DNA of 64,000 nucleotides, from positions 372,001-436,000 of the forward strand of contig JAQSDM010000011.1 in NCBI GenBank assembly GCA_029945945.1. The letters are read 5' to 3'. The notes beneath the pieces were generated by a model that did no database searches, was not told where the DNA came from, and was given only the letters and a program-made list of their open reading frames with translations. Positions within the stretch are counted from its first letter, which is position 1. Every line of letters begins with the position of its first letter. Origin of the DNA: Algoriphagus sp. Its GTDB lineage: Bacteria > Bacteroidota > Bacteroidia > Cytophagales > Cyclobacteriaceae. Below are positions 1-64,000 of the stretch, one piece after another. Both the position numbers and the translations under genes were made by a program.

Positions 1-324
1 TACCTCCACTGTTTCTCTGGCTGGAGAATTTGATTTGAAATATTGCCCGTATGCTTCATTGATAGTTGCAAACTGGCCCATGTCTTTGATGAAGATGGTG
101 CATTTCACCACATCTGAAAACGCAAAGCCAGCCCTCCTCAGGATCGCTTCCATGTTTTTCATCACAGCATGAGTCTCTTCGGTGATATTTTCATTGATCA
201 ATTCACCGGTTTCGGGATCCAATGCAATATTACCGGAGACATAAAGTGTGTTGCCGGCTAAAACTGCTTGAGAATAAGGTCCGATAGGAGCAGGTGCCTC
301 TGGAGTGAAAATAATTTGATTCAT
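1..324 (-). CDS. ridA: RidA family reactive intermediate deaminase (3' end cut by window edge)
   Basis: RidA/YjgF/YER057c enzymes hydrolyse reactive enamine and imine intermediates, such as 2-aminoacrylate, in the cytoplasm. The 108 visible codons start with MNQIIFTPEAPAPIGPYSQA, the usual RidA N-terminus, followed by the SGNIALDPETGEL stretch and a typical VVKCTIFIKDM core strand. Family members are about 125-130 residues, so only the last 20 or so are missing beyond base 1. The start is an ATG (complement of 322-324) with no better upstream candidate. The next gene upstream (mazG) lies on the same strand 63 bp away, so they may be cotranscribed. The family call is firm; the substrate is inferred from family only. 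Confidence 0.9.
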   Translation of the reverse strand, partial: MNQIIFTPEAPAPIGPYSQAVLAGNTLYVSGNIALDPETGELINENITEETHAVMKNMEAILRRAGFAFSDVVKCTIFIKDMGQFATINEAYGQYFKSNSPARETVEV

Positions 325-387
325 CTGGAATAAGGTATTTGGTTACTAGTAGTTAGGGTAATTCTTCAGACTGACTTCTTTGATAGA

Positions 388-1188
388 TTACAGTTTTTTC
401 GCTTCATTCCAATAAACATCCATCTCTGCAAGGGTCATTTCACTAAGGTTTTTCCCGGATTCTTTGGCTGAATTTTCCAGGTATCGGAATCGCTTTATGA
501 ATTTCAAATTAGTCCTTTCAAGCGCTTCTTCAGGATTGATTTCGATAAATCGGGCGTAATTAATCAGAGAAAACAGCAAATCTCCGAATTCCGCAGTTGC
601 CTTCTCCTTGTTAATTTCCAAATCTCCAGCGGCATTAAATTCATCTTTGAACTCCTGCATTTCCTCCTCCACTTTTTCCCAAACCTGTTGCTTTTCTTCC
701 CAGTCAAATCCCACACCGCGGGCTTTTTCCTGAATTCGCATGGCTTTGATCAACGCAGGAAGTGATTTAGGCACTCCGCCAAGAACTGAGACATTTCCCT
801 TTTCGTTGAGTTTTATCTTTTCCCAATTTTGCTTCACTGTCTCCTCATCTTCCGCAATAGCATCCCCATAGATATGAGGGTGTCTTCGGATGAGTTTTTC
901 ACAAAGTGAATCAATCATTGAAGTAATGTCAAAGCTACCTTCTTCGGAACCGATTTTTGCATAAAACACGATGTGGAGCAGAATATCCCCGAGTTCTTTC
1001 TTGATCTCGTCAGGGTTGCCTTCCAATATCGCGTCTGAAAGTTCAAAGGTTTCCTCAATGGTCAAATGCCTTAAACTTTCTGTGGTTTGCTTTTTGTCCC
1101 AGGGACACTGCGCGCGAAGCTCATCCATGATTGTAAGCAAGCGATCGAAAGCAGCCAATTGCTCAGCTCGGGAACTCAATTTAGACAT
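388..1188 (-). CDS. mazG: nucleoside triphosphate pyrophosphohydrolase MazG
   Basis: MazG hydrolyses NTPs and dNTPs to the monophosphate and pyrophosphate, cleaning the nucleotide pool. At 266 aa the protein matches the usual two-domain length. The N-terminal MazG domain shows CPWDKKQT (residues 28-35), the metal-binding EETFE (45-49) and the following KKELGDILLH helix. The C-terminal domain repeats the pattern (KATAEFGDLLFSLINYARF) and ends in the conserved ERTNLKFIKRFRYLE region. The gene runs toward ridA and away from the small membrane protein at 1260. All metal-binding acidic residues expected for the family appear present. Confidence 0.95.
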   Translation of the reverse strand: MSKLSSRAEQLAAFDRLLTIMDELRAQCPWDKKQTTESLRHLTIEETFELSDAILEGNPDEIKKELGDILLHIVFYAKIGSEEGSFDITSMIDSLCEKLIRRHPHIYGDAIAEDEETVKQNWEKIKLNEKGNVSVLGGVPKSLPALIKAMRIQEKARGVGFDWEEKQQVWEKVEEEMQEFKDEFNAAGDLEINKEKATAEFGDLLFSLINYARFIEINPEEALERTNLKFIKRFRYLENSAKESGKNLSEMTLAEMDVYWNEAKKL

Positions 1189-1235
1189 GACTCAGGAAAC
1201 TATGATTGTTATGTGAACGTTTCGAAGTAAAGGTT

Positions 1236-1243
1236 TAAATTTG
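1236..1243 (+). promoter_or_regulatory. putative Bacteroidota -7 box for the small membrane protein
   Basis: TAAATTTG fits the Bacteroidota primary sigma -7 consensus TAnnTTTG and lies 16 bp before the ATG at 1260. No convincing -33 TTG was found at the normal distance, so this is a moderate call. Confidence 0.35.
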
Positions 1244-1259
1244 CGCATATTTATCCGTT

Positions 1260-1490
1260 ATGACAACTGTATTTCTAACACTTGGCTTTGTGGCATTGTT
1301 CTTTATTCTGATGTCGGTGAGGCTTCTTTTCATCAAGGATGGTCAATTTAAAGGCACTTGTGCCTCACAAAGTCCTTATTTAAATAAAGAGGGTGCAACC
1401 TGTGGATTCTGCGGAAAAACCGTAGACTCAACCAGTACTTGTGGCAATCCGGACAATGAAGTCGACAAAGTTTTGGCCAAGTTCAAGTAA
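1260..1490 (+). CDS. small single-span membrane protein with paired cysteines
   Basis: This 76-aa protein has one N-terminal hydrophobic span (residues about 4-24). A short soluble part follows with four cysteines: C34, then CGFCGK (a CxxC pair near residues 48-51), then C62. It has no signal peptidase site, so it is probably an N-terminally anchored inner membrane protein. The CxxC could bind metal or be redox active, but nothing in the sequence decides this. I recall similar short proteins annotated only as membrane or secreted protein in Cytophagales. It stands alone between mazG (opposite strand) and glmM (58 bp downstream, same strand), with which it may be cotranscribed. Confidence 0.7.
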   Translation: MTTVFLTLGFVALFFILMSVRLLFIKDGQFKGTCASQSPYLNKEGATCGFCGKTVDSTSTCGNPDNEVDKVLAKFK

Positions 1491-1547
1491 AATTTTACCC
1501 TGTTTAATTCTGGGATTTTTAGTTTTTAATTTAATCAACTTACTGTA

Positions 1548-2942
1548 GTGTCGCTAATTAAATCAATCTCTGGAATCAGAGGTACCATCGGCGGAAAATC
1601 CGGAGATGGACTAACCCCTATTGATATCGTTAAATTCACATCGGCTTACGGTGCATGGGTTATCGCTGAAACTAACAATCCGAAAGTTATCATTGGCAGA
1701 GATGCCAGAATATCTGGAGAAATGGTTTCAAAACTGGTTTCCGCAACTCTTCAGGGGATGGGGATTCACGTGATTGATCTGGGTCTCAGCACCACACCAA
1801 CGGTTGAATTTGCAGTTCCTTTGGAAAATGCCGGAGGAGGAATCATCCTTACCGCCAGTCATAATCCTATCCAGTGGAACGCTTTGAAATTGCTCAATGC
1901 AAAAGGAGAATTTATCTCGGATGCAGAAGGGAAAGAAATTTTGGAGAAAGCTGACAAAGAAGATTTCACTTTTGCAGAAGTAAAAAAGCTTGGTTCTTAC
2001 ACCCAAATCGATGACTACATAGATCGACATATTCAGCATGTGCTGGACCTGGAACTTGTGGATGTAGAAGCTATCAAGGCAAGAAATTTCAAAATTGTCG
2101 TGGATGCCGTGAATTCTACAGGAGGAATTGCGATTCCAAAACTTCTTCGGGCACTCGGCGTGACTGAGATCGAAGAAATGTATTGCACCCCGGATGGGCA
2201 TTTTCCCCATAATCCCGAACCTCTCCCAGAAAATCTTCGGGACATTATCCAGAAACTTGAAAAGGGAAGTTTTGACCTTGGAATCGTAGTGGATCCGGAT
2301 GTGGATCGACTTGCATTTATCAACGAAGATGGTTCTACTTTCGGCGAAGAATACACTCTTGTAGCGGTAGCCGACTATGTACTTTCCAAAACCCCGGGAA
2401 ACACTGTTTCCAATCTAAGTTCTACTCGGGCACTCCGGGATGTGACTGAAAAAAGAGGCGGAAAATATACAGCAGCGGCAGTTGGAGAAGTGAATGTCGT
2501 AAATCAAATGAAGGCTGTCGATGCCGTAATAGGCGGAGAAGGAAATGGGGGAATCATCTATCCAACTTCACATTATGGCCGTGATGCGATGGTTGGGGTA
2601 GGTTTGTTTTTGACTCATTTAGCGAAGTTTGGAAAAACTATTTCTCGCCTGAGAGCCAGTTATCCCAACTATTATATTTCAAAAAACAAGATTGAATTGA
2701 CTCCGCAAATCGACGTGGATAAAATCCTTCTGGAAATCAAAAACAAATACAAAAAGCATCCAATCAATGATATTGACGGGGTGAAAATCGAGTTTGAAAA
2801 GGAATGGGTTCATTTGAGAAAATCAAATACTGAGCCTATAATCAGAATTTATTCAGAGTCTGACTCCGAAGCGACTGCCGAGCATTTAGCAAAAAAGATT
2901 ATGCAAGACATCAAAGAGGTAGTAAATGCCACCTTGATCTAA
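1548..2942 (+). CDS. glmM: phosphoglucosamine mutase (archaeal-type GlmM / phosphohexomutase)
   Basis: The enzyme interconverts glucosamine-6-phosphate and glucosamine-1-phosphate for UDP-GlcNAc and peptidoglycan synthesis. The 464-aa alpha-D-phosphohexomutase shows the phosphoserine loop TASHNP (S104), the metal loop DPDVDR (249-254), the sugar-binding loop GEGNGG (330-335) and the C-terminal phosphate-binding RKSNTEPIIRIY. GEGNGG is the form I associate with the archaeal-type GlmM family rather than the classical bacterial GlmM. A phosphomannomutase role cannot be fully excluded. Translation starts at GTG 1548; the family N-terminus (SLIKSISGIRGTIGG) follows directly, so no other start fits. 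glmS is present elsewhere in the window (25831-27672). Confidence 0.88.
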   Translation: MSLIKSISGIRGTIGGKSGDGLTPIDIVKFTSAYGAWVIAETNNPKVIIGRDARISGEMVSKLVSATLQGMGIHVIDLGLSTTPTVEFAVPLENAGGGIILTASHNPIQWNALKLLNAKGEFISDAEGKEILEKADKEDFTFAEVKKLGSYTQIDDYIDRHIQHVLDLELVDVEAIKARNFKIVVDAVNSTGGIAIPKLLRALGVTEIEEMYCTPDGHFPHNPEPLPENLRDIIQKLEKGSFDLGIVVDPDVDRLAFINEDGSTFGEEYTLVAVADYVLSKTPGNTVSNLSSTRALRDVTEKRGGKYTAAAVGEVNVVNQMKAVDAVIGGEGNGGIIYPTSHYGRDAMVGVGLFLTHLAKFGKTISRLRASYPNYYISKNKIELTPQIDVDKILLEIKNKYKKHPINDIDGVKIEFEKEWVHLRKSNTEPIIRIYSESDSEATAEHLAKKIMQDIKEVVNATLI

Positions 2943-2981
2943 AGTCCGTCTCAAAAAGAGTCAATTACCCAAGCAGAAGGA

Positions 2982-4124
2982 ATGAAAGTTTATTTAGATA
3001 ATGCCGCCACCACAGCCATGGACGATCGAGTGATCGATGCCATGCTTCCTTTCATGAAAACTCATTATGGAAACCCTTCCTCTGTCCATAGCCACGGCCG
3101 GGAAGTGCGATCTGCAATCGAGAAATCAAGAAAAAAAGTAGCGGAATTATTGAATGCGAGTCCATCAGAAATTTTTTTCACATCCGGAGGAACGGAGGCT
3201 GACAACACTGCGATTACCTGTGGTATCGAAACCCATGGAATCACCCATGCAATCACTTCTCCTTTAGAGCATCATGCAGTCCTGCACACGTTGGAAGTTT
3301 GTGCTGCCAAAGGATTGATTAAGTTGAGCATTCTTGATGTCAATGAAAAAGGGGAATTGAATCTGGATCAGCTGGAAGAATTGCTGAAATCCAACCCGAA
3401 AAGCATGATTTCATTGATGCATGCAAATAATGAAATCGGAAACCTGAATGATCTGAAAAGCATTGGAAGCCTGGCAAGAGAATATGATGCGTTTTTTCAT
3501 TCCGACACCGTTCAAACGATGGGGCATTTTGTGCATGATTTGAAAAACCTCCCGGTTGATGCGATCGTGGCAGGTGCACATAAATTCCACGGACCGAAGG
3601 GTTCCGGATTTCTTTATGTAAGGAAAGATAAAAAAATCCATCCTTTCATTTACGGTGGAGCCCAAGAGCGAAATATGAGAGGAGGTACCGAGAATGTGAT
3701 CGGGATCATTGGAACTTCTAAGGCCTTGGAAATCGCCTATGAAGACATGGCCGCTCATCAGCTTCAAATTGAAAATATCAAAAAACATTTTATCCAAAGC
3801 CTGACAAATGAAATCCCGGGAGTTCAATTCAATGGACTGTCGGCGGATTTGGATAAAAGTTTATACACAGTATTGAGCGTTAGCCTTCCCCCTTCTGAAA
3901 CTAACCGAGGAATGTTACTATTTAACCTGGATTTGGAAGGCATCTCAGCCTCCGGAGGTTCCGCATGCAGTTCTGGAGCTTCAGTTGGCTCCCATGTCCT
4001 GAGAGCACTGAATCACACCGCTGACCGGGATGCTGTTCGATTCTCCTTCAGCAGATTCAACACGATCGAAGAAGTAGATTACACGGTGGGAAAATTAAAA
4101 GAATTCTACGCCGTTGAAGCATAA
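2982..4124 (+). CDS. cysteine desulfurase (NifS/IscS class)
   Basis: This PLP enzyme removes sulfur from cysteine to give alanine and an enzyme persulfide, feeding Fe-S cluster or thio-modification pathways. The 380-aa product begins with the diagnostic YLDNAATT, carries the PLP lysine in GAHKFHGPKG (K201) and ends with the mobile-loop cysteine in SGGSACSSG (C329). The loop is long, as in the NifS/IscS group and unlike the SufS group. The gene starts 39 bp after glmM on the same strand, and a strong terminator follows immediately. No IscU or SUF partner is visible nearby, so its client pathway is open. Confidence 0.93.
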   Translation: MKVYLDNAATTAMDDRVIDAMLPFMKTHYGNPSSVHSHGREVRSAIEKSRKKVAELLNASPSEIFFTSGGTEADNTAITCGIETHGITHAITSPLEHHAVLHTLEVCAAKGLIKLSILDVNEKGELNLDQLEELLKSNPKSMISLMHANNEIGNLNDLKSIGSLAREYDAFFHSDTVQTMGHFVHDLKNLPVDAIVAGAHKFHGPKGSGFLYVRKDKKIHPFIYGGAQERNMRGGTENVIGIIGTSKALEIAYEDMAAHQLQIENIKKHFIQSLTNEIPGVQFNGLSADLDKSLYTVLSVSLPPSETNRGMLLFNLDLEGISASGGSACSSGASVGSHVLRALNHTADRDAVRFSFSRFNTIEEVDYTVGKLKEFYAVEA

Positions 4125-4159
4125 ATAGAAAAAGGAGCCTGGCAGCTCCTTTTTCTATT
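4124..4159 (+). terminator. intrinsic terminator after the cysteine desulfurase gene
   Basis: Perfect 15-bp arms (AATAGAAAAAGGAGC and its complement) flank a 6-nt loop. The A/T-rich outer ends let the hairpin work in both directions, also serving the convergent gene at 4203-4943. Confidence 0.85.
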
Positions 4160-4202
4160 TAACCTGATTTATATTTTTTGATTCGTTATATCTACACAAC
4201 TC

Positions 4203-4943
4203 TTATTTTCCCTTATATCCAATTGAATAGGGAGTCCAAATTTCATAAATAGGACTTCCGGTTGAGCTCATTCCGCTGTGATGCCATTCTCCATCGATTA
4301 CCTGAAAATCAAATCCTAAACTCGCTCCAACTCGACTATCATCCCTGGAAAAAAAGGTAATATTTTCCACATATTTTCCATTAACAGCAGTATATGTTCC
4401 TCCCCCAGTACCCGAAAATTCCTTCGTTTCGGAGTTGAAAGCAATCCATTGAAATCTGCCTCCACTAAGAATTTTAACAGTTCGACGTGCTCCGGGAGTA
4501 GATCGGGATATTTCACCTTCACGTTTTCTCCCTGTAATCACCCAATTTCCGGTCAAAGCATCTTTGGAATCGGAGATTTTTTCCCAAGTTTCTACCAGCA
4601 TTCCTTCGTTAGTATTGGCTGACAGCACAAGTTTCCCTTGAGCCCATTCCAATTTGAAAGGTGTGGTTGTACCAACTTGAAGAGGGTTTAGTGTGAAAAA
4701 ATCTAAAGTTTCGGAATATTTACCATCCTGATAAGAATATGGCCCACCACCTGCTCCAATGAAATGATTGTCTGAAATATTTTTGACTCCAAATGAAAAA
4801 TAATTATCCTGATAGATTTTAATAAACTCCTGATCAGTTACGGCTTTTCCGTTTTGATTTATCAATTTCCAGGCACCTTCCAGACTTTGAGCGTTTGCCC
4901 AACCAACAAACATGAGTAATGGCAAAAACAGATATTTTTTCAT
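4203..4943 (-). CDS. secreted protein with two tandem lipocalin-like repeats, unknown function
   Basis: The 246-aa product has an N-terminal signal peptide (residues 1-18, cleavage after WANAQ). Two homologous halves follow. Half 1 (about 20-120) runs from LEGAWKLINQNG to LVETWEK; half 2 (about 128-240) runs from LTGNWVITGRKREG to PIYEIWTP. Each half has a GAW/GNW start, a phenylalanine-rich FSFG/FQWIAF strand, a glycine-rich GAGGGPYSY or GTGGGTYTA turn, a GKY[SV]E[TN] strand and a W[EQ]K/IWTP end. This is the pattern of a small beta-barrel. Export to the periplasm is likely. I do not recognise a ligand or enzyme role. It stands alone, convergent with the cysteine desulfurase. Confidence 0.8.
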   Translation of the reverse strand: MKKYLFLPLLMFVGWANAQSLEGAWKLINQNGKAVTDQEFIKIYQDNYFSFGVKNISDNHFIGAGGGPYSYQDGKYSETLDFFTLNPLQVGTTTPFKLEWAQGKLVLSANTNEGMLVETWEKISDSKDALTGNWVITGRKREGEISRSTPGARRTVKILSGGRFQWIAFNSETKEFSGTGGGTYTAVNGKYVENITFFSRDDSRVGASLGFDFQVIDGEWHHSGMSSTGSPIYEIWTPYSIGYKGK

Positions 4944-5057
4944 AGCATTCGAAATTTAAATCAGCATGTTCATTAAAATTGAATAAGAAATATTGAAAAA
5001 CCAATCATTTCTATTTTGTCGGTCAGTCATTCTGGAAATGATGAATAATGAAATACT

Positions 5058-5381
5058 ATGAAAAAATTTACACTGGGCCATTCAAAAGAAGAGGTCTTCC
5101 AGCTTGTTCCCGAAAAAGTAATCAAAAAAGTCATCCTCGGCGAGACTTCCGTTGCGATTGTTCGAATAGGAAAAACCTTTCGCACTTTTCAAGCATTTTG
5201 TCCACATCGCGGTGCTTCTTTGATCCAAGGCACTATCAATTCCTCGGGAGAAATCATCTGCCCTCTTCACCAATATCGATTTGATCTGGAAACAGGCCAA
5301 TTGAGATCAGGGTATTGTGACGATCTTGCTATTTTCCCAAATGAACTTACTGATAATGGTTTAGAGATTACAATTCCCTGA
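5058..5381 (+). CDS. Rieske-type [2Fe-2S] ferredoxin
   Basis: This 107-aa cytoplasmic electron-transfer protein has a complete Rieske centre: CPHRGA (C48, H50) and CPLHQYRF (C68, H71), spaced 17 residues apart. The cluster domain is followed by the DLETGQLRSG and LEITIP strands usual for NirD-like/ferredoxin-type Rieske proteins. There is no transmembrane segment or Tat signal, so it is not the cytochrome bc1 type. The ATG at 5058 is preferred to the out-of-frame ATG at 5048, because only this frame encodes the cluster ligands. The partner oxygenase or reductase is not nearby. Confidence 0.9.
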   Translation: MKKFTLGHSKEEVFQLVPEKVIKKVILGETSVAIVRIGKTFRTFQAFCPHRGASLIQGTINSSGEIICPLHQYRFDLETGQLRSGYCDDLAIFPNELTDNGLEITIP

Positions 5382-5394
5382 TTTTTTTACTAAT

Positions 5395-5733
5395 TCAGTG
5401 CAATTTGGCTCCGTTTGGAACGGACCTTTCAACAGAAGTAAGGACTATTCCTCCTTCAGAAGATGTAAAACCTGTAACCAATACCTCCGACATAAAATCT
5501 GCAATTTGCCGTGGTTTCAAATTACAAACACATATAACTTGTCTTCCTACCAATTCATCGGGATGATAAAAATGAGTGATTTGAGCCGATGATTTTTTGA
5601 TCCCAATGACAACTCCCAAATCAATCCAAATTTTGTAGGAGGGTTTTCGAGCTTTTTCGAAAGGTTCTACTTTGATAACAGTTCCAGCCCTCAACTCAAT
5701 TTTGTCGAAATCTTCGTAGTCAATCGTTTGCAT
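5395..5733 (-). CDS. csaA: CsaA-like tRNA-binding domain protein
   Basis: This is a small single-domain OB-fold protein of the tRNA-binding (EMAP/Trbp111/CsaA) family, reported as an export-related chaperone in Bacillus. From the chosen ATG (complement of 5731-5733) it is 112 aa and starts MQTIDYEDFDKIELRAGTVI, the normal CsaA N-terminus. An in-frame ATG 30 bp upstream would add ten residues not typical of the family. Other family signs are KARKPSYKIWIDLG, KKSSAQITHFY, LVGRQVICVCNLKPRQIADFMSE (in part) and the ending SVERSVPNGAKLH. It is convergent with the Rieske gene, with 13 bp between stops. Confidence 0.88.
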   Translation of the reverse strand: MQTIDYEDFDKIELRAGTVIKVEPFEKARKPSYKIWIDLGVVIGIKKSSAQITHFYHPDELVGRQVICVCNLKPRQIADFMSEVLVTGFTSSEGGIVLTSVERSVPNGAKLH

Positions 5734-5807
5734 AGCCGATTTTTTTCCTATTTTTAGAAACATTTTACAACTCTTAGAGTTAACATCCTAAACATCCGAT
5801 TTTAATA

Positions 5808-6161
5808 ATGTTCGAAACCTCATCATTTTCTTTTAAGAAACTTGGAGTTTGTGTATGTGCTGTTGTGGGCATGTGCCTTTGGACAGAAGATGCTTTGGCC
5901 CAAGGTGAACAAGAAAAAGCAGAAATTGAGAATATCAGAAATATGGACAAACCAGCTTTAGAAGATCAAACTTCTTCTCAAGAGGCTGTTAGTTCAAAAA
6001 TTAGTGCATCAAAGCAAACCCAGCCTGTCTTAAAAGCAACTGTGGTTCGTAAAGAAAATTTGACAAATGGAGAAGGAAAAAAAGTTGATCCATCATCAGC
6101 ACCTTCTACTCTTTCATTTAACATGTTCCTCTACATCGTAGATAAGTTCAAAGCAGACTAA
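5808..6161 (+). CDS. hypothetical secreted protein, low complexity
   Basis: The 117-aa product has a hydrophobic N-terminus (residues about 12-28, GVCVCAVVGMCLW) followed by an AxA-type cleavage site (DALAQ). The mature part is short, charged and Ser/Gln/Lys-rich (DQTSSQEAVSSKISASKQTQ) and looks disordered, ending with a hydrophobic SFNMFLYIVDKF. It resembles nothing I recognise. The gene is real by its clean start, signal peptide and strong terminator. It is divergent from csaA (74 bp between the starts) and convergent with the HisA-like gene. Confidence 0.6.
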   Translation: MFETSSFSFKKLGVCVCAVVGMCLWTEDALAQGEQEKAEIENIRNMDKPALEDQTSSQEAVSSKISASKQTQPVLKATVVRKENLTNGEGKKVDPSSAPSTLSFNMFLYIVDKFKAD

Positions 6162-6184
6162 ATTGTGTTTTTCTTATACAAAAA

Positions 6185-6212
6185 AGAAGAGGCCGTATTG
6201 CCTCTTTTTTTT
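6185..6212 (+). terminator. intrinsic terminator after the small secreted protein
   Basis: AAGAGGC and GCCTCTT arms (6187-6193, 6200-6206) around a 6-nt loop, followed by eight or more T. A-rich sequence on the left side lets it also serve the convergent gene ending at 6237. Confidence 0.85.
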
Positions 6213-6236
6213 ATGCCCTTTTGTGTGATTTCAATC

Positions 6237-6971
6237 CTACAATTCTGCCACAAAAGTTTCTAATTCGCGGAGACTGATTACACCCTCGTAATAGGCTCTT
6301 CCGAATACCGCAGCTTTCACACCCATATCTCTTAGCTTTTTGAAATCATCTATTCCCCTTACTCCTCCACTCGCTGCAAGGTGGATTTCCGGAAAACGAT
6401 CCAGAATTTCCTGATACAACTCAAAATTGGGTCCTTCCATTACTCCGTCTCGGGTGACATCTGAGCACTTCAGGTATTTCAATCCTCTTTCATAGAAAAA
6501 CTCAATATGATCAAAAAGGTCAATTTCTGTTTTTTTCAGCCATCCCTTGATCTTGATTTTATGATCAATAGGATTTGTATCTGCCGCTAAATTGATTTTT
6601 TCTCTTCCAAATGATAAAAGGAACTGGGCAAATCGTTCAGGAAAATTAGCCGCTGCGGAAGCAATAGTTATTGTGGATGCCCCGAATTCGAAACATTTGA
6701 TGACATCTCCTCCGGTTGAAATACCTCCTGTGAAATCAATCTTCAAATCAGTATAACCTGAAAAGGCTTCTAAAATATGATAGTTCTTAGGTTCACCTCT
6801 CCTCGCACCATCCAAATCAACCAAGTGAATCCTTTTGATTCCGATGGATTCAAATGCCTGAGCAACCTCAAGAGGGTTGTTAGATATAACCTCTTCAGTA
6901 GCAAAATCTCCTCGCTTTAAGCGAACACATTTACCATTTATCAACCAAATCGACGGGATTATCTCAAACAT
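6237..6971 (-). CDS. HisA-like (beta/alpha)8 barrel protein lacking the first catalytic Asp
   Basis: HisA isomerises ProFAR to PRFAR in histidine synthesis. From the ATG at complement 6969-6971 (residue 12 of the longest frame) the protein is 244 aa and starts MFEIIPSIWLINGKCVRLK. HisA enzymes have IIPAxDxIDGKxVRL here, so the general acid/base Asp of strand 1 is replaced by Trp (W9). Other elements are kept: HLVDLDGARRG, DFTGGIST phosphate loop, the second Asp in NLAADTN, SDVTRDGVMEGPN, and the second phosphate loop AASGGVRG. No other his gene is in the window. It may be a divergent paralogue with another role or an inactive copy. It lies 131 bp downstream of the seven-gene SusCD cassette on the same strand. 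Confidence 0.8.
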   Translation of the reverse strand: MFEIIPSIWLINGKCVRLKRGDFATEEVISNNPLEVAQAFESIGIKRIHLVDLDGARRGEPKNYHILEAFSGYTDLKIDFTGGISTGGDVIKCFEFGASTITIASAAANFPERFAQFLLSFGREKINLAADTNPIDHKIKIKGWLKKTEIDLFDHIEFFYERGLKYLKCSDVTRDGVMEGPNFELYQEILDRFPEIHLAASGGVRGIDDFKKLRDMGVKAAVFGRAYYEGVISLRELETFVAEL

Positions 6972-7135
6972 TTTTAATAGGATTTTCTCAAAATTAATAA
7001 ACACCGGGTTTAAAAACCCTCCTTAAAGATAATAGAGCTCACCACTTTCACACTTCCAAGGGCTTTAAAACTTTTCATTTTTTTAAAACTATGGCTGAAA
7101 ACGCGGATTTCAATTAAAAAAATACCTATTTATTT

Positions 7136-8167
7136 TCAAAAGCTCAACCTACCGATTTTACCATTTGATCCGGAAGCCCAAACCGATGCCTCCGCATGAC
7201 CAAGTCGAACCGAATGAAATCCTTCCGTTGAAAAACTTGACCAGTTGATCCCTCCATCAATGGAAAAATCTGATCCTCCCGGCCCCACGGCTAAGACCCA
7301 TTGGAATTCAGAGAAATAGACTACACCAGATCGATAACCTGCTGGGGATTGTTGGATTTTGACCCATTCTTTCCTTTCGGAAAGAAAAAGACCGGCGTTT
7401 CCAGACGCCGAATCAGGAAGTGCATAGTCTCCCCCAACACAAAAAATCTCGCCTTCCCCAATTTGAGTAATCGAAAAAATACCTTGTGTTGCCTCTCCCT
7501 GAACTAAAGGGCTTGAAAATTTCTCCCATGTTTCTCCCTCATCAGCGGATTTATACAAATTGGCTTCCTTCCCACCGCTTCCCAACCAAAGGTTACTGCC
7601 CTTTGCCAAAAGAGAACTCCCGCTTGCTGCAAATCCGGCTTCTCCCTCCACAGCCTCAGGCAAATTAGCCACAGGATACCAGCTCTCTCCCTGGTTGAGG
7701 GTCTGTAAAATCATCCATTTTCCATCTACGGGATCTCCAAACACGTAGCCTCTTTTCTCATCTGCAAAACTGATTCCGTCCAAAAATGCCTTTTCAGATT
7801 CTGTATGCTTCAAAATCCAGTTTTGTCCTCCGTCCGTTGTTTTATAAATCACAGCTGGTTGGCCTGCTGAAACTGCAATAGCGGTCAATGCATCAAACGC
7901 ATGGATAGATCTGAAATCCACCGTGTCCAAACCAGCAATCACTCCATTCACCCAAGTTTTACCCCCGTCTACGGTTCGAAGCCATGTACCGCCACTTCCG
8001 CTTGCCCAGGCAATGTCAGGAGTCACTGCCGAAAGCCCTCTCAGAGAAGCTTCTACAGGAGTTTCTTTTATTTCCCAGCCAGAAGGTCTTTCTGAAATTG
8101 TTGGTTCTTGTTTACAGGAAAAAAGCGCCATCCCGAAGGACAGCGCTATCAAAATTTTGTTTCTCAC
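7136..8167 (-). CDS. YCF48/BNR-repeat lipoprotein of the SusCD cassette
   Basis: The 343-aa protein has a lipoprotein signal (MRNKILIALSFGMALFSCKQ, lipid Cys at residue 18). It then carries a beta-propeller built from Asp-box/YCF48 repeats, seen as WLRTVDGGKTW, YKTTDGGQNW, QTLNQGESW, YKSADEGETW and FSIDGGINW. Such propellers bind partners or glycans in the periplasm or on the surface. YCF48/HCF136 proteins are assembly factors in phototrophs, but that role does not carry over here. It is the last gene of the cassette, starting 10 bp after the Hyi-like gene, which argues for a shared function. Which ligand it binds cannot be read from the sequence. Confidence 0.82.
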   Translation of the reverse strand: MRNKILIALSFGMALFSCKQEPTISERPSGWEIKETPVEASLRGLSAVTPDIAWASGSGGTWLRTVDGGKTWVNGVIAGLDTVDFRSIHAFDALTAIAVSAGQPAVIYKTTDGGQNWILKHTESEKAFLDGISFADEKRGYVFGDPVDGKWMILQTLNQGESWYPVANLPEAVEGEAGFAASGSSLLAKGSNLWLGSGGKEANLYKSADEGETWEKFSSPLVQGEATQGIFSITQIGEGEIFCVGGDYALPDSASGNAGLFLSERKEWVKIQQSPAGYRSGVVYFSEFQWVLAVGPGGSDFSIDGGINWSSFSTEGFHSVRLGHAEASVWASGSNGKIGRLSF

Positions 8168-8177
8168 TTTAATAGTA

Positions 8178-9089
8178 TCAAACTATATCTACTTTTCTGT
8201 ATGCTTCAATCAATGCTTTTTCTCCTTCTACTCCGGGAAGGGCATTGCCATGCTCCATTCCCATCACTCCTTTGAATCCTTTGGAATCGATGTATTTGAA
8301 AACATTCCCGTAGTGAATTTCGCCTGTTCCCGGTTCTTTTCTTCCCGGGTTGTCACCGATTTGAATGTACGCAATTTCACTCCAGGTTTTTTCCATCGTC
8401 GCAATCAGATTACCCTCATTGCGCTGCATATGATAAATATCGTACAAAATCTTGCAGCTTGGGCTTCCCACCGCTTTGCAGATCATATAACTCTGATCTG
8501 CGTGTCGAAGGAATAGATCCGGGTTGTCGCTGAGTGGCTCCAAAACCATCGTCAATCCATGCGGCTCCAAAATCTCAGCTCCTCTTTTGAGTGCTTCAAT
8601 CACGTTCCCTGTTTGAACTCCCATTTGAAGGGTTCGATCGAAATATCCCGGAACTACTGTCATCCATTTGGCATTGACGCGTTTTGCAACCTCCACGGAT
8701 TCCATGCAAGTTTTCAGAAAAGTATCTAAAAACTCCTGTTTTCCGGTTGTCAGAGACACTTTCCAGTTGTCACCACCCTCGACTACGAATACTCCCATTC
8801 TCATTCCCAGATCATTCAGCGTTTTGCCAATTAACTCCTGATCTGCAACGGATCTCTTCAGCATTCCATTGTCTTCCAAAGATCTGAATCCCTGATCCGC
8901 CATGAATTTCAGTTCATCCACAATTCCACCTGGAGCGGAATTTTTGAACATCCCGAAGTGCGGAGCAAAATCCATGTTGAAAGTTGGAGCAGCTTTATTT
9001 CCTGCGAAAGCAGGGATTGTCATCGCTCCCGAAAGTCCCAAAACGGTACTTCCCAAGCCCATTTTCTTTATAAATCCTCTTCTTTCCAT
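8178..9089 (-). CDS. Tat-exported hydroxypyruvate isomerase-like TIM barrel protein
   Basis: The 303-aa protein starts with a twin-arginine signal (RRGFIKK at residues 3-9, then a hydrophobic stretch ending PAFAG). The mature part is an AP-endonuclease-2/xylose-isomerase-like TIM barrel. Its closest pattern is Hyi: metal-ligand Glu in MVLEPLSDNP, YDIYHMQRNEG, and the very characteristic PGRKEPGTGEIHY. The active-site residues appear intact, so it should be an active isomerase or epimerase working outside the cytoplasm on a sugar or keto-sugar. It is coupled to the oxidoreductase upstream (3 bp apart) and the YCF48 lipoprotein downstream (10 bp). The substrate is unknown; hydroxypyruvate itself is unlikely for an exported enzyme. 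Confidence 0.88.
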   Translation of the reverse strand: MERRGFIKKMGLGSTVLGLSGAMTIPAFAGNKAAPTFNMDFAPHFGMFKNSAPGGIVDELKFMADQGFRSLEDNGMLKRSVADQELIGKTLNDLGMRMGVFVVEGGDNWKVSLTTGKQEFLDTFLKTCMESVEVAKRVNAKWMTVVPGYFDRTLQMGVQTGNVIEALKRGAEILEPHGLTMVLEPLSDNPDLFLRHADQSYMICKAVGSPSCKILYDIYHMQRNEGNLIATMEKTWSEIAYIQIGDNPGRKEPGTGEIHYGNVFKYIDSKGFKGVMGMEHGNALPGVEGEKALIEAYRKVDIV

Positions 9090-9092
9090 CGG

Positions 9093-10406
9093 TTAGATCA
9101 CTTTTGTTTTACCTGGAACTGCATGTGGATAGAATCCATCAGGACCTGGCATTAGCTTCGGGTTTGCGTCCCAAGCCAGTGTTTCAGGGAATAAATCAAC
9201 TGTTCCATTCAATGCTTCCTCCCAAGTCAATGCCTTGCCTGAGTAAGTCGCATAGCGTCCCATGATGGCTGTCATCGTACTTTTCGCAGCATTTTCTGCA
9301 TCTGCAAACTTGTATTCGCCTTTTACCAAAGCCGCCCAAAGTTCATCATGCTCTTGTTGATAAGGATTTGGCTGATTTTCCCGGTCGTGGGTATAAAGTG
9401 CATTCCCTTTCCAATCTGTCATCACTCCATGGTTTCCGGCACTTAGGTAAACCTTCCCTTTTGTGCCCTGGAAAGTTTCATCAACGCGATTAGTAGCTCC
9501 TGGGAAATGGCGGCATTCACTGTGAATAACTGATCCGTCCGCATAGGTAAACGTGATCACGTGGTGGTCAAAAATCTCACCATGTTCTTTTCCTGTTCTA
9601 ATTTCTCTTCCTCCTGTCCCTTCTGCTTTTACAGGATAGCCTTGCTTCACCCAGTTGGCAATGTCAATGTTATGGACATGCTGCTCTGTGATATGATCTC
9701 CGCAAAGCCAGTTGAAGTAATACCAGTTTCTCATTTGGTACTCCATTTCAGTCATTTCCGGCTTTCTTTCACGTACCCAAACGCCTCCATCATTCCAGTA
9801 AACTTGTCCACCGGTGATGTCTCCGATAAGTCCGTCTTGAATTCTCTTGATCGTCTCTCTGTAATTATTTTGGTAGTGGCGCTGAAGGCCAACAACTACG
9901 TTCAGTTTCTTAGCTTTCGCAACTTCGGCAGCAGCCAATACTTTTCTGATTCCGGCGGCATCTGTTGCGACCGGCTTTTCCATAAAAATCTGCTTTCCTT
10001 GTCTTACCGCCTCCTCAAAATGAGAAGGCCTGAAACCCGGAGGCGATGCCAAAATCACTACATCAGCATCTGCAATTGCCTTCTTGTATCCATCAAAGCC
10101 TGTGTATTTTCTTTCCTCCGGCACATCCACTTTGTCCGCACCATATTTCTCCATTATTGGTTTATAGCTGTTGTCAAGACGATCTCGAAAAGCATCTGCC
10201 ATCGCTACAAGTTTGATTGGATGACCTGTCTCAAAAGCCTGAAAAACGGCTCCTGTACCCCGGCCTCCACAGCCAATAACAGCAAGTTTCAGTTCGTTGG
10301 CTGGAGCTGCATAGGCTCCCGGAACTACAAAAGGAGAAGTCAACAATCCCCCCGTTACCAAGGCGGAGGTTTTGATAAAGTCTCTTCGAGAATTAGAATT
10401 GTTCAT
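9093..10406 (-). CDS. Tat-exported Gfo/Idh/MocA family oxidoreductase
   Basis: The 437-aa NAD(P)-dependent sugar oxidoreductase carries a strong Tat motif (SRRDFIKT, residues 6-13). Folding with bound cofactor before export explains the Tat route. The Rossmann fold is seen as LKLAVIGCGGRGTG. The catalytic lysine sits in MEKPVATD, the usual EKP motif, and the C-terminal alpha/beta domain includes GDHITEQHVHNIDIANW. Family members oxidise or reduce sugars at single carbons, and some exported ones make 3-keto-glycosides. It overlaps functionally with the Hyi-like gene 3 bp downstream and follows the SUMF1-fold gene by 18 bp. The substrate is not readable. Confidence 0.9.
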   Translation of the reverse strand: MNNSNSRRDFIKTSALVTGGLLTSPFVVPGAYAAPANELKLAVIGCGGRGTGAVFQAFETGHPIKLVAMADAFRDRLDNSYKPIMEKYGADKVDVPEERKYTGFDGYKKAIADADVVILASPPGFRPSHFEEAVRQGKQIFMEKPVATDAAGIRKVLAAAEVAKAKKLNVVVGLQRHYQNNYRETIKRIQDGLIGDITGGQVYWNDGGVWVRERKPEMTEMEYQMRNWYYFNWLCGDHITEQHVHNIDIANWVKQGYPVKAEGTGGREIRTGKEHGEIFDHHVITFTYADGSVIHSECRHFPGATNRVDETFQGTKGKVYLSAGNHGVMTDWKGNALYTHDRENQPNPYQQEHDELWAALVKGEYKFADAENAAKSTMTAIMGRYATYSGKALTWEEALNGTVDLFPETLAWDANPKLMPGPDGFYPHAVPGKTKVI

Positions 10407-10424
10407 AGGTCGGTTGTTTATGGG

Positions 10425-11378
10425 TTAATAATCGGCAATTGGTGCTGTTGTATAATAAGTTTTGATTTCCTCCGGACTTGGCGGAATGAGTGGTCTCACC
10501 AGTCTCAATCCTAAGAAAGGAGCCTCCGGAAACCACCATTGACTTTTCGGAATCTGAGGATCAATCCTCTTCCAATCAGGCTTGGACATAAAGCGCCTCG
10601 AGGAACTCAATTCCACAGCGGGTGTTTGATAGCTTCCTCCCCGGACAACTCGAGGATACAGTTTCAAGGATGGATTGTTCGGATTTTCTTTTGAAGATTT
10701 AGCATAGAATGCCGGATCATATTGATCAGAAGTCCACTCCAGCACATTCCCATAGATATCGTATAGTCCCCAAGGATTTGGTTTCTTTTTCCCAACAGGT
10801 TGCGTAGTGGCTTGACTGTTTTCTTTCGTCCAGGCATATTCAGCTAGTTTGGATTCATCATTTCCGAAGAAAAAGCGATCAGTTGATCCGGCCCGGGAAG
10901 CAAATTCCCATTCCGCTTCGGTCGGGAGTCGGTAAAAAATCCCCGTTTTCAAATACAGCCAGTGACAATATTGGATAGCTCCGTATTGAGTCATTCCTAT
11001 GGCAGGTTTCTCTTCTTTTCCCATCCCGAAAGTCATATCGAGATAGGGCAGACTTGGCCTGGTCATTCCGTCTACGATTGATCCGATTGGTTCTTCCGAA
11101 ATCGCCAGTTCATAGTTTTTATCTAAAAACATTTCAAATGCATCCCATTTCACTTCGTGAGTTCCCATCCAAAATGCATCAAGTTTTACCTCATGAGCGG
11201 GTTTTTCGTCAGCATTTTTGGAAGCATCACTTCCCATTTTAAAAGTCCCTGCGGGAATAGGGGTCATGTCAAAAGTCACCTGAGTTCCCGGGATTTTCTG
11301 GGTATAGGCCTCAAAAAAAGAGTTTTCTAACTGAAAACTCATCAAAATAAAACCAGTTGCAGCTAAGTACTTTTTCAT
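10425..11378 (-). CDS. exported SUMF1/FGE-fold protein without FGE cysteines
   Basis: The 317-aa product begins at the second ATG of the frame (MKKYLAATGF), giving a proper signal peptide; the longer start adds six polar residues. The rest is the formylglycine-generating-enzyme/C-type-lectin-like fold: FDMTPIPAGTFKMGSD, WMGTHEVKWDAFEMF, YRLPTEAEWEFASRAG, NPWGLYDIYGNVLEW and VVRGGSYQ, ending LGLRLVRP. The paired active-site cysteines that FGE needs after the RGGS motif are absent (SYQTPAVELSSSRRF), so sulfatase activation is unlikely, and no sulfatase is nearby. It is more likely a binding or structural member. It is the fourth gene of the cassette. Confidence 0.87.
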   Translation of the reverse strand: MKKYLAATGFILMSFQLENSFFEAYTQKIPGTQVTFDMTPIPAGTFKMGSDASKNADEKPAHEVKLDAFWMGTHEVKWDAFEMFLDKNYELAISEEPIGSIVDGMTRPSLPYLDMTFGMGKEEKPAIGMTQYGAIQYCHWLYLKTGIFYRLPTEAEWEFASRAGSTDRFFFGNDESKLAEYAWTKENSQATTQPVGKKKPNPWGLYDIYGNVLEWTSDQYDPAFYAKSSKENPNNPSLKLYPRVVRGGSYQTPAVELSSSRRFMSKPDWKRIDPQIPKSQWWFPEAPFLGLRLVRPLIPPSPEEIKTYYTTAPIADY

Positions 11379-11425
11379 AGGTTGGGATGGGCGCAATTCT
11401 AAAATTAAATTAAGGTATTCTTAGC

Positions 11426-14400
11426 CTATTGAATAGATTCTTTTGATAAATGGTATTGGTATATCCTGATTCCTTCTTCTTTCAGATCGATCAGCAAATA
11501 ATCATCCATTGCTTGAATAGCCCGGATCTCCCCTTTGATTGAAAGTCCGGATTGAATTGGATTGAGGTATTCAAATCCTCCTTTTCCATCTCCAAGCAAG
11601 ACCATTCCATGATTCGAATCGTATCTGCCAAACTTCAGTTTTGAGAAAAGAAGGTTTCCTCCAATTACTACATCCAGATTGCCATCTCCATTGAGATCCA
11701 CAGCCTCAGAAGCGAAAACAGGGGAAAACTGCACTTGAACGGGCAATGGTTTGTCTGTGAATTTTCCGGATGGTGCCAAAGCAAAATAGGAAGTTTTCAG
11801 GCGATTGATGAAAATAGAATTTGCACCCTCTCTTTGTTCCGGGGTAAATAAATTATCCATCGTAGCTTCAGAAAAGCTTTTGAAATTCAGGTATTTTTTT
11901 TTCAGAAAATTAACCTGACCCAGCACTTCATCCCGGCTTGCTGAGGGATATTTTTGACCCTGATTGAAGTATCCTAAAATCGCATCAACTGAACCATTCG
12001 AGTCAAAATCCTTGTACAAGAGCTCCATTGGTTCTTGATCACTTGCCCGCAGTTGGGTATTCAGTCCATGATTTCCGAGGAAAAGTTCAGGCAATCCATC
12101 CCGATCCCAATCTGCAATCAGGATCTCATTCCAATAACCAATTTCAAGCTTTTCAAAATAGGAAAGCGTCACATCTTCCCAGATTTTTCCTTTCTGGGAA
12201 AAGATCATCACAGGCATCGCATCCCCGACAAGAATTAATTCCAGATTGCCATCCTTATTTAAGTCAGCTGATTCTGAATCCGTAATCATCCCGAGATTTT
12301 TGAAGGATGGAGCCAACGTTTCGGTTTGATCGGTGAACTTTCCTTTTCCATCACCAATCCAAATTCTGCCTCCGGGAGACGTCGGATACTGACCGGGATT
12401 GACACGAGCACCTGCGAAAATATCAGAAGATCCGTCTCCATTGAAATCCAGGACATGGATCGATCCGGTAGGAAATCCCTCTTGAGGCAAAGCTCCTATC
12501 GCCAACATAAATTTGCCTTTGCCATCGTTCAGGTATAGCCTGTCCTGTAGCGCCTGATCTCCAAGTTGGAACTGATGGACTCCTCCGCTTCCAACCAAAA
12601 GATCCGGAAAGCCATCGCCATTTGCATCAAAACTTGCCGCGTCGCTGTCTTCAGAAATTGCTGACGCTACAAACGATGTTGAGTCAGATTTACCGAATTG
12701 CCCGGCTGATGTGCCAAAAAAGATTCTTCCGCTGATTCCTGCTCCACCGCCTACAAACAAATCTTTCTTCCCATCTCCATTGAAATCTTCCAGCACCATC
12801 GCTTTCCCATTTCCTGAAATTGCATGGCTAAGCAATGGTTGTCTTTTGAAATCATTTACGGGAATTCCAGCCGGAACTTTCAGATTTGCAGTAGTAGTCA
12901 ACAATGCTTTTACGGAAGGCTGTTTTGCACTTCCACCTTTTTTCGCATCGATTTGAAGAATTGTGATTGTTTGATTTGCAGGAATATCATTCAACATGGA
13001 GACTTTTCCGCCAGGCCAAAGGACATGGACAGAGTCGGCTTTTTCATCTTTTCCCAAGCCAAAAAGTAAAACCGGGGAAACTGAAGATTGGTAGCCTCGA
13101 TAGAGATTTTGGTCCTGAACCTGAATTTTCCCTTTTGAAAAGATTTTTACCATCGCTCCCTGGCCCAGGGTGTTTTGGTTTTCTCCCGCCAATTTGATCT
13201 TTAGGAAATTTCCTTTCTGCTTTTGCACAGCAAGATTTTCATAGACAAAAGCCGGAGAATTAATATTATTGACAATCAGTTCGAGGTCACCATCATTGTC
13301 CAAATCAGAATAAGCCGCGCCGCTGCTGTTGGAGCTTTGCGTCAGTCCCCAGGAATTAGAGACGTTTTCAAAAGTCAAGTCACCCTTATTGTTGAAAGTG
13401 TAATTAGTCAGGTTGGACGAAGTCATTGATTTCACCAAGTTGAGCAAATCTTCACGCTTGAGTTGCCCGCCGGATGTCCGGACATAATCATCCATGTATT
13501 TCAGGAAGTCCTGATTATTGTAATCCCGCAAATAGCCATTGGTGACATAGAGATCCTTCCAGCCGTCATTGTCCAGATCTGCAAAAAGAGCCGACCAACT
13601 CCAGTCCGTATTTGAAATACCCGAAAGCTGCCCGATTTCCTGAAAGGAGCCATTTCCCGTATTCAGGTGCAACATGTTTCGCATGTATTGGTAGTGAAAA
13701 CCGCGATCCACATTGAGTTGGAAAAGCTCAAAATTGTCCGGAGAAAGCAATTGCTTTTGACGCTGATTTCCTTCCGGAAGCATATCCAGCGTGAAAATAT
13801 CCAGCAACCCATCGTTGTTGATATCAGCAATGTCGTTACCCATGGAAAAATGCGAAACATGGTCTAGTAAAGTCCGGATTTCATCCTTGAAGGTTCCGTT
13901 CTTTTGGTTGATATAGAGGTAATCAGGGATCGTGTAATCATTGCCAATGTAGATATCCGGCCATCCATCGGCATTGATATCTGCGACAGAAACACCCAAC
14001 CCATAGGAGAGGCTCGAACTTGATATTCCAGCTTTTTCGGTCACTTCTGTGAATTTCCCATTTCGGTTTTCAAAGAGTTGAGAACCCGCCTCATGTTTTT
14101 CTTTCAGTAATGTTTTGGTGACTGTAGCGTCATGGTTCTGGACTGATTTGGTATTGTGATTCAGGAGGAAAAGGTCCAAATCTCCATCCAGATCATAGTC
14201 GAAAAAGCTTGCAGAAGTACTTGGAGAGGAAGATGCGATCCCATATTCTTCAGCCATTTCTTTGAAAGCAGGGATGCCATTGGCATCATTTCCCTGATTT
14301 ACAAAAAGTTGATTTTTCCGTTTTTCCGGAGGCAAATTTCCAGAGTAACACTGATAAATGTCCAGTTTTTGGTCGCCATTGATATCCATGAATACTACTC

Positions 14401-14776
14401 CTGTTTTCCAGGGACCTTGTCTACCAGAAACACCGGCAGGTTGAGCTATTTCAGTGAATTTAAGTTTACCCTGATTGAGGTAAAGCTGGTTTTCGCCCAC
14501 GTTGGCGGAAAAATAAATATCATCTAGTCCATCCTGATTTAAATCCCCAACTGCTACCCCACCACCATTGTAGAGATATTCATACATCAGGACATTTAGA
14601 TTGAGGTTTTCCTCTATGGTATTCGAAAAAGTAATCCCTGTTTGATCTTTACTCAGCAACTGAAATAAAGGTGGCTCGGCAGGTGCTTCAGATACTTGTG
14701 GATTCTTTTCAGATGGACCACAGGAAATCAATTGGGCAATAATAACCAGGAAAACAGGGAGGGTGATTTTTTGCAT
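11426..14776 (-). CDS. VCBS/FG-GAP repeat lipoprotein with ASPIC/UnbV domain
   Basis: The 1116-aa protein has a lipoprotein signal (lipid Cys at residue 19, QLISCGPSEKN). It has many FG-GAP/VCBS blades with the Ca-binding pattern DxNxDGxxD: GDLNQDGLDDIYF, DINGDQKLDIY, DYDLDGDLDLFL, DINADGWPDIYI, DINNDGLLDIFT, DLDNDGWKDLYV, and a second set after residue 650 (DFNGDGKKDLFV, DANGDGFPDLLV, DWDRDGLPELFL, DLNGDGNLDVVI). Between the two sets lies an ASPIC/UnbV segment (LYRGYQSSVSPVLLFGLG ... VLWPGGKV). Such proteins are regular partners of SusCD pairs in Cytophagales and probably bind carbohydrate at the cell surface. It follows susD by 67 bp, with a hairpin between. Confidence 0.88.
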   Translation of the reverse strand: MQKITLPVFLVIIAQLISCGPSEKNPQVSEAPAEPPLFQLLSKDQTGITFSNTIEENLNLNVLMYEYLYNGGGVAVGDLNQDGLDDIYFSANVGENQLYLNQGKLKFTEIAQPAGVSGRQGPWKTGVVFMDINGDQKLDIYQCYSGNLPPEKRKNQLFVNQGNDANGIPAFKEMAEEYGIASSSPSTSASFFDYDLDGDLDLFLLNHNTKSVQNHDATVTKTLLKEKHEAGSQLFENRNGKFTEVTEKAGISSSSLSYGLGVSVADINADGWPDIYIGNDYTIPDYLYINQKNGTFKDEIRTLLDHVSHFSMGNDIADINNDGLLDIFTLDMLPEGNQRQKQLLSPDNFELFQLNVDRGFHYQYMRNMLHLNTGNGSFQEIGQLSGISNTDWSWSALFADLDNDGWKDLYVTNGYLRDYNNQDFLKYMDDYVRTSGGQLKREDLLNLVKSMTSSNLTNYTFNNKGDLTFENVSNSWGLTQSSNSSGAAYSDLDNDGDLELIVNNINSPAFVYENLAVQKQKGNFLKIKLAGENQNTLGQGAMVKIFSKGKIQVQDQNLYRGYQSSVSPVLLFGLGKDEKADSVHVLWPGGKVSMLNDIPANQTITILQIDAKKGGSAKQPSVKALLTTTANLKVPAGIPVNDFKRQPLLSHAISGNGKAMVLEDFNGDGKKDLFVGGGAGISGRIFFGTSAGQFGKSDSTSFVASAISEDSDAASFDANGDGFPDLLVGSGGVHQFQLGDQALQDRLYLNDGKGKFMLAIGALPQEGFPTGSIHVLDFNGDGSSDIFAGARVNPGQYPTSPGGRIWIGDGKGKFTDQTETLAPSFKNLGMITDSESADLNKDGNLELILVGDAMPVMIFSQKGKIWEDVTLSYFEKLEIGYWNEILIADWDRDGLPELFLGNHGLNTQLRASDQEPMELLYKDFDSNGSVDAILGYFNQGQKYPSASRDEVLGQVNFLKKKYLNFKSFSEATMDNLFTPEQREGANSIFINRLKTSYFALAPSGKFTDKPLPVQVQFSPVFASEAVDLNGDGNLDVVIGGNLLFSKLKFGRYDSNHGMVLLGDGKGGFEYLNPIQSGLSIKGEIRAIQAMDDYLLIDLKEEGIRIYQYHLSKESIQ

Positions 14777-14788
14777 AAAAGAAATAAT

Positions 14789-14817
14789 CTAAGCCATCTC
14801 AATAGGAGATGGCCTAG
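14789..14817 (-). promoter_or_regulatory. intercistronic hairpin between susD and the VCBS/ASPIC gene
   Basis: Inverted repeat CTAAGCCATCTC / GAGATGGCCTAG with a 5-nt loop and one mismatched pair, in the only sizeable early gap of the cassette. In the transcribed (minus) direction no clean U-run follows (ATTATTTCTTTT). It may be a weak attenuator or an RNA-processing/stability element that lowers downstream expression relative to susCD. Confidence 0.5.
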
Positions 14818-14843
14818 ATCAAATTTAGAAAGAAAGAATACTA

Positions 14844-16700
14844 TTAGTATCCCGGGTTTTGAATCAACAGTTTGTTTCTGTTCATCTCATCCCTGTGAAT
14901 TGGCAATAAATAAAGCTTATCCACCCAAGCCCGGTTTTCTTTACCCGGATCCATTTCAATCACTTTATATACATAGTTGTAGTATTCAGTATCGTATTTG
15001 TACACTGAAAGGGATTTACCATCTTTCAAAGTACCTGTGATGCTGATACCATTTGCTTTTCTACCGAGTGTTGACTCTGCGATCATCCATCTTCTGACAT
15101 CATGATATCGCTGCTCTTCGTAAGCCATTTCAATACGTCTTTCATTTCTGTATCGATTTTTCAAGGCTTCACCTGAATCTGTGATTGCCGGCATGCCTAC
15201 TCTGAATCGAATCTGGTTGAGCCAGTTTCTTGCCTCAACTTCTTGTCCTAATTCGATGGAAGCTTCTACGTAGTTAAGAACTGCTTCGGTATATCTCAAA
15301 ACAGGCCAAGGAACTTGCTGCCAGGTATTTTGATCCACAATAGCAGGATTAGCATCAGTGAATTTTCTGATGTAATACCCTGTATAGCTACCATTCCAGT
15401 CTTCAATCGAGGAGTTTCTGGTATCCAATCCAAAATGGGTCACTTTCGCACCGGAAGAATTGACTACATCATATCTTCCTGTCTGAATTTGTCCCAATGG
15501 ATCCTTTGGAGAATTGGCGGATGATCTTGGCTTCCACTGAGATCCATCGTAAAGAATAGATGCATAGAATCGGGCATCTCTATTCTTGTAAGGAGCTTTA
15601 GCATGTTCTTCATTCTGCCAGGAGAATTTGGTACCATCCATCATTTCATAATCGTCAACCAATAATTGTACAGGAGTATTTCCTGCCCAGTTATTATATC
15701 CGTTTGGACCATTGAAAAGACCTTGTCTTCCACCGTTTTCAGTCTTGGCATTGATGAAATATCTTCCTAAAAGAATTTCTTTTTCACCACCACTTCTTGC
15801 CATTGAGTTATTGATATAATTCTGAATACCCACTTCGCGGCTTACCGGACCGGAAAGTCCCATTTGATTTCCAGTAGTCATGTCAAGTACAGCCTTTGCC
15901 GCAGCTTGGGCTTTCTGCCAACGCTCCGTTCTGTTACCACTTGTATAGGCTATAAATTCAATGTTAGAATAACTGGCTAAAACAGGAGATTTGGCCTTTG
16001 CAGTAGAAGCATCATGTAAGTCACTGGCTGCGTAAAGCAAAACTCTGGCTTTAAGTGCCAATGCAGAAATCTCATTTGCTCTGCCGCTTATTGTAGACTT
16101 TCCTTTCAAAAGAGCCGCTGCTTCATCCAAATCTTTCACCATGAAATTGACAACTTCCTCGTACTTGTTTCTTGGAACATCGTAAGTCTCTTCACCTAAC
16201 TCGTAGGGTCTCTCCAGAATAGGCACTCCACCATAATATCTCGACAGTTGTTGGTAGTAATAAGCCCGCAAAAACTTTGCTTCACCCATCAATCTATCAA
16301 CAATACCACCTGTATTTGGGAACTGTGGTGTGGTCAATTGTTCAATAGCAATATTGGCAGCACGTATACGATTAAACATTGCCGGCCATGTGATCGTATT
16401 ATTCACCCAACCAATATCTGCAGGATTTGAACGCCCTTCGGTAATAGTAGTGATCCCGCGACCAGGGTGGGTAAACATGGCTTCGTCTGTTAAGGATGCA
16501 AGCATTTGCTCATCAAATCCCCCTTGACCAAAGCCTTGATAAATTCCTACCACAAAAGCTTGTGAAAGGGCAGGATCCGACCAAACACTGGCTTCTGATA
16601 CTTCGCCTAAAGGTCGAGTATCCAGGAAATCATCATTACAACTTGTTAATGAAAAACAAGCGACTAAAAGAGCGGCTAGATATTTATTAATATTTTTCAT
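14844..16700 (-). CDS. susD: SusD/RagB family outer membrane lipoprotein
   Basis: SusD-like proteins cap the SusC transporter and capture the glycan or other nutrient on the cell surface. From the ATG at complement 16698-16700 the protein is 618 aa, starts MKNINKYLAALLVACFSLTSC with the lipid Cys at 21, and continues CNDDFLDTRPLG. The acidic residues after Cys fit the surface-export signal of Bacteroidota lipoproteins. The family pattern is clear: GEAKFLRAYYYQQLSRYYGGVPIL, ALALKARVLLYAASDL, PVLRYTEAVLNYVEASIELG and YRNERRIEMAYEEQRYHDVRRW. It begins 11 bp after the SusC stop. Ligand specificity cannot be told. Confidence 0.95.
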   Translation of the reverse strand: MKNINKYLAALLVACFSLTSCNDDFLDTRPLGEVSEASVWSDPALSQAFVVGIYQGFGQGGFDEQMLASLTDEAMFTHPGRGITTITEGRSNPADIGWVNNTITWPAMFNRIRAANIAIEQLTTPQFPNTGGIVDRLMGEAKFLRAYYYQQLSRYYGGVPILERPYELGEETYDVPRNKYEEVVNFMVKDLDEAAALLKGKSTISGRANEISALALKARVLLYAASDLHDASTAKAKSPVLASYSNIEFIAYTSGNRTERWQKAQAAAKAVLDMTTGNQMGLSGPVSREVGIQNYINNSMARSGGEKEILLGRYFINAKTENGGRQGLFNGPNGYNNWAGNTPVQLLVDDYEMMDGTKFSWQNEEHAKAPYKNRDARFYASILYDGSQWKPRSSANSPKDPLGQIQTGRYDVVNSSGAKVTHFGLDTRNSSIEDWNGSYTGYYIRKFTDANPAIVDQNTWQQVPWPVLRYTEAVLNYVEASIELGQEVEARNWLNQIRFRVGMPAITDSGEALKNRYRNERRIEMAYEEQRYHDVRRWMIAESTLGRKANGISITGTLKDGKSLSVYKYDTEYYNYVYKVIEMDPGKENRAWVDKLYLLPIHRDEMNRNKLLIQNPGY

Positions 16701-16711
16701 AAGTATCAAAT

Positions 16712-19700
16712 TTAGAAAGTAACTGATAAACCGGTGCTTATGACTCTTGCCTGTGGATAGTACTGGCCTGTAGCGCTGACAGTTTCTGGATCATACACAT
16801 TCAGCTTATCCCATGTCAACAAGTTGAGACCATTTACATAGACACGAAGATTTCCGACACCAATCTTCTCAGAAAGATGAGCAGGAAGATTGTAACCGAT
16901 TTCCATGTTTTTCAATCTCAGATAATCATTGCTTCTGAACCAGTATGTGTTACCACCTGAATAGTATTGGTCGCTTCTGTTTGCAATTCTAGGATGCTCG
17001 CTGCTTGGATTATCAACAGTCCAACGGTTGTCATAGATATCCAACAGATAGTTACCGATATTTCCTGATTCACCGGCACTTACGTACTGCTTAGCACCAA
17101 GTGCACCCTGGAAAAGGATAGACATGTCGAAATTCTTCCAGCTAGCAGTCATATTCAGACCTCCCTGAAACAATGGAATGTCGTTGTTATCCATTCTTAC
17201 CTGGTCATCCGGAGTGATTTTACCATCTCCATTGAAGTCTTGGTATTTCATGTCACCAGGTCTCAGCGTTTTTACGATTGAGGTATAATCCAAAGGATTA
17301 GAATTGATTTCTTCCTGATTTTTAAATACTCCATCATACTGATAAACCAGGAAGGTGTTCATAGGCTTTCCGGTTGATTTTTGCCATTCAGGAGCTCCCG
17401 GGGCTTCGTCCCAGAATAAGATTTTGTTCTTGGCATAACCTCCATTAATGCTCACGGAATAATTAAACTCGCCCGCATTTCCTCTGTATCCCATGTTTAA
17501 ATCAAAGCCTTTGTTTTCTACCTCCCCGATGTTCTCAGCAGGCAAAGTCAAACCTGTACTTTGTGGAACTGAGGCATTTTTTCTCCAAAGGATTTGAGTT
17601 CTCAAGTTGTAAAACAAGTCAAATTCGAAGAAAACTTTTCCTTGTAACAATTGACCCTCGAAACCTAAATTGGAATTGTTTGCCACTTCCCAAGTGATTC
17701 CTGTATTTGGAATACGATTTTCAAATAAGGTTTTGGTTTCAGAGTTGTTTGTAATGTAAGAGCTGAATCCATAAGTAGAAAGAAATTGATACTCCTGAAG
17801 GACTCCACCAAAGAAAATCTGGTCATTACCCAACTGTCCCCATGAACCTCTGATTTTGAAGAAGTCGAACGTTTTACCTAAGGAGTTTTTCCAGAAATCT
17901 TCTTCAGAAACTACCCATCCAAGCATGACGCCCGGGAAGAAACCATAGCGTGTTTCCTCAGGGAAGATGTACGAACCGTCGTATCTCCAAAGGAATTCTG
18001 CAAGATATTTCTCTTTATAGTTATAAGAAACCCGACCGAAGTAATTCAGACGAGCTCTTTCAAAAGCTCCACCACCGTTGTTTTTCTCCAAGTCACCACC
18101 TGCAAACATCTCGTCAATGGCAGGAGAGATATAATATCTTCTGAATGCATTGAAGTTATTTCCTTCAACAGTCTCCTTATTGAAACCTGCCAAAATAGAA
18201 ATCGTGTGATCCTGAGCAATTACTTTGTCATAAGAGGCAACAGCACCTACCAGAAGATTAAGCACATTTGAATTTGATTGAGTTAATCTTGGTTCTGCCG
18301 GACCTCTTTTACTTGGAACCAAAACAGGAGTCACCCCATCTGCCTCAAATCCGGTCCCTCTTTCATAGAGTGTCCAAGGAATCTCCCATCGCTTGGTGTT
18401 CTGCATTGTTTTGTCCACAGATGCAGTTCCGGTGATTTTCAGACCCTCTACACCAGGGATTTTGAATTCAATTGATCCGTTAGATTGGAAATAATCTCGC
18501 ACATCACGATCATAACCGGTTTGGTCGGTCGTGATCACAACCGGGTTTTCACCATTTTCAATATCCGGTCCGGGAAGGCCATTTGGCCAGTAGGCAGGCT
18601 GATTTGGCTTACCTCTCATTTGCATACGGAAAATCGCTCCTGCACCTCTGGTAGGGAAGAATCTGAATTCTTCTCTCGCCAAAACGCCTAAACTTACTTT
18701 CACATACTTGTTAACATTGGCATCCAGATTTATTCTGAAGTCATACTGCTTGAAACCCGTCGCAGAGTTCTTGTAATAACCATCTTGATTTTGGTATCCC
18801 AATGAAGTTAAATATTTCACATTTTCGCTACCACCAACAAGCTGAACATTGTATTTTGATTGGGGTGACCAGGTTTTCAATGTTTCAGAATACCAGTCAG
18901 TATTTGGGTGTCCCCAAGGATCCGATCCATTTCTATACAATTCCAAATCTTCAGGCTTGTAAGGAGCATTTCGAACCGTACCATTAGGTCTGGTGAATTT
19001 TCCACTGGTCTTATATGCCTGGTTGGCAGCATCCCACTCACTTACCGGTAACCCATAAATATCGAGTTCATTTAGCATCTCTGCGTATTGAGCTGCATCT
19101 GCCAAATCAGGTACTACTGTAGGCTGAGCCCAACCCTGATTTACTTGGAAAGTAAGTTCTGGCTTTCCTACAATACCGCGCTTTGTTGTTACGAGAATTA
19201 CGCCATTTGCTGCTCTGGAACCGTAAATGGCTGCAGAGGCATCTTTCAATACAGAAATACTTTCGATGTCATTTGGATTAAGTCTGTCCAAACCTCCTGC
19301 CCGGGCAGGAATACCATCGATTACAATTAATGCATCGTTATTTCCCAAAGTATTTGAACCCCTGATTCTGATACCTGCACCATCATAACCCGGCTCACCA
19401 CTGCGGTTTACAGCAACGACACCGGCCATTCTACCTGCAATAGAGTTAGTAAGGTTCATTGCAGGAGATTTTGTCAGTTCCTTTCCTTTAACGGTTGCAA
19501 CAGAACCAGTAATGGTTTCCTTTTTTTGCTCACCATAACCTACCACAATCACTTCCTCAAGTGATTTCATGTCAGGTTTTAAGACTAAATCATAGTTATT
19601 GCTACTTCCAATCGGAACTTCCAATGATTCAAAACCAATGAAAGAAAGGATTAAGACCGCATTTTGATCAGCGACATTGATTTTAAACTTTCCATCGACA

Positions 19701-19882
19701 TCAGTAACAGTTCCGGAGGTTGTTCCTTTAATAAGGACCGAAACACCTGGCAGAGGCAAGTTATCTTCCCCTGAAATTACAACCCCAGACACCTCCCGGC
19801 TCTGGGCGAATACCGTCGCAACAATGCTCAGGCATAGTAAAATAGTTAAGCTAAATAGCTTTAACAGGTTAATTTTTATCAT
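16712..19882 (-). CDS. susC: SusC/RagA family TonB-dependent outer membrane transporter
   Basis: This TonB-linked barrel imports the SusD-bound nutrient. The ATG at complement 19880-19882 (MIKINLLKLFSLTILLCLS) gives a normal signal peptide ending VFAQ; the longer frame would add 15 residues before it. Domains in order: CarboxypepD_reg-like (about 25-115, SREVSGVVISGEDNLPLPGV), the SusC signature VVGYGEQKKE, the plug (about 120-240; DALIVIDGIPAR, ESISVLKDASAAIYGSRAANGV), then the beta-barrel ending RVISTGLSVTF. There is no N-terminal STN signalling domain, so it is not an anti-sigma-controlled transducer. It is the first gene of the seven-gene cassette. The 250 bp upstream is AT-rich, without a TAnnTTTG box I could find. 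Confidence 0.96.
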   Translation of the reverse strand: MIKINLLKLFSLTILLCLSIVATVFAQSREVSGVVISGEDNLPLPGVSVLIKGTTSGTVTDVDGKFKINVADQNAVLILSFIGFESLEVPIGSSNNYDLVLKPDMKSLEEVIVVGYGEQKKETITGSVATVKGKELTKSPAMNLTNSIAGRMAGVVAVNRSGEPGYDGAGIRIRGSNTLGNNDALIVIDGIPARAGGLDRLNPNDIESISVLKDASAAIYGSRAANGVILVTTKRGIVGKPELTFQVNQGWAQPTVVPDLADAAQYAEMLNELDIYGLPVSEWDAANQAYKTSGKFTRPNGTVRNAPYKPEDLELYRNGSDPWGHPNTDWYSETLKTWSPQSKYNVQLVGGSENVKYLTSLGYQNQDGYYKNSATGFKQYDFRINLDANVNKYVKVSLGVLAREEFRFFPTRGAGAIFRMQMRGKPNQPAYWPNGLPGPDIENGENPVVITTDQTGYDRDVRDYFQSNGSIEFKIPGVEGLKITGTASVDKTMQNTKRWEIPWTLYERGTGFEADGVTPVLVPSKRGPAEPRLTQSNSNVLNLLVGAVASYDKVIAQDHTISILAGFNKETVEGNNFNAFRRYYISPAIDEMFAGGDLEKNNGGGAFERARLNYFGRVSYNYKEKYLAEFLWRYDGSYIFPEETRYGFFPGVMLGWVVSEEDFWKNSLGKTFDFFKIRGSWGQLGNDQIFFGGVLQEYQFLSTYGFSSYITNNSETKTLFENRIPNTGITWEVANNSNLGFEGQLLQGKVFFEFDLFYNLRTQILWRKNASVPQSTGLTLPAENIGEVENKGFDLNMGYRGNAGEFNYSVSINGGYAKNKILFWDEAPGAPEWQKSTGKPMNTFLVYQYDGVFKNQEEINSNPLDYTSIVKTLRPGDMKYQDFNGDGKITPDDQVRMDNNDIPLFQGGLNMTASWKNFDMSILFQGALGAKQYVSAGESGNIGNYLLDIYDNRWTVDNPSSEHPRIANRSDQYYSGGNTYWFRSNDYLRLKNMEIGYNLPAHLSEKIGVGNLRVYVNGLNLLTWDKLNVYDPETVSATGQYYPQARVISTGLSVTF

Positions 19883-20133
19883 AGGTGGGATTTTTGGGTT
19901 AGTGAATGAATGATAAACCAAATCCAATCTCAGTATAATAAAAAGTAAAATCTCACTGTTTTAAGCTAATTTCTGACTGTATTTTGCTGTATTAGACTAA
20001 AAATTCAAAATATTATTTTATTATTTAGGAATCTATCAAAATAGCCTTTGAAAAATCCATTAATTTAATCTATAAATCTTATTTAAAATTTAAAGGGGTT
20101 TTGGTTCAAGTTTTACCCTGATTCGAGTTGGAA

Positions 20134-20787
20134 TTAAAGTCTTCCTACCACCTCTTTTTTAGGGATTTTGATTGACCACATCCCTCTTAGATCTCCGACT
20201 TTATGGCCTTTTGCTTTGTCAGAAGGATAGAGAGAATTTATTTCAGCAAGCGTTTTGGTGTCTATATCTTTATCCGGGTCTCCGTGACAGCTCAAACAAA
20301 AAGCTCCGGGAATTACAATGGCTTTCGTATATAAGTAAACTTCTCCCCCCTCTATTTTTTGAATGTTAGGGTCATTCTTTAATCCATTTTCTGCATTGTA
20401 TTCGTAGGCATCCAAAATTTTCGCTTCATCAACATCCGGTTGATCTGCCGGATTTCGATACCGATTTGATGCCCTTCGGATCGTCACTCCATGTTTTTCG
20501 CTTACCGTTTTCAATATCGGCAATGCCTCAACATTACAAAATCCGATCGCCCCGGCAACTCCTTTTTCTTCGATTGCTTTTTGCAGATTGGAAATAAGCT
20601 GTTTTTGCGCTTCCGTACTGATTGAGTCTCCCCAGATCATTGCCTCCTGAATTATCTCCGATTCTGAAAGCTTTTTAACTTCCATATTTTTGTTAACCGC
20701 ATCAAAAACTTCCTTTGAAACTCGCTCCTGAGGGCCACAGGCTTGCGAGCCAAAAATTATAAGGAAAATATAAATCCCGTTTTTCAT
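20134..20787 (-). CDS. DUF3365 (Tll0287-like) c-type haem lipoprotein
   Basis: The 217-aa lipoprotein (SQAC, lipid Cys 17) has a DUF3365/Tll0287-like haem domain with a single CxxCH site, CLSCHGDPD (C164, C167, H168). Haem is attached in the periplasm. Further family signs are AIGFCNVEALP, VTIRRASNRYRNPADQP and the end GDLRGMWSIKIPKK. These domains occur as redox or gas sensors and in electron transfer. Here the domain stands alone without an output domain, so electron transfer or sensing through a partner is possible. It is an isolated gene, divergent from the T9SS YCF48 gene at 20947. Confidence 0.85.
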   Translation of the reverse strand: MKNGIYIFLIIFGSQACGPQERVSKEVFDAVNKNMEVKKLSESEIIQEAMIWGDSISTEAQKQLISNLQKAIEEKGVAGAIGFCNVEALPILKTVSEKHGVTIRRASNRYRNPADQPDVDEAKILDAYEYNAENGLKNDPNIQKIEGGEVYLYTKAIVIPGAFCLSCHGDPDKDIDTKTLAEINSLYPSDKAKGHKVGDLRGMWSIKIPKKEVVGRL

Positions 20788-20894
20788 TTACCTATAAGTT
20801 AGACTTTGGTTTAAATCTACAAATCTCAGCCCGATATAAGAGCCCCCATTAACCTATTTTGGTAAATTGAAACCCTTTCCTGATACCAACCAAG

Positions 20895-20924
20895 TTTGAC
20901 AAACCGGGAAAACGGTTATTTTTG
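20895..20924 (+). promoter_or_regulatory. Bacteroidota primary promoter of the T9SS YCF48 gene
   Basis: A -33 element TTTG (20895-20898) and a perfect -7 element TATTTTTG (20917-20924) are separated by 18 bp, matching the TTG / TAnnTTTG consensus. The gene starts at 20947, giving a leader of roughly 15 nt. Confidence 0.7.
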
Positions 20925-20946
20925 TTTAGAATCCTGAATAATTAGA

Positions 20947-23763
20947 ATGCATAAAATTTTAGGTCTGTTTTTTTTGGGAATGCTGGCGAGCTCAACGCTA
21001 CTCGCTCAAACCTGGACAAGGATGCAAAGTTGGGGCTTAGACTTCGAGTCGGTCGTCTGGGTGGATTCAAACCTTGGATTTGCCGCCGGTGAAAAACTCC
21101 TAGTCCGAAGTAAAGACGGTGGAAATACCTGGGAAGAACTTGGCTCCATACCTGATGTGAGATTTTTTGACATCACTTTTCAGGATCAAAATCTCGGGGT
21201 TGCGGTCGGTGAAAATGGAGTAATTCTACGCACTCAAAATGGCGGGGATACCTGGACCAATATTCTTTCCGGAGTGACTGAAGACTTGTACAGCATTGCC
21301 TTTTCGAAAGAAAATCACTTCGTCGCAATAGGTGAAAATGGGAGAATACTTCGATCTACAAATGGAGGAATTAATTGGACATCACAAAATTCAGGCGTAT
21401 CACTTCAGTTAAACGACCTGAATTTTTTCAATCCTTCTGTAGGTTTTGTAGCGGCGAATGAAGGCAAAATCCTTAAAACTTTGGATGGAGGTATCACGTG
21501 GATCCTTATCAATACGCTGTCAAATCAAAATCTGAATGGCATAATCTTTTCCTCGGAACTGATCGGTTATGCGGCTGGTGAGGGGGGATTGGTTACAAAA
21601 ACTGTCGACGGTGGCCAAAATTGGACGCAACTTATTACAGGCGTGACAGTTTCCCTCAAAAAAATATCAATCAGCCCTCTTGATGTCAGGATTATTGTTG
21701 CCGTCGGTGATGGAGCTACTTCAATCAGATCTGCAAATTCCGGGACGGCTTTCGCCAAAGCAAATCTTGGAACGGGTAATCTTCGGAACTTAAAATCAAT
21801 TTCCTTTAAGCCAACCTCGAACTTAGCTTTTGCAACCGGACAGGATGGGTATTTAATTTCCTCAACAAATGCAGGAACCAGCTGGACTCAAAGGCTGGCC
21901 GGAATTCGAAATGATTTTACTGTCACCGATTTCAAATCAAACCTTTTTGGATTCATTGGAGGACAAAGCGGAGCAATGTATGTTACTTCAAATGGGGGAG
22001 TTAGCTTGATTAGCAGGCCTATTCCTGAACCCATTCCAATTGTCTCGATGGATTTTTGGAACACTGGTTTTGGGTATGTTTCCAGTCAATCGGGAAAAAT
22101 ATTCCGAACTGGAAATACCGGCACAAACTGGGTTCCAGTACCGGCACAAACTAGTGAAACCATCACTGGATTTTACCTTTTTGCACCCTCTGTAGCATAC
22201 CTTACCGGAACAAATGGCTACATCGCAAGATCATTTGATTCAGGAGGAACCTGGGATTCTAAAATTGAGACCAATACTAAAGAAAACCTGAGAGATGTAA
22301 CTTATTTTGATTTTCAGACTGGTTTTTCAATCGGAGATAATGGTCAGATCAGCTGGACTTTTGGTGGAAATGTATGGGAAAATCTTCCAAAATTAACGGA
22401 TGAAAATCTGATTGCTCTTTCCAAGACAGACTCCACGACTGCGATCATTGTTGGAAATAAAGGTGTGATTCTCAAGTCAACAGATATGGCCAAAACTTGG
22501 AAAAGAATCCAAATTGGAGAAACAAAAAATTTGAATTCAGTCGATTTTTGGGATAAAAACATTGGCTTTATTGCGGGGGATGGAGGATTAACACTTCAGA
22601 CAAAAGACGGTGGGGAGACCTGGGTTAAGATCCCAAGCGGAACAACCCGAAATCTTACCAGTATAAGCGCTGGCAATTCTGTTGCAGCTTTTGCAGTTGG
22701 CGATGACGGAACACTTCTCAATTATACCTGTATTACACCGGCAGGATTGAGTCAAATCAGCGGCAACGGTTTGAGCTGTTTCAATTTAGAAACCTATAAG
22801 ATTAATGACCAGAATCTTCCCGGATCCGAAATCGTCTGGAGAGCGGATGGAGGTGAGATCATTTCAGGACAAGGAACCCAAGAGATTCAGGTTCTTTGGT
22901 CAAAATCCGGCCGAAACGGAGTATATGTAAGCAGAGAAAACTTCTGTGGAAACGGGGAGACTTCTTTTTTGGAAGTCTTAGTTGCCGAGCTCCCTGATAC
23001 AACACAGGAAATCCAGGGGGAGGGCTCAGCATGCAAAGCGCAGCCATACGTCTATACTCTTCCAAACGTAGAAGGCGTCACCTATAAATGGGAGACGACT
23101 GGTGGTAAAATTATTTCCGGCCAAGACTCACCAAGTGTTACGGTGGAATGGGAAATAACAGGTGAGCAACAACTTTTTGCTATTCCACAGAATAGATGCG
23201 GTCAAGCTGAACCTGTCATAAAACCTGTTTCAGTAAATGCGGCACCGGCTAAACCCGGAGAAATAAAGGGAGAAGCTCAAGTGGGCCTTGGAGAGAACTT
23301 CTACAATATCACCGGAGAAGATGGCATTAATTACCAATGGAAAATCGACAACCTAGGGGGCAGAATCATCGAAGGGCAGGGCACTTCATCTGTAAAAGTA
23401 ATTTGGCAGCAAGAAGGCGATTTCAATCTGAGCGTTACTCCTTTGAACATTTGTAACGAAGGGGAGGCCAGAATCCTCAAAGTAAATGTGAACGTAATTA
23501 CTAGCCTTCCCGAACTGAATCCTGATGGAAAATCTTTGAAAATTTATCCAAATCCGGGTTTTGGGGATTTGATTATTGAATCAGAAATCCTTTGGTCTTG
23601 GCAGGGAATTATTCTAATAAATGCCTTGGGACAGGAATTCAGATCCGTCGAAATTCAATCCGGGCAACGTGAAATCAATCTTAATCAATTGCCCAAGGGC
23701 CTGGTAGTCCTGCGATTTCACAACAGCAAGGGATTTTTCTATCGTAAAGTGGTCGTAAAGTAG
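20947..23763 (+). CDS. T9SS-secreted YCF48-repeat protein with Ig/PKD-like repeats
   Basis: The 938-aa protein has a signal peptide (MHKILGLFFLGMLASSTLLAQ). Some 600 residues of YCF48/Asp-box repeats follow, each ending with a motif such as RSKDGGNTW, RTQNGGDTW, RSTNGGINW, KTLDGGITW, KTVDGGQNW or QTKDGGETW. Next come about three Ig/PKD-like repeats with YxWxxxGGxIISGQ..SVTVxW and paired cysteines. The last 75 residues form a type A T9SS sorting domain (LKIYPNPGFGDLIIES ... LPKGLVVLRFHNSKGFFYRKVVVK). It should be secreted and attached to the cell surface or released. The propeller is a binding platform; no catalytic motif is seen. It is monocistronic with its own promoter. Confidence 0.9.
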   Translation: MHKILGLFFLGMLASSTLLAQTWTRMQSWGLDFESVVWVDSNLGFAAGEKLLVRSKDGGNTWEELGSIPDVRFFDITFQDQNLGVAVGENGVILRTQNGGDTWTNILSGVTEDLYSIAFSKENHFVAIGENGRILRSTNGGINWTSQNSGVSLQLNDLNFFNPSVGFVAANEGKILKTLDGGITWILINTLSNQNLNGIIFSSELIGYAAGEGGLVTKTVDGGQNWTQLITGVTVSLKKISISPLDVRIIVAVGDGATSIRSANSGTAFAKANLGTGNLRNLKSISFKPTSNLAFATGQDGYLISSTNAGTSWTQRLAGIRNDFTVTDFKSNLFGFIGGQSGAMYVTSNGGVSLISRPIPEPIPIVSMDFWNTGFGYVSSQSGKIFRTGNTGTNWVPVPAQTSETITGFYLFAPSVAYLTGTNGYIARSFDSGGTWDSKIETNTKENLRDVTYFDFQTGFSIGDNGQISWTFGGNVWENLPKLTDENLIALSKTDSTTAIIVGNKGVILKSTDMAKTWKRIQIGETKNLNSVDFWDKNIGFIAGDGGLTLQTKDGGETWVKIPSGTTRNLTSISAGNSVAAFAVGDDGTLLNYTCITPAGLSQISGNGLSCFNLETYKINDQNLPGSEIVWRADGGEIISGQGTQEIQVLWSKSGRNGVYVSRENFCGNGETSFLEVLVAELPDTTQEIQGEGSACKAQPYVYTLPNVEGVTYKWETTGGKIISGQDSPSVTVEWEITGEQQLFAIPQNRCGQAEPVIKPVSVNAAPAKPGEIKGEAQVGLGENFYNITGEDGINYQWKIDNLGGRIIEGQGTSSVKVIWQQEGDFNLSVTPLNICNEGEARILKVNVNVITSLPELNPDGKSLKIYPNPGFGDLIIESEILWSWQGIILINALGQEFRSVEIQSGQREINLNQLPKGLVVLRFHNSKGFFYRKVVVK

Positions 23764-23776
23764 AAATAGAAGAATC

Positions 23777-24301
23777 TTATTCTTCGTCCCTGATCATTAC
23801 ATACTGGAAAATATCCCCAACTGTGCCTTGCTTGATATAGGCTTTTTTCAGAATAGCTTCCGGAATGTAACCTGCTTTTTCCAGCACATTCATAGATTGG
23901 CCATTGTAATCATATACCTGGGCGAAAATCCGCTGAATATCGAATTTCTCAAAAATGTATTTGGTGTAGATTTTTACAGCCTCTGTCGCAATTCCTTTTC
24001 CCCAGAATGATTCAGCCACCCAAAACCCTAATTCCATATTAGTCCTGAGCTCATCCTTGCCGCGCTCAGAACCAATTGTTCCTGCCAATTTTCCATCAAA
24101 TTCGATAGCGAAGTTTTGAGCAGGATTAAATTTCTGATTGTGCTCGATCCAATGCCTTGCGTCATGAATTGTGTAGGGCTGAGGAAAACTATCCCTCAGA
24201 TTCATGGCTATTTTTGGGTTGTTGGCAAGGGGATAGAGCTGATGAAAATGGCCTTCGTGCCAGCTCACCAAACTGATTTCTCTTTCTCCTGCTAGTATCA
24301 T
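23777..24301 (-). CDS. GNAT family N-acetyltransferase (RimJ/RimL-like)
   Basis: The 174-aa acetyl-CoA-dependent acetyltransferase is of the RimJ/RimL type. Signs are ISLVSWHEGHFHQLYPLANNP, HDARHWIEH, FAIEFDGKLAGTIG, ELGFWVAESFWGKGIATEAVK (the acetyl-CoA pyrophosphate loop is WGKGIATEA), YDYNGQSMNVLEKAGY and EAILKKAY. The relatives acetylate ribosomal protein N-termini or small amines; the substrate here is not predictable. It is convergent with the T9SS gene, with 13 bp between stops, and lies downstream of prfA on the same strand. Confidence 0.88.
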   Translation of the reverse strand: MILAGEREISLVSWHEGHFHQLYPLANNPKIAMNLRDSFPQPYTIHDARHWIEHNQKFNPAQNFAIEFDGKLAGTIGSERGKDELRTNMELGFWVAESFWGKGIATEAVKIYTKYIFEKFDIQRIFAQVYDYNGQSMNVLEKAGYIPEAILKKAYIKQGTVGDIFQYVMIRDEE

Positions 24302-24384
24302 AATTGGAATAGGTTAATTCTTCAAGTTAATAGGGTAATCTCACAAACAATAAGATTTCAAAGAAAATTAAGCAATAGTCTTGC

Positions 24385-25461
24385 CTAATCTTCAATACCT
24401 CCGGCCTGCATTTTTTCGAGGTTCTCAGCGAATCTGAGGGCAGAAATAAAGTCGCCAATATTTCCATCCATCACATCGGGGAGATTGTAAACAGTTTTGT
24501 TGATGCGGTGGTCAGTAACCCGGGATTGTGAGTAATTGTATGTTCTGATTTTATCAGACCTATCTCCGCTGCCTACCATCGACTTACGCTGAGCACCGAC
24601 GGCGTCATTATGCTTTGCAAGTTCAATTTCGTAGAGCCTTGATCGAAGTACTTTGAGTGCTTTTTCGAAGTTTTTTATCTGAGATTTCTCATCCTGACAG
24701 GTCACCACCAAACCAGATGGAATATGTGTCAAACGAACAGCCGAATAGGTTGTGTTTACTGATTGACCACCCGGACCGGAGGAGCAATAAGTATCTTTTC
24801 GTACATCATTCATATCGATGTTAACTTCGACTTCGTCCATTTCAGGCAAAACAGCAACTGTAGCCGCAGACGTATGAACTCTTCCCTGGGACTCGGTTGC
24901 CGGCACACGCTGGACTCTGTGCACACCTGATTCATACTTCATCATTCCATAAACATCCGATCCAGAGATGGTTGCGATGATTTCTTTATATCCACCTGCA
25001 GACCCAAAAGTCAAATCAAGAACAGTCAATTTCCAACCTTGCATCTCGCAAAATCGCTGGTACATTCGGAATAAATCTCCGGCAAAAATTGACGCTTCAT
25101 CTCCCCCTGTTCCTCCACGGATTTCCAGAATGCAATCTTTGGAATCATTTGGATCTTTAGGAATTAGTAACTGCTTCAGCTCCTCTTCTAAAACTTCTTT
25201 TCTGGCTCTCTGCTCATCCAATTCAGTTTTGGCCATTTCCCGAAACTCAGGATCTTTTTCTTTATCCAAAATCTCCTTGGAGCTGGTAATATTTTGAAGT
25301 ACCAGGTTGTATTCATCATACGCACGGACTACCTTTTCGAGGTCTTTATACTCTTTAGTCAATTTAGCGTATTTGCTCATATCCGACATCGAATCCGGCA
25401 TAATGATCAATTGACCTATTTCTTCAAATCGTTCTTTAATCGATTGTAATTTATCGAGCAT
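24385..25461 (-). CDS. prfA: peptide chain release factor 1
   Basis: RF1 recognises UAA and UAG and triggers peptide release. The 358-aa protein carries the tripeptide anticodon PAT (187-189, the PxT form that marks RF1 rather than RF2) and the catalytic GGQ loop CSSGPGGQSVN (231-233). GGTGGDEASIFAGDL and the C-terminal tail are complete. No frameshift site is present, as expected for RF1. The gene is monocistronic by its surroundings: GNAT starts 83 bp downstream and the upstream 340 bp hold a pseudogene on the opposite strand. Confidence 0.97.
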   Translation of the reverse strand: MLDKLQSIKERFEEIGQLIIMPDSMSDMSKYAKLTKEYKDLEKVVRAYDEYNLVLQNITSSKEILDKEKDPEFREMAKTELDEQRARKEVLEEELKQLLIPKDPNDSKDCILEIRGGTGGDEASIFAGDLFRMYQRFCEMQGWKLTVLDLTFGSAGGYKEIIATISGSDVYGMMKYESGVHRVQRVPATESQGRVHTSAATVAVLPEMDEVEVNIDMNDVRKDTYCSSGPGGQSVNTTYSAVRLTHIPSGLVVTCQDEKSQIKNFEKALKVLRSRLYEIELAKHNDAVGAQRKSMVGSGDRSDKIRTYNYSQSRVTDHRINKTVYNLPDVMDGNIGDFISALRFAENLEKMQAGGIED

Positions 25462-25569
25462 GTTTTTTCCTTAGCTATGCAAAAATAAGGATTTTATCCG
25501 CAGGTCAGTTGTCGGGATTTCATCCTGGCCTTCTTCTTTGATTACAAACAGAAAAAAATCAGTCTTTAT

Positions 25570-25800
25570 CTTAAGAAAAAGAGATACTTGCTTCTTTTAA
25601 TATTTGCTTCCCTATTCAATTTCCAAGGTGAGCAAGAAAGTCCTTCAAGTGATTGTGTTGATCCGGATAAAATCGACGAAAAAGCAGTTTGTTAAGAAAT
25701 CTAGGCTTCAGCCTGCGATTGTGATGGAAAAACTTATCCCAATAATTGTTTTGCGGGTGCCTCCGGCTTGCTCGGCCGGGAAATGGGAATTTGTGAATAA
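25570..25800 (+). pseudogene. decayed Kazal-type protease inhibitor gene with two in-frame stops
   Basis: One continuous frame encodes a signal-peptide-like stretch (KKKRYLLLLIFASLFNFQ), a spacer, CVDPDKIDEKAVC, then TAA (25693), Glu-Ile, TAG (25702), ASACDCDGKTYPNNCFAG, and a GLLGREMGIC end before TAA at 25798. The cysteine pattern and CDGKTYPNNC are the Kazal inhibitor signature. In intact Bacteroidota homologues, as I recall them, the segment after the second Cys reads Y-x-I-Y, so both stops sit where a TAT Tyr codon would need one base change (TAA, TAG). No ATG lies in frame before the signal sequence either. This points to a recent pseudogene. Stop readthrough is the alternative but has no support here. 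Confidence 0.75.
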
Positions 25801-25835
25801 AAGAAAAGGCCCCGGTTGGGGCCTTTTCTTTTATT
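25796..25835. terminator. bidirectional terminator between the Kazal pseudogene and glmS
   Basis: An 18-bp perfect inverted repeat (arms 25796-25813 and 25818-25835, core AAAAGGCCCC/GGGGCCTTTT) with a GGTT loop. The A/T-rich outer arms provide U-runs in both directions. It overlaps both the pseudogene stop and the glmS stop codon. Confidence 0.92.
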
Positions 25836-27672
25836 CTACAGTTACTGATTTTGCCAAGTTTCTCGGCTGGTCTACGTTACATCCTCTCATCACAGCAATA
25901 TGATAAGAAAGCAATTGAAGAGGAACAACTGCAACTAGCGGAGTGAAAGCTTCATGAGTAGCCGGAATTTCAATCACATGATCAGCCAACGCCTTAACGC
26001 TGGTATCACCTTCAGTCACAACGGCGATTATTTTCCCTTTTCTTGCTTTTACTTCCTGAATATTGCTCACCACTTTTTCGTAAGAGCTATCCTGAGTTGC
26101 AATGAAGACAACTGGCATCTCCTCATCTATCAATGCAATCGGGCCATGCTTCATTTCTGCAGCAGGGTATCCTTCAGCGTGGATATATGAAATTTCCTTC
26201 AACTTTAATGCTCCTTCCAAAGCAACCGGGAAATTGTACCCACGACCAAGATAAAGTGCGTTCGTTACATCTTTATATTCAGCAGCTATTGCCTTGATTT
26301 TCTCATTTGATTGAAGCGCCTTTTCCACTTTCGCAGGGATAGCTGCGAGCTCATGAAGCAATTGGATGTAGCGGTTTTCAGGAAGTGTTCCTCTCTGATA
26401 CCCTAATTTCAGGGCCATCATTGCTAAAACTGAAATCTGGGCGGTAAATGCTTTGGTGGAAGCTACACCGATTTCGGGTCCGGCGTGAGTGTATGATCCG
26501 GCATGTGTTGCACGGGGAATCGAAGACCCAACCACATTACAAACTCCAAAAATGGTAGCTCCTTTAGATTTGGCCAGCTCAATAGCGGCAAGAGTATCCG
26601 CAGTTTCCCCAGATTGGGAAATAGCAATCACAAAGTCTTTTTCGCTTAAAACGGGATTTCTGTATCGAAATTCAGAAGCATATTCTACTTCAACCGGTAC
26701 CCGGGCAAATTCTTCGAATAAATACTCTGCTACCAATCCGGCATGCCATGAAGTCCCGCAAGCAGTGATAATGATTCGCTCCGCATTCTGAAACTTATTC
26801 ATGTAATCTCTCAATCCTCCGAGGACCAATCTGCCTGATTTGGCATCCAATCGACCTCGAAGACAGTCCGCAATTGACTTTGGTTGCTCAAAAATCTCCT
26901 TAAGCATAAAATGCTCATAGCCTCCTTTTTCAATTGCTTCAAGCTCCATTTCGAGCTTGGTTATGTATGGATTGGTGGCAACGTTTTCAATAGTCTTGAT
27001 CTGGAGCTTATTGTTTCTTATTACAGCAATTTCGTAATCGTCAAGATAAACCACCTTGTTAGTATACTCAATAATTGGCGTTGCATCTGAAGCGAGGAAA
27101 TACTCATCCTCTCCAACTCCGATCACCAAAGGTGAACCCTTTCTGGCGGCAATTAGTGTGTCAGGCTCTTCCATATTAATCAAAACGATCGCATAGGCTC
27201 CTACCACTTTATGCAACGCCAGTCGAAGAGCTTCTTCGAGGCTACATTTATTTTGCGTGTAGATGTCCTCGATAAACTTTACAAATACTTCTGTATCAGT
27301 ATCGCTCTGAAAAGTGTATCCCTTCATTTGAAGATCCTTTTTCAACACCTCATAGTTCTCTATGATCCCATTGTGGATCATGGCAAACTTCTCCGAAGAG
27401 GAATAATGAGGATGCGCATTAACATCATTAGGCTCTCCGTGAGTGGCCCAACGAGTATGCCCGATACCTATTTTGGATTTTAGGTCAGGACTGGATTCCA
27501 GAAATTTCTCAAGCTCGGAAACCTTCCCTTTCTTTTTATAAATACTCAAACCATTGTGATCCAACAAGGCTACACCAGCACTATCGTACCCTCTGTATTC
27601 TAACCTTTTGAGACCTTTGATGATGATAGGCAAAGCTTCTTGTTGCCCAACGTATGCTACAATTCCACACAT
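25831..27672 (-). CDS. glmS: glutamine-fructose-6-phosphate aminotransferase (isomerizing)
   Basis: GlmS makes glucosamine-6-phosphate from fructose-6-phosphate and glutamine, the first step to UDP-GlcNAc. The 613-aa protein begins MCGIVAYVG with the N-terminal nucleophile Cys2 of the class II glutaminase domain (about 1-225), with SKIGIGHTRWATHGEP and the HPHYSSSEKFAMIHNGIIENY region. Two SIS domains follow (about 290-420 and 460-590; ITACGTSWHAG, AISQSGETADT, ASTKAFTAQI, GRGYNFPVALEGALKLKEISY). The end PRNLAKSVTVE is the usual one. No glmS ribozyme is apparent in the approximately 120 bp upstream. It works with GlmM (1548-2942). Confidence 0.97.
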   Translation of the reverse strand: MCGIVAYVGQQEALPIIIKGLKRLEYRGYDSAGVALLDHNGLSIYKKKGKVSELEKFLESSPDLKSKIGIGHTRWATHGEPNDVNAHPHYSSSEKFAMIHNGIIENYEVLKKDLQMKGYTFQSDTDTEVFVKFIEDIYTQNKCSLEEALRLALHKVVGAYAIVLINMEEPDTLIAARKGSPLVIGVGEDEYFLASDATPIIEYTNKVVYLDDYEIAVIRNNKLQIKTIENVATNPYITKLEMELEAIEKGGYEHFMLKEIFEQPKSIADCLRGRLDAKSGRLVLGGLRDYMNKFQNAERIIITACGTSWHAGLVAEYLFEEFARVPVEVEYASEFRYRNPVLSEKDFVIAISQSGETADTLAAIELAKSKGATIFGVCNVVGSSIPRATHAGSYTHAGPEIGVASTKAFTAQISVLAMMALKLGYQRGTLPENRYIQLLHELAAIPAKVEKALQSNEKIKAIAAEYKDVTNALYLGRGYNFPVALEGALKLKEISYIHAEGYPAAEMKHGPIALIDEEMPVVFIATQDSSYEKVVSNIQEVKARKGKIIAVVTEGDTSVKALADHVIEIPATHEAFTPLVAVVPLQLLSYHIAVMRGCNVDQPRNLAKSVTVE

Positions 27673-27727
27673 ATTGAAAAATTCTTAATCTTTAGATGAA
27701 CTTGGACAAAGAAACAGCATTCGTGCC

Positions 27728-27766
27728 AAAAAAAATAATCCACTTCCTTAAAAAGAGGAAGTGGAT
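27728..27766 (-). terminator. terminator of the DUF4270 gene
   Basis: Perfect 11-bp arms ATCCACTTCCT / AGGAAGTGGAT with a 7-nt loop. In the minus direction the hairpin is followed by ATTATTTTTTTT. It ends the GT5-DUF4270 transcript and separates it from glmS. Confidence 0.85.
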
Positions 27767-27794
27767 AAGAACAACTTTTCTGAAATCGATTGAG

Positions 27795-29162
27795 TTACCT
27801 GGTTTTGGAATAAATAACCTTGACTTTTATTTTACTCTTATCAACCAAAAACTGTCTGAAAGATCTTTTGAAGTCATCACCGGGTGAATCCTGATAGGGA
27901 GTATCCGCATAAAGAAGCCAATCTTTCCTCACTATTTTATCCCTTAATAACGCATTGAGATGTGAGGTGATGGGCATCAGAAATATTTTCTTTTCAACAT
28001 CATAGGTAGCTACCGCGGGAGCAATGAAAGATGGCTGTTCGTTTCCATCAGCATCAAGATCAGTTTGAGGTTGACCATCTGCCTGAACAGTCAACGGTTG
28101 ACTATCGCTTGGTCTGCTAATGACCTCATTTGTATTATCCGTAAAATAAGCTGTAAGCCATGGAAGAGGAGTTTGTCCTTCGGACAATGGTTCTATTTCT
28201 CCGATGACCATATCTGCCTGATTGAAAGTAACCCCACTAAGTGTATCCAAAAAGGCGTCTAACGGGCTTGTATCCAACTTGATTACCATCCCTAAATTAG
28301 CTTTCATTCCGACGAGGGGTCCAACATCGAAGTTTTTCCCTTTTTCGGTTACAGTTTGAGTAGGAGTACCCGATCTGTCGCTCTTGACACCGTTAAAACT
28401 TCTTGAAGAAGCAGTTGAAATCTGATATTCTATTGAGGATGTATCGCCTGAATAATGGTAGTAAAAAAGTATCCCAGTATCATATCCTAATGAAATACCA
28501 GCAGTTGTATTATCTCCTTCTCTCGCTTTAACAGCTATACCCGGAAAATACTTCCTGAAACTAAACAGATCATTAAATTCATTTCCTGACTGCATTTTCC
28601 CAAATAGCTCTATGGCAAATGCCTCGTTAACGGGAAAAAATACCGTTGTATCTTTTACTTCTCCAAATTCTATAGTTCCTGATGAAAATGGAGCGGATTC
28701 GAAAAGAAGTTCATCATAATTATAATAAACCGTATCCAGAAAGGGCTCAGCAAGCTCATGAATCGAGTAATATTTAGGCTTATCCAAGTCAGCACCGTTG
28801 ACACTTACGATTTCCATGCTGAACAAGACAGAGTCTAGAATAGCATCTGCACGTGGCCTATCATCTGTTGCATCAATATATAATCTTGAATAACCAATAC
28901 CCTCAGTTTTACCAAAAAACGGATCTTCTTCGTTTCCAACTATCAGGACACCCTGATTTGTTGTATTAAAAGAATCCAGCAACACAACTTGAGCTGGAAA
29001 TTCAAACTCCACGAAAAACACGCCAATTTGGTTGTTTCCCGGAGCGAGTTCTATTCCAACTACAGCCGGATCACTGCACGAACTGATAAGAAATGTGGAC
29101 AAGATGGCCCCAAAGGCCAATTTAACCTGCGAGATTAGTGTAAATGTCGAAAAGCTCTTCAT
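27795..29162 (-). CDS. DUF4270 family lipoprotein
   Basis: From the ATG at complement 29160-29162 the product is 455 aa with a lipoprotein signal ending TFLISSCSDPAVVG. The longer frame would put 11 polar residues ahead of it. The family is recognised from the start (GIELAPGNNQIGVFFVEF), the repeated beta-strand body with NEEDPFFGKTEGIGYSRLYI, and the long Asp-containing C-terminus. DUF4270 proteins are Bacteroidota-specific outer-surface proteins of unknown function, in my experience encoded beside the GT5-like gene and panC as here. The start overlaps the end of the GT5-like gene by 41 bp, which indicates translational coupling. Confidence 0.85.
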   Translation of the reverse strand: MKSFSTFTLISQVKLAFGAILSTFLISSCSDPAVVGIELAPGNNQIGVFFVEFEFPAQVVLLDSFNTTNQGVLIVGNEEDPFFGKTEGIGYSRLYIDATDDRPRADAILDSVLFSMEIVSVNGADLDKPKYYSIHELAEPFLDTVYYNYDELLFESAPFSSGTIEFGEVKDTTVFFPVNEAFAIELFGKMQSGNEFNDLFSFRKYFPGIAVKAREGDNTTAGISLGYDTGILFYYHYSGDTSSIEYQISTASSRSFNGVKSDRSGTPTQTVTEKGKNFDVGPLVGMKANLGMVIKLDTSPLDAFLDTLSGVTFNQADMVIGEIEPLSEGQTPLPWLTAYFTDNTNEVISRPSDSQPLTVQADGQPQTDLDADGNEQPSFIAPAVATYDVEKKIFLMPITSHLNALLRDKIVRKDWLLYADTPYQDSPGDDFKRSFRQFLVDKSKIKVKVIYSKTR

Positions 29163-29934
29163 GAGCTTGTTCTTCTGATTCAATGCTGATTTCAAACTTC
29201 TTGTCTTTTGAGAAATCCTCTATTAGTTGGGTTAGTTCTGCAGAAACTTCACTGCCTTTCACTACCAAGTCGGCGTACTCCATGCCTATCTTGATAAAGC
29301 CAGTAAAGTCTTTGCTTTTCAAAGGTGCTAAAATAGCGTCATCAATATCCACCATCTTAACCTTGTTTAACAAATCGTCGCCAAAGGTATGAGAAAATCC
29401 ATTGTTATAAATCGCAAACACGGATTTCGTGTCTTTGAATAGGGGCTCATTTTTATAAGTTGTTTTCAGATACATAGGTATCAAACTGGTCATCCAATCG
29501 TTACAATGAACGATGTCCGGAGCCCAACCAAGTTTTTTCACTGTTTCAATTACGCCTTTGCAAAAGAAAATTGCTCGCTCGTCATTGTCTTCATAAAACT
29601 TCTCATGCTTGTCATGGAAGACATGCTTTCGTTGAAAGTAATCCTCGTTATCAATGAAATAAACCTGGAGTTTAGCATTTGGAATAGAGGCCACTTTGAT
29701 GATCAATGGCTTTTCCTCGTCACCGATTGCAATATTAATACCCGAGAGTCTTACCACTTCGTGAAGCCTGTTCTTTCGCTCATTAATCAAACCAAACCGA
29801 GGAACTAAAATCCTGATCTCCATTCCACGCTCTTGCATGGCCTGAGGAAGTGATCTTAAGAAATTGGCTACTTCGGAAGTTTGTAGGAATGGGTTGATTT
29901 CACTGGCAACGTAGAGGATACGTAGTTTAGACAT
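29122..29934 (-). CDS. stand-alone GT5 N-terminal (starch/glycogen synthase catalytic) domain protein
   Basis: The 270-aa protein matches only the N-terminal half of GT5 glycogen synthase: MSKLRILYVASEINPFLQTSEVANFLRSLP, EIRILVPRFG, YFIDNEDYFQR, ERAIFFCKGVIETVKKLGW and PDIVHCNDWMTSLIPMYL. It stops before the second Rossmann domain that binds ADP-glucose. The KTGG nucleotide-sugar loop of true synthases is QTSE here. It is therefore unlikely to make glycogen alone. The C-terminal 40 residues (KDKKFEISIESEEQAHEELFDIY, acidic) are not GT5-like. It overlaps DUF4270 downstream and is divergent from panC, a neighbourhood I recall as common in Bacteroidota. Confidence 0.85.
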   Translation of the reverse strand: MSKLRILYVASEINPFLQTSEVANFLRSLPQAMQERGMEIRILVPRFGLINERKNRLHEVVRLSGINIAIGDEEKPLIIKVASIPNAKLQVYFIDNEDYFQRKHVFHDKHEKFYEDNDERAIFFCKGVIETVKKLGWAPDIVHCNDWMTSLIPMYLKTTYKNEPLFKDTKSVFAIYNNGFSHTFGDDLLNKVKMVDIDDAILAPLKSKDFTGFIKIGMEYADLVVKGSEVSAELTQLIEDFSKDKKFEISIESEEQAHEELFDIYTNLAG

Positions 29935-30006
29935 GCGCTTTTTGGATTTAGCTTATTGAGGTGATCAACAACGGGACAAAGATAATAAAAAAAAGCTTAA
30001 AGGCTC

Positions 30007-30035
30007 TTGTTTTTCTGGATATTAATATAGTTTTG
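30007..30035 (+). promoter_or_regulatory. Bacteroidota promoter of the panC-panD operon
   Basis: -33 TTG (30007-30009) and -7 TAGTTTTG (30028-30035) are spaced by 18 bp, the same spacing as the promoter at 20895-20924. The GTG start of panC is 32 bp beyond the -7 box. Confidence 0.65.
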
Positions 30036-30066
30036 CCCCTATTTACCCATTAAATACCCCTTAACC

Positions 30067-30915
30067 GTGCAGGTATTCCATACCGGAGCCGAATGGCAAA
30101 CAAACTGGCTCAAATCTCTTCAAAATGGGAAAACCATCGGTTTTGTACCCACTATGGGAGCACTTCACGAAGGCCACCTCGATTTAGTGAAGAAGAGCAA
30201 AAAGGAATGTGATTTCACTGTTGTTTCGATTTTCGTCAATCCAACTCAATTCAATAATCCTGAGGACTTTGCAAAGTATCCAACCTCACTCGAGCCTGAT
30301 CTGAAAAAGCTTGAAGAAGAAGGAACTGATTTTGTATTTCTTCCCGACACCTCAACCATTTATCCAGAGAAACCTGTTTTGACTTTAAATTTCGGAGAGT
30401 TAGAGTATGTTTTAGAAGGAGGATTTCGGCCAGGACATTTTAACGGAGTTGGAATTGTTGTTTCGAAGCTGTTTCACATTATAAAACCGGATAAAGCATT
30501 TTTTGGTCAAAAAGACCTCCAACAGGTTGCGGTAATAAAACGGCTGGTTCGAGATTTATCATTCAACCTTGACTTGGTTATTGTACCTACTAGGAGAGAA
30601 ATCGATGGATTAGCCATGTCTTCCCGGAATTTGCGTTTGAATCCTGATGAACGAAGCCAGGCTTTGATCTTATATTCGAGTCTTACGAAGGCGAAAGGTG
30701 AACTATTGGCAGGCAAATCATGGTTGGATGTGCATAATCAAATCATTCAGGATTTTAATGAAACTCCATTGGCAAAGTTGGAATACTTTGAGCTGGTTCA
30801 TCCTGAGCACTTCACTCAATTTGAAACTTTTGATCCTTTGCAAAAATCCTCGATTTGTGTGGCAGCATTTCTCGGATCCGTCAGATTGATCGACAACCTT
30901 CCTATTATTCCTTAA
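30067..30915 (+). CDS. panC: pantothenate synthetase (pantoate-beta-alanine ligase)
   Basis: PanC condenses pantoate and beta-alanine with ATP in CoA synthesis. The 282-aa protein has the ATP-binding HIGH-like PTMGALHEGH (28-37), VSIFVNPTQFN, the pantoate site RPGHFNGVGIVV, AFFGQKDLQQ and the KMSKS-like loop AMSSRNLRL. Translation starts at GTG 30067; the family N-terminus follows and no ATG fits. panD starts 21 bp downstream and supplies the beta-alanine, so the two genes form a pathway operon. Confidence 0.96.
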   Translation: MQVFHTGAEWQTNWLKSLQNGKTIGFVPTMGALHEGHLDLVKKSKKECDFTVVSIFVNPTQFNNPEDFAKYPTSLEPDLKKLEEEGTDFVFLPDTSTIYPEKPVLTLNFGELEYVLEGGFRPGHFNGVGIVVSKLFHIIKPDKAFFGQKDLQQVAVIKRLVRDLSFNLDLVIVPTRREIDGLAMSSRNLRLNPDERSQALILYSSLTKAKGELLAGKSWLDVHNQIIQDFNETPLAKLEYFELVHPEHFTQFETFDPLQKSSICVAAFLGSVRLIDNLPIIP

Positions 30916-30936
30916 TTTCGCGGCAAATTTCAAGCA

Positions 30937-31284
30937 ATGCATATCCAAGTACTGAAATCAAAGATTCACCGAGTAAAAATCACTCAGGCAGAACTCCATT
31001 ATGTAGGATCCATCACAATAGATGAAGACCTGATGGACGCTGCAAATCTTATTGAGAATGAAAAAGTGCAAGTCGTGAATGTCAACAATGGCGAACGACT
31101 GGAAACCTATGTAATCAAAGGAGAAAGAGGAAGCGGACAGGTTTGCCTGAACGGTCCCGCTGCACGAAAAGCCTCGGTTGGGGACATTGTCATAATCATT
31201 TCCTACGCAGGAATGGAATTGGAAGAGGCTAAAAAACATAAGCCTGTTCTCATCTTCCCCGATGACAGAAATAAGCTGATCTGA
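30937..31284 (+). CDS. panD: aspartate 1-decarboxylase
   Basis: PanD is a pyruvoyl enzyme turning aspartate into beta-alanine. The 115-aa proenzyme has the self-cleavage site Gly24-Ser25 in [11 protein letters not shown], the catalytic Lys9 region [28 protein letters not shown] and [20 protein letters not shown]. Length and all catalytic residues are normal. It sits between panC and the flippase-like gene; its stop codon TGA overlaps the next ATG (ATGA), so the three genes are translationally linked. Confidence 0.96.
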
Positions 31285-32288
31285 TGAATCGCCAAAATCT
31301 AAAACAAATAATTCAGGTCACGATTTCATTAGGGATCGCGATATGGATTTTTTGGTTTTTATATAGAGACATCGCCCTAGATAGCCTTTTAGCACAAATT
31401 AAATCCAGCAACTGGTGGTGGATTTTTGCATCTCTTTCAATTTCTCTTTTTGGATTTTGGCTAAGAGGCTGGAGATGGACATTACTAATCAGACCTGAAG
31501 AAGGAGAAAAAGTGAAGCCCAACCGTGCTTATCACGCGGTCATGATTGGATATCTGATTAATTTACTAATCCCAAGAGCGGGTGAGGTTGCCAGATGCGG
31601 GGTCCTTACAAGAACAAACGGGATTTCCCTTGGCCATTTGTTTGGAACAGTCATTCTGGAAAGAAGCGTTGATTTACTGTTTTTAGTGTCCACCATTGGC
31701 CTTGCTTTTTTAGTAGAAAACGAACTTTTCCTAAGCCTTGCCAACCTTCTTGTCAATGTTGATGTCCTTTGGGTGAAGATTTCAACAAATATCCCTGTGT
31801 TCCTTGGAGGTCTCGTCATCTTTATAATCTTCATGGCATTGATTCTGAGAAAATACCGTGACCATGGGATTATTAAAAAAGTCCGGCATTTCATGAGGGA
31901 AATCGTTTCAGGCATAAAAAGCGTCAACCAGCTTTCCAATCCCTTTGGGTTTTGGCTTAGTTCGATTTTGATCTGGGTCATTTATTTCCTGACCATGTAC
32001 ACGGTGTCTCTTGGAATTCCAAGTACTGCCAATTTGTCGTCAGGAGAAGTCCTTTTGGTAATGGTGATGGGAAGTATTGGCATGGTTGCACCCGTTCAAG
32101 GTGGAATTGGGACCTTCCATGCGCTCGTGGCCTTCATTTTGATACAATTGGGAATATCAGAACAAGACGGAAAAATCTTCGCAGCGATTATTCACGGAAC
32201 TCAGGTTTTACTCATTCTGGCAGCAGGCCTGATCAGTTGGGTTTTAATGATGAGATTACCAACTTGGAATAAACCTGCCAACCCATAA
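31284..32288 (+). CDS. lysylphosphatidylglycerol synthase TM region / UPF0104 family flippase-like protein
   Basis: The 334-aa polytopic inner membrane protein has about eight predicted spans and the family signs RGWRWTLLIRPEE, AYHAVMIGYLINLLIPRAGEVARCG, LGHLFGTVILERSVDLLFL, and the late MVMGSIGMVAPVQGGIGTFHALV. These are the transmembrane-only relatives of MprF, whose part flips lipids. No lysyl-transferase domain is attached. It overlaps panD by 1 bp, though no link to CoA synthesis is known to me. The substrate is unknown. Confidence 0.88.
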   Translation: MNRQNLKQIIQVTISLGIAIWIFWFLYRDIALDSLLAQIKSSNWWWIFASLSISLFGFWLRGWRWTLLIRPEEGEKVKPNRAYHAVMIGYLINLLIPRAGEVARCGVLTRTNGISLGHLFGTVILERSVDLLFLVSTIGLAFLVENELFLSLANLLVNVDVLWVKISTNIPVFLGGLVIFIIFMALILRKYRDHGIIKKVRHFMREIVSGIKSVNQLSNPFGFWLSSILIWVIYFLTMYTVSLGIPSTANLSSGEVLLVMVMGSIGMVAPVQGGIGTFHALVAFILIQLGISEQDGKIFAAIIHGTQVLLILAAGLISWVLMMRLPTWNKPANP

Positions 32289-32320
32289 CTTCGTATTCAA
32301 TCTGCAAACAAATTAAAACT

Positions 32321-33010
32321 ATGATACTTATTCTAATCGTTGTTGTCTTCGCTATTGCCGGCTTTGTGGTGAGCAGAAAGCTGAAGAGCAAATTCAAAAA
32401 GTACTCACTTACTCCGCTTCAGGCGAATCTCTCCGGAGCTGAAATAGCCAAGCTTATGCTGGCTGATAATAACATTCATGATGTTCAGGTAATTTGCGTA
32501 GAGGGCCAGCTTACTGACCATTATAATCCTTTAAACAAAACTGTGAACTTGAGTCCTGATGTATATTATGGAAGAAACGCTGCAGCTACAGCTGTTTCAG
32601 CTCACGAATGTGGTCACGCGGTTCAGCATGCCACAGCTTATACCTGGTTGAACCTTCGATCAACTTTAGTTCCGGTTCAAAACGTTTCTAGTAAAATCTT
32701 GAATTTCGTACTTCTTGCATCCTTATTTGGGGGTTTTGCTTTGGGACTTCCCTACGAAATAGTTGGTTACATTGTGGTGGGAGCATACAGCGTTATGACC
32801 TTATTCACGCTTGTTACACTTCCCGTTGAATTCGATGCAAGTAATCGCGCCTTGGCTTGGGTAAAAACAAGAAACGTAGTAACCGGGCCTGAATATGCGA
32901 TGTCAAAAGATGCTCTAACCTGGGCAGCAATGACTTATGTGGTTGCTGCGTTAGCTTCCTTGGCTACTCTGGCATATTACATTTTCGTGTTCTTTGGAAA
33001 TAGAGATTGA
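32321..33010 (+). CDS. YugP-like zinc metallopeptidase
   Basis: The 229-aa membrane protein has an N-terminal span (2-17), a zinc-binding HECGHAVQH (95-103) and two or three further spans (about 120-165 and 205-226). The conserved segment FDASNRALAWV follows and may supply the third ligand. Family members are called zinc metallopeptidase (DUF/YugP) with no defined substrate. The active site faces the cytoplasm or membrane, by inference from family topology. It starts 32 bp after the flippase-like gene and is followed by a strong terminator, so it closes the panC-D operon. Confidence 0.87.
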   Translation: MILILIVVVFAIAGFVVSRKLKSKFKKYSLTPLQANLSGAEIAKLMLADNNIHDVQVICVEGQLTDHYNPLNKTVNLSPDVYYGRNAAATAVSAHECGHAVQHATAYTWLNLRSTLVPVQNVSSKILNFVLLASLFGGFALGLPYEIVGYIVVGAYSVMTLFTLVTLPVEFDASNRALAWVKTRNVVTGPEYAMSKDALTWAAMTYVVAALASLATLAYYIFVFFGNRD

Positions 33011-33031
33011 TCCAGATCAAATAATCAAACC

Positions 33032-33065
33032 GAGAGGGGCAAGCTTTTGCCCCTCTCTTTTTTTT
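33032..33065 (+). terminator. terminator of the panC-panD-flippase-metallopeptidase operon
   Basis: Perfect 11-bp arms GAGAGGGGCAA / TTGCCCCTCTC with a GCTT loop, then eight or more T. Confidence 0.93.
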
Positions 33066-33108
33066 GCCCTAAATTCCATTTTATGAATTACTAAACCCAA
33101 ACAACAGA

Positions 33109-34248
33109 ATGAACTTCCAATTGACAGAAGAACACCTGGCCGTAAGAGATGCAGCGAGAGAGTTTGCCCAAATAGAATTATTGCCTGGAGTCATTGACAG
33201 AGATACAGAAGGTAAATTCCCAAAAGAGCAGGTAAAAAAAATGGGGGAGTTGGGATTCATGGGAATGATGGTTGATCCCAAATACAATGGAGGGGGCATG
33301 GATACTATTTCGTATGTCCTGGCGATGGAAGAACTTTCAAAAATCGATGCCTCTGCATCTGTATCTATGTCAGTTAATAACTCATTAGTCTGTTGGGGAT
33401 TGGAGAAATATGGAACTGAAGCTCAAAAAGAAAAATATTTGAAGCCATTGGCAGCTGGTGAAATTCTGGGTGCTTTTTGCCTTTCCGAACCTGAAGCCGG
33501 ATCAGATGCAACTTCCCAAAAAACAGAAGCGCACCTTAATGGGGATCATTATCTTCTGAACGGTACTAAAAACTGGATTACGAATGGGTCTTCGGCAAGC
33601 ATTTACTTGGTAATTGCCCAGACGGATGCCAGTAAGGAACACAAAGGAATTTCTGTTTTTATCGTTGAAAAGGGATGGGAAGGATTTATTATCGGAAAGA
33701 AAGAAGACAAAATGGGAATCCGAGGATCAGACACTCATTCATTGATGTTTACTGATGTGAAAGTTCCGATAGAAAACAGGATCAGAGAAGAAGGCTTTGG
33801 ATTCACTTATGCAATGCAGACATTGAACGGGGGAAGAATTGGGATTGCGGCCCAGGCTTTAGGAATTGCATCCGGAGCTTATGAACTGTCTTTAGCCTAT
33901 TCTAAAGAAAGGAAGACTTTTGGCAAACCAATTGCCCAACATCAGGCTATTCAGTTCAAACTTGCGGATATGGCTACCCAAATTGAGGCTGCCCGATTAT
34001 TGGTCTACAAAGCCGCATGGCTGAAAGATAATGGAGAGGATTACGCTCATGCTTCTGCTATGGCCAAATTATTCGCTTCCCAGGTCGCAATGGACGTTAC
34101 AATTGAAGCAGTCCAGGTACATGGGGGATATGGATATGTGAAGGAATACCATGTGGAACGATTAATGCGAGATGCTAAAATCACTCAGATCTATGAGGGA
34201 ACATCAGAAATTCAAAAAATAGTAATATCGAGAAGAATTTTAAAATAA
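33109..34248 (+). CDS. short-chain-type acyl-CoA dehydrogenase
   Basis: This FAD enzyme oxidises acyl-CoA to enoyl-CoA in beta-oxidation or branched-chain degradation. The 379-aa protein shows both family signatures: GAFCLSEPEAGSDA with TKNWITNGS (FAD/substrate), and QVHGGYGYVKEYHVERLMRDAKITQIYEGTSEIQ near the C-terminus, where the Glu of YEGTSEIQ is the catalytic base. The sequence is most like the butyryl/short-chain group. Electrons would pass to ETF, which is not encoded here. It is monocistronic, between a terminator and an AraC regulator. Confidence 0.94.
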   Translation: MNFQLTEEHLAVRDAAREFAQIELLPGVIDRDTEGKFPKEQVKKMGELGFMGMMVDPKYNGGGMDTISYVLAMEELSKIDASASVSMSVNNSLVCWGLEKYGTEAQKEKYLKPLAAGEILGAFCLSEPEAGSDATSQKTEAHLNGDHYLLNGTKNWITNGSSASIYLVIAQTDASKEHKGISVFIVEKGWEGFIIGKKEDKMGIRGSDTHSLMFTDVKVPIENRIREEGFGFTYAMQTLNGGRIGIAAQALGIASGAYELSLAYSKERKTFGKPIAQHQAIQFKLADMATQIEAARLLVYKAAWLKDNGEDYAHASAMAKLFASQVAMDVTIEAVQVHGGYGYVKEYHVERLMRDAKITQIYEGTSEIQKIVISRRILK

Positions 34249-34353
34249 AGCCTTCTTGAATATTCCAAGGGTATTTTTCCTAAAATATATAACCTTTCTT
34301 ATTTTTTGAGTTTCCGCTTATCAAAAACTCCTGTTTTAGAATTGGAAAAATTA

Positions 34354-34361
34354 TATTTTTG
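34354..34361 (+). promoter_or_regulatory. putative -7 box of the AraC-type regulator
   Basis: TATTTTTG fits TAnnTTTG and lies 26 bp before the ATG at 34387 but inside the longer reading frame that begins at 34306. This supports the shorter start. Confidence 0.45.
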
Positions 34362-34386
34362 TAATTCTATTTTAGTTAACAAAGTC

Positions 34387-35313
34387 ATGGAATATTACAA
34401 TAAGGTTATTGAATCTGTCAATGTCAGATTTTTGAGAGGAAACAATTACAAGGTTGAAAAACCAGCAACAATTGTTGATTACGAAGAAGCTGACAATACC
34501 CTGATCTTACTACATCATGGTACACTAAAGTTTGGAGAAGATCAGGAATTAGTCAATGAAGGTGAAGTCCTTTTTCTTCCCGGAGGACAAAAAACAAAAT
34601 TGACGATCGGAGGAAGTGCCAAGAAGTCAGAAATATCCAAAGATCAATTTCAGGAAAATAAGAAAAAACATCTTCAAAGTATCAGTTTTAAAGAAATAAA
34701 GAATTCTGAAGAAGATTGCATCTCTATCATTGGTTTTGAATCGAAGGTTTTTGATGTTGTCAATTTTTTCAATTCCCTTGACATTCCGCCATTCATCATC
34801 AGATTCAATGATCGGCTTGCTACCATCGTAGAAGATCTGATGAAGGAGCTAGAACTGAGCAGCGTCGGAAAAGAAAGAGTGCTTAAGGCTGAGACCGAAT
34901 TGCTAGTAATTGAATTACTCAGGCATATTCTCAAAAACAGACTATTCCTGGAAGAGCTTTCTACCAATTCAACATATTTCAAAGATCCCCGCCTGATTGA
35001 TTTGTTCAACTTTATCAAATCAAATATCGGAGGAGATTTATCAAATAAAGTCCTTGCGAAAGTTGCTAATGTCTCTGAAGATTATGTAGGTCAGTATTTC
35101 AAAATGCTCACTGGAATCAATCCCCAGGATTATATTGAATACCAGCGAATGGAAGCTGCTGTCGAGCTTCTTCGCACTTCAAAAAAATCAATCCGGGATA
35201 TAGGTAAAGATGTGGGTTATAAAGACACCGCTTATTTCTGTCGAAGATTTAAAATGATGTATGGAGTGCCTGCAGGAAAAATGAGAAGAAGAGAATCCTT
35301 AATTAACGTTTAA
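34387..35313 (+). CDS. AraC family transcriptional regulator
   Basis: From ATG 34387 the protein is 308 aa, starting MEYYNKVIES. A start at 34306 would add 27 residues and place the likely promoter inside the gene. The N-terminal part (about 1-190) is a cupin-like sensory domain (TLILLHHGTLKFGE, EGEVLFLPGG). The C-terminal 100 residues are the double helix-turn-helix (LSNKVLAKVANVSEDYVGQYFKMLTGINPQDYI and KKSIRDIGKDVGYKDTAYFCRRFKMMYGVPAGK). Effector and targets are unknown; the acyl-CoA dehydrogenase just upstream is a possible target. Its last 15 bp overlap the convergent GGGP synthase gene. Confidence 0.92.
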   Translation: MEYYNKVIESVNVRFLRGNNYKVEKPATIVDYEEADNTLILLHHGTLKFGEDQELVNEGEVLFLPGGQKTKLTIGGSAKKSEISKDQFQENKKKHLQSISFKEIKNSEEDCISIIGFESKVFDVVNFFNSLDIPPFIIRFNDRLATIVEDLMKELELSSVGKERVLKAETELLVIELLRHILKNRLFLEELSTNSTYFKDPRLIDLFNFIKSNIGGDLSNKVLAKVANVSEDYVGQYFKMLTGINPQDYIEYQRMEAAVELLRTSKKSIRDIGKDVGYKDTAYFCRRFKMMYGVPAGKMRRRESLINV

Positions 35314-36078
35314 GGAATTATTATACCACACTTTATAATCTAAGACCCTGGCCAAAAAACCGGGGTCTTTTTCAATAGAATTTCCCAAAACCACAAGGTC
35401 CGCTCCGGCATTGTAAGCTGATTTCAACTTTTCAAAAGAGTCAATCCCTCCTCCCACAATTATTGGTTTTTTGACAGCACCTTTCACTGCTTCAATCACC
35501 TCTGGAGATACCGGGTTACGGGACCCACTTCCAGCATCCAAAAAGAAAAATTTCAATCCAAGATATTTCCCTGCCAAAGCAGTGGCTTGAGCAAGCTCAG
35601 GCCTGGAATTGGGAAGAGGAACAGTCTGACTGATGTAGTGAACGCTGTTTATTTCCCCATGATTGACTAAAAGGTAAGCTGTGGGCAGAACTTCCAGATT
35701 TGTATTTGCAACCAATGGCGCTGCGGCTACCTGTTGACCTATGAGATACTCAGGGTTTCGGCCAGAAATAAGCGATAAAAACAAAATCGCATCAGCATCT
35801 CCTACAATTTGCTGTTGCGATCCGGGAAAAATCACGACTGGAATTCCTCCTGCCACTTTTTTCACTGAAAGAATTACTTCTTTGAAATTATCACGAGACA
35901 TGTGACTCCCGCCTACGAGGATCAAATCCAAACCAGAATCCTTTACCCATCTGAATTCCTTCTCAAGCTCTTTTGGATTTTGGCACTTGTCCGGATCGAT
36001 CAACCAGGCAAGCCCTTTTTTGCCCGATTTGTGGAGAGAATTAAGAAGATTACCTACTTTTTTCCTGGGCTTGCGCAT
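35299..36078 (-). CDS. geranylgeranylglyceryl phosphate synthase family (GGGPS/PcrB)
   Basis: Family members join glycerol-1-phosphate to a polyprenyl diphosphate. The 259-aa TIM barrel has LAWLIDPDKCQ, LILVGGSHMS, IPVVIFPGSQQQI, ADAILFLSLISGRNPEYLIGQ, FFLDAGSGSRNPV and the phosphate loop IIVGGGIDSFEKL with VVLGNSIEKDPG. The SGRNPEYLIG helix is typical of the group II enzymes found in Bacteroidota. In bacteria the product lipid and role are not settled. The start overlaps the upstream small membrane protein gene by 29 bp, which suggests an operon of five minus-strand genes up to 37461. Confidence 0.9.
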   Translation of the reverse strand: MRKPRKKVGNLLNSLHKSGKKGLAWLIDPDKCQNPKELEKEFRWVKDSGLDLILVGGSHMSRDNFKEVILSVKKVAGGIPVVIFPGSQQQIVGDADAILFLSLISGRNPEYLIGQQVAAAPLVANTNLEVLPTAYLLVNHGEINSVHYISQTVPLPNSRPELAQATALAGKYLGLKFFFLDAGSGSRNPVSPEVIEAVKGAVKKPIIVGGGIDSFEKLKSAYNAGADLVVLGNSIEKDPGFLARVLDYKVWYNNSLNVN

Positions 36079-36433
36079 TTTCAGGCTGCGGATTCAACAG
36101 GTTGTTTAAAAATTTTTCCTTTGCTAAAGCCAATCCCAGGAAAAGCAGTCTCTGACTCACAGAAGGCCAAAAACTTGATTTTGATGGCTTCCGAAGTTTT
36201 TCTTCTATTTCTTTGGTTAACAGACCTTGCTGCTCCAGCGCCTCAAGAGCCTTTTCGGTTTTATTTACTTTTTTCTTTCGGGTTGCTTTCACAATACCAT
36301 AGGTAAGCAATCCGGCTACAAGGACGACTGCTCCAACTTTCAACCATTCCTCAGAGTCTTTTTTTAACAATTCAAGCTGTTTGGCGAGAGTTTGCTCTAG
36401 TTCCTCTGCTCTTTGTTCCAATTCTTTACTCAT
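36050..36433 (-). CDS. small membrane-anchored protein with coiled-coil N-terminus, unknown function
   Basis: The 127-aa product has a charged heptad-rich N-terminus (EQRAEELEQTLAKQLELLKKD, about 4-26), one strong transmembrane helix (about 33-48, VGAVVLVAGLLTYGIV), a KATRKKKVNKTE stop-transfer stretch, and an amphipathic C-terminus ending in a Pro/Gln-rich tail. I do not recognise a named domain. It overlaps the holin-like gene upstream by 8 bp and the GGGP synthase downstream by 29 bp, so the three are cotranslated. The pair looks like a two-component membrane module linked with lipid synthesis, which is inference from position only. Confidence 0.72.
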   Translation of the reverse strand: MSKELEQRAEELEQTLAKQLELLKKDSEEWLKVGAVVLVAGLLTYGIVKATRKKKVNKTEKALEALEQQGLLTKEIEEKLRKPSKSSFWPSVSQRLLFLGLALAKEKFLNNLLNPQPENAQAQEKSR

Positions 36434-36788
36434 CGTCGTTCTTGTTTTTTCTATATCTGGAAAAGATAAATTCTTTCAACGTTTCTTGAATTTTGCTGTG
36501 GAATCGTTTGGAATTTCTTGTTAAAATAAGCCCAACCACAATCAACAGGTAAAGCAATCCCACCAGGAAGAACCCCATAAAAGGTAATTTGGTGAATTGG
36601 CTTAAGTAAAAAGCCAGAGATAAACTTAAAAACAATAAGACTATAAACGCCATTGACCCAATCAAGGTGAGCAAAATAAATCGAGACATCATCCCGACAA
36701 ATTCATCCTGAATATCAGATTTGACCAGATCAATCTTGGCCTCTACGATGCCTTTTACGGTCTGAATAATTTCTCCGATTTGTAGCAT
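36426..36788 (-). CDS. phage holin family (DUF1469/YqjE-like) membrane protein
   Basis: The 120-aa product has an amphipathic N-terminal helix (EIIQTVKGIVEAKIDLVKSDIQDE) and two transmembrane helices (about 36-62 and 69-89), followed by a basic tail. This is the Holin_DUF1469 pattern: a housekeeping membrane protein, not a phage lysis gene, and no phage genes are nearby. Its function is unknown. It is translationally coupled to the small membrane protein downstream. Confidence 0.8.
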   Translation of the reverse strand: MLQIGEIIQTVKGIVEAKIDLVKSDIQDEFVGMMSRFILLTLIGSMAFIVLLFLSLSLAFYLSQFTKLPFMGFFLVGLLYLLIVVGLILTRNSKRFHSKIQETLKEFIFSRYRKNKNDDE

Positions 36789-36861
36789 TATTAAAAATTG
36801 ATTTAGGTGATTTTTACTCTATTCAATCTCTAATATACTTCAATTGAAAGGAGCAAAAAAA

Positions 36862-37461
36862 TTAAGCGTCGGGAGTAATCTCTCCCTCTTCATAAAACTT
36901 ATAGCGCAAAACTAATTCCAAAGCCAAAGTTATAGCCCGATTGATCGGGTGCTGATGGCAAAGTGATTCATCTATGTCCTTAAGTCGTGTGTAGTATCCA
37001 GTCGCAATTGGAATTTCCATGTCCTCATTGATACGCTGGGTAGCTTTCTGGTATTCCTCAGCCTTTTCTTCTTTGAGAATTTTACAGATAATCAATTCTT
37101 TTTTACCCAATCTGTCTCTTCTCGCAGAGGCCCCAAAAAGTCGGCAAATCATTCCTCTTTTTGAGTAGTTCCCACAAAATCCCTTACTCCCATCTTCGGA
37201 TTGAGATCGATAAACAATACAATTCCCCTGCTCGGTATGAGACTCTAAGTCGATAAGCGTGGATTCAGCAAGTCCCTTCTCGTAAAGATCAAAAGCAAGG
37301 GGTAAAAATTCCTGCGGTGTAGCCGGAACCTGAGGATTGGCGCAGCAAAAGCCGCAACCGGACACACAACCCAAACCCGCCTCAGAAGCAAATTGCTTTA
37401 CTTCGGAATCAAGCTCCCCAAACAAGTCCAGAACTGCCTGGGATTTCTCAGCGAGATTCAT
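36862..37461 (-). CDS. YkgJ family cysteine cluster protein
   Basis: The 199-aa cytoplasmic protein is rich in cysteines: CVSGCGFCC (C32, C36, C39, C40), then GNCIVYRS, KGFCGNYSKRGMICRLFG and a later LIICKIL and ESLCHQHPI. This is the YkgJ (CxxxCxxCC) pattern, which probably coordinates zinc or an Fe-S cluster. The function is unknown. The start ATG is 21 bp downstream of a good -7 box. It heads the minus-strand group that runs to the GGGP synthase. Confidence 0.85.
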   Translation of the reverse strand: MNLAEKSQAVLDLFGELDSEVKQFASEAGLGCVSGCGFCCANPQVPATPQEFLPLAFDLYEKGLAESTLIDLESHTEQGNCIVYRSQSEDGSKGFCGNYSKRGMICRLFGASARRDRLGKKELIICKILKEEKAEEYQKATQRINEDMEIPIATGYYTRLKDIDESLCHQHPINRAITLALELVLRYKFYEEGEITPDA

Positions 37462-37481
37462 CTCTTTCTTTAATTAGTGCA

Positions 37482-37489
37482 CAAAAGTA
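37482..37489 (-). promoter_or_regulatory. putative -7 box for the YkgJ-type gene
   Basis: Read on the minus strand it is TACTTTTG (TAnnTTTG), 20 bp before the ATG at 37461. No matching -33 TTG at the usual distance. Confidence 0.4.
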
Positions 37490-37634
37490 CACCTATGCAA
37501 GCGTTAAGATCCTTGCGGATTGTTAATTTTTTTTATCTTGACTGTCAATCATTTAGATTCCCCGCTTCTCAAATCCCTGATTAACTCCGTTCATTTAGGT
37601 GCAGGGATCGTTTTCTTTCATAAAAATCAAGCAT

Positions 37635-38360
37635 ATGGTAAATAAGGACAATCAAAAAGAAGATGAAAGAATTCGTCAGGCTTTTAAGGAGCGGGATTGG
37701 AATGAGATAAAAAGTGCCGATTCCTGGTCAATTTTTAAGATCATGTCTGAGTTTGTGGATGGTTTCGAAAAACTAGCCAAGATTGGACCATGTGTTTCAA
37801 TTTTTGGTTCAGCTCGCACTTCAAGGGACCATGAACATTATAAAATGGCGGAAGAAATCGCGGCAAAACTAGTACGCCATGGCTATGGGGTAATAACCGG
37901 CGGAGGACCTGGTATCATGGAAGCGGGCAATAAAGGGGCACATTCCGAAGGTGGAAAATCCGTGGGTCTAAACATTGTTTTGCCATTCGAGCAATTCAAC
38001 AACATCTACATTGATCGGGACAAATTGATGACCTTCGATTACTTCTTTGTTCGCAAAGTCCTTTTCATCAGATATGCACAAGGTTTTGTGGTCCTGCCAG
38101 GCGGGTTCGGTACAATGGATGAACTTTTCGAGGCGCTCACCTTGATTCAAACAAACAAAATTGGTCGATTTCCAATTGTTTTAGTGGGTAAATCGTACTG
38201 GGGAGGATTGATCGACTGGATAAAAAAGACTCTGATAGAAGAAAACAAATATGCAAAAGAGGAAGACCTTGATCTTTTTTGGCTGGTAGATGATGCGACC
38301 GAAGCGGTGAAAGTAATTGACGATTTCTACAGCAAGTACTTGCTAAGTCCAAACTTCTGA
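37635..38360 (+). CDS. LOG family protein (TIGR00730 Rossmann fold; possible cytokinin/nucleotide 5'-monophosphate phosphoribohydrolase)
   Basis: From ATG 37635 the protein is 241 aa (MVNKDNQKEDERIRQ); the longer GTG frame at 37599 adds 12 unlikely residues. LOG signatures are complete: CVSIFGSARTSRD, VITGGGPGIMEAGNKGA and the catalytic loop PGGFGTMDELFEALTLIQT. LOG enzymes hydrolyse the N-glycosidic bond of nucleoside monophosphates; the substrate here is open. The stop codon overlaps the next gene's ATG by one base (ATGA-type junction at 38360), so it is coupled to the lytic transglycosylase. Confidence 0.9.
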   Translation: MVNKDNQKEDERIRQAFKERDWNEIKSADSWSIFKIMSEFVDGFEKLAKIGPCVSIFGSARTSRDHEHYKMAEEIAAKLVRHGYGVITGGGPGIMEAGNKGAHSEGGKSVGLNIVLPFEQFNNIYIDRDKLMTFDYFFVRKVLFIRYAQGFVVLPGGFGTMDELFEALTLIQTNKIGRFPIVLVGKSYWGGLIDWIKKTLIEENKYAKEEDLDLFWLVDDATEAVKVIDDFYSKYLLSPNF

Positions 38361-39298
38361 TGCAAAAATTCCATCTGGTCAGTATCTATTCTTTGCTCGG
38401 TTGTTGCCTGATTTTGGCAGGATATTCCGTTTGGAAAAATAACTCGCAGTCCATTTCAGAAGATCTGATCCAGGAAGAGCAGGTTTTGCAACGAAGACCT
38501 AATCCTTCACGAGATTCTGTACGCCTTTTTGATATTCCTTCCGAGTTAGATTTTGCAGGTGAAAAAGTCCCATTGGAAGTTGGTGACGTACTGGAAAGGC
38601 TAGAGCGGGAAATTTATGTCAATGCCTACTGGGAATCAAACATGATTCTCCTCATGAAACGATCTGCCAAATACCTTCCGGATATCGAGCGAATGCTGAA
38701 AGAAAATGGCGTCCCCGATGATTTCAAATACCTGGCTATGGCCGAAAGCGGTTTGATGAATGTAGGATCACCTGCGGGTGCACGAGGGTTCTGGCAGATA
38801 TTAGAAACAACGGGCAAAGAATATGGACTGGAAATAACCAATGATGTGGACGAGCGCTACCATCTCGAAAAATCAACCGAAGCTGCTTCAAAGTATTTCA
38901 AAAAAGCACATGCAAAATTCGGCGATTGGACAGCTGTAGCAGCCAGCTACAATATGGGACAGACAGGATTTGCCAAGAGACAGGAGGAGCAACTCCATCG
39001 CGACTATTATGAGATGTATCTGAACGATGAGACAAGCCGCTACCTGTTCAGGATTCTGGCATTCAAAGTCATTTTTGAGAATCCAGAATCATTTGGCTTT
39101 TACTTGAAAGAAAGTGACTATTACCTAAACCCACCATTAAGAACTGTTGAAGTCAATCAGGATATCAAGGATTTGCCAAGATGGGCAAAACAACAAGGAA
39201 GCAGCTATAAAAAACTCAAACTGTATAATCCATGGCTTCGTGATCAGGATCTGAATGTGAAGAAGGGCAAAGTGTATGAAATAAAGCTGCCTGAGTAA
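38360..39298 (+). CDS. membrane-anchored lytic murein transglycosylase (MltD-like SLT domain)
   Basis: The 312-aa protein has an N-terminal span or signal (residues 8-25), a linker and a goose-lysozyme-like SLT domain (about 105-230). The catalytic Glu is in YLAMAESGLMNVGSPAGARGFWQ (E129), with WTAVAASYNMGQTG as the usual third motif. The C-terminal 60 residues (VEVNQDIKDLPRWAKQQGSSYKKLKLYNPWL) resemble the region before LysM repeats, but no LysM is present. It cleaves peptidoglycan with formation of 1,6-anhydroMurNAc ends in the periplasm. It is translationally coupled to the LOG gene. Confidence 0.9.
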   Translation: MQKFHLVSIYSLLGCCLILAGYSVWKNNSQSISEDLIQEEQVLQRRPNPSRDSVRLFDIPSELDFAGEKVPLEVGDVLERLEREIYVNAYWESNMILLMKRSAKYLPDIERMLKENGVPDDFKYLAMAESGLMNVGSPAGARGFWQILETTGKEYGLEITNDVDERYHLEKSTEAASKYFKKAHAKFGDWTAVAASYNMGQTGFAKRQEEQLHRDYYEMYLNDETSRYLFRILAFKVIFENPESFGFYLKESDYYLNPPLRTVEVNQDIKDLPRWAKQQGSSYKKLKLYNPWLRDQDLNVKKGKVYEIKLPE

Positions 39299-39424
39299 TT
39301 TTAAAATTCATCGAATCATTTTTCGAAACTTCCGCTCCAATTCACAGGTTACTACTTTCGAATTTGGCTATCGCTTCCGCTTGAAAATGCGTAACTTCGC
39401 CGTTTAAAATTGCCGGTCCCCTTT

Positions 39425-42274
39425 ATGAGTCAATCCACTCCGTCACAGGAAGAATACATCGAAATTTTTGGTGCCCGAGAGCATAATCTCAAAAACCTGG
39501 ATCTGAAAATTCCCCGAAATAAACTCGTGGTGATTACCGGTCTGAGTGGAAGCGGGAAGAGTTCCCTTGCTTTCGATACAATTTACGCGGAAGGTCAGCG
39601 ACGGTACATGGAAAGTTTTTCGGCCTATGCCCGATCTTTTCTAGGGGGCATGGAAAGACCCGATGTGGATAAGATCAACGGGCTTTCTCCGGTGATTGCG
39701 ATTGAGCAAAAAACTACATCCAAAAATCCCCGGTCAACAGTAGGCACGGTGACGGAGATTTATGATTTCATGCGTTTACTTTTTGCGCGAGCAGGAGAAG
39801 CCTATTCCTACCTGACCGGCACCAGAATGATCCGCCAAACCGAGGATCAGATTATTGAGCAACTTTTCACCAAGTTTCTGGGCAAAAAACTCTACATCCT
39901 TGCGCCAGTCGTGAAGGGAAGAAAAGGTCATTACCGTGAGCTTTTTGAGCAAATCCGAAAAATGGGATTTTCGAAAGTGCGGATCGATGGAGTGGTGATG
40001 GATATCGAGCCAAAAATGCAGGTTGATCGCTACAAAATCCACGACATCGAAATCGTCATTGACCGAATCGTAGCTGATGAGGAAGATCGATTTCGCATTA
40101 CCCAGTCATTAAAAGCCGGACTGCAGCATGGCAAAGGAGTAATCATGATTCGGGATGAGTCTGGTGAGATTCATCATTTCTCGAAATATCTGATGGATCC
40201 CGAGACAGGACTATCCTATGAGGAGCCTGCTCCCAATACATTTTCATTCAACAGTCCCTATGGTGCCTGCCCCACATGCAATGGACTGGGAGTAATTGAA
40301 GAAATCACGCGGGAAAGCATCATTCCTGACCCAAGTCTAAGCATCACCCGAGGCGGAATCGCACCTTTGGGAGAATACCGGGATATCTGGATCTTCAAAA
40401 AGATTGAGGCAATTCTGAAGCATTACAAGTGCAGCATGAGTACGCCGATCAATGAACTTCCCGAAGAGGTCGTGGACGTGTTACTCAATGGAGACAAGGT
40501 AGAAGTAGCCGTCGATTCAACAAAATATCCAGGAACGAAATGGCATACCACTTTTGAAGGAATCATCGTCTTTCTCCAAAAGTATCAGGAAGGGAGTTCA
40601 GATAAAATCCAGGATTGGGTGAGTGAATTCACTTCTATTCAAACTTGCCCGGATTGCGAAGGATTTCGATTAAAGAAAGAGGCTTTGCATATCAAAATCG
40701 ATGGCAAACACATCGGCGAACTTGCCATGCTGGATATTCGGGCACTTGGTGCATGGTTTGACGGGCTGGAAGGTCGCCTTACGGCAAAGCAGAAAATAAT
40801 AGCTCATGAAGTCTTGAAAGAAATTCGAAAGCGAATCGGATTCCTCCTGGACATTGGATTGGACTACCTGTCGCTAAACCGTCCGCTCAGAACACTTTCC
40901 GGAGGAGAGGCGCAGCGAATTCGATTGGCAACTCAAATCGGGACGCAATTGGTCGGAGTATTATATATCCTTGATGAACCCAGCATAGGTCTTCATCAGA
41001 GAGATAATGTCAAGTTGATCAAAGCTCTTCAGAGCCTTCGGGATTTAGGAAATTCCGTCCTTGTAGTAGAGCATGACAAGGACATGATGATGGAGGCAGA
41101 TTATGTAATCGACATGGGTCCAGGAGCGGGAAGACATGGAGGCCACATCGTCGCTGCAGGTATTCCGCAGGAAATCCTGGAAAGCGGAGGAATCACTTCG
41201 AAATATTTGAGCGGAAAGTTCGGACTTCCTGTTCCCCAGGAAAGAAGAAATGGAAAAGGCGAAAAGTTGATTCTCAAAGGAGCCAACGGAAATAACCTGA
41301 AAAACATTGATCTGGAGCTTCCGTTGGGCACGTTGATTTGCATCACCGGGGTATCCGGCAGCGGCAAAAGTACCCTGATTCACGAGACACTTTTCCCGAT
41401 TTTGAATCGCGAGTTTTACAATTCGAAGAAGGAAGCGATGACTCATCAGAGCATCACCGGACTTGGTCACCTGGACAAAGTGATAGAGGTAGATCAATCG
41501 CCAATCGGCAGAACTCCCCGATCCAATCCGGCAACTTACACAGGTGTATTTTCAGACATAAGAACTCTCTTTACAGAATTACCCGAGTCTAAAATTCGTG
41601 GATATAAACCAGGAAGATTTTCCTTCAATGTGAAAGGTGGGCGCTGTGAAGATTGTGAGGGAGCAGGAATGAAACTGATCGAGATGGACTTTCTTCCTGA
41701 TGTCCATGTTCCTTGCGAAACCTGCAAAGGAAAGCGCTACAATCGCGAAACACTCGAGGTGAGATTCAAAGGCAAATCAATTTCCGATGTGCTTGACATG
41801 ACTGTGGAGCAGGCTGTCGATTTCTTTGATTTTCAGCCTAAAATCCTCCGAAAAATCAAAACTTTGAATGAAGTGGGTTTGGGCTATATCACACTTGGCC
41901 AGCATGCAACCACACTTTCCGGGGGCGAAGCACAGCGAGTGAAATTGGCCACTGAGCTGTCTAAAAAAGACACCGGAAAGACTTTCTATATTTTGGATGA
42001 GCCTACCACCGGATTACATTTTCAGGACATCGAATTGTTGATGCTGGTTGTAAATGGATTGGTAGACAAAGGCAATACTGTTTTGATCATTGAGCACAAT
42101 CTGGACGTGATCAAAATGGCCGATTACATAGTGGATTTGGGACCTGAGGGAGGAAACAAAGGTGGAAGTATAGTTGCCCAGGGAACTCCTGAACAAGTGG
42201 CAGAAAATCCTGAAAGTCACACTGCTAAATTCCTCAAAGCTGAATTAAACACCCAATCACTGGTAAAATCATAG
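39425..42274 (+). CDS. uvrA: excinuclease ABC subunit A
   Basis: UvrA is the damage-recognition ATPase of nucleotide excision repair. From ATG 39425 (MSQSTPSQEEYIEIFGAREHNL) the protein is 949 aa; a TTG 15 bp upstream is less likely. It has two ABC ATPase modules with Walker A GLSGSGKSS and GVSGSGKST, signatures LSGGEAQRIRLATQIG and LSGGEAQRVKLATELS, and Walker B LYILDEPSIGLH and FYILDEPTTGLH. Both zinc fingers are present (CPTC...CPDC; CEDC...CETC). Length and order are normal. UvrB and UvrC are not in the window. Confidence 0.97.
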   Translation: MSQSTPSQEEYIEIFGAREHNLKNLDLKIPRNKLVVITGLSGSGKSSLAFDTIYAEGQRRYMESFSAYARSFLGGMERPDVDKINGLSPVIAIEQKTTSKNPRSTVGTVTEIYDFMRLLFARAGEAYSYLTGTRMIRQTEDQIIEQLFTKFLGKKLYILAPVVKGRKGHYRELFEQIRKMGFSKVRIDGVVMDIEPKMQVDRYKIHDIEIVIDRIVADEEDRFRITQSLKAGLQHGKGVIMIRDESGEIHHFSKYLMDPETGLSYEEPAPNTFSFNSPYGACPTCNGLGVIEEITRESIIPDPSLSITRGGIAPLGEYRDIWIFKKIEAILKHYKCSMSTPINELPEEVVDVLLNGDKVEVAVDSTKYPGTKWHTTFEGIIVFLQKYQEGSSDKIQDWVSEFTSIQTCPDCEGFRLKKEALHIKIDGKHIGELAMLDIRALGAWFDGLEGRLTAKQKIIAHEVLKEIRKRIGFLLDIGLDYLSLNRPLRTLSGGEAQRIRLATQIGTQLVGVLYILDEPSIGLHQRDNVKLIKALQSLRDLGNSVLVVEHDKDMMMEADYVIDMGPGAGRHGGHIVAAGIPQEILESGGITSKYLSGKFGLPVPQERRNGKGEKLILKGANGNNLKNIDLELPLGTLICITGVSGSGKSTLIHETLFPILNREFYNSKKEAMTHQSITGLGHLDKVIEVDQSPIGRTPRSNPATYTGVFSDIRTLFTELPESKIRGYKPGRFSFNVKGGRCEDCEGAGMKLIEMDFLPDVHVPCETCKGKRYNRETLEVRFKGKSISDVLDMTVEQAVDFFDFQPKILRKIKTLNEVGLGYITLGQHATTLSGGEAQRVKLATELSKKDTGKTFYILDEPTTGLHFQDIELLMLVVNGLVDKGNTVLIIEHNLDVIKMADYIVDLGPEGGNKGGSIVAQGTPEQVAENPESHTAKFLKAELNTQSLVKS

Positions 42275-42321
42275 CTTTTATCCTTTTATCAAATTAAAAT
42301 TATCAGATCTATCCTGATCTC

Positions 42322-42329
42322 TATCTTTG
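42322..42329 (+). promoter_or_regulatory. putative -7 box directly before the histidine kinase start
   Basis: TATCTTTG fits TAnnTTTG and ends 7 bp before the ATG at 42337. A start of transcription about 7 nt downstream would give a leaderless or nearly leaderless mRNA. No clear -33 TTG. Confidence 0.4.
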
Positions 42330-42336
42330 GCCGTCA

Positions 42337-43389
42337 ATGAACAGGCTTAGGTTATATTGGATTTTACAACTATTGGGATGGGGATCTTTCGCCTTCGTCA
42401 ATATCCTATTTGCCTCACTCTCAAGCGGAATATCTGCCGTACAGCTTTGGGCTTTTGTGGTTTTGGCAATTTTCTATCTGCTTTCAACCCACTTTCTTCG
42501 CTTCATCGTCAAGTCTTACGAGTGGTTTAAACAAAGCATTCCGCAGCTTCTATTTCAGTCTTTATTAGCTATTCTAGCACTGAGCTTTGTCAACATAGTC
42601 GCTCAGATTCTGATCAATATTGGTTTCGGGACGCTCCGTCCCGCTGAAGATTTCAAGATTCTAGTTATTTTGGTGAACCTGTTTGTAGCCTTTCTTTTCT
42701 ATGCTATCTGGTTTTTACTTTATTTCCTTTTCCACTTCCTGGACAACTACAATACGTCTCTGAAATACGAGGCGAAAATCAATGAAATCCGCCTCAATCA
42801 CCTGAAAAGCCAACTTAACCCACACTTCATCTTCAATGCCCTTAACAGCGTCAGAGCCTTGGTGGATGAGGATCCGGTGAAAGCAAAAACAGCCATCACG
42901 CTTATCTCCAACATGCTGAGATTCTCATTGATGATGGATAAAAAGCAAACGATCGATTTCTCGGATGAATTAAATACAGTGAGGGATTACCTGGAACTGG
43001 AAACAATCCGATTTGAGGAGAGATTGAAAGTGGTCTATCAGATTGAAGATCAATCTTACAGCTACAAAATTCCACCCATGATGCTCCAGACTATTGTAGA
43101 AAATGCCATTAAACATGGGATTTCTAATCTGGTAAAAGGCGGAATCATAGAAATCAAATGCCGGGAAGGCCTTGACGAGGACCTTTACATCCAAGTAAAA
43201 AACAGCGGTCAACTCACCACACCGCCTAATCTTAAAGTCCAAGGAGAGAAAGGCCATGGTCTTAGCAATACTGTCCAAAGACTTAAACTAGTGTATGGAG
43301 ATAAGGCAAGCCTCCGTATCTTCAACTCTGGAACCGAATTCGTGATTGCCGAAATCAAAATCCCAAAACAAAGAGTTAATTTACCATAA
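42337..43389 (+). CDS. LytS/YehU-type sensor histidine kinase
   Basis: The 350-aa inner membrane kinase has four predicted transmembrane helices (about 8-30, 37-58, 72-97, 106-134) without a periplasmic sensor domain. The His_kinase domain follows: LKSQLNPHFIFNALNS with phospho-acceptor H163. The HATPase_c region shows PPMMLQTIVENAIKHGI (N box) and GHGLSNTVQRL (G box). The signal is probably sensed in or at the membrane. The cognate regulator starts 14 bp downstream. Confidence 0.93.
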   Translation: MNRLRLYWILQLLGWGSFAFVNILFASLSSGISAVQLWAFVVLAIFYLLSTHFLRFIVKSYEWFKQSIPQLLFQSLLAILALSFVNIVAQILINIGFGTLRPAEDFKILVILVNLFVAFLFYAIWFLLYFLFHFLDNYNTSLKYEAKINEIRLNHLKSQLNPHFIFNALNSVRALVDEDPVKAKTAITLISNMLRFSLMMDKKQTIDFSDELNTVRDYLELETIRFEERLKVVYQIEDQSYSYKIPPMMLQTIVENAIKHGISNLVKGGIIEIKCREGLDEDLYIQVKNSGQLTTPPNLKVQGEKGHGLSNTVQRLKLVYGDKASLRIFNSGTEFVIAEIKIPKQRVNLP

Positions 43390-43403
43390 CAAACTCAAGA
43401 AAA

Positions 43404-44138
43404 ATGCGAGCCATAGTAATTGACGATGAAAGACTAGCGCGAAAGGAGCTAATCACCCTTCTTAATCAACTAGAAACTGTAGAAGTGGTGGGCGAAGCCG
43501 TAAATGTGGACGATGCCAAGGAGAAAATAGAGTTGCTCAATCCTGATGTTATTTTCCTTGACATCCAAATGCCGGAAAAAACAGGTTTTGAGCTCCTTGA
43601 AGAACTTGACAATGTCCCACATGTGATCTTCACAACGGCTTACGACGAATATGCCTTAAAAGCTTTTCAGGTGAATGCGTTGGATTATCTCCTTAAGCCA
43701 ATTGAGCCAAAGCGATTGGAAGAAGCCATCAACAAACTGTTGGTCAAGATGGAGGGAGGTCCAAAAAGCGAACAATATTCATCTTCTCAGAATCAAAAGA
43801 AATTGACTCTGGAAGATCAGGTTTTCGTTAAGGACGGAGACAGATGCTGGTTTGTAAGGCTTTCAAATGTTCGTTTATTCGAATCAGATGGAAACTACAT
43901 CAAAGTGTATTTTGACAACTTCAAGCCAATGATTCATAAATCCCTCAATGCATTGGACGAACGTTTAGATGAAAAATCATTTTTCCGGGCAAGTCGTAAG
44001 CATATTATCAACTTGGGTTGGGTAGAAGCAATAGAGCCTTGGTTCAATGGTGGATTAGTTGTAACATTAAAAGGAGGAGATAGAATTGAGGTAAGTCGCA
44101 GACAAGCAGCGCGATTTAAGGAAATGATGAGCCTCTAA
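43404..44138 (+). CDS. LytTR family response regulator
   Basis: The 244-aa regulator has a receiver domain (1-115; acidic pair DDE at 7-9, phospho-acceptor D53 in FLDIQMPEKTG, K104 region YLLKPIEPKRL) and a C-terminal LytTR DNA-binding domain (about 135-240; FVKDGDRCWFVRL, FESDGNYIKVYF, FFRASRKHIINLGWV, GGDRIEVSRRQAARFKEMM). It is paired with the kinase just upstream. LytTR targets usually have paired direct repeats upstream; none were clear in this window. Confidence 0.95.
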   Translation: MRAIVIDDERLARKELITLLNQLETVEVVGEAVNVDDAKEKIELLNPDVIFLDIQMPEKTGFELLEELDNVPHVIFTTAYDEYALKAFQVNALDYLLKPIEPKRLEEAINKLLVKMEGGPKSEQYSSSQNQKKLTLEDQVFVKDGDRCWFVRLSNVRLFESDGNYIKVYFDNFKPMIHKSLNALDERLDEKSFFRASRKHIINLGWVEAIEPWFNGGLVVTLKGGDRIEVSRRQAARFKEMMSL

Positions 44139-44263
44139 AACTTTCATAGCCAAAAAAAAGCATTTGATTTTCGGTATTAAATTTTGTAATTAGAGGTGTG
44201 TTGGCAGTAAAGCCAGCTAAAAATTAGTTCTCACACACTAAAACGCGTATCTGCCGGCTACAT

Positions 44264-45019
44264 ATGAAAGAGGAGCGGATTTTAATCGTCGAAGACGATA
44301 TCAGCATTGCGGAAAATATTCAGGAAATCCTTGAGCTTCTTGGCTATGTCAACATTGACATTGCAAACTCTGCAAATCAGTGTATCAAAGTAATTAAAAA
44401 GTACCGCCCTGATTTGGTATTCATGGATATCAAACTCAAGGGAGATAAAGACGGAATCGAATTGGGTGAAATAGTGAAACAAATGGTGGATGCACCATTA
44501 GTTTTCGTGACTTCCTATAGTGATCCAACCATAATCGAGCGTGCAAAGCGCATTTCACCGGCAGGCTTTATCGTAAAACCATTCAATACAAATGATATTC
44601 ATGCGATAGTTGAAATTGTCCTTTATAACAAAAGAACGAAGCCAGCCGCAGAAACCACAATTGTTAAAAGCTCAAGTGACAGCCCCTATTTGGTCACGGA
44701 CGCAGTATTTATCAAAGCAGATAATGCCTTCGAGCGGGTTCAGTATGAGGATATTTACTATGTTGAGGCAAATGGAAACATGGTCAACATCTTTACCAAG
44801 AATCGGGATTTCAGTATACGGAAATCAATGAAAGAGATCGAAGATATTCTTCCATCCCAGTTCTTCCTTCGTGTGCAAAAATCTTTCATCGTCCATCTTG
44901 GGCAAATCGAAAGCTTCAACACAAAGGAAATCACCCTCAAACAAGGTGCAATTGTTCAAGTAGGAAGACAATATTACAATAGCTTCCTTGCCAAGCTGAA
45001 TACAATTACAGAAAGCTGA
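44264..45019 (+). CDS. second LytTR response regulator
   Basis: The 251-aa protein has a receiver domain (1-120; EDD at 10-12, D55 in FMDIKLKGDKDG, and IVKPFN) and a LytTR domain (about 150-250; VFIKADNAFERVQYEDIYYVEANGNMVNIF, FLRVQKSFIVHLG, VQVGRQYYNSFLAKL). The receiver is of the type often paired with hybrid or soluble kinases, and differs clearly from the regulator upstream. It lacks its own kinase here and may take phosphate from the same LytS-type kinase. The 125-bp gap before it suggests a separate or additional promoter. A strong terminator follows. Confidence 0.93.
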   Translation: MKEERILIVEDDISIAENIQEILELLGYVNIDIANSANQCIKVIKKYRPDLVFMDIKLKGDKDGIELGEIVKQMVDAPLVFVTSYSDPTIIERAKRISPAGFIVKPFNTNDIHAIVEIVLYNKRTKPAAETTIVKSSSDSPYLVTDAVFIKADNAFERVQYEDIYYVEANGNMVNIFTKNRDFSIRKSMKEIEDILPSQFFLRVQKSFIVHLGQIESFNTKEITLKQGAIVQVGRQYYNSFLAKLNTITES

Positions 45020-45028
45020 GAAAACAAA

Positions 45029-45054
45029 AAGGTGGGCAAAAAACCCACCTCTTT
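45029..45054 (+). terminator. terminator of the LytS/LytTR cluster
   Basis: Arms GGTGGG (45031-45036) and CCCACC (45044-45049) with a 7-nt A-rich loop, then CTCTTT. The U-run is modest. Confidence 0.75.
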
Positions 45055-45059
45055 AGCTT

Positions 45060-45540
45060 AACCAAACAATCAACCAAATAACCCTTACGAGTATTACTCC
45101 TAAGTTCTTTAAGCTCTCAAAATGAATTCAAACTCAGATTGAAGAGCTATTTTTTTAATCAGAGACTTAATTAATCTCTGCTGCTGATAATTAAATTCCG
45201 ATTTTTTAAAGTTGGTTTAGCATTTTCAAATCGGGCAGCTTGTTTAAACATGTCAGTTTTTACTTATATCTCCCTGCTTTTCTTCCTTTGGTATAAAAAG
45301 ATCTCTGAAGTAATAAGTAGGTCTTTATTGTATGATCTATATATGCCAAAAAGCAGCCCAATTTTTTAAAATATTCTATATCAATGGCTTAGGTCAAAAT
45401 ATCAAAAAATTCATGTTCGCGAACGTACACCTATCCGCCAGTTCTGGACAAAAAATTTAAATCAGAAGGGTTACATTTTAATGATTTGATTTCTGGACGA
45501 CGGGGAAAGTCTTCCTTATCCGGATTTTGGTTAAAATAAA
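45060..45540. other. gene-poor intergenic region with a GTTCGCGAAC palindrome
   Basis: About 480 bp lie between the convergent LytTR and PhoH genes, with no open frame that looks coding. The left part is AT-rich without clear structure. At 45415-45424 there is a perfect 10-bp palindrome GTTCGCGAAC inside TGTTCGCGAACGTACA, unusual in this AT-rich setting. TTCTGGAC occurs at about 45441 and again at about 45490. The right 170 bp could be a remnant of a regulatory region whose gene is lost, but I see no gene fragment. No tRNA or known RNA was recognised. Confidence 0.4.
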
Positions 45541-45568
45541 AAAAAGCCCCGTTTGGGGCTTTTCTATT
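45540..45568 (-). terminator. terminator of the PhoH gene
   Basis: Arms AAAAGCCCC (45542-45550) and GGGGCTTTT (45555-45563) with a GTTT loop. In the minus direction it is followed by T-rich sequence (TTTTATTTTAACC). Confidence 0.88.
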
Positions 45569-45583
45569 CTTAATCAAAAGGAA

Positions 45584-46930
45584 CTACAATAGCTCGTTTG
45601 CCAGATTTGCTAACTCTGACCGTTCCCCTTTCTCCAACTTGACATGAGCATAGAGGGGATGGTCTTTCGCCCGATCAATCAAATAGGAAAGTCCATTACT
45701 CTGGCTATCCAAATAAGGGGTATCAATCTGGAAAACATCCCCAGTGAATATGATCTTGGTATTTTCCCCTGCTCTGGAAATAATCGTCTTGATTTCGTGT
45801 GGAGTAAGGTTTTGGGCTTCATCCACAATGAAGAAAATATTGGATAATGAACGCCCTCTGATGTAAGCCAAAGGCTGAATGACCAGTTTTTCCTGATTCA
45901 CCAGTTCTGTGATTTTTTGAAATTCCTTATCTGTCTCTTTGTACTGATTCTGAATGAATTTCAGGTTATCCCAGAGCGGCTCCATATAGGGATTCAATTT
46001 TGACTTGATGTCACCGGGTAGGTAGCCGATGTCCTTATTGCTCAAAGGAACAATTGGGCGGGCGAGGAAAATTTGCTTGTATTCCCTTCGCTGCTCCAAA
46101 GCTCCGGCAAGCGCCAAAAGTGTTTTCCCCGTTCCGGCCACCCCTTGAATTGACACCAATTTAATCTTGGGATTAGTGATGGCATGAAGCGCAAAAGTCT
46201 GCTCTGCATTCTTTGGCTTGATGTTATAAGCCAATTGCTTGTCCACCCTTTCCAAAATATTTTCCTCAGAATTGTAAAAAGTCAACACTGAGTTCTTGTT
46301 ATTTTTCAGAACATAATAGCCATTGGATTTTCTCTTTTTGGCCCCAAGCACAGATTTGGCATCAATGTATCCGGCTTCGTAGATCTTGGTAATTACCTCT
46401 GTATCGATATCTTCCAACACATACTTTCCCGTATTTTCAAGCTCGGTGATATTTTTGATTTTACCCGTTTCATAATCCTCTGCATAGATCTCAAGCGATT
46501 TTGCTTTCAACCGAAGGTTAATATCCTTGCTTACCAGGATCACTTTCCGGTTCTTCTCATGCTGCTTCAGATAGAGGGCTGCATTCAGGATTTTATGATC
46601 ATTTTTCACCTCGCCAAAAATATCATTGGCATTGAGCTGATTATCAGGGTTCATGAGCACGCGGAAATTTCCTTTCGTCTTCCCGTTGAGCGGCGTCCAG
46701 TTATGAATCATGTGATCCTGAGACAACTTATCCAGTAATCGGATAAACTCCCGTGCCTCAAAATTCTTGGTGTCATTGCCTTTTTTGAACTGATCCAGTT
46801 CCTCCAGCACAGTGATCGGTATGACCACATCATGCTCGGCAAAAGTCATTATGGAGTTGTGTGCATAGAGGATTACTGAAGTATCCAGCACAAAGATTTT
46901 CCGATCATTATCGGATTTTGCTCTTGGCAT
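45584..46930 (-). CDS. PIN domain-PhoH-like ATPase/RNase fusion
   Basis: The 448-aa protein joins an N-terminal PIN nuclease domain (about 10-150; FVLDTSVILYAHN with D16, VLEELDQFKK, and NDHKILNAALYL and VSKDINLRLKA with further acidic residues) to a C-terminal PhoH ATPase/helicase domain (about 240-445). The Walker A is GVAGTGKT (263-270) and Walker B FFIVDEAQNLTPHE; IIFTGDVFQIDTPY is also typical. PhoH2-type fusions unwind and cut RNA in other bacteria. All active-site residues appear present. It is monocistronic with its own terminator. Confidence 0.93.
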   Translation of the reverse strand: MPRAKSDNDRKIFVLDTSVILYAHNSIMTFAEHDVVIPITVLEELDQFKKGNDTKNFEAREFIRLLDKLSQDHMIHNWTPLNGKTKGNFRVLMNPDNQLNANDIFGEVKNDHKILNAALYLKQHEKNRKVILVSKDINLRLKAKSLEIYAEDYETGKIKNITELENTGKYVLEDIDTEVITKIYEAGYIDAKSVLGAKKRKSNGYYVLKNNKNSVLTFYNSEENILERVDKQLAYNIKPKNAEQTFALHAITNPKIKLVSIQGVAGTGKTLLALAGALEQRREYKQIFLARPIVPLSNKDIGYLPGDIKSKLNPYMEPLWDNLKFIQNQYKETDKEFQKITELVNQEKLVIQPLAYIRGRSLSNIFFIVDEAQNLTPHEIKTIISRAGENTKIIFTGDVFQIDTPYLDSQSNGLSYLIDRAKDHPLYAHVKLEKGERSELANLANELL

Positions 46931-47059
46931 GCGTCGCGTTGGTTTAAAAATACTGTGTGATTTAATTTAGAAAAATATCAGTTCTATTACTCAAGTATTG
47001 AAAAGAAATTATCGTTAAATAAAATCAAGATTACCTTATCCATTTGAGAATCAAATGAA

Positions 47060-47096
47060 TAAAAAAAGGGCAGAAATGAATTTCCTGCCCTTGATA
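47060..47096 (-). terminator. terminator of the SNF2 helicase gene
   Basis: Arms GGGCAG (47068-47073) and CTGCCC (47085-47090); read on the minus strand the hairpin ends in seven T. Confidence 0.75.
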
Positions 47097-47112
47097 AAGT
47101 TTATTTTGATCC

Positions 47113-50049
47113 TTAGTCCAGTAAAGCAGCAATATCGGATTGATCGAGGCTTTTCATGAAGCTTTCTTCTGTACCAATGAGCTCGCCGGCAAGCGCCAAT
47201 TTCCGGTCCTGCAAGGCCATAATCTTCTCTTCGACCGAATTCCGGCTGATGAATTTATAGATAATGACCTTGTTTTCCTGTCCGATTCGGTGTGCTCTGT
47301 CAATCGCCTGAGCCTCCACAGCAGGATTCCACCAAGGATCAAGCAGAAATACATATTCCGCTTTGGTCAAATTCAATCCAACTCCTCCTGCTTTCAGTGA
47401 AATCAAAAACACCTTCACATCGTCCTGCTCCTGAAATTTTTCCACTTGAGCCTGTCTGTCGCGAGTCGCTCCATCCAGGTAAGCAAATGGAATATTTTCT
47501 TTAACAAGGTATTCTTTTACTATTGCTAAATGCCTCACAAACTGACTAAAAACAAGCACTTTATGACCTTCTGAAATGGTCGATTGGAGCATATATGTCA
47601 CGTCTTCCAACTTGCCCGATTCTCCATCATAGTCATCTCTGACAAGTTTGGGATGATTGGCAATTTGACGAAGTTGGGTAAGGCCTCTAAGTAAGGTAAA
47701 CTGCTGAGTTCCTCTTCCTGCCAGTTGAAGTTCTCCGATTATTTTTTCCCGGTAATAGCTTTTTACTTCCTCATAAATCTTCTCTTGAGCCGGGCTCATC
47801 GCGGAGTATTTCACGTTGATGATCTTTTCCGGCAAATCAGTAGCCACTTGTGATTTCATCCTGCGAAGGATAAAAGGCTTGATCATCGCATGAAGTTTAT
47901 GCGCTTTAGCCATATCGTGCTGCTTTTCGATAGGCTGCTGAAACTGCTTTTTGAAGGAATTCTGATTACCCAGCAAACCCGGATTGACAAAATTCATTTG
48001 AGACCAAAGATCCATCGTACCATTTTCCACAGGCGTACCGGTCAAAATCAGTTTTTGCTTGCTCTTCAACTGATTGACTGCGGCGGCAATGTTGCTTCCC
48101 GGATTCTTGATCGCCTGAGATTCGTCCAGAATGATGTAATTGAAGAAAAACTCCTTCAGTACCTCGATATCCAATCGGGCAATTCCATAGGAAGTAAGCA
48201 CCAAATCATATTCTCCAAATCTCCATGGATCTTTGATCCGCTGCGTTCCGGAATAAACCAAAATCTTCAGATCAGGCGTGAATTTCCTCGCTTCCAATTC
48301 CCAGTTATAAATCAGGGAAGTTGGCATCACCAATAAAGAAGTGAAACCGGGATTAAACTCCTTTTCATAGGCCAGCATTGCCAGAGTTTGGACCGTTTTA
48401 CCCAAGCCCATGTCATCTGCCAGGCAACCTCCAAACTTGAACTCATTCAAAAATCTAAGCCAGTTGTATCCGGCATGCTGATACGGTCTCAGAGTTCCGT
48501 GAAAAAGTGAAGGCACTTCATATTCATCAATTGCCTCAAAATCACGTAACCGTTCCAGCTTCCGACTCAACGTCAACATGACCAGCTCACCTTGCTCCAT
48601 TTCTTTGGCCAATGCCAAGTGATGCTTTCGAAGTACCATTGTATCCAAAGCTCCTTTGTCCTCCATGAAGGAAAAAAGCTCTGAATAATTCACAAACCAA
48701 GAGGCTGGAATTACTGCAATTTCTCCATTCGGGAGTTCAAACTCAGACTTGCCCTGGATGATGAGTTTTCTCAGCTTCGCAAAAGGAACCAGGTAAATTC
48801 CAAACTTGATCAATGCTTTTACATCAAACCAGTCTATATTTTCATTGACTTCAATCGTGATTTTGGCTCGCCCGATGTTGTAGATTTTGCCTTTGGCTAC
48901 ACCTCTCTGGGTAACTTTAATTTTGTTTTCTTCGAGATCTTCTTCGTGATTTCCAATCCATTCGAAAGCCTCAGATTTTGGAAGAGCCTGTTTGCCGGTC
49001 CGAACCTGCATGCCCAAATCACTCAATACCTTTCCAAATGACTTCTCTTTTTGTGTACTTCGAATAGTTTTGTAGAAGGTATATTTTCCGTCTAATTCTT
49101 CCATCCGGACAGAATTTCCCTTTGTTTCAGACTCAGAAGTCTGAATGGGAAAATCAAATTCTCCGTATTTAAATCTCAATTCAAAAACAATTTTATCCTC
49201 CTCTACCGGTTCGTCCTCATTTCCAAAAAGGTCGGGATTATTTCTCGGCAGGTCACTTATCACCAGCAATACCTCCGGGCTGCCACGATCAACTTTGATC
49301 TCAAACCCTTCCGCTACTACATCAAAATGAGTAATCAGTTGGGTGATAAATTTAGAATAATAGGTTTCTTCAAATCGCTTTTCGATTACGATGAATTTCT
49401 TATTCAAAAACGGTTGAAGCTTTTTCCCGTCAATCCCTTTTTCGAAACTGTACAATTGTTGATTCACAACCAGCCAAGCGGGATCTTTACAGATCAGATA
49501 TCCGCCTTTGTATTGCCATTCAAGTTTTTCACCTTTGAATTTGATCGATGGCCAGTAATGTGTGTTTTCCGGATTTTTGAAAAAGTGGAAAAGAACTGTT
49601 GCGCGTTCTGCATTAACAACAATCTCTTTCCAAACAGGATTTCCATCAGATCCCATTTCAAAGAGTCGCTTACCCATCAATCTTGGTAAAATTCCGGCTT
49701 TCAAGATTTCCAGCTTTTCCTCCAATAAAAGCTGAACTTTTTTATCCTCGGTCTTTGTATCAAATATTTTGTGGAGATAATCTTTTGGACGGATGTTGCC
49801 TTTTTTTATGTATGGTTTCACCACCACCTCTGGCTGCATCTCCTCTATCATCTTGATCAGTTCGTAATCCTTCTGATCTAACCCAGAGTCAAACTCAATT
49901 GCATTCGCAGAACTGATATTTTGAAAGGCTAAAGAAAGTCTTCCTTTTTCATCAAGTTGTATTACAAAAGATTCAAAAAGTAAACCTAAATACTCATGAC
50001 TAAAGATAGTATATACTATCTGAAAGGGCTTGTCAGAATCTACAATCAT
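47113..50049 (-). CDS. bacterial SNF2/RapA-like DEAD/H helicase
   Basis: The 978-aa protein has a long N-terminal region (1-500) typical of bacterial SNF2-associated proteins, then the SNF2_N ATPase. It shows RPYQHAGYNWLRFL, Walker A DDMGLGKT (545-552), VMPTSLIYNWELEARKF, YIILDESQAIKNP (Walker B), KLILTGTPVENG, then the helicase C domain with HKVLVFSQFVRHL, YLDGATRDRQ, LISLKAGGVGLNLT and AIDRAHRIGQ. No N-terminal SWIM zinc finger (CxC...CxH) is evident. The role is nucleic-acid remodelling, with unknown target. It lies alone on the minus strand, 213 bp from lspA. Confidence 0.92.
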   Translation of the reverse strand: MIVDSDKPFQIVYTIFSHEYLGLLFESFVIQLDEKGRLSLAFQNISSANAIEFDSGLDQKDYELIKMIEEMQPEVVVKPYIKKGNIRPKDYLHKIFDTKTEDKKVQLLLEEKLEILKAGILPRLMGKRLFEMGSDGNPVWKEIVVNAERATVLFHFFKNPENTHYWPSIKFKGEKLEWQYKGGYLICKDPAWLVVNQQLYSFEKGIDGKKLQPFLNKKFIVIEKRFEETYYSKFITQLITHFDVVAEGFEIKVDRGSPEVLLVISDLPRNNPDLFGNEDEPVEEDKIVFELRFKYGEFDFPIQTSESETKGNSVRMEELDGKYTFYKTIRSTQKEKSFGKVLSDLGMQVRTGKQALPKSEAFEWIGNHEEDLEENKIKVTQRGVAKGKIYNIGRAKITIEVNENIDWFDVKALIKFGIYLVPFAKLRKLIIQGKSEFELPNGEIAVIPASWFVNYSELFSFMEDKGALDTMVLRKHHLALAKEMEQGELVMLTLSRKLERLRDFEAIDEYEVPSLFHGTLRPYQHAGYNWLRFLNEFKFGGCLADDMGLGKTVQTLAMLAYEKEFNPGFTSLLVMPTSLIYNWELEARKFTPDLKILVYSGTQRIKDPWRFGEYDLVLTSYGIARLDIEVLKEFFFNYIILDESQAIKNPGSNIAAAVNQLKSKQKLILTGTPVENGTMDLWSQMNFVNPGLLGNQNSFKKQFQQPIEKQHDMAKAHKLHAMIKPFILRRMKSQVATDLPEKIINVKYSAMSPAQEKIYEEVKSYYREKIIGELQLAGRGTQQFTLLRGLTQLRQIANHPKLVRDDYDGESGKLEDVTYMLQSTISEGHKVLVFSQFVRHLAIVKEYLVKENIPFAYLDGATRDRQAQVEKFQEQDDVKVFLISLKAGGVGLNLTKAEYVFLLDPWWNPAVEAQAIDRAHRIGQENKVIIYKFISRNSVEEKIMALQDRKLALAGELIGTEESFMKSLDQSDIAALLD

Positions 50050-50262
50050 ACTATTTGTTACCTAAACTATATATAGGTTTCTTGACCGGGCAAATCAAAG
50101 CAACCAAAATGAGACTCATACCCGGTTTAAAAAGGATATGCAAGGTGAAAATTACAGAAAAAGACCGTTTATTTTTAAAAAATGGCGGTTTATTTCAAAA
50201 ACAAGTATTCAGTCTCAGTTCTCAGAAAAAGTATATTGAAAACTGCGACTGAATACTCAATT

Positions 50263-50889
50263 CTATTCCATGATCTCCATGTCTTGAGGAGTTGATTGAT
50301 CTTCTTTTCTGGGCTCAGGAAAAAATCTATTTTGGAAGATTAATATAATAGCTACTCCGATAAATATAGAGGCATCTGCAACATTGAAAATCGGCCAAAG
50401 AGCAGTGTAGCTTCCACCCCAAAGTGGAATCCAATCAGGAATATATCCTTCCCATAAATCGAAATAAAACATATCTACAACCTGACCATGAAACCATGGC
50501 GTTGGTGCATTGTAAGGAGCATTATTTAACCAAATCCCATAGAAAACCGAATCAACCAGATTCCCGATCGCTCCACCCAAAATCATAGAAATACATAGAA
50601 TGTAAACCGGATTCTGCCTGTTGGCAATGATGTAATAGAGATAATAGCCAATCCCCACCATGGCAACCAGGCGAAAAGTGGTCAAAATCAATTTGCCATA
50701 TTCAGACCCCAGTTCCATCCCAAATGCCATTCCGGGATTGGTGGTGTAGTGCAACTTGAACCAGTCTCCGAAAATCAGAATCTGACCGGGTGTACCAAAG
50801 TCCATCTCAAAATGAACAAGCATTTTGACAGCCTGATCAATCAGGATTACCAGCAGCGCGATGCCAAAGTATTTCAGGTATTTATTCAT
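50263..50889 (-). CDS. lspA: lipoprotein signal peptidase (signal peptidase II)
   Basis: LspA cleaves prolipoprotein signal peptides in the inner membrane. The 208-aa protein has four transmembrane helices, KLHYTTNPGMAFGM, ILGGAIGNLVDSVFYG, and the catalytic aspartates in GQVVDMFYF (D139) and FNVADASI (D172). Compared with the usual 160-170 aa it has an insert of about 35 residues before the first Asp and between the two (FYGIWLNNAPYNAPTPWFHG and DLWEGYIPDWIPLWGGSYT), as in other Bacteroidota. It starts 16 bp after ileS, a gene pair also seen in Proteobacteria. Many lipoproteins of this window depend on it. Confidence 0.95.
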   Translation of the reverse strand: MNKYLKYFGIALLVILIDQAVKMLVHFEMDFGTPGQILIFGDWFKLHYTTNPGMAFGMELGSEYGKLILTTFRLVAMVGIGYYLYYIIANRQNPVYILCISMILGGAIGNLVDSVFYGIWLNNAPYNAPTPWFHGQVVDMFYFDLWEGYIPDWIPLWGGSYTALWPIFNVADASIFIGVAIILIFQNRFFPEPRKEDQSTPQDMEIME

Positions 50890-50905
50890 TATCTAAATTT
50901 TACGC

Positions 50906-53900
50906 TCAGGCTTTTTTTACCAATACGGCAATTTCAAAATCATCCATGTCAAGCATTACTGCGCCTTCCGGATTTGCGGAGAGCTCCAAACTCAATGCCT
51001 GAGTCTCGGACTGAATATAATCACCAAATCCCGCCAAAGAAGCGTTTACCAAATCATTATCATTTGCAATCGTCACATAAATCTTGTCTTGCACTTCCAG
51101 TCCCATGTCTTTTCGAAGATTCTGAATTCTGTTTACCAGATCACGGGCAATCCCTTCCTGCTTGAGTTCGTCGGTCAGAGTCACGTCCAAAGCCACCGTC
51201 ACTCCCTGATCGGAAGCCACAGACCAGCCTGGAATATCCTGGGAAGTAATCAATACTTCTTCCAAAAGAAGCTCGATTGATTCGCCTTCCACATCCACTG
51301 AAATCTTGCCTTCCTGCTCGATTTGTGTAATTTCGGATTGACCCCATTTGTTGATAGCCGCTACTACAAAACGCATCTTTTGTCCCAGTTTCTTACCCAG
51401 AAGAGGAAGATTTGGTTTCACGCTTTTTACAAGAATTCCCGAAGCATCATCGATGTACTCGATCGCTTTGATGTTCACTTCAGACTTGATCAGCTCTTCT
51501 ACGTGAGCAATCTGAGTTTGTGATTTTGCATTCAGTACCGGAATCAGGATTCGCTGCAACGGCTGGCGAACCTTCATTTTCTCTTTCTTTCGAAGTGAGT
51601 GAACAAGTGAAGATATTGTCTGAGCCATGTCCATGCTGGCTTCCAGATCTGCATTGATCAAGACAGAATCCGCAGAAACCCAATCGGTCAGGTGGATAGA
51701 AGCTTTTGCATCTGATCCCGACTCAGTCAGATTCTGATACAACCAATCTGCGTAAAAAGGAGCAAAAGAAGACATCAACTGCGAAAGAGAAAGCAAGCAC
51801 TCATACAAAGTTTCATAGGCCGCCCGCTTATCCGCATTCATTTCTCCTCTCCAGAATCTCTTCCTTGCAAGACGCACGTACCAGTTGGACACATGATCCA
51901 CGGTGAAATTCATGATCGCACGGGTCGCTTTCGTCGCGTCGTAATTATCCATCGATTCCTCCACTTCGGTGATCAAGGACTGAAGCTTGGAGATGATCCA
52001 CTGATCGAGTTCAGCGCGCTCGTTTACCGGAATTGCTTTTGATTTATCATACACAAAAGCATCCAGATTGGCGTAAAGCGCAAAGAAATTATAGGTATTC
52101 TGAAGGGTGCCAAAGAAGCGTCTCTGCACTTCAGCTACGCCATCCAGATTGAATTTCAGGTTATCCCAAGGGTTGGCATTGCTAAGCAAATACCAGCGCA
52201 AGGCATCCGGTCCGTATTCTTTCAATGTCTTGAACGGATCCACAGCATTGCCCAATCTCTTGGACATTTTGTTTCCGCTTTTGTCCAGGACAAGTCCGTT
52301 GGCTATGACATTTTTGAAAGCCACGCTGTCGAAAAGCATCACAGCGATTGCATGCAACGTAAAGAACCAGCCACGAGTCTGATCCACGCCTTCGGCGATG
52401 TAGTCAGCAGGATAATTTGCTTTGAAAATTTCCTCGTTTTCGAATGGATAATGCCATTGAGCATAAGGCATCGCGCCTGAGTCAAACCAAACATCAATCA
52501 GATCCGCCTCCCGTACCATCTTTTCTCCTTTGTCAGAAACCAAAATCACATCATCCACAAAAGGGCGATGAAGATCCAGCTCTTTGCCTTCGTAAGGAGA
52601 TTTTGCCATAAAGCCTTTGGCTACTGACTTCTCGATTTCGGCATTCAACTCAGCGATTGAGCCGATGCATTTCTCTTCCGTTCCGTCGGTTGTTCTCCAG
52701 ATTGGAAGAGGCGTACCCCAGAATCGGGAGCGGCTTAGATTCCAGTCCACCAAATTTTCCAGCCAGTTGCCAAAGCGACCTGTCCCGGTTGCTTCCGGTT
52801 TCCAGTTGATAGTTTTATTCAGCTCGACCATGCGATCCTTGTAAGCGGTGGTTTTAATAAACCAGCTTTCCATCGGATAATAAAGGATCGGCATGTCAGT
52901 TCTCCAGCAATGCGGATAGCTGTGCTCGTATTTTTCGACCTTGAAGGCCTTGTTTTCATTTTTCAGAATGATGGAAATGATCACATCCGTGTTTTTGTAA
53001 TCAGCCGCATTCTCATCATCCTTCGGGTAATTCTTCACAAAGAAATCATTCACACCAAAAGTCTTGTGTGCGGTGATTCCATGCTCTTTCATCTTGCCCA
53101 AAAGGTATTCTCCAACTAGTGGAATAAATTTCCCCTGCTTGTCTACGATCGGAATTTCATTTCCCTGCTCATCTTTCACAAAGACACCAGGCACATTATT
53201 CTGAACCAAAGTTCGAAAGTCATCCGCACCAAAAGCTTTAGCAAGGTGAACGATTCCGGTACCATCTTCGGTCGTCACATAATCACCGGAAACCACCGTG
53301 AAAGCAGGTTTTGGAAGTTCCAACCCTGCGATCGGGAACAATTGCTCATACTCCCAACCCAGCATGGTTTTACCTTTGAACTCTTCGATCACCTCGAACG
53401 GGATCAATTTGTCCCCAGACTTATAGTCTTCCAGTTTCAACTCTGCAGCTTTTGGATTCAAGTAACCATTCATTCTGGCTTTCGCCAGGATCACCGTTGC
53501 CGGCTCAAAAGTATACGGGTTGAAAGTCTTCACTTTCACATAATCCAGGTTCTCACCAATTGCCAAAGCCGAGTTGGAAGGCAAAGTCCATGGCGTGGTC
53601 GTCCAGGCAAGGATGAACGTATTTTCTTCTCCTTTCAGCTTAAACTGCGCTGTGATGGAAGTGTCTTTTATGTCTTTATAAGTACCAGGCTGATTAAGTT
53701 CGTGTGAACTCAAACCTGTACCCGCAGCAGGCGAAAATGGCTGAATCGTGTACCCTTTGTACAACAACCCTTTGTCATAAAGTTTGCGAAGAAGCGACCA
53801 CAAGCTCTCGATATAATTTGAATCAAACGTGATGTAAGGATCATCCAGATCCACCCAGTAACCGATTTTCACAGTCAGGTCATCCCATTCGTTTTTGTAT

Positions 53901-54280
53901 CGCATCACCGTCTCCCGGCACTTGCGGTTGTATTCCTCCACGGAGATTTTCTTACCGATATCCTCTTTGGTGATGCCCAGCTCTTTTTCCACCTGAAGCT
54001 CCACCGGAAGTCCATGCGTATCCCAGCCACCTTTTCTTTTTACTTGGAAACCTTTAAGGGTTTTGTATCGGCAAAAAATATCCTTCAGGGCACGCCCCAT
54101 CACGTGGTGAATACCCGGCGTTCCATTTGCCGAAGGCGGACCTTCAAAAAAAGTGAAGGTTTCCGCACCCTCTCTGTTGGCGATGGACTGATCGAAAATC
54201 TTATTTTCTTTCCAATACTGAAGGACTGATTCCCCTATTCCGGGATAATCGACCTGTTTAAATTCCTGATACGTTTTCAC
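50906..54280 (-). CDS. ileS: isoleucyl-tRNA synthetase
   Basis: IleS charges tRNA-Ile. The 1124-aa class Ia enzyme has the HIGH-type motif GTPGIHHVMGR (53-63), KGGWDTHGLPVE, the CP1 editing domain (TTEDGTGIVHLAKAFGADD), PYAQWHYPFEN and the KMSKRLGNAVDP loop near residue 671. The long C-terminal part (about 950-1110) is DUF5915-like, and there is no C-terminal Cys4 zinc finger, so it is of the long eukaryote-like/IleS2-type family, which is common in Bacteroidota. In other bacteria that type is linked with mupirocin resistance; here it appears to be the only copy visible. Confidence 0.95.
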   Translation of the reverse strand: MKTYQEFKQVDYPGIGESVLQYWKENKIFDQSIANREGAETFTFFEGPPSANGTPGIHHVMGRALKDIFCRYKTLKGFQVKRKGGWDTHGLPVELQVEKELGITKEDIGKKISVEEYNRKCRETVMRYKNEWDDLTVKIGYWVDLDDPYITFDSNYIESLWSLLRKLYDKGLLYKGYTIQPFSPAAGTGLSSHELNQPGTYKDIKDTSITAQFKLKGEENTFILAWTTTPWTLPSNSALAIGENLDYVKVKTFNPYTFEPATVILAKARMNGYLNPKAAELKLEDYKSGDKLIPFEVIEEFKGKTMLGWEYEQLFPIAGLELPKPAFTVVSGDYVTTEDGTGIVHLAKAFGADDFRTLVQNNVPGVFVKDEQGNEIPIVDKQGKFIPLVGEYLLGKMKEHGITAHKTFGVNDFFVKNYPKDDENAADYKNTDVIISIILKNENKAFKVEKYEHSYPHCWRTDMPILYYPMESWFIKTTAYKDRMVELNKTINWKPEATGTGRFGNWLENLVDWNLSRSRFWGTPLPIWRTTDGTEEKCIGSIAELNAEIEKSVAKGFMAKSPYEGKELDLHRPFVDDVILVSDKGEKMVREADLIDVWFDSGAMPYAQWHYPFENEEIFKANYPADYIAEGVDQTRGWFFTLHAIAVMLFDSVAFKNVIANGLVLDKSGNKMSKRLGNAVDPFKTLKEYGPDALRWYLLSNANPWDNLKFNLDGVAEVQRRFFGTLQNTYNFFALYANLDAFVYDKSKAIPVNERAELDQWIISKLQSLITEVEESMDNYDATKATRAIMNFTVDHVSNWYVRLARKRFWRGEMNADKRAAYETLYECLLSLSQLMSSFAPFYADWLYQNLTESGSDAKASIHLTDWVSADSVLINADLEASMDMAQTISSLVHSLRKKEKMKVRQPLQRILIPVLNAKSQTQIAHVEELIKSEVNIKAIEYIDDASGILVKSVKPNLPLLGKKLGQKMRFVVAAINKWGQSEITQIEQEGKISVDVEGESIELLLEEVLITSQDIPGWSVASDQGVTVALDVTLTDELKQEGIARDLVNRIQNLRKDMGLEVQDKIYVTIANDNDLVNASLAGFGDYIQSETQALSLELSANPEGAVMLDMDDFEIAVLVKKA

Positions 54281-54317
54281 AATTTACTTTCTTGTGGGCA
54301 AGTAGGTGATGGTTTTT

Positions 54318-54424
54318 GGGGCGTGCCCCCTGCCGAAAAGGCCGGGGTCGGGCTATCCGCTTGTATCACTTCGCTCACGCTCGGTGGATACCGCTTCTAT
54401 CCCTCACGCGGGGCATCCCGCTCA
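54318..54424 (-). repeat. structured dispersed Bacteroidota element in the ileS leader
   Basis: On the minus strand the element reads GCGTGAGGGATAGAAGCGG, then a hairpin GGATA...TATCC, a second copy of the AAGCGG motif (ATACAAGCGGATAG), CCCGACCCC and a closing GGGGGCACGCCCC. GCGTG at one end (54415-54419 on the plus strand as CACGC) can pair with CACGC at the other (54321-54325 as GCGTG), closing the element into one folded unit. I recognise this sequence family from memory as widespread in intergenic regions of Bacteroidota genomes; its function is unknown to me. The locally high G+C stands out. It lies between a likely -7 box (54435-54442) and ileS. Confidence 0.65.
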
Positions 54425-54434
54425 AAACAAGGCA

Positions 54435-54442
54435 CAAAGATA
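54435..54442 (-). promoter_or_regulatory. putative -7 box of ileS
   Basis: On the minus strand it reads TATCTTTG (TAnnTTTG). If used, the ileS mRNA would have a leader of about 145-150 nt that contains the whole folded element at 54318-54424. No -33 TTG at the usual spacing was found. Confidence 0.4.
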
Positions 54443-54532
54443 GAAGAAATAGCCCTTTATGGGAGAGTTGACTCGAAAAAATGGAGGTCATCAAACTGGC
54501 AATCCCAGTCAAAAAGCACTTTTACTTGCTTT

Positions 54533-55645
54533 TCAGAAGTCCAACCCAAGGCCATAGCTTACGCTTCGCCCGCCACCGGAAGGAATAAATACTCCCAAAT
54601 CCCGCAATTCCTGCAAATCTCGAGTAGCAGTTGGCTTTGAAGCGTTCGTTATTGCCATGTATTTTTTGGCGCTCATTCCACCCCCAAACCCATCAGGACC
54701 TTCTTCCAACATTCTGTTTATTGCCTTGATTTGTCGGTCATTCAATCTGGAACGATATGCGTCAAAAAACTTCATTTTTTTCAAAGTGAATTGAATCAGG
54801 CGCTCGGCAGCTTGCTGTGCTTGAATCACTGTCCCGGCAAAATAATTCAGCCAATTCGTGATTTCATTCGAGCGCTGCGCCTTTTTCAAACCCTCGTAAT
54901 ACGCATTCTTATTTTTTTCTATCGTATTCGAAAGACTGATCAGCGTTGGTTCTCCAAGACCCTGATGCAATACTTTCTCCGCCAATGCCCTTCCAATTCG
55001 TCCATTTCCATCTTCAAACGGGTGAATCGACTCAAAGTACAAATGTGCAATTCCAGCTCGTGTCATCGGATTGTTGATAGCATCTTTCTGACCCGGTGTT
55101 GTTATGTTAAACCAATCGATAAATCGATTCATTTCTCCCGGAACCAGATCAGAAGGAGGTGCTTCAAAATGAACGGTCTCTTTGCCCACTGGTCCGGACA
55201 CCACCTGCATCGGTGAAGAATCTGTTCGCCATTTCCCAGCCTGCACATACCGATTTCCTTCCATGAGCATCTCATGCCAGGCAAACAAATCAATTTCCTT
55301 TAGTGGTTCAGCATAGGAAGTACGAACTGCGATCATGAGCCGAGCAATTCCTTTCGCCCGATGATCCTTCACCAATACAGGTTGATTTTCATGGATTCCC
55401 AGGTTTTTGCGGATAGAGGACAGTACATCCTGGCGACTGATAAATTCCCCCTCGATTTCAGAAGTCTTGATTGCTTCCTCCACCATCACTTCCAGTATCA
55501 ACTCTGTTTGATTTTCCTTCGGAAAACCTTTTAGATAACCGAAAATCTGACCGGATTTCAAAAGAAATCCGGAATGCAAATTCTCAGAAACAGGCTGATG
55601 ATAGCTGAAGTCAGGCCAGTCCGGAAGCTCCCAATTGTAACTCAT
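54533..55645 (-). CDS. DUF4172-Fic-wHTH protein (class II Fic AMPylase-like)
   Basis: Fic enzymes transfer AMP to protein hydroxyl groups. From ATG at complement 55643-55645 the protein is 370 aa and begins MSYNWELPDWPDFSY, the DUF4172 N-terminal pattern. A start 39 bp upstream (55684) is possible but would put operator 1 inside the gene. An inhibitory helix motif TSEIEG ((S/T)xxxE(G/N); residues 61-66) precedes the Fic domain, making it class II. The active site HPFEDGNGR (208-216) is intact. The last 75 residues form a winged helix (DRQIKAINRMLEEGP, MSAKKYMAITNASKPTATRDLQELRDLG), which suggests that it binds DNA and may regulate itself. No antitoxin gene is adjacent. Confidence 0.92.
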   Translation of the reverse strand: MSYNWELPDWPDFSYHQPVSENLHSGFLLKSGQIFGYLKGFPKENQTELILEVMVEEAIKTSEIEGEFISRQDVLSSIRKNLGIHENQPVLVKDHRAKGIARLMIAVRTSYAEPLKEIDLFAWHEMLMEGNRYVQAGKWRTDSSPMQVVSGPVGKETVHFEAPPSDLVPGEMNRFIDWFNITTPGQKDAINNPMTRAGIAHLYFESIHPFEDGNGRIGRALAEKVLHQGLGEPTLISLSNTIEKNKNAYYEGLKKAQRSNEITNWLNYFAGTVIQAQQAAERLIQFTLKKMKFFDAYRSRLNDRQIKAINRMLEEGPDGFGGGMSAKKYMAITNASKPTATRDLQELRDLGVFIPSGGGRSVSYGLGLDF

Positions 55646-55761
55646 GAGCCGAATATACAAATTATTCGGCTCATAAATTGACATTTTTTGAGCCGAATAA
55701 ATTATTTAACCGGCTCATAATTTGGATTTTTATGAGCCAAATGGAAATTTTATTTGGCTCA
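55645..55761. promoter_or_regulatory. three 29-bp palindromic operators in strict 22-bp half-site register at the fic gene
   Basis: Three palindromes of identical length (29 bp) occupy 55645-55673, 55689-55717 and 55733-55761. Each is made of TGAGCC(G/A) and its complement. The six half-sites begin at 55645, 55667, 55689, 55711, 55733 and 55755, alternating in orientation, each exactly 22 bp from the next (about two helical turns). The outermost site overlaps the ATG of the Fic gene. Half-site arms are conserved while spacers differ, except that an A/T-rich stretch follows every arm. This strongly suggests cooperative binding by a dimeric regulator, most simply the wHTH domain of the Fic protein itself. 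Confidence 0.88.
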
Positions 55762-55772
55762 GGAAATTTGAA

Positions 55773-55803
55773 GTGAGAAATTCAAGGCAAAAAAATTTCT
55801 CAC
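55773..55803. promoter_or_regulatory. additional palindrome GTGAGAAATT upstream of the fic operators
   Basis: Perfect 10-bp arms (55773-55782 and 55794-55803) with an 11-nt spacer. It is off the 22-bp register of the operators and has a different core, so it is either a separate regulator site or a weak terminator hairpin (ATTTTTG follows on the plus strand). Confidence 0.4.
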
Positions 55804-55898
55804 ATTTTTGAAAAAGACCTCTATTCTTTCAATATTATTATATTCAATCTTCTGACAGCCAACTAATAGAGATTTTTACCACCCAATATCATTTCCTG

Positions 55899-55924
55899 CC
55901 CGAGAAGTCCTCGGGAGGTTTTTT
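55899..55924 (+). terminator. terminator-like hairpin in the leader of the 55941 gene
   Basis: Arms CCCGAG and CTCGGG with a 5-nt loop, then AGG and six T, ending 17 bp before the next ATG. A terminator directly ahead of a start codon suggests attenuation or an upstream short transcript; no riboswitch fold was recognised. Confidence 0.5.
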
Positions 55925-55940
55925 AAAGTAATCTCAGAAA

Positions 55941-56657
55941 ATGAAACCCTTTCCTAAACTCCACCTTTGGCTTATTCTTCCTTTCGTTGTTACTCTGGCA
56001 GGATTTAATGGATATTGGAGTGGATTTACCGAAGCCTCATTTCAATGGCATCTACACGGACTGTCTGCAACTTCCTGGTACATCATATTAATTATCCAAC
56101 CCTGGCTTTATCATAACAGACCAATTCAAGTTCACCGAAAAGTCGGAATGGTCGGACTTTTACTTGCAGGAATAGTGGTGGCGTCTGCCCTGAGTGTGGT
56201 AAAAGGCAATCTTTTAACTGTTGACGGTCCCATATTTCCAATCCGCTACAGTCTGTCATTCATTGATATTCTCACTGTGATGGGATTTACCACTTCGGTA
56301 ATCATGTCAGTTTTAAACGCAAAAAACACCCAAGTCCACGCCAGATGGATGATTTCAACCGTCTTCTGGGTTTTAGCCCCAGCAACTGTCAGGCTGTCTT
56401 TTCTCCCACTTGGGATGCTATATCAACCCAAAGAATTCTCTGATTTTCCATTTCTCTGGACAGATGTTTTTATCTGGAATACTGTGCTTATTGTCGGATT
56501 GATCGTCTTTCTGATTTTCCGGGATTATTTGAAAGAAAAGAAAGTGTATTTTTCTTATGTCTTGGTTGGAATTGTACAGCTGATTTCCATTCCCCTGATC
56601 ATTGAAATGAAAGATACTCCTTGGCTCAGAAATGTTCTGGATGCAGTATTTAAATAA
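55941..56657 (+). CDS. polytopic membrane protein, unknown function
   Basis: The 238-aa product has six or seven predicted transmembrane helices (about 9-26, 38-56, 67-87, 100-121, 135-152, 174-193, 205-224). A loop motif IQVHRKVGMVG between helices 2 and 3 and HARWMISTVFW near helix 5 carry histidines in or near the membrane, a pattern seen in DUF2306-like and other haem or metal membrane proteins. I cannot name the family. It is preceded by a terminator-like hairpin. The NTF2-like gene follows by 91 bp on the same strand. Confidence 0.75.
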   Translation: MKPFPKLHLWLILPFVVTLAGFNGYWSGFTEASFQWHLHGLSATSWYIILIIQPWLYHNRPIQVHRKVGMVGLLLAGIVVASALSVVKGNLLTVDGPIFPIRYSLSFIDILTVMGFTTSVIMSVLNAKNTQVHARWMISTVFWVLAPATVRLSFLPLGMLYQPKEFSDFPFLWTDVFIWNTVLIVGLIVFLIFRDYLKEKKVYFSYVLVGIVQLISIPLIIEMKDTPWLRNVLDAVFK

Positions 56658-56748
56658 CATTCTCACCCTTCGGAATCTCAAAGAATTAATTCCCCATTCA
56701 AATTTGAATTTCAGTAACTACCCAAATAGTCTTTTAAATAAACCAACA

Positions 56749-57210
56749 ATGTCTAGAAAACCCACAATTCTCACTTTTCTTCTCTTATTCATCTCTTCCT
56801 TTTCTTTAGCACAAAATCAAAAAGAAGCTGATATCCTCAGTTTGAAAAAGTTGGTTGAGGATACTTTTCAGGATATCCTGACGGACTTCAAATCCGATAA
56901 AATTGGAGACTATTTCACAGAGGATTTCATCCTGATCGAAAATGGAGAAATCTGGAATAATGACTCCTTAAGAAACTATCTGGAAAAAGGCCGATTGCGA
57001 ACTCCAAAGCAAATACGAGAAAACAAATTTGACTTTTTCAACATCGAAATAAAGGACGATATCGCTTGGGTGAGTTACTATAATACCGCAACTTTCACCA
57101 CCGAAAACTCCCCGCAAAGAATTATTACCTGGATAGAAACCCTCATTGCAGTGAGAACAGAAGAAGGCTGGCGAATGAAGCTTTTACATAATTCACTAGG
57201 GAAAAAATGA
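56749..57210 (+). CDS. exported NTF2/SnoaL-like (DUF4440-type) protein
   Basis: The reading frame opens at 56632 inside the upstream gene, but the ATG at 56749 starts a clear signal peptide (MSRKPTILTFLLLFISSFSLAQ), giving 153 aa. The mature part is a small cone-shaped alpha+beta fold: an N-terminal helix (ADILSLKKLVEDTFQDILTDF), DKIGDYFTEDFILIENGEIWN, and strands ending IAWVSYYNTATF, WIETLIAVRTEEGWRMKLLHNS. This is the DUF4440/SnoaL-like pattern. No catalytic residues can be assigned. It is probably periplasmic and cotranscribed with the membrane protein upstream. Confidence 0.8.
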   Translation: MSRKPTILTFLLLFISSFSLAQNQKEADILSLKKLVEDTFQDILTDFKSDKIGDYFTEDFILIENGEIWNNDSLRNYLEKGRLRTPKQIRENKFDFFNIEIKDDIAWVSYYNTATFTTENSPQRIITWIETLIAVRTEEGWRMKLLHNSLGKK

Positions 57211-57247
57211 AAAATCCCCGAAGAAATGAATTGCTTCGGGGATTTTT
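57211..57247 (+). terminator. terminator after the NTF2-like gene
   Basis: Perfect 13-bp arms AAAATCCCCGAAG / CTTCGGGGATTTT with a 10-nt loop. The A/T ends make it bidirectional, serving the convergent M28 gene too. Confidence 0.88.
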
Positions 57248-57264
57248 CCGTTCGGTTGGCTCGG

Positions 57265-58509
57265 TTAAAACTTAACTTTCTTTTCCAGCTTTTGACCTTC
57301 CCGCTCAATGCTCAAAGTCGCAGAGTCTCCTTTTTGGAAACCACTAAGCGCACGCATGTAACTCATCATATCGACGATCGCGGAGTCACCCATTTGCAGA
57401 ACAATATCGCCTTTCAGCAATCCGGCAGCCTGTGCTGGTTTATCTTCCGAAACTCCATCGATTCGCATTCCTACTCCATCAAATAAGTAGTCAGGAACTA
57501 CACCCAGAGAAACCGTGAATCTTGGAGAATCCCCGTTGGAATCTTTGGTTTTGGTGAAAGCAAGCTTTGGTTCAGCATCCAACTGATCCACCAATCGGTC
57601 GATGTATTTTACCACCTGCAGCAATCCTTCGTAATTGATCTTTTCCGAATCATCTCCCGGCTTGTGATAATCTTCATGCTGGCCAGTGAAAAAATGTAGT
57701 ACCGGCAAATCCTGTAAATAGAAAGAGGTGTGATCGGAAGGTCCCACACCAGATTCGGATGTTACCAATTTCAGACTATCGGCATTCGCAATATCCAATG
57801 CTGGAACAAAACTAGGGCTTGTTCCGACTCCGTTGATTGCCAGAGTATTTTCTGCATTCAGCCTTCCCACCATATCCATGTTGATCATGTAGTTGACTGT
57901 TTTTAAATCGATCGTTGGATTTTTCACAAAGTAATTGGAACCCCATAAGCCATTTTCTTCCCCTGAAAAAGCGATAAAAAGGAAGTTACTCGTGTGCTCC
58001 TCATGTTTCAGAATATCTGCCAAAGCAACCAAAGCAGCTGTTCCGGAAGCATTGTCATCTGCCCCATTATGAATCGCAGAATCTCCGCGGTGAAGCGAGC
58101 CCTGACCACCCATTCCCAAGTGATCAAAATGCGCCCCGATTACAATGGTATGGTCTGACTTGTTGTCAATATAGCCAATCACGTTTCTTCCGGTCACTCC
58201 TTCACCATCCGTTCCGATCACAGCTTCCTCATGCGGGTTGGTTGGTTTGGATACGGTAAAGGGCTGAAAAAATTCCTCGGTTCCTTTTGGTTGCAAACCG
58301 ATTTCCTCAAACTGTGCAGCAAGATAATCCGCAGCTTTTTGCTCCCCTTCTGTGCCAATTGCTCTTCCTCCCAGGTCATCGGCTGCCAAGAAAACAACGT
58401 CTTCTTTTAATCCAGTCAATAAATTCACATCAGTTGGTGCGGGATTACAACTCCAGTTCATCAGCCCTCCGGCCAGAATGAGTAAATAATATTTTGCTCT
58501 GTTTTTCAT
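57265..58509 (-). CDS. M28 family metallopeptidase lipoprotein with PDZ domain
   Basis: From ATG at complement 58507-58509 the protein is 414 aa with a lipoprotein signal (MKNRAKYYLLILAGGLMNWSC). The longer frame to 58629 lacks a signal. The M28 aminopeptidase domain has its zinc ligands and catalytic residues in IVIGAHFDHLGMGG, GADDNASGTAAL, AFSGEENGLWGS, INMDMVGRL and GPSDHTSFYL; all five metal ligands appear present. A C-terminal PDZ domain (about 325-410, LGVVPDYLFDGVGMRIDGVSEDKPAQAAGLLKGDIVLQMG) should bind substrates or partners. It acts on peptides in the periplasm or at the outer membrane. It is divergent from the TolB-like gene. Confidence 0.92.
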   Translation of the reverse strand: MKNRAKYYLLILAGGLMNWSCNPAPTDVNLLTGLKEDVVFLAADDLGGRAIGTEGEQKAADYLAAQFEEIGLQPKGTEEFFQPFTVSKPTNPHEEAVIGTDGEGVTGRNVIGYIDNKSDHTIVIGAHFDHLGMGGQGSLHRGDSAIHNGADDNASGTAALVALADILKHEEHTSNFLFIAFSGEENGLWGSNYFVKNPTIDLKTVNYMINMDMVGRLNAENTLAINGVGTSPSFVPALDIANADSLKLVTSESGVGPSDHTSFYLQDLPVLHFFTGQHEDYHKPGDDSEKINYEGLLQVVKYIDRLVDQLDAEPKLAFTKTKDSNGDSPRFTVSLGVVPDYLFDGVGMRIDGVSEDKPAQAAGLLKGDIVLQMGDSAIVDMMSYMRALSGFQKGDSATLSIEREGQKLEKKVKF

Positions 58510-58529
58510 TTCTTTTTTCAGATTTAGGT

Positions 58530-58561
58530 CAAAGATAATAATTGGTATCTTCGGCCTGCAA
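58530..58561 (-). promoter_or_regulatory. promoter of the M28 peptidase gene
   Basis: Minus-strand -33 TTG (58561-58559) and -7 TATCTTTG (58537-58530) with a 21-bp spacer. A weaker plus-strand box TATCTTCG (58546-58553) for the divergent gene lies within the same 74 bp. Confidence 0.5.
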
Positions 58562-58582
58562 TTCTTAAAATCAAATCTGAAA

Positions 58583-59686
58583 ATGAGACAATTACTCGTT
58601 GCTGCACTTTTATTTTCTTTCGTTTCCATTTCAAAAACTGAAGCTCAAACAAAACCTGAATCACACTCAGCCAGTGATTCCTTACTTCTTTCACCGGAGG
58701 AAATGAAATACCTGAAAAATATCAAGCAGCTGACTTTTGGCGGCAATAATGCCGAGGCTTATTGGTCGTTCGATGACAGCATGTTGGTTTTTCAATCCGA
58801 TTACAGCGCTTGGGGGGCCGAGTGCGATCAGGTTTATTATGTCAATTGGAGAGAGGATGATTTGAAAAATAACAAACCTCAACTTCTGAGCACAGGATTG
58901 GGAAGGACAACCTGCTCGTATTTCTTGCCAGACAATAAAACGATAGTGTATGCCTCCACACACCTTGGCAACGAAGATTGCCCACCAGTTCCGGAAAGAA
59001 GAACAGACGGAAAATACGTGTGGCCTATCTATGACAGTTTTGATATTTTCACCGCTGACTTGGAAGGTAACATCCTTGCTCAATTAACCAACGAACCGGG
59101 TTACGATGCTGAAGCCACCGTTTCGCCAAAAGGAGACCGAATGGTCTTTACTTCGTTGAGAACTGGAGATTTGGAGCTTTACACCATGAATCTGGATGGA
59201 TCGGATGTGAAGCAAATCACTTCTGATCTTGGCTATGATGGCGGTGCATTTTTCTCGCCTGACGGCAGCAAACTGATCTGGAGAGCTTCCCGTCCTAAAA
59301 CAGAAGCCGATATCAAAGAATACAAAGATCTGCTTGCAGAAGGATTAGTGATGCCAACAAGCATGGAACTCTACATCGCCAATGCAGACGGCACAGACGT
59401 GAAGAAGTTGACAGATTTGGGCAAAGCCAATTGGGCTCCATTCTTTCACCCATCCGGAAACAAAATTATTTTTGCCTCAAACCACCAGACTGAGCGCGGA
59501 TTTCCTTTCAATCTTTTCATGATCAATCTGGATGGATCCGGTCTGACCAAAATCACAAGCGACGGAACATTTGACGCTTTTCCCGTTTTCTCAAATAATG
59601 GAAAATACTTGGTTTTTGCTTCCAACAGAAATAATGGAGGAACGCGAGATACTAACCTATTTGTGGCAGAGTGGATCGGGGATTGA
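58583..59686 (+). CDS. TolB-like PD40 beta-propeller protein, exported
   Basis: The 367-aa protein has a signal peptide (MRQLLVAALLFSFVSISKTEAQ) and about five WD40-like PD40 blades. These read as YWSFDDSMLVFQSDY, TTCSYFLPDNKTIVYAST, EATVSPKGDRMVFTSLRTGDLELYTMNLDGSD, GGAFFSPDGSKLIWRAS, PFFHPSGNKIIFASN and AFPVFSNNGKYLVFASNRN. Blades of this type occur in TolB and in S9 peptidase propellers, but no peptidase domain is attached. It is a probable periplasmic binding protein, divergent from the M28 peptidase by 73 bp; shared control is likely. Confidence 0.88.
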   Translation: MRQLLVAALLFSFVSISKTEAQTKPESHSASDSLLLSPEEMKYLKNIKQLTFGGNNAEAYWSFDDSMLVFQSDYSAWGAECDQVYYVNWREDDLKNNKPQLLSTGLGRTTCSYFLPDNKTIVYASTHLGNEDCPPVPERRTDGKYVWPIYDSFDIFTADLEGNILAQLTNEPGYDAEATVSPKGDRMVFTSLRTGDLELYTMNLDGSDVKQITSDLGYDGGAFFSPDGSKLIWRASRPKTEADIKEYKDLLAEGLVMPTSMELYIANADGTDVKKLTDLGKANWAPFFHPSGNKIIFASNHQTERGFPFNLFMINLDGSGLTKITSDGTFDAFPVFSNNGKYLVFASNRNNGGTRDTNLFVAEWIGD

Positions 59687-59710
59687 GGCCGAACTTTCTT
59701 AAAGTATTCA

Positions 59711-59739
59711 AAACCGCCTTTGGAAATGGCGGTTTTTTT
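59711..59739 (+). terminator. terminator after the TolB-like gene
   Basis: Arms AACCGCC (59712-59718) and GGCGGTT (59728-59734) with a 9-nt loop, followed by seven T. It separates convergent genes. Confidence 0.88.
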
Positions 59740-59779
59740 ATTGTCTCAGCAAATTTTTCATGGTTTTTAAAAGGCCCTC

Positions 59780-61309
59780 TCAGAGAGTTTCAATCCGGTC
59801 GAGATACTCATTCGCTTGATCAAGAAGTTCCTGCTTATTTACCATTTTATCCCAAGTCCGATAAGCCATACCGATCCTTGGATTTTTTTCAAGTTTCTCC
59901 CGGTTTGCGGCATAAAAATGCCAGTACAGGCTGTTGAATGGACACGCTCCTTCACCGGTTTTCTTCTTCGCATCGTAAGCACAGTGATTGCAATAATTCC
60001 CCATTTTCTGGATGTAATTGGCGGAGGAGACATAAGGCTTGGTTCCGACAATCCCTCCATCCGCAAACTGACTCATGCCGCGCGTATTGGTGATTTCCAC
60101 CCATTCAATTGCATCAATGTAGATACCCAGGTACCATTTATCCACCTCATCGGGGTCGATTCCGGCGAGCAAAGCAAAATTTCCTGTTACCATCAACCTT
60201 TGAATATGATGGGCATAAGCCAAATCCAACGATTGGCCGATAGCTTGGCTCAGGCAATTCATCTTTGTTTTTCCTGTCCAAAACCATCCGGGAAGCTTTC
60301 TGTCATGGTTGAAAAAATTCAACTCCGCAAACTCAGGCATCTTTGCCCAGTAGATGCCCCGCATATATTCTCGCCATCCGATAATCTGCCGTATAAATCC
60401 CTCGACTTGCGAAATAGAAATTTGATCCTGATGACCGAGCCAATATTCCTCAACTTTCTTCACGACTTCAAGGGGAGAAATCATTTTGGTATTAAGGGAG
60501 AAACTCAGCCGGGAATGAAATAAATAAGGATCCCAAGTGGTCAAAGCATCTTGATAATCCCCAAAATGAATCAGCAAGTTTTCGCAGAAATAATCCAAAA
60601 CTTCAAGACTTTCCTTCCGGCTAACTGGCCAGAGAAAATTTTCAGAATCAAGTGTACCTAAGGTTTTCACCCCTGCGGTTTCAATCATCTCCACCAAGCC
60701 ATTTACTTTCTTCGAATGGATAAGAGGCTTCCGCAAAAGTTTTTTATCCTTCAGGGCGGCCCGGTTGTCATGATCAAAATTCCACTGACCTTGGACCGGC
60801 TCTTTTCCGTTCATCAGGATGTCGAATTTTCTCCTCATTTCCCTGTAAAAAGATTCCATAAGAAAGGATTTTTTTCCTTTGAAAAAATCTCCAAGAAACT
60901 CTCTGGTTGTCAGGAAATGCTCGGTATCAAATGAGGATGTTTCAATTTTGAGCGAATTACAGATTTCTTTCAGCTGCAGATCCAAGCGAAACTCATCCGG
61001 GAGTTGGTATTCAAATCGTTCGAATAGATGCTCTTGAACTAGTTTGGGGATCATTTTATCCAGACTCTGATCATTACCAGGATGATCTAAATTATAGTAT
61101 AAAACTTGATGTCCCTGATCTTGAATTTCCCTCGCAAAAGTTCTCATAGCCAGAAAAAAGGCTACAACTTTCTGAATATGGTGTGATACATAATCAGTTT
61201 CTTGTCTCATTTCCACAAGAAGAAAAGTAACAGAACCATCAGGCTTTGCAAACCAGGAATGATGCAAATTGAGCTGATCACCAAGGATCAATCGGAGCGT
61301 TTTAGGCAT
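59780..61309 (-). CDS. FeS-BCP class photolyase (PhrB/CryB-like, DASH-unrelated 6-4 photolyase type)
   Basis: This family contains FAD, a lumazine-type antenna and a [4Fe-4S] cluster, and repairs (6-4) photoproducts in light in characterised members. The 509-aa protein starts MPKTLRLILGDQLNLHHSWF. It has IRQIIGWREYMRGIYW, NHDRKLPGWFWTG and FADGGIVGTKPYVSSANYIQKMG. Four cysteines fit the cluster pattern of PhrB: C352 (MNCLSQ), C440 and C443 (NYCNHC) and C456 (EGACPF). Its ATG directly follows the U-run of the PorP/SprF terminator, so it has no ordinary leader. Its function as a photolyase is well supported; its substrate is by family. Confidence 0.93.
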   Translation of the reverse strand: MPKTLRLILGDQLNLHHSWFAKPDGSVTFLLVEMRQETDYVSHHIQKVVAFFLAMRTFAREIQDQGHQVLYYNLDHPGNDQSLDKMIPKLVQEHLFERFEYQLPDEFRLDLQLKEICNSLKIETSSFDTEHFLTTREFLGDFFKGKKSFLMESFYREMRRKFDILMNGKEPVQGQWNFDHDNRAALKDKKLLRKPLIHSKKVNGLVEMIETAGVKTLGTLDSENFLWPVSRKESLEVLDYFCENLLIHFGDYQDALTTWDPYLFHSRLSFSLNTKMISPLEVVKKVEEYWLGHQDQISISQVEGFIRQIIGWREYMRGIYWAKMPEFAELNFFNHDRKLPGWFWTGKTKMNCLSQAIGQSLDLAYAHHIQRLMVTGNFALLAGIDPDEVDKWYLGIYIDAIEWVEITNTRGMSQFADGGIVGTKPYVSSANYIQKMGNYCNHCAYDAKKKTGEGACPFNSLYWHFYAANREKLEKNPRIGMAYRTWDKMVNKQELLDQANEYLDRIETL

Positions 61310-61341
61310 AAAAAAAGAGGCTTTACATAATAAAGCCTCTT
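61309..61341 (-). terminator. terminator of the SprB-PorP pair, abutting the photolyase start
   Basis: Perfect 11-bp arms AAGAGGCTTTA / TAAAGCCTCTT with a 5-nt loop. On the minus strand the hairpin is followed by a U-run that ends at the photolyase ATG. Confidence 0.85.
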
Positions 61342-61363
61342 AATCTATCCTTTGTTTATGAAA

Positions 61364-62389
61364 TTAATATTTGAAGCAAGGCATAGAAGATTTTCTGCCC
61401 GCCCCTTTAGCATTTCCAGCAAGAAAACTATAGCGTAGGCTGATTTCGTGAGCTCCGCCAGTATTGGCATTTCCCAGGGATGACATGGTGAAATCGTGGC
61501 TGTAACCAATATCAAGACCAGTTCCCAAAGAAATCCCAACCAATGCGATGATTGATTCGTGGTTGGGTTGCTCCAATGAAGTCACCGGAATACCACGATA
61601 CCAAACTCCAAGTACAATCGGCTGAAGATTAATCTGAGCTCCCATATCCAGCTGGGAAAAAGATGCCTGGTTTTTATAATTGAACGCAAGGGTTAATTCC
61701 CGTGTGCCGGTTTTTTGATTAAAAAATTCCTTGGAGGTACCTCCCGAAAGGTCAAACTTAACCCCGCCATGAGCGGATAATTTCAAAGGCAACTGACTCA
61801 TCTGACCTTCTACAAATGAAGTATTGGGCTGAGTTAGATGATGACCGGAAAGTCCAAACCAAACATTCTCATTGTGATAGAGCATTCCGAAACTATAATC
61901 CATGAATTGGTGACGGACATCCTGACTTAAATTTTCTCCGCTGAAATCTCCTATTGCTCCGGTCTGACCATCGATTTGACTTCCAAAAATCATATCTCCA
62001 AAATAAGCATCACGATCCATGTAGCTCACTTGTCCTCCCATTCTCAGAAAAGAGCGGAATCCCAATCTCAATCTGTAAGCATAAGTGACTCCAATTTCTG
62101 AAACACTCAGGCTTGCCATGCTTTGTTCAGATCGGTTAAAAATTAACCCAACCCCACTGTTTGCATTGAACATGTAATGATCGATGTAAGCAGAATACGA
62201 CCGGAAGGACTGATCCAATCCTGGCCATTGATTTCGGTAGTTGACGCCGATTCGAGTCATTTCCGAAGATCCTGTCAAGGCTGGATTTAGATACAATGGT
62301 GCTGCATAAAACTGTGAATACTGCACATCCTGAGCCTTTAAGCTCATAGATACAAATACAAAAGTGATCAGGGTAAAGATTTTTTTCAT
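61364..62389 (-). CDS. PorP/SprF family type IX secretion outer membrane protein
   Basis: The 341-aa protein has a signal peptide (MKKIFTLITFVFVSMSLKAQ) and is the PorP/SprF family beta-barrel: DVQYSQFYAAPLYLNPALTGS, RIGVNYRNQWPGLDQSFRSYSAYIDHY, GLIFNRSEQ, SVSEIGVTYAYRL, LLYHN..., and the C-terminal GLDIGYSHDFTMSSLGN and GGAHEISLRYSF. PorP/SprF proteins help T9SS clients reach the surface and anchor them. It follows the SprB-repeat gene by 3 bp, the same arrangement as sprB-sprF in Flavobacterium johnsoniae. They are very likely partners. Confidence 0.93.
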   Translation of the reverse strand: MKKIFTLITFVFVSMSLKAQDVQYSQFYAAPLYLNPALTGSSEMTRIGVNYRNQWPGLDQSFRSYSAYIDHYMFNANSGVGLIFNRSEQSMASLSVSEIGVTYAYRLRLGFRSFLRMGGQVSYMDRDAYFGDMIFGSQIDGQTGAIGDFSGENLSQDVRHQFMDYSFGMLYHNENVWFGLSGHHLTQPNTSFVEGQMSQLPLKLSAHGGVKFDLSGGTSKEFFNQKTGTRELTLAFNYKNQASFSQLDMGAQINLQPIVLGVWYRGIPVTSLEQPNHESIIALVGISLGTGLDIGYSHDFTMSSLGNANTGGAHEISLRYSFLAGNAKGAGRKSSMPCFKY

Positions 62390-62392
62390 AAT

Positions 62393-64000
62393 CTATCTGA
62401 TAAGAGTGATTCCTCCATTGCGGTCGAAGACCTGCCCATCACGGGAACTGTAGGTGATTTTGTACAAATAATTACCGGCAGGTAGTGCCTGACCACGGTA
62501 GGTTCCATCCCAGCCTTTACTTTCGGCATTGGAAACGGCATATATTCTTTCTCCCCAGGTATTGAAAATATCCATCGAGAAAGAGGAGACTGCTCTGATT
62601 TTCGGGAAAAATGCATCATTCAAGCCATCACCATTTGGAGTGAAAGCATTTGGGATGACTACTAGATCCATTGGATTATTGACCGTTACTGTATTCTTCT
62701 CCACGCTCGAGCATCCATAGATATCATATGCCGTAAGCGATACCTCAAATGTGCCTGGCTTTTCGAAAATGTGAATTGGATCCTTGTCACTTGACTCATT
62801 ACCATCTCCAAACTCCCACTCCCAAGCAATAAATTCTTCAGAAATTACACTTTCAAAGATGATCTCTTCGTCCACCTGCACTTCAGGTTCATTGGATATT
62901 TCAAGTTTTCTATAGTCGAAATCCAATCTTCCTCCTTGAGTATTCTGTGAAGGAAAATCAACCCTTGCCTCAGTTTCCACTGCACAACCTGAAGCATCAG
63001 TCACTGTTACTTTGAAAGTACCTGAATGGAAAAAGTTGATTTCGCGGGCATCTTTGTCACCGTTACTCCACGTGATTTTGTAGGGCTCTTTGCCGCCATG
63101 TATAGAAACCCAGGCAACTCCGGTCACTGATCCCTCTGCACAATCAACATCCAAAGTGGATTCGATTCTTGCTGACAAAGGGCTTGGCTCTGAAATTGAA
63201 ATTGATTTATTAACCTCGCACCCGGATTCGTCTTTGATTTGGATTGTGTAGGTTCCGGCTTTAAGATCTTTTCTGCTTAAAGAAGAAAGTATTCCATCTG
63301 ACCATTTTACAGTAACCTGACCTTTGGCACCGTTTACACCAAGGTTAATAAAACCATCAGTTGCTCCCGAGCACGAAACTCCTTTGCTTTCTAACAATTC
63401 TACTTCAAGTGAAGAATGGGTACCCAAAGTGAATTGCTCCTGTACAAAACATCCGGATGCATCAGTGACTTTAACATCGTATGAACCGGAGATTAAATTT
63501 TTTGCTACAGATCCTGTTTGCCCATCACTCCATATATAAGTGTATGGAGCTTTTCCCCCTTTGACACTTAGTTCGATTTGTCCATTGGAATTTCCTACAC
63601 AGCTCGCTTCGGTGATTTTTGATTCCAAAGTCAACGCCACGGCTTCACCTACTTTATAAGAAGCTTGGAAGGAGCAACCTTTTTGGTCTTTTACCAAAAC
63701 CTCATACGTTCCGGAAGCTATACCTGTAAGATCTTTACTTGTTGCGCCATTGCTCCAGCTGTAAGTGTAAGGAGCAACACCACCTGAAACATTCAGGGAA
63801 ATTTTGCCATCCTTTTGCCCAGAGCAGCTTAGATCCTGAATTGATTCGGCGACTGTCATTCCCTCAGCGGCAGACTTTATTTCGAAAGAGACAGATACAT
63901 CACAATTAAACTTGTCTGCTACTGTGACAGTGTAAGTTCCTGGCTTAAGGTTTTTCGCTTCCCAGGAATCTTCAAGCCCATGGCTCCATGTTACTTTGTA
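62393..64000 (-). CDS. SprB-repeat T9SS type B secreted protein (5' end beyond the window)
   Basis: The frame is open to base 64000, so the N-terminus lies outside. Visible: one partial and four full SprB repeats of about 75-80 residues, with Cys-x-[GS]...DG.I.L.V.GG..PY.Y.WS.G....L..G.Y.V.V.D..GC (WSNGATS, WSDGQTG, WSDGILS, WSNGDKD). A PKD domain follows (EEIIFESVISEEFIAWEWEFGDGN), and the C-terminal gliding-motility-associated type B sorting domain IPNAFTPNGDGLNDAFFP ends at GGITLIR. It is a surface adhesin-like protein, like SprB of gliding bacteria. The internal ATG at 63857-63859 is not a start. The PorP/SprF gene follows 3 bp downstream. Confidence 0.9.
   Translation of the reverse strand, partial: YKVTWSHGLEDSWEAKNLKPGTYTVTVADKFNCDVSVSFEIKSAAEGMTVAESIQDLSCSGQKDGKISLNVSGGVAPYTYSWSNGATSKDLTGIASGTYEVLVKDQKGCSFQASYKVGEAVALTLESKITEASCVGNSNGQIELSVKGGKAPYTYIWSDGQTGSVAKNLISGSYDVKVTDASGCFVQEQFTLGTHSSLEVELLESKGVSCSGATDGFINLGVNGAKGQVTVKWSDGILSSLSRKDLKAGTYTIQIKDESGCEVNKSISISEPSPLSARIESTLDVDCAEGSVTGVAWVSIHGGKEPYKITWSNGDKDAREINFFHSGTFKVTVTDASGCAVETEARVDFPSQNTQGGRLDFDYRKLEISNEPEVQVDEEIIFESVISEEFIAWEWEFGDGNESSDKDPIHIFEKPGTFEVSLTAYDIYGCSSVEKNTVTVNNPMDLVVIPNAFTPNGDGLNDAFFPKIRAVSSFSMDIFNTWGERIYAVSNAESKGWDGTYRGQALPAGNYLYKITYSSRDGQVFDRNGGITLIR

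What the first reader, a model, noticed from the sequence alone, without database searches (positions are those of the whole stretch)
55645..55761. Six alternately inverted TGAGCC half-sites in exact 22-bp register over the start of a fic gene
Seen directly: half-sites start at 55645, 55667, 55689, 55711, 55733 and 55755, each 7 bp, orientation alternating, giving three 29-bp palindromes with 44-bp centre spacing. The constant 22-bp step, about two helical turns, would place every bound monomer on one face of the DNA. The gene beside it encodes DUF4172-Fic-wHTH, so autorepression by the fused winged helix is the simplest idea. A Fic AMPylase that also controls its own promoter through a multimeric lattice would be a compact self-contained regulatory circuit. 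I have no memory of such a periodic operator described for Fic proteins.
Basis: partly seen in the sequence, partly recalled or inferred. Interest (0 to 1): 0.85.

Follow-up and report, generated by a model that had tools for sequence, protein, structure and literature searches.

The report
Self-silencing Fic gene with operator array
A bacterial enzyme gene that carries its own DNA-reading domain has a regular array of matching landing sites laid over its start, and the same layout recurs in relatives from several phyla, which points to a gene that switches itself off and gives a concrete DNA target for testing it.

Summary
They are the only exact sites of this kind in the held genome. The design is conserved in relatives from Bacteroidota, Nitrospirota and Proteobacteria: a 29-bp palindrome lies upstream of 85 of 89 genes with 50% or more identity, 27 of 36 at 39-50% and 19 of 22 below 39%. 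The half-site letters change between subfamilies together with the start of the predicted recognition helix of the fused winged helix. Core-promoter elements lie inside the array and largely follow the host phylum. In seven genomes two paralogues use different half-sites. Best explanation: autorepression by the Fic protein's own winged helix, one dimer per palindrome. Binding was not measured, and the helix link is partly confounded with descent. The principle is not new (CccR represses itself through one inverted repeat), and DNA binding resets the enzyme of the closest solved relative, CbFic2, whose specific site is unknown. New here: the phased multi-palindrome operator, a draft recognition code, and 41-bp-period arrays before SoFic-type genes (18 of 30).

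The parts
55645..55673 (.). Palindrome 1 (ATG-proximal), TGAGCCG-N15-CGGCTCA, 29 bp; its last base (55645) is the A of the fic ATG
   Evidence: outer end of the last half-site on the A of ATG in 59 of 61 near Bacteroidota, 16 of 17 Nitrospirota, 10 of 12 near Proteobacteria genes
55689..55717 (.). Palindrome 2, 29 bp, 44 bp from palindrome 1
55733..55761 (.). Palindrome 3 (distal), TGAGCCAAAT..ATTTGGCTCA, 29 bp; most homologues show about four half-sites, that is two palindromes
   Evidence: half-site counts (near Bacteroidota: 41 of 61 with four, 9 with six)
55652..55657 (-). TATATT at -12 relative to ATG, possible -10/-7 element inside palindrome 1 (would give an almost leaderless mRNA); inferred
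   Evidence: TATATT at -12 and no TAnnTTTG at -34 in 9 Bacteroidota genes including this one; same position as TATAAT of Nitrospirota and Proteobacteria
54533..55645 (-). fic gene, 370 aa: DUF4172 + Fic + C-terminal winged helix
   Evidence: PF13776 78.5 bits, PF02661 63.6 bits; AlphaFold model, mean pLDDT 91; best solved match 8cil
55394..55639 (-). DUF4172 domain (residues 3-84), with class II inhibitory motif TSEIEG (residues 61-66; motif class recalled and as named for CbFic2)
   Evidence: E65 invariant in the 33 aligned sequences
54968..55303 (-). Fic domain (residues 115-226) with HPFEDGNGRIGR
   Evidence: P209, G213, N214, G215, R216, G218, R219 invariant in the 33 aligned sequences, H208 in 90% or more
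54536..54745 (-). Winged helix domain (about residues 301-370)
   Evidence: helices 303-313, 326-333, 337-349, strands 353-356 and 363-366
54599..54637 (-). Predicted recognition helix, residues 337-349; residue 337 (K) has the highest mutual information of the columns tested with the half-site letters

Best explanation
The array is the operator of the fic gene itself. A dimer of the DUF4172-Fic-wHTH protein binds each 29-bp palindrome, one winged helix per TGAGCC half-site, 22 bp apart; two or three dimers fill the promoter at fixed spacing and block RNA polymerase, so the protein holds down its own synthesis. Shown here by sequence comparison: the array, its fixed place on the start codon, the promoter-like boxes inside it, its conservation with the gene across phyla, and half-site letters that change with the recognition helix. 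Inferred: binding, repression, the dimer as unit, and contacts between neighbouring dimers. Inferred from the published relative CbFic2: DNA-bound dimers are the deAMPylating form, so the promoter-bound pool would also be the pool that does not AMPylate.
For: 29-bp palindromes (8 or more of 9 outer pairs) upstream of 85 of 89 near, 27 of 36 mid and 19 of 22 far homologues; mean in shuffles 3.0, 1.0 and 0.2 genes. Direct lag of 44 bp in 73 of 89 near and 28 of 36 mid genes; shuffled 4 and 2. Palindrome length 29 in 119 of 122 forward-reverse neighbours of 61 near Bacteroidota genes; 15 bases between palindromes in 60 of 66. TAnnTTTG starts at -34 in 60 of 94 Bacteroidota genes and occurs in 0 of 17 Nitrospirota and 0 of 15 Proteobacteria genes, where TATAAT sits at -12 in 11 of 17 and 8 of 15, against 4 of 94 in Bacteroidota. 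Half-site to helix pairing: SKATATRD with TGAGCC, SRATATRD with TGAGTTAT, TAS/SPA with TGAGCTAT, SQDTA with TGCGGAG, S(N/T/P)DTAL with TGCGGTG; column 337 ranks first of the columns tested. Seven genomes, picked by hand, carry two such genes, each with its own half-site and helix. In 390 genomes of the order, the 37 with a TGAGCC-type gene all show the operator pattern (hand tally). Autorepression of a Fic-HTH gene is published for CccR.
Against: No binding or expression data for this protein. The three main half-site classes are clades: the tree needs only 2 changes, and independent contrasts are too few for significance, so the helix-operator link is partly confounded with descent; columns outside the wHTH (108, 73, 97) rank directly behind 337, and operator distance correlates better with the Fic domain (0.69) than with the helix (0.60). 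One homologue with a K337 helix (L130) has no such operator. The far subfamily keeps the 29-bp palindrome, but 0 of 22 show the alternating chain with 17-26 bp steps. Single palindromes and gene-less arrays exist. The promoter rule is not strict: with 5 of 6 letters allowed, a -12 box is also seen in 33 of 95 Bacteroidota genes, and one of 21 Proteobacteria genes has TAnnTTTG at -34. CccR's site (10-bp arms, 26-bp spacer) has another geometry.
Confidence: 0.85

Rival explanations
1. Another, host-encoded regulator binds the array and controls fic.
For: No binding was measured, so an additional factor is not excluded. Palindromes without a TGAGCC-type fic gene occur in 33 of 353 genomes of the order.
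Against: Two fic paralogues in the same genome have different half-sites in each of seven hand-picked genomes. The same array stays with the gene in hosts of different phyla. All 37 genomes of the order with a TGAGCC-type gene have the operator pattern (hand tally), and of the 33 others none holds a full-length TGAGCC-type gene when all candidates are scored; many of their sites look like chance or relics.
Confidence: 0.05
2. The palindromes act in RNA, as hairpins in the fic leader that hide the start codon or end transcription.
For: The transcribed strand of 55640-55765 would fold far better than shuffles (-51.1 against a mean of -18.8 kcal/mol, z -10.3). Two weak sigma-70-like matches on the minus strand (9 of 12 letters, 55862-55834 and 55832-55804) lie upstream of the array (4 matches found on both strands, 1.4 expected).
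Against: Any palindrome folds. The same half-site word recurs in the palindromes of one gene, which hairpins do not need. The promoter-like boxes that recur in relatives lie at -34 or -12, so most of the array would be upstream of the transcript. Half-site letters go with the recognition helix.
Confidence: 0.06
3. The gene is autorepressed, but each palindrome is an independent dimer site; there is no lattice and no contact between dimers.
For: The spacing inside palindromes is nearly fixed (29), while that between them is mostly 15 or 16 in near and mid genes and 4-5 (9 of 15) or 25 (4 of 15) in far genes. CbFic2 showed no cooperativity on random DNA.
Against: Start-to-start distances of palindromes are about 34, 44-45 or 54 bp, steps of about one helical turn, and SoFic-type arrays run at 40-42 bp: the helical phase is roughly kept.
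Confidence: 0.4
4. The repeats are ends or recombination sites of a mobile cassette that carries fic.
For: The family is spread over several phyla and on plasmids (446 records); operator relics without an intact gene remain in some genomes.
Against: The array was seen at the 5' side, in register with start codon and promoter-like boxes; 3' sides were not searched systematically. Its letters change with the recognition helix. No phage record matched at E 1e-10.
Confidence: 0.03

Closest known systems
CccR of Yersinia pseudotuberculosis (Fic + HTH, PMC9755527)
   Same: Fic domain with C-terminal HTH; represses its own promoter through inverted repeats near the -35 and -10 boxes; acts as a dimer (passages, part 1 of section 10)
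   Different: One inverted repeat (AGATAATCAT-N26-ATGATAATCT, 46 nt) instead of two or three 29-bp palindromes in register; low sequence similarity (its entry 7XUX, gives 16% identity)
CbFic2 of Coxiella burnetii (PDB 8cil, PMC10628234)
   Same: Same domain order DUF4172-Fic-wHTH; best sequence and fold match (207 bits; TM 0.81, 34% identity); class II inhibitory motif and Fic motif; binds DNA, DNA induces dimers and shifts AMPylation to deAMPylation
   Different: Studied with random DNA; no specific site known; studied as an enzyme acting on histone H3. Its promoter was not examined here
SoFic and the SoFic anti-phage family
   Same: Fic with C-terminal wHTH; PADLOC SoFic model matches at 161 bits. 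SoFic-type (Fic_N) genes of relatives also carry alternating arrays, period 40-42 bp
   Different: NCBIfam SoFic equivalog not met (59.2 against a cut-off of 550 bits); DUF4172 instead of Fic_N (Fic_N 15.3 against 26.7 bits)
Type II toxin-antitoxin autoregulation (for example Phd-Doc)
   Same: A Fic-fold toxin system that represses its own promoter at repeated sites (recalled)
   Different: Here DNA-binding domain and Fic domain are one polypeptide; ORFs under 80 aa were not searched for a separate antitoxin

Membership tests
DUF4172-Fic-wHTH proteins (CbFic2 type) | DUF4172 and Fic domains above the Pfam cut-offs | tested here: met
   78.5 (cut-off 25) and 63.6 (cut-off 24) bits
DUF4172-Fic-wHTH proteins (CbFic2 type) | C-terminal winged helix | tested here: met
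   model (helices 326-333 and 337-349, strands 353-356, 363-366); one search aligns the chain to 8cil over 377 columns. Pfam HTH models stay below cut-off
DUF4172-Fic-wHTH proteins (CbFic2 type) | Catalytic Fic motif and class II inhibitory glutamate | tested here: met
   HPFEDGNGRIGR and TSEIEG in the sequence; key residues invariant or nearly so in 33 aligned sequences. Activity not tested
Autorepressing Fic-HTH genes (CccR type) | Inverted repeat over the gene's own promoter | tested here: met
   the promoter itself is predicted, not mapped
Autorepressing Fic-HTH genes (CccR type) | The protein binds the repeat and represses the promoter | not testable with these tools
   needs EMSA, footprint and reporter assays
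SoFic equivalog (NF046030) | Score above the curated cut-off | tested here: not met
   59.2 of 550 bits
Type II toxin-antitoxin module | Adjacent antitoxin gene that binds the toxin | tested here: inconclusive
   one search lists ORFs of 80 aa or more only; the downstream neighbour looks like ileS and the upstream gene is divergent; shorter ORFs not examined

The most novel reading that the evidence does not exclude
Phased multi-dimer operator arrays are a general device of Fic enzymes with a fused winged helix (DUF4172 type at 44 bp, SoFic type at 41 bp), each paralogue with its private half-site word. Docking on the array both silences the gene and locks the enzyme in its dimeric, deAMPylating state; when free protein or the state of the chromosome changes, enzyme leaves the promoter, turns into an AMPylase and restarts its own gene: a one-gene toxin-antitoxin-like switch in which the promoter DNA plays the antitoxin.
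Probability: 0.25. Interest if true: 0.88.

Novelty: new variant of a known kind. Interest (0 to 1): 0.66.

Why it matters
It gives a specific, checkable DNA ligand for a family whose enzyme switching was studied on random DNA; the authors of the CbFic2 study say that work on a specific binding sequence would be of special interest. It supplies a draft recognition code (residues 336-338 against half-site letters 3-7) and predicts that several Fic enzymes in one cell run private, insulated feedback loops. It also shows one operator kept across phyla while the promoter boxes inside it change with the host.

Tried and rejected
The first genome search used the wrong spacer (N15) and found nothing; corrected to N17. 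The loci of the genome search are not turned to the gene's strand, so the first upstream print was informative only for plus-strand genes; later scripts turned them. A rigid four-half-site fit mis-registered genes with 45-bp spacing or three palindromes; replaced by free palindrome fits. For the mutual-information ranking and the Mantel tests (145 of 155 rows) I dropped genes with fewer than 7 of 9 matching pairs, genes with no TG-starting arm, and rows with three words that I took for register errors; columns with more than 20% gaps were skipped. Mantel correlation of operator distance is 0.69 with the Fic domain, 0.60 with the helix, 0.62 with the wing, 0.63 with residues 300-333; partial values given the Fic domain are 0.25 (helix), 0.35 (wing), 0.19 (residues 300-333), each reached by 0 of 999 permutations, but permutations do not remove relatedness. 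Sign tests on the tree had too few independent pairs. The idea that only the DUF4172 type has arrays was rejected: the Fic_N set meant as a negative control also shows them (16 of 30 with a 29-bp palindrome, but as many or more at lengths 30, 32 and 34). In that set two genes have short open frames (L211 129 aa, L218 92 aa), so their starts may be wrong. Control ORFs of the same loci show a 29-bp palindrome in 11 of 87, more than shuffles, so the palindrome alone is not unique to fic. A sigma-70 scan of 55500-56000 gave only weak minus-strand matches, upstream of the array. One search scored at most five candidates per genome, so genes may have been missed there; for the 33 genomes with a site but no TGAGCC-type gene I repeated the search with all candidates scored: best hits are 49% and 46% (G039, G026, of the mid type) and 38% or less in the rest. 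Of the 70 genomes with the operator pattern I read 12 stretches, 11 of them in those 33 genomes, chosen because they lay away from the fic hits; sites of 15 more were seen as sequence only. Literature searches for earlier reports of such arrays. The papers that I opened (PMC9755527: abstract, passages, part 1 of section 10; PMC10628234: abstract, passages, part 1 of sections 15 and 16; PMC12249575 and PMC12894286: passages) do not describe one in what I saw; the library holds open-licence papers only.

Full report
What is there. The minus-strand gene 54533-55645 encodes a 370-residue protein with DUF4172 (residues 3-84) and Fic (115-226) domains and a C-terminal winged helix (AlphaFold model, mean pLDDT 91; helices 326-333 and 337-349, strands 353-356 and 363-366). 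Its closest solved relative by sequence and fold is CbFic2, 8cil. Directly upstream lie three 29-bp palindromes, 55645-55673, 55689-55717 and 55733-55761, with TGAGCC/GGCTCA ends and AT-rich centres. The first one ends on the A of the start codon. They are the only three exact TGAGCC-N17-GGCTCA sites of the held 4.84-Mb genome.

Conservation. Homologues were collected from 148 genomes of the family (56 with a match at E 1e-40), 390 of the order (90 with a match at E 1e-60), the named genome collection (79 loci) and plasmids (446 records, 7 read). Without the plasmids, of 175 loci with a match 155 proteins are distinct and 148 full length. Usable upstream stretches exist for 147: 89 near (50% identity or more), 36 mid (39-50%), 22 far. 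A palindrome of exactly 29 bp with 8 or more of 9 outer pairs is present in 85, 27 and 19 of them; the mean of five shuffles is 3.0, 1.0 and 0.2. A direct repeat distance of 44 is seen in 73 of 89 and 28 of 36 (4 and 2 in shuffles); the far group shows 34 (11 of 22), 20 and 54 (7 each) instead. Chains of four or more alternating half-sites at steps of 17-26 bp: 83 of 89 near, 27 of 43 mid (plasmid genes added), 0 of 22 far; shuffled 1 of 267, 1 of 129, 2 of 66. The far group keeps the 29-bp unit (20 of 23 forward-reverse neighbours) but sets units 4-5 (9 of 15) or 25 (4 of 15) bases apart instead of 15-16, about one helical turn less or more. Against the reading: L130, at 37% identity, lacks the operator although its helix is of the SKATATRD type.

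Place on promoter and start codon. The outer end of the last half-site falls on the A of ATG in 59 of 61 near Bacteroidota, 16 of 17 Nitrospirota, 10 of 12 near Proteobacteria and 29 of 41 mid genes (genes with fewer than 7 of 9 pairs left out). The Bacteroidota -7 box TAnnTTTG (motif recalled) starts at -34 in 60 of 94 Bacteroidota genes, so its last two letters are the TG of the half-site; none of 17 Nitrospirota and 15 Proteobacteria genes has it, while TATAAT starts at -12 in 11 of 17 and 8 of 15 and in 4 of 94 Bacteroidota genes, directly before CGGCTC-ATG in the TGAGCC type. The rule is not strict: after adding the plasmid genes one of 21 Proteobacteria genes has TAnnTTTG at -34, and with one mismatch allowed a -12 box is also seen in 33 of 95 Bacteroidota, 12 of 17 Nitrospirota and 11 of 21 Proteobacteria genes. 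With the -12 box the transcript would begin about at the ATG (inference). The window and eight other Bacteroidota genes lack the -34 box and have TATATT at -12; 26 of 95 have neither. So the operator is constant while the promoter-like boxes inside it change, mostly with the host. Matches to a -35 hexamer are weak. A simple sigma-70 scan of the window finds two weak minus-strand matches upstream of the array.

Who reads it. Half-site words and recognition-helix words go together: SKATATRD with TGAGCCGA, SRATATRD with TGAGTTAT, TAS/TSS/SPA types with TGAGCTAT, PSA and TSA types with TGATTTAT or TGATCTAT, SQDTA with TGCGGAGA, S(N/T/P)DTAL with TGCGGTGA. In the coarse table K337 goes with the GCC class in 92 genes, no K with the TAT class in 34, and 1 gene breaks the rule. 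Finer rules have exceptions: AGTT with R337 fails in 5 of 38 rows. Column 337, the first residue of the predicted recognition helix, has the highest mutual information with the half-site letters of the columns tested, but columns 108, 73 and 97 outside the wHTH follow, and the tree needs only two changes between the three main classes. So the association is clear and its independence from descent is not proven. A separate argument is stronger: seven genomes (picked by hand from my set) contain two such genes, 32-46% identical, each with its own half-site and its own helix. One shared host regulator would not be expected to read both words.

Link to the gene. In 390 genomes of the order the pattern TGAGCCR-N15-YGGCTCA is found in 70; the reversed control is found in 5 (my count of the rows). 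By hand tally over, all 37 genomes with a TGAGCC-type gene have it; a 38th, G278, whose gene lacks its start, has none. The other 33 genomes with a site hold no full-length TGAGCC-type gene even when all candidates are scored. I read 12 stretches, 11 of them from these 33 genomes: three look like relics in which operator and start codon remain but the gene is gone or replaced (L181, L184, L188), one is an array without gene (L187), six are single palindromes near other genes (L179, L180, L182, L183, L185, L186), two look like chance (L189, L190). Of 15 further genomes seen as sequence only, G443 has two palindromes 44 bp apart without the gene, and G378, G410, G275 and one site of G304 have operator-like AT-rich arms; the others look like chance to the eye. 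L179 lies next to a homologue of the window's divergent neighbour gene at 55941, so it may mark a lost copy.

Beyond this family. As a negative control I took 30 Fic_N (SoFic-type) genes from relatives, the loci that one search returned of 42 listed matches; of seven scanned, five have the SoFic-like C-terminal domain above cut-off. It was not negative: 18 of 30 have alternating chains of four or more half-sites (shuffled 4 of 90), with same-orientation periods of 40-42 bp in 51 of 53 intervals, and with other words such as TGTAAAG or AGGGTAA. Starts of these genes were set to the most upstream ATG and may be wrong in some. Control ORFs of the DUF4172 loci show a 29-bp palindrome in 11 of 87.

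Mechanism. Most likely the Fic protein represses its own promoter, a dimer per palindrome. CccR does this at one inverted repeat: footprint, EMSA, reporter and a dimer mutant are reported (PMC9755527, passages and part 1 of section 10). For CbFic2, DNA induces dimers and shifts the enzyme from AMPylation to deAMPylation; random DNA was used, and work on a specific site was said to be of special interest (PMC10628234, part 1 of sections 15 and 16). If this holds here, promoter-bound protein would not AMPylate. DNA of 20 bp or more, not 10 bp, gave the dimer signal of CbFic2, in keeping with half-sites 22 bp apart. Helical phasing between palindromes suggests contact between dimers, but independent dimers fit almost as well.

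Rivals. A host regulator is unlikely for the reasons above. RNA hairpins would fold well but do not explain shared words between palindromes, the helix link or the recurrent boxes. Mobile-element ends do not explain the register with the start codon; no phage record matched, though plasmids carry the family widely.

Novelty. Autorepression by a Fic-HTH protein is known. A phased array of two or three operators, its conservation over phyla, the helix-word table and the parallel arrays before SoFic-type genes were not described in what I saw of the papers I opened; the searches were made, in open-licence papers only.

Noticed in passing
L198-L227 (upstream of Fic_N genes), for example L198, L209, L210, L213, L219: SoFic-type Fic genes of relatives carry alternating half-site arrays with a 40-42 bp period and their own words (TGTAAAG, AGGGTAA, GCAATTA); 18 of 30 have chains of four or more.
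   Followed up: partly
L179 1506-1534; L180 1497-1525; L182 1543-1571; L186 1496-1524: Single copies of the fic palindrome near unrelated genes; in two genomes of one genus (L180, L182) at the 3' side of the same gene, with a word like the fic operator of that group. May be relics of lost cassettes or reused terminators.
   Followed up: partly
L181 1491-1563; L188 1459-1531; G443 C1 269797-269869: Operator kept while the gene is gone or replaced after its first codons (L181, L188), or two palindromes 44 bp apart in a genome without the gene (G443): traces of repeated loss.
   Followed up: partly
L070-L106 (Nitrospira) and L108-L126 (Gammaproteobacteria assemblies), -12 to +3 of fic: TATAAT-CGGCTC-ATG in many: predicted leaderless mRNA with the -10 box abutting the last half-site.
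   Followed up: partly
L130 (Pedobacter assembly): Homologue with SKATATRD helix but no TGAGCC operator upstream.
   Followed up: no
window 55652-55657: The window's gene and eight others lack the -34 TAnnTTTG box and show TATATT at -12, as if the promoter had moved inside the fixed operator.
   Followed up: partly
window 50906-54280, minus: The next gene after fic on the same strand looks like isoleucyl-tRNA synthetase (name recalled from its sequence); the gap between fic and it is about 250 bp.
   Followed up: no
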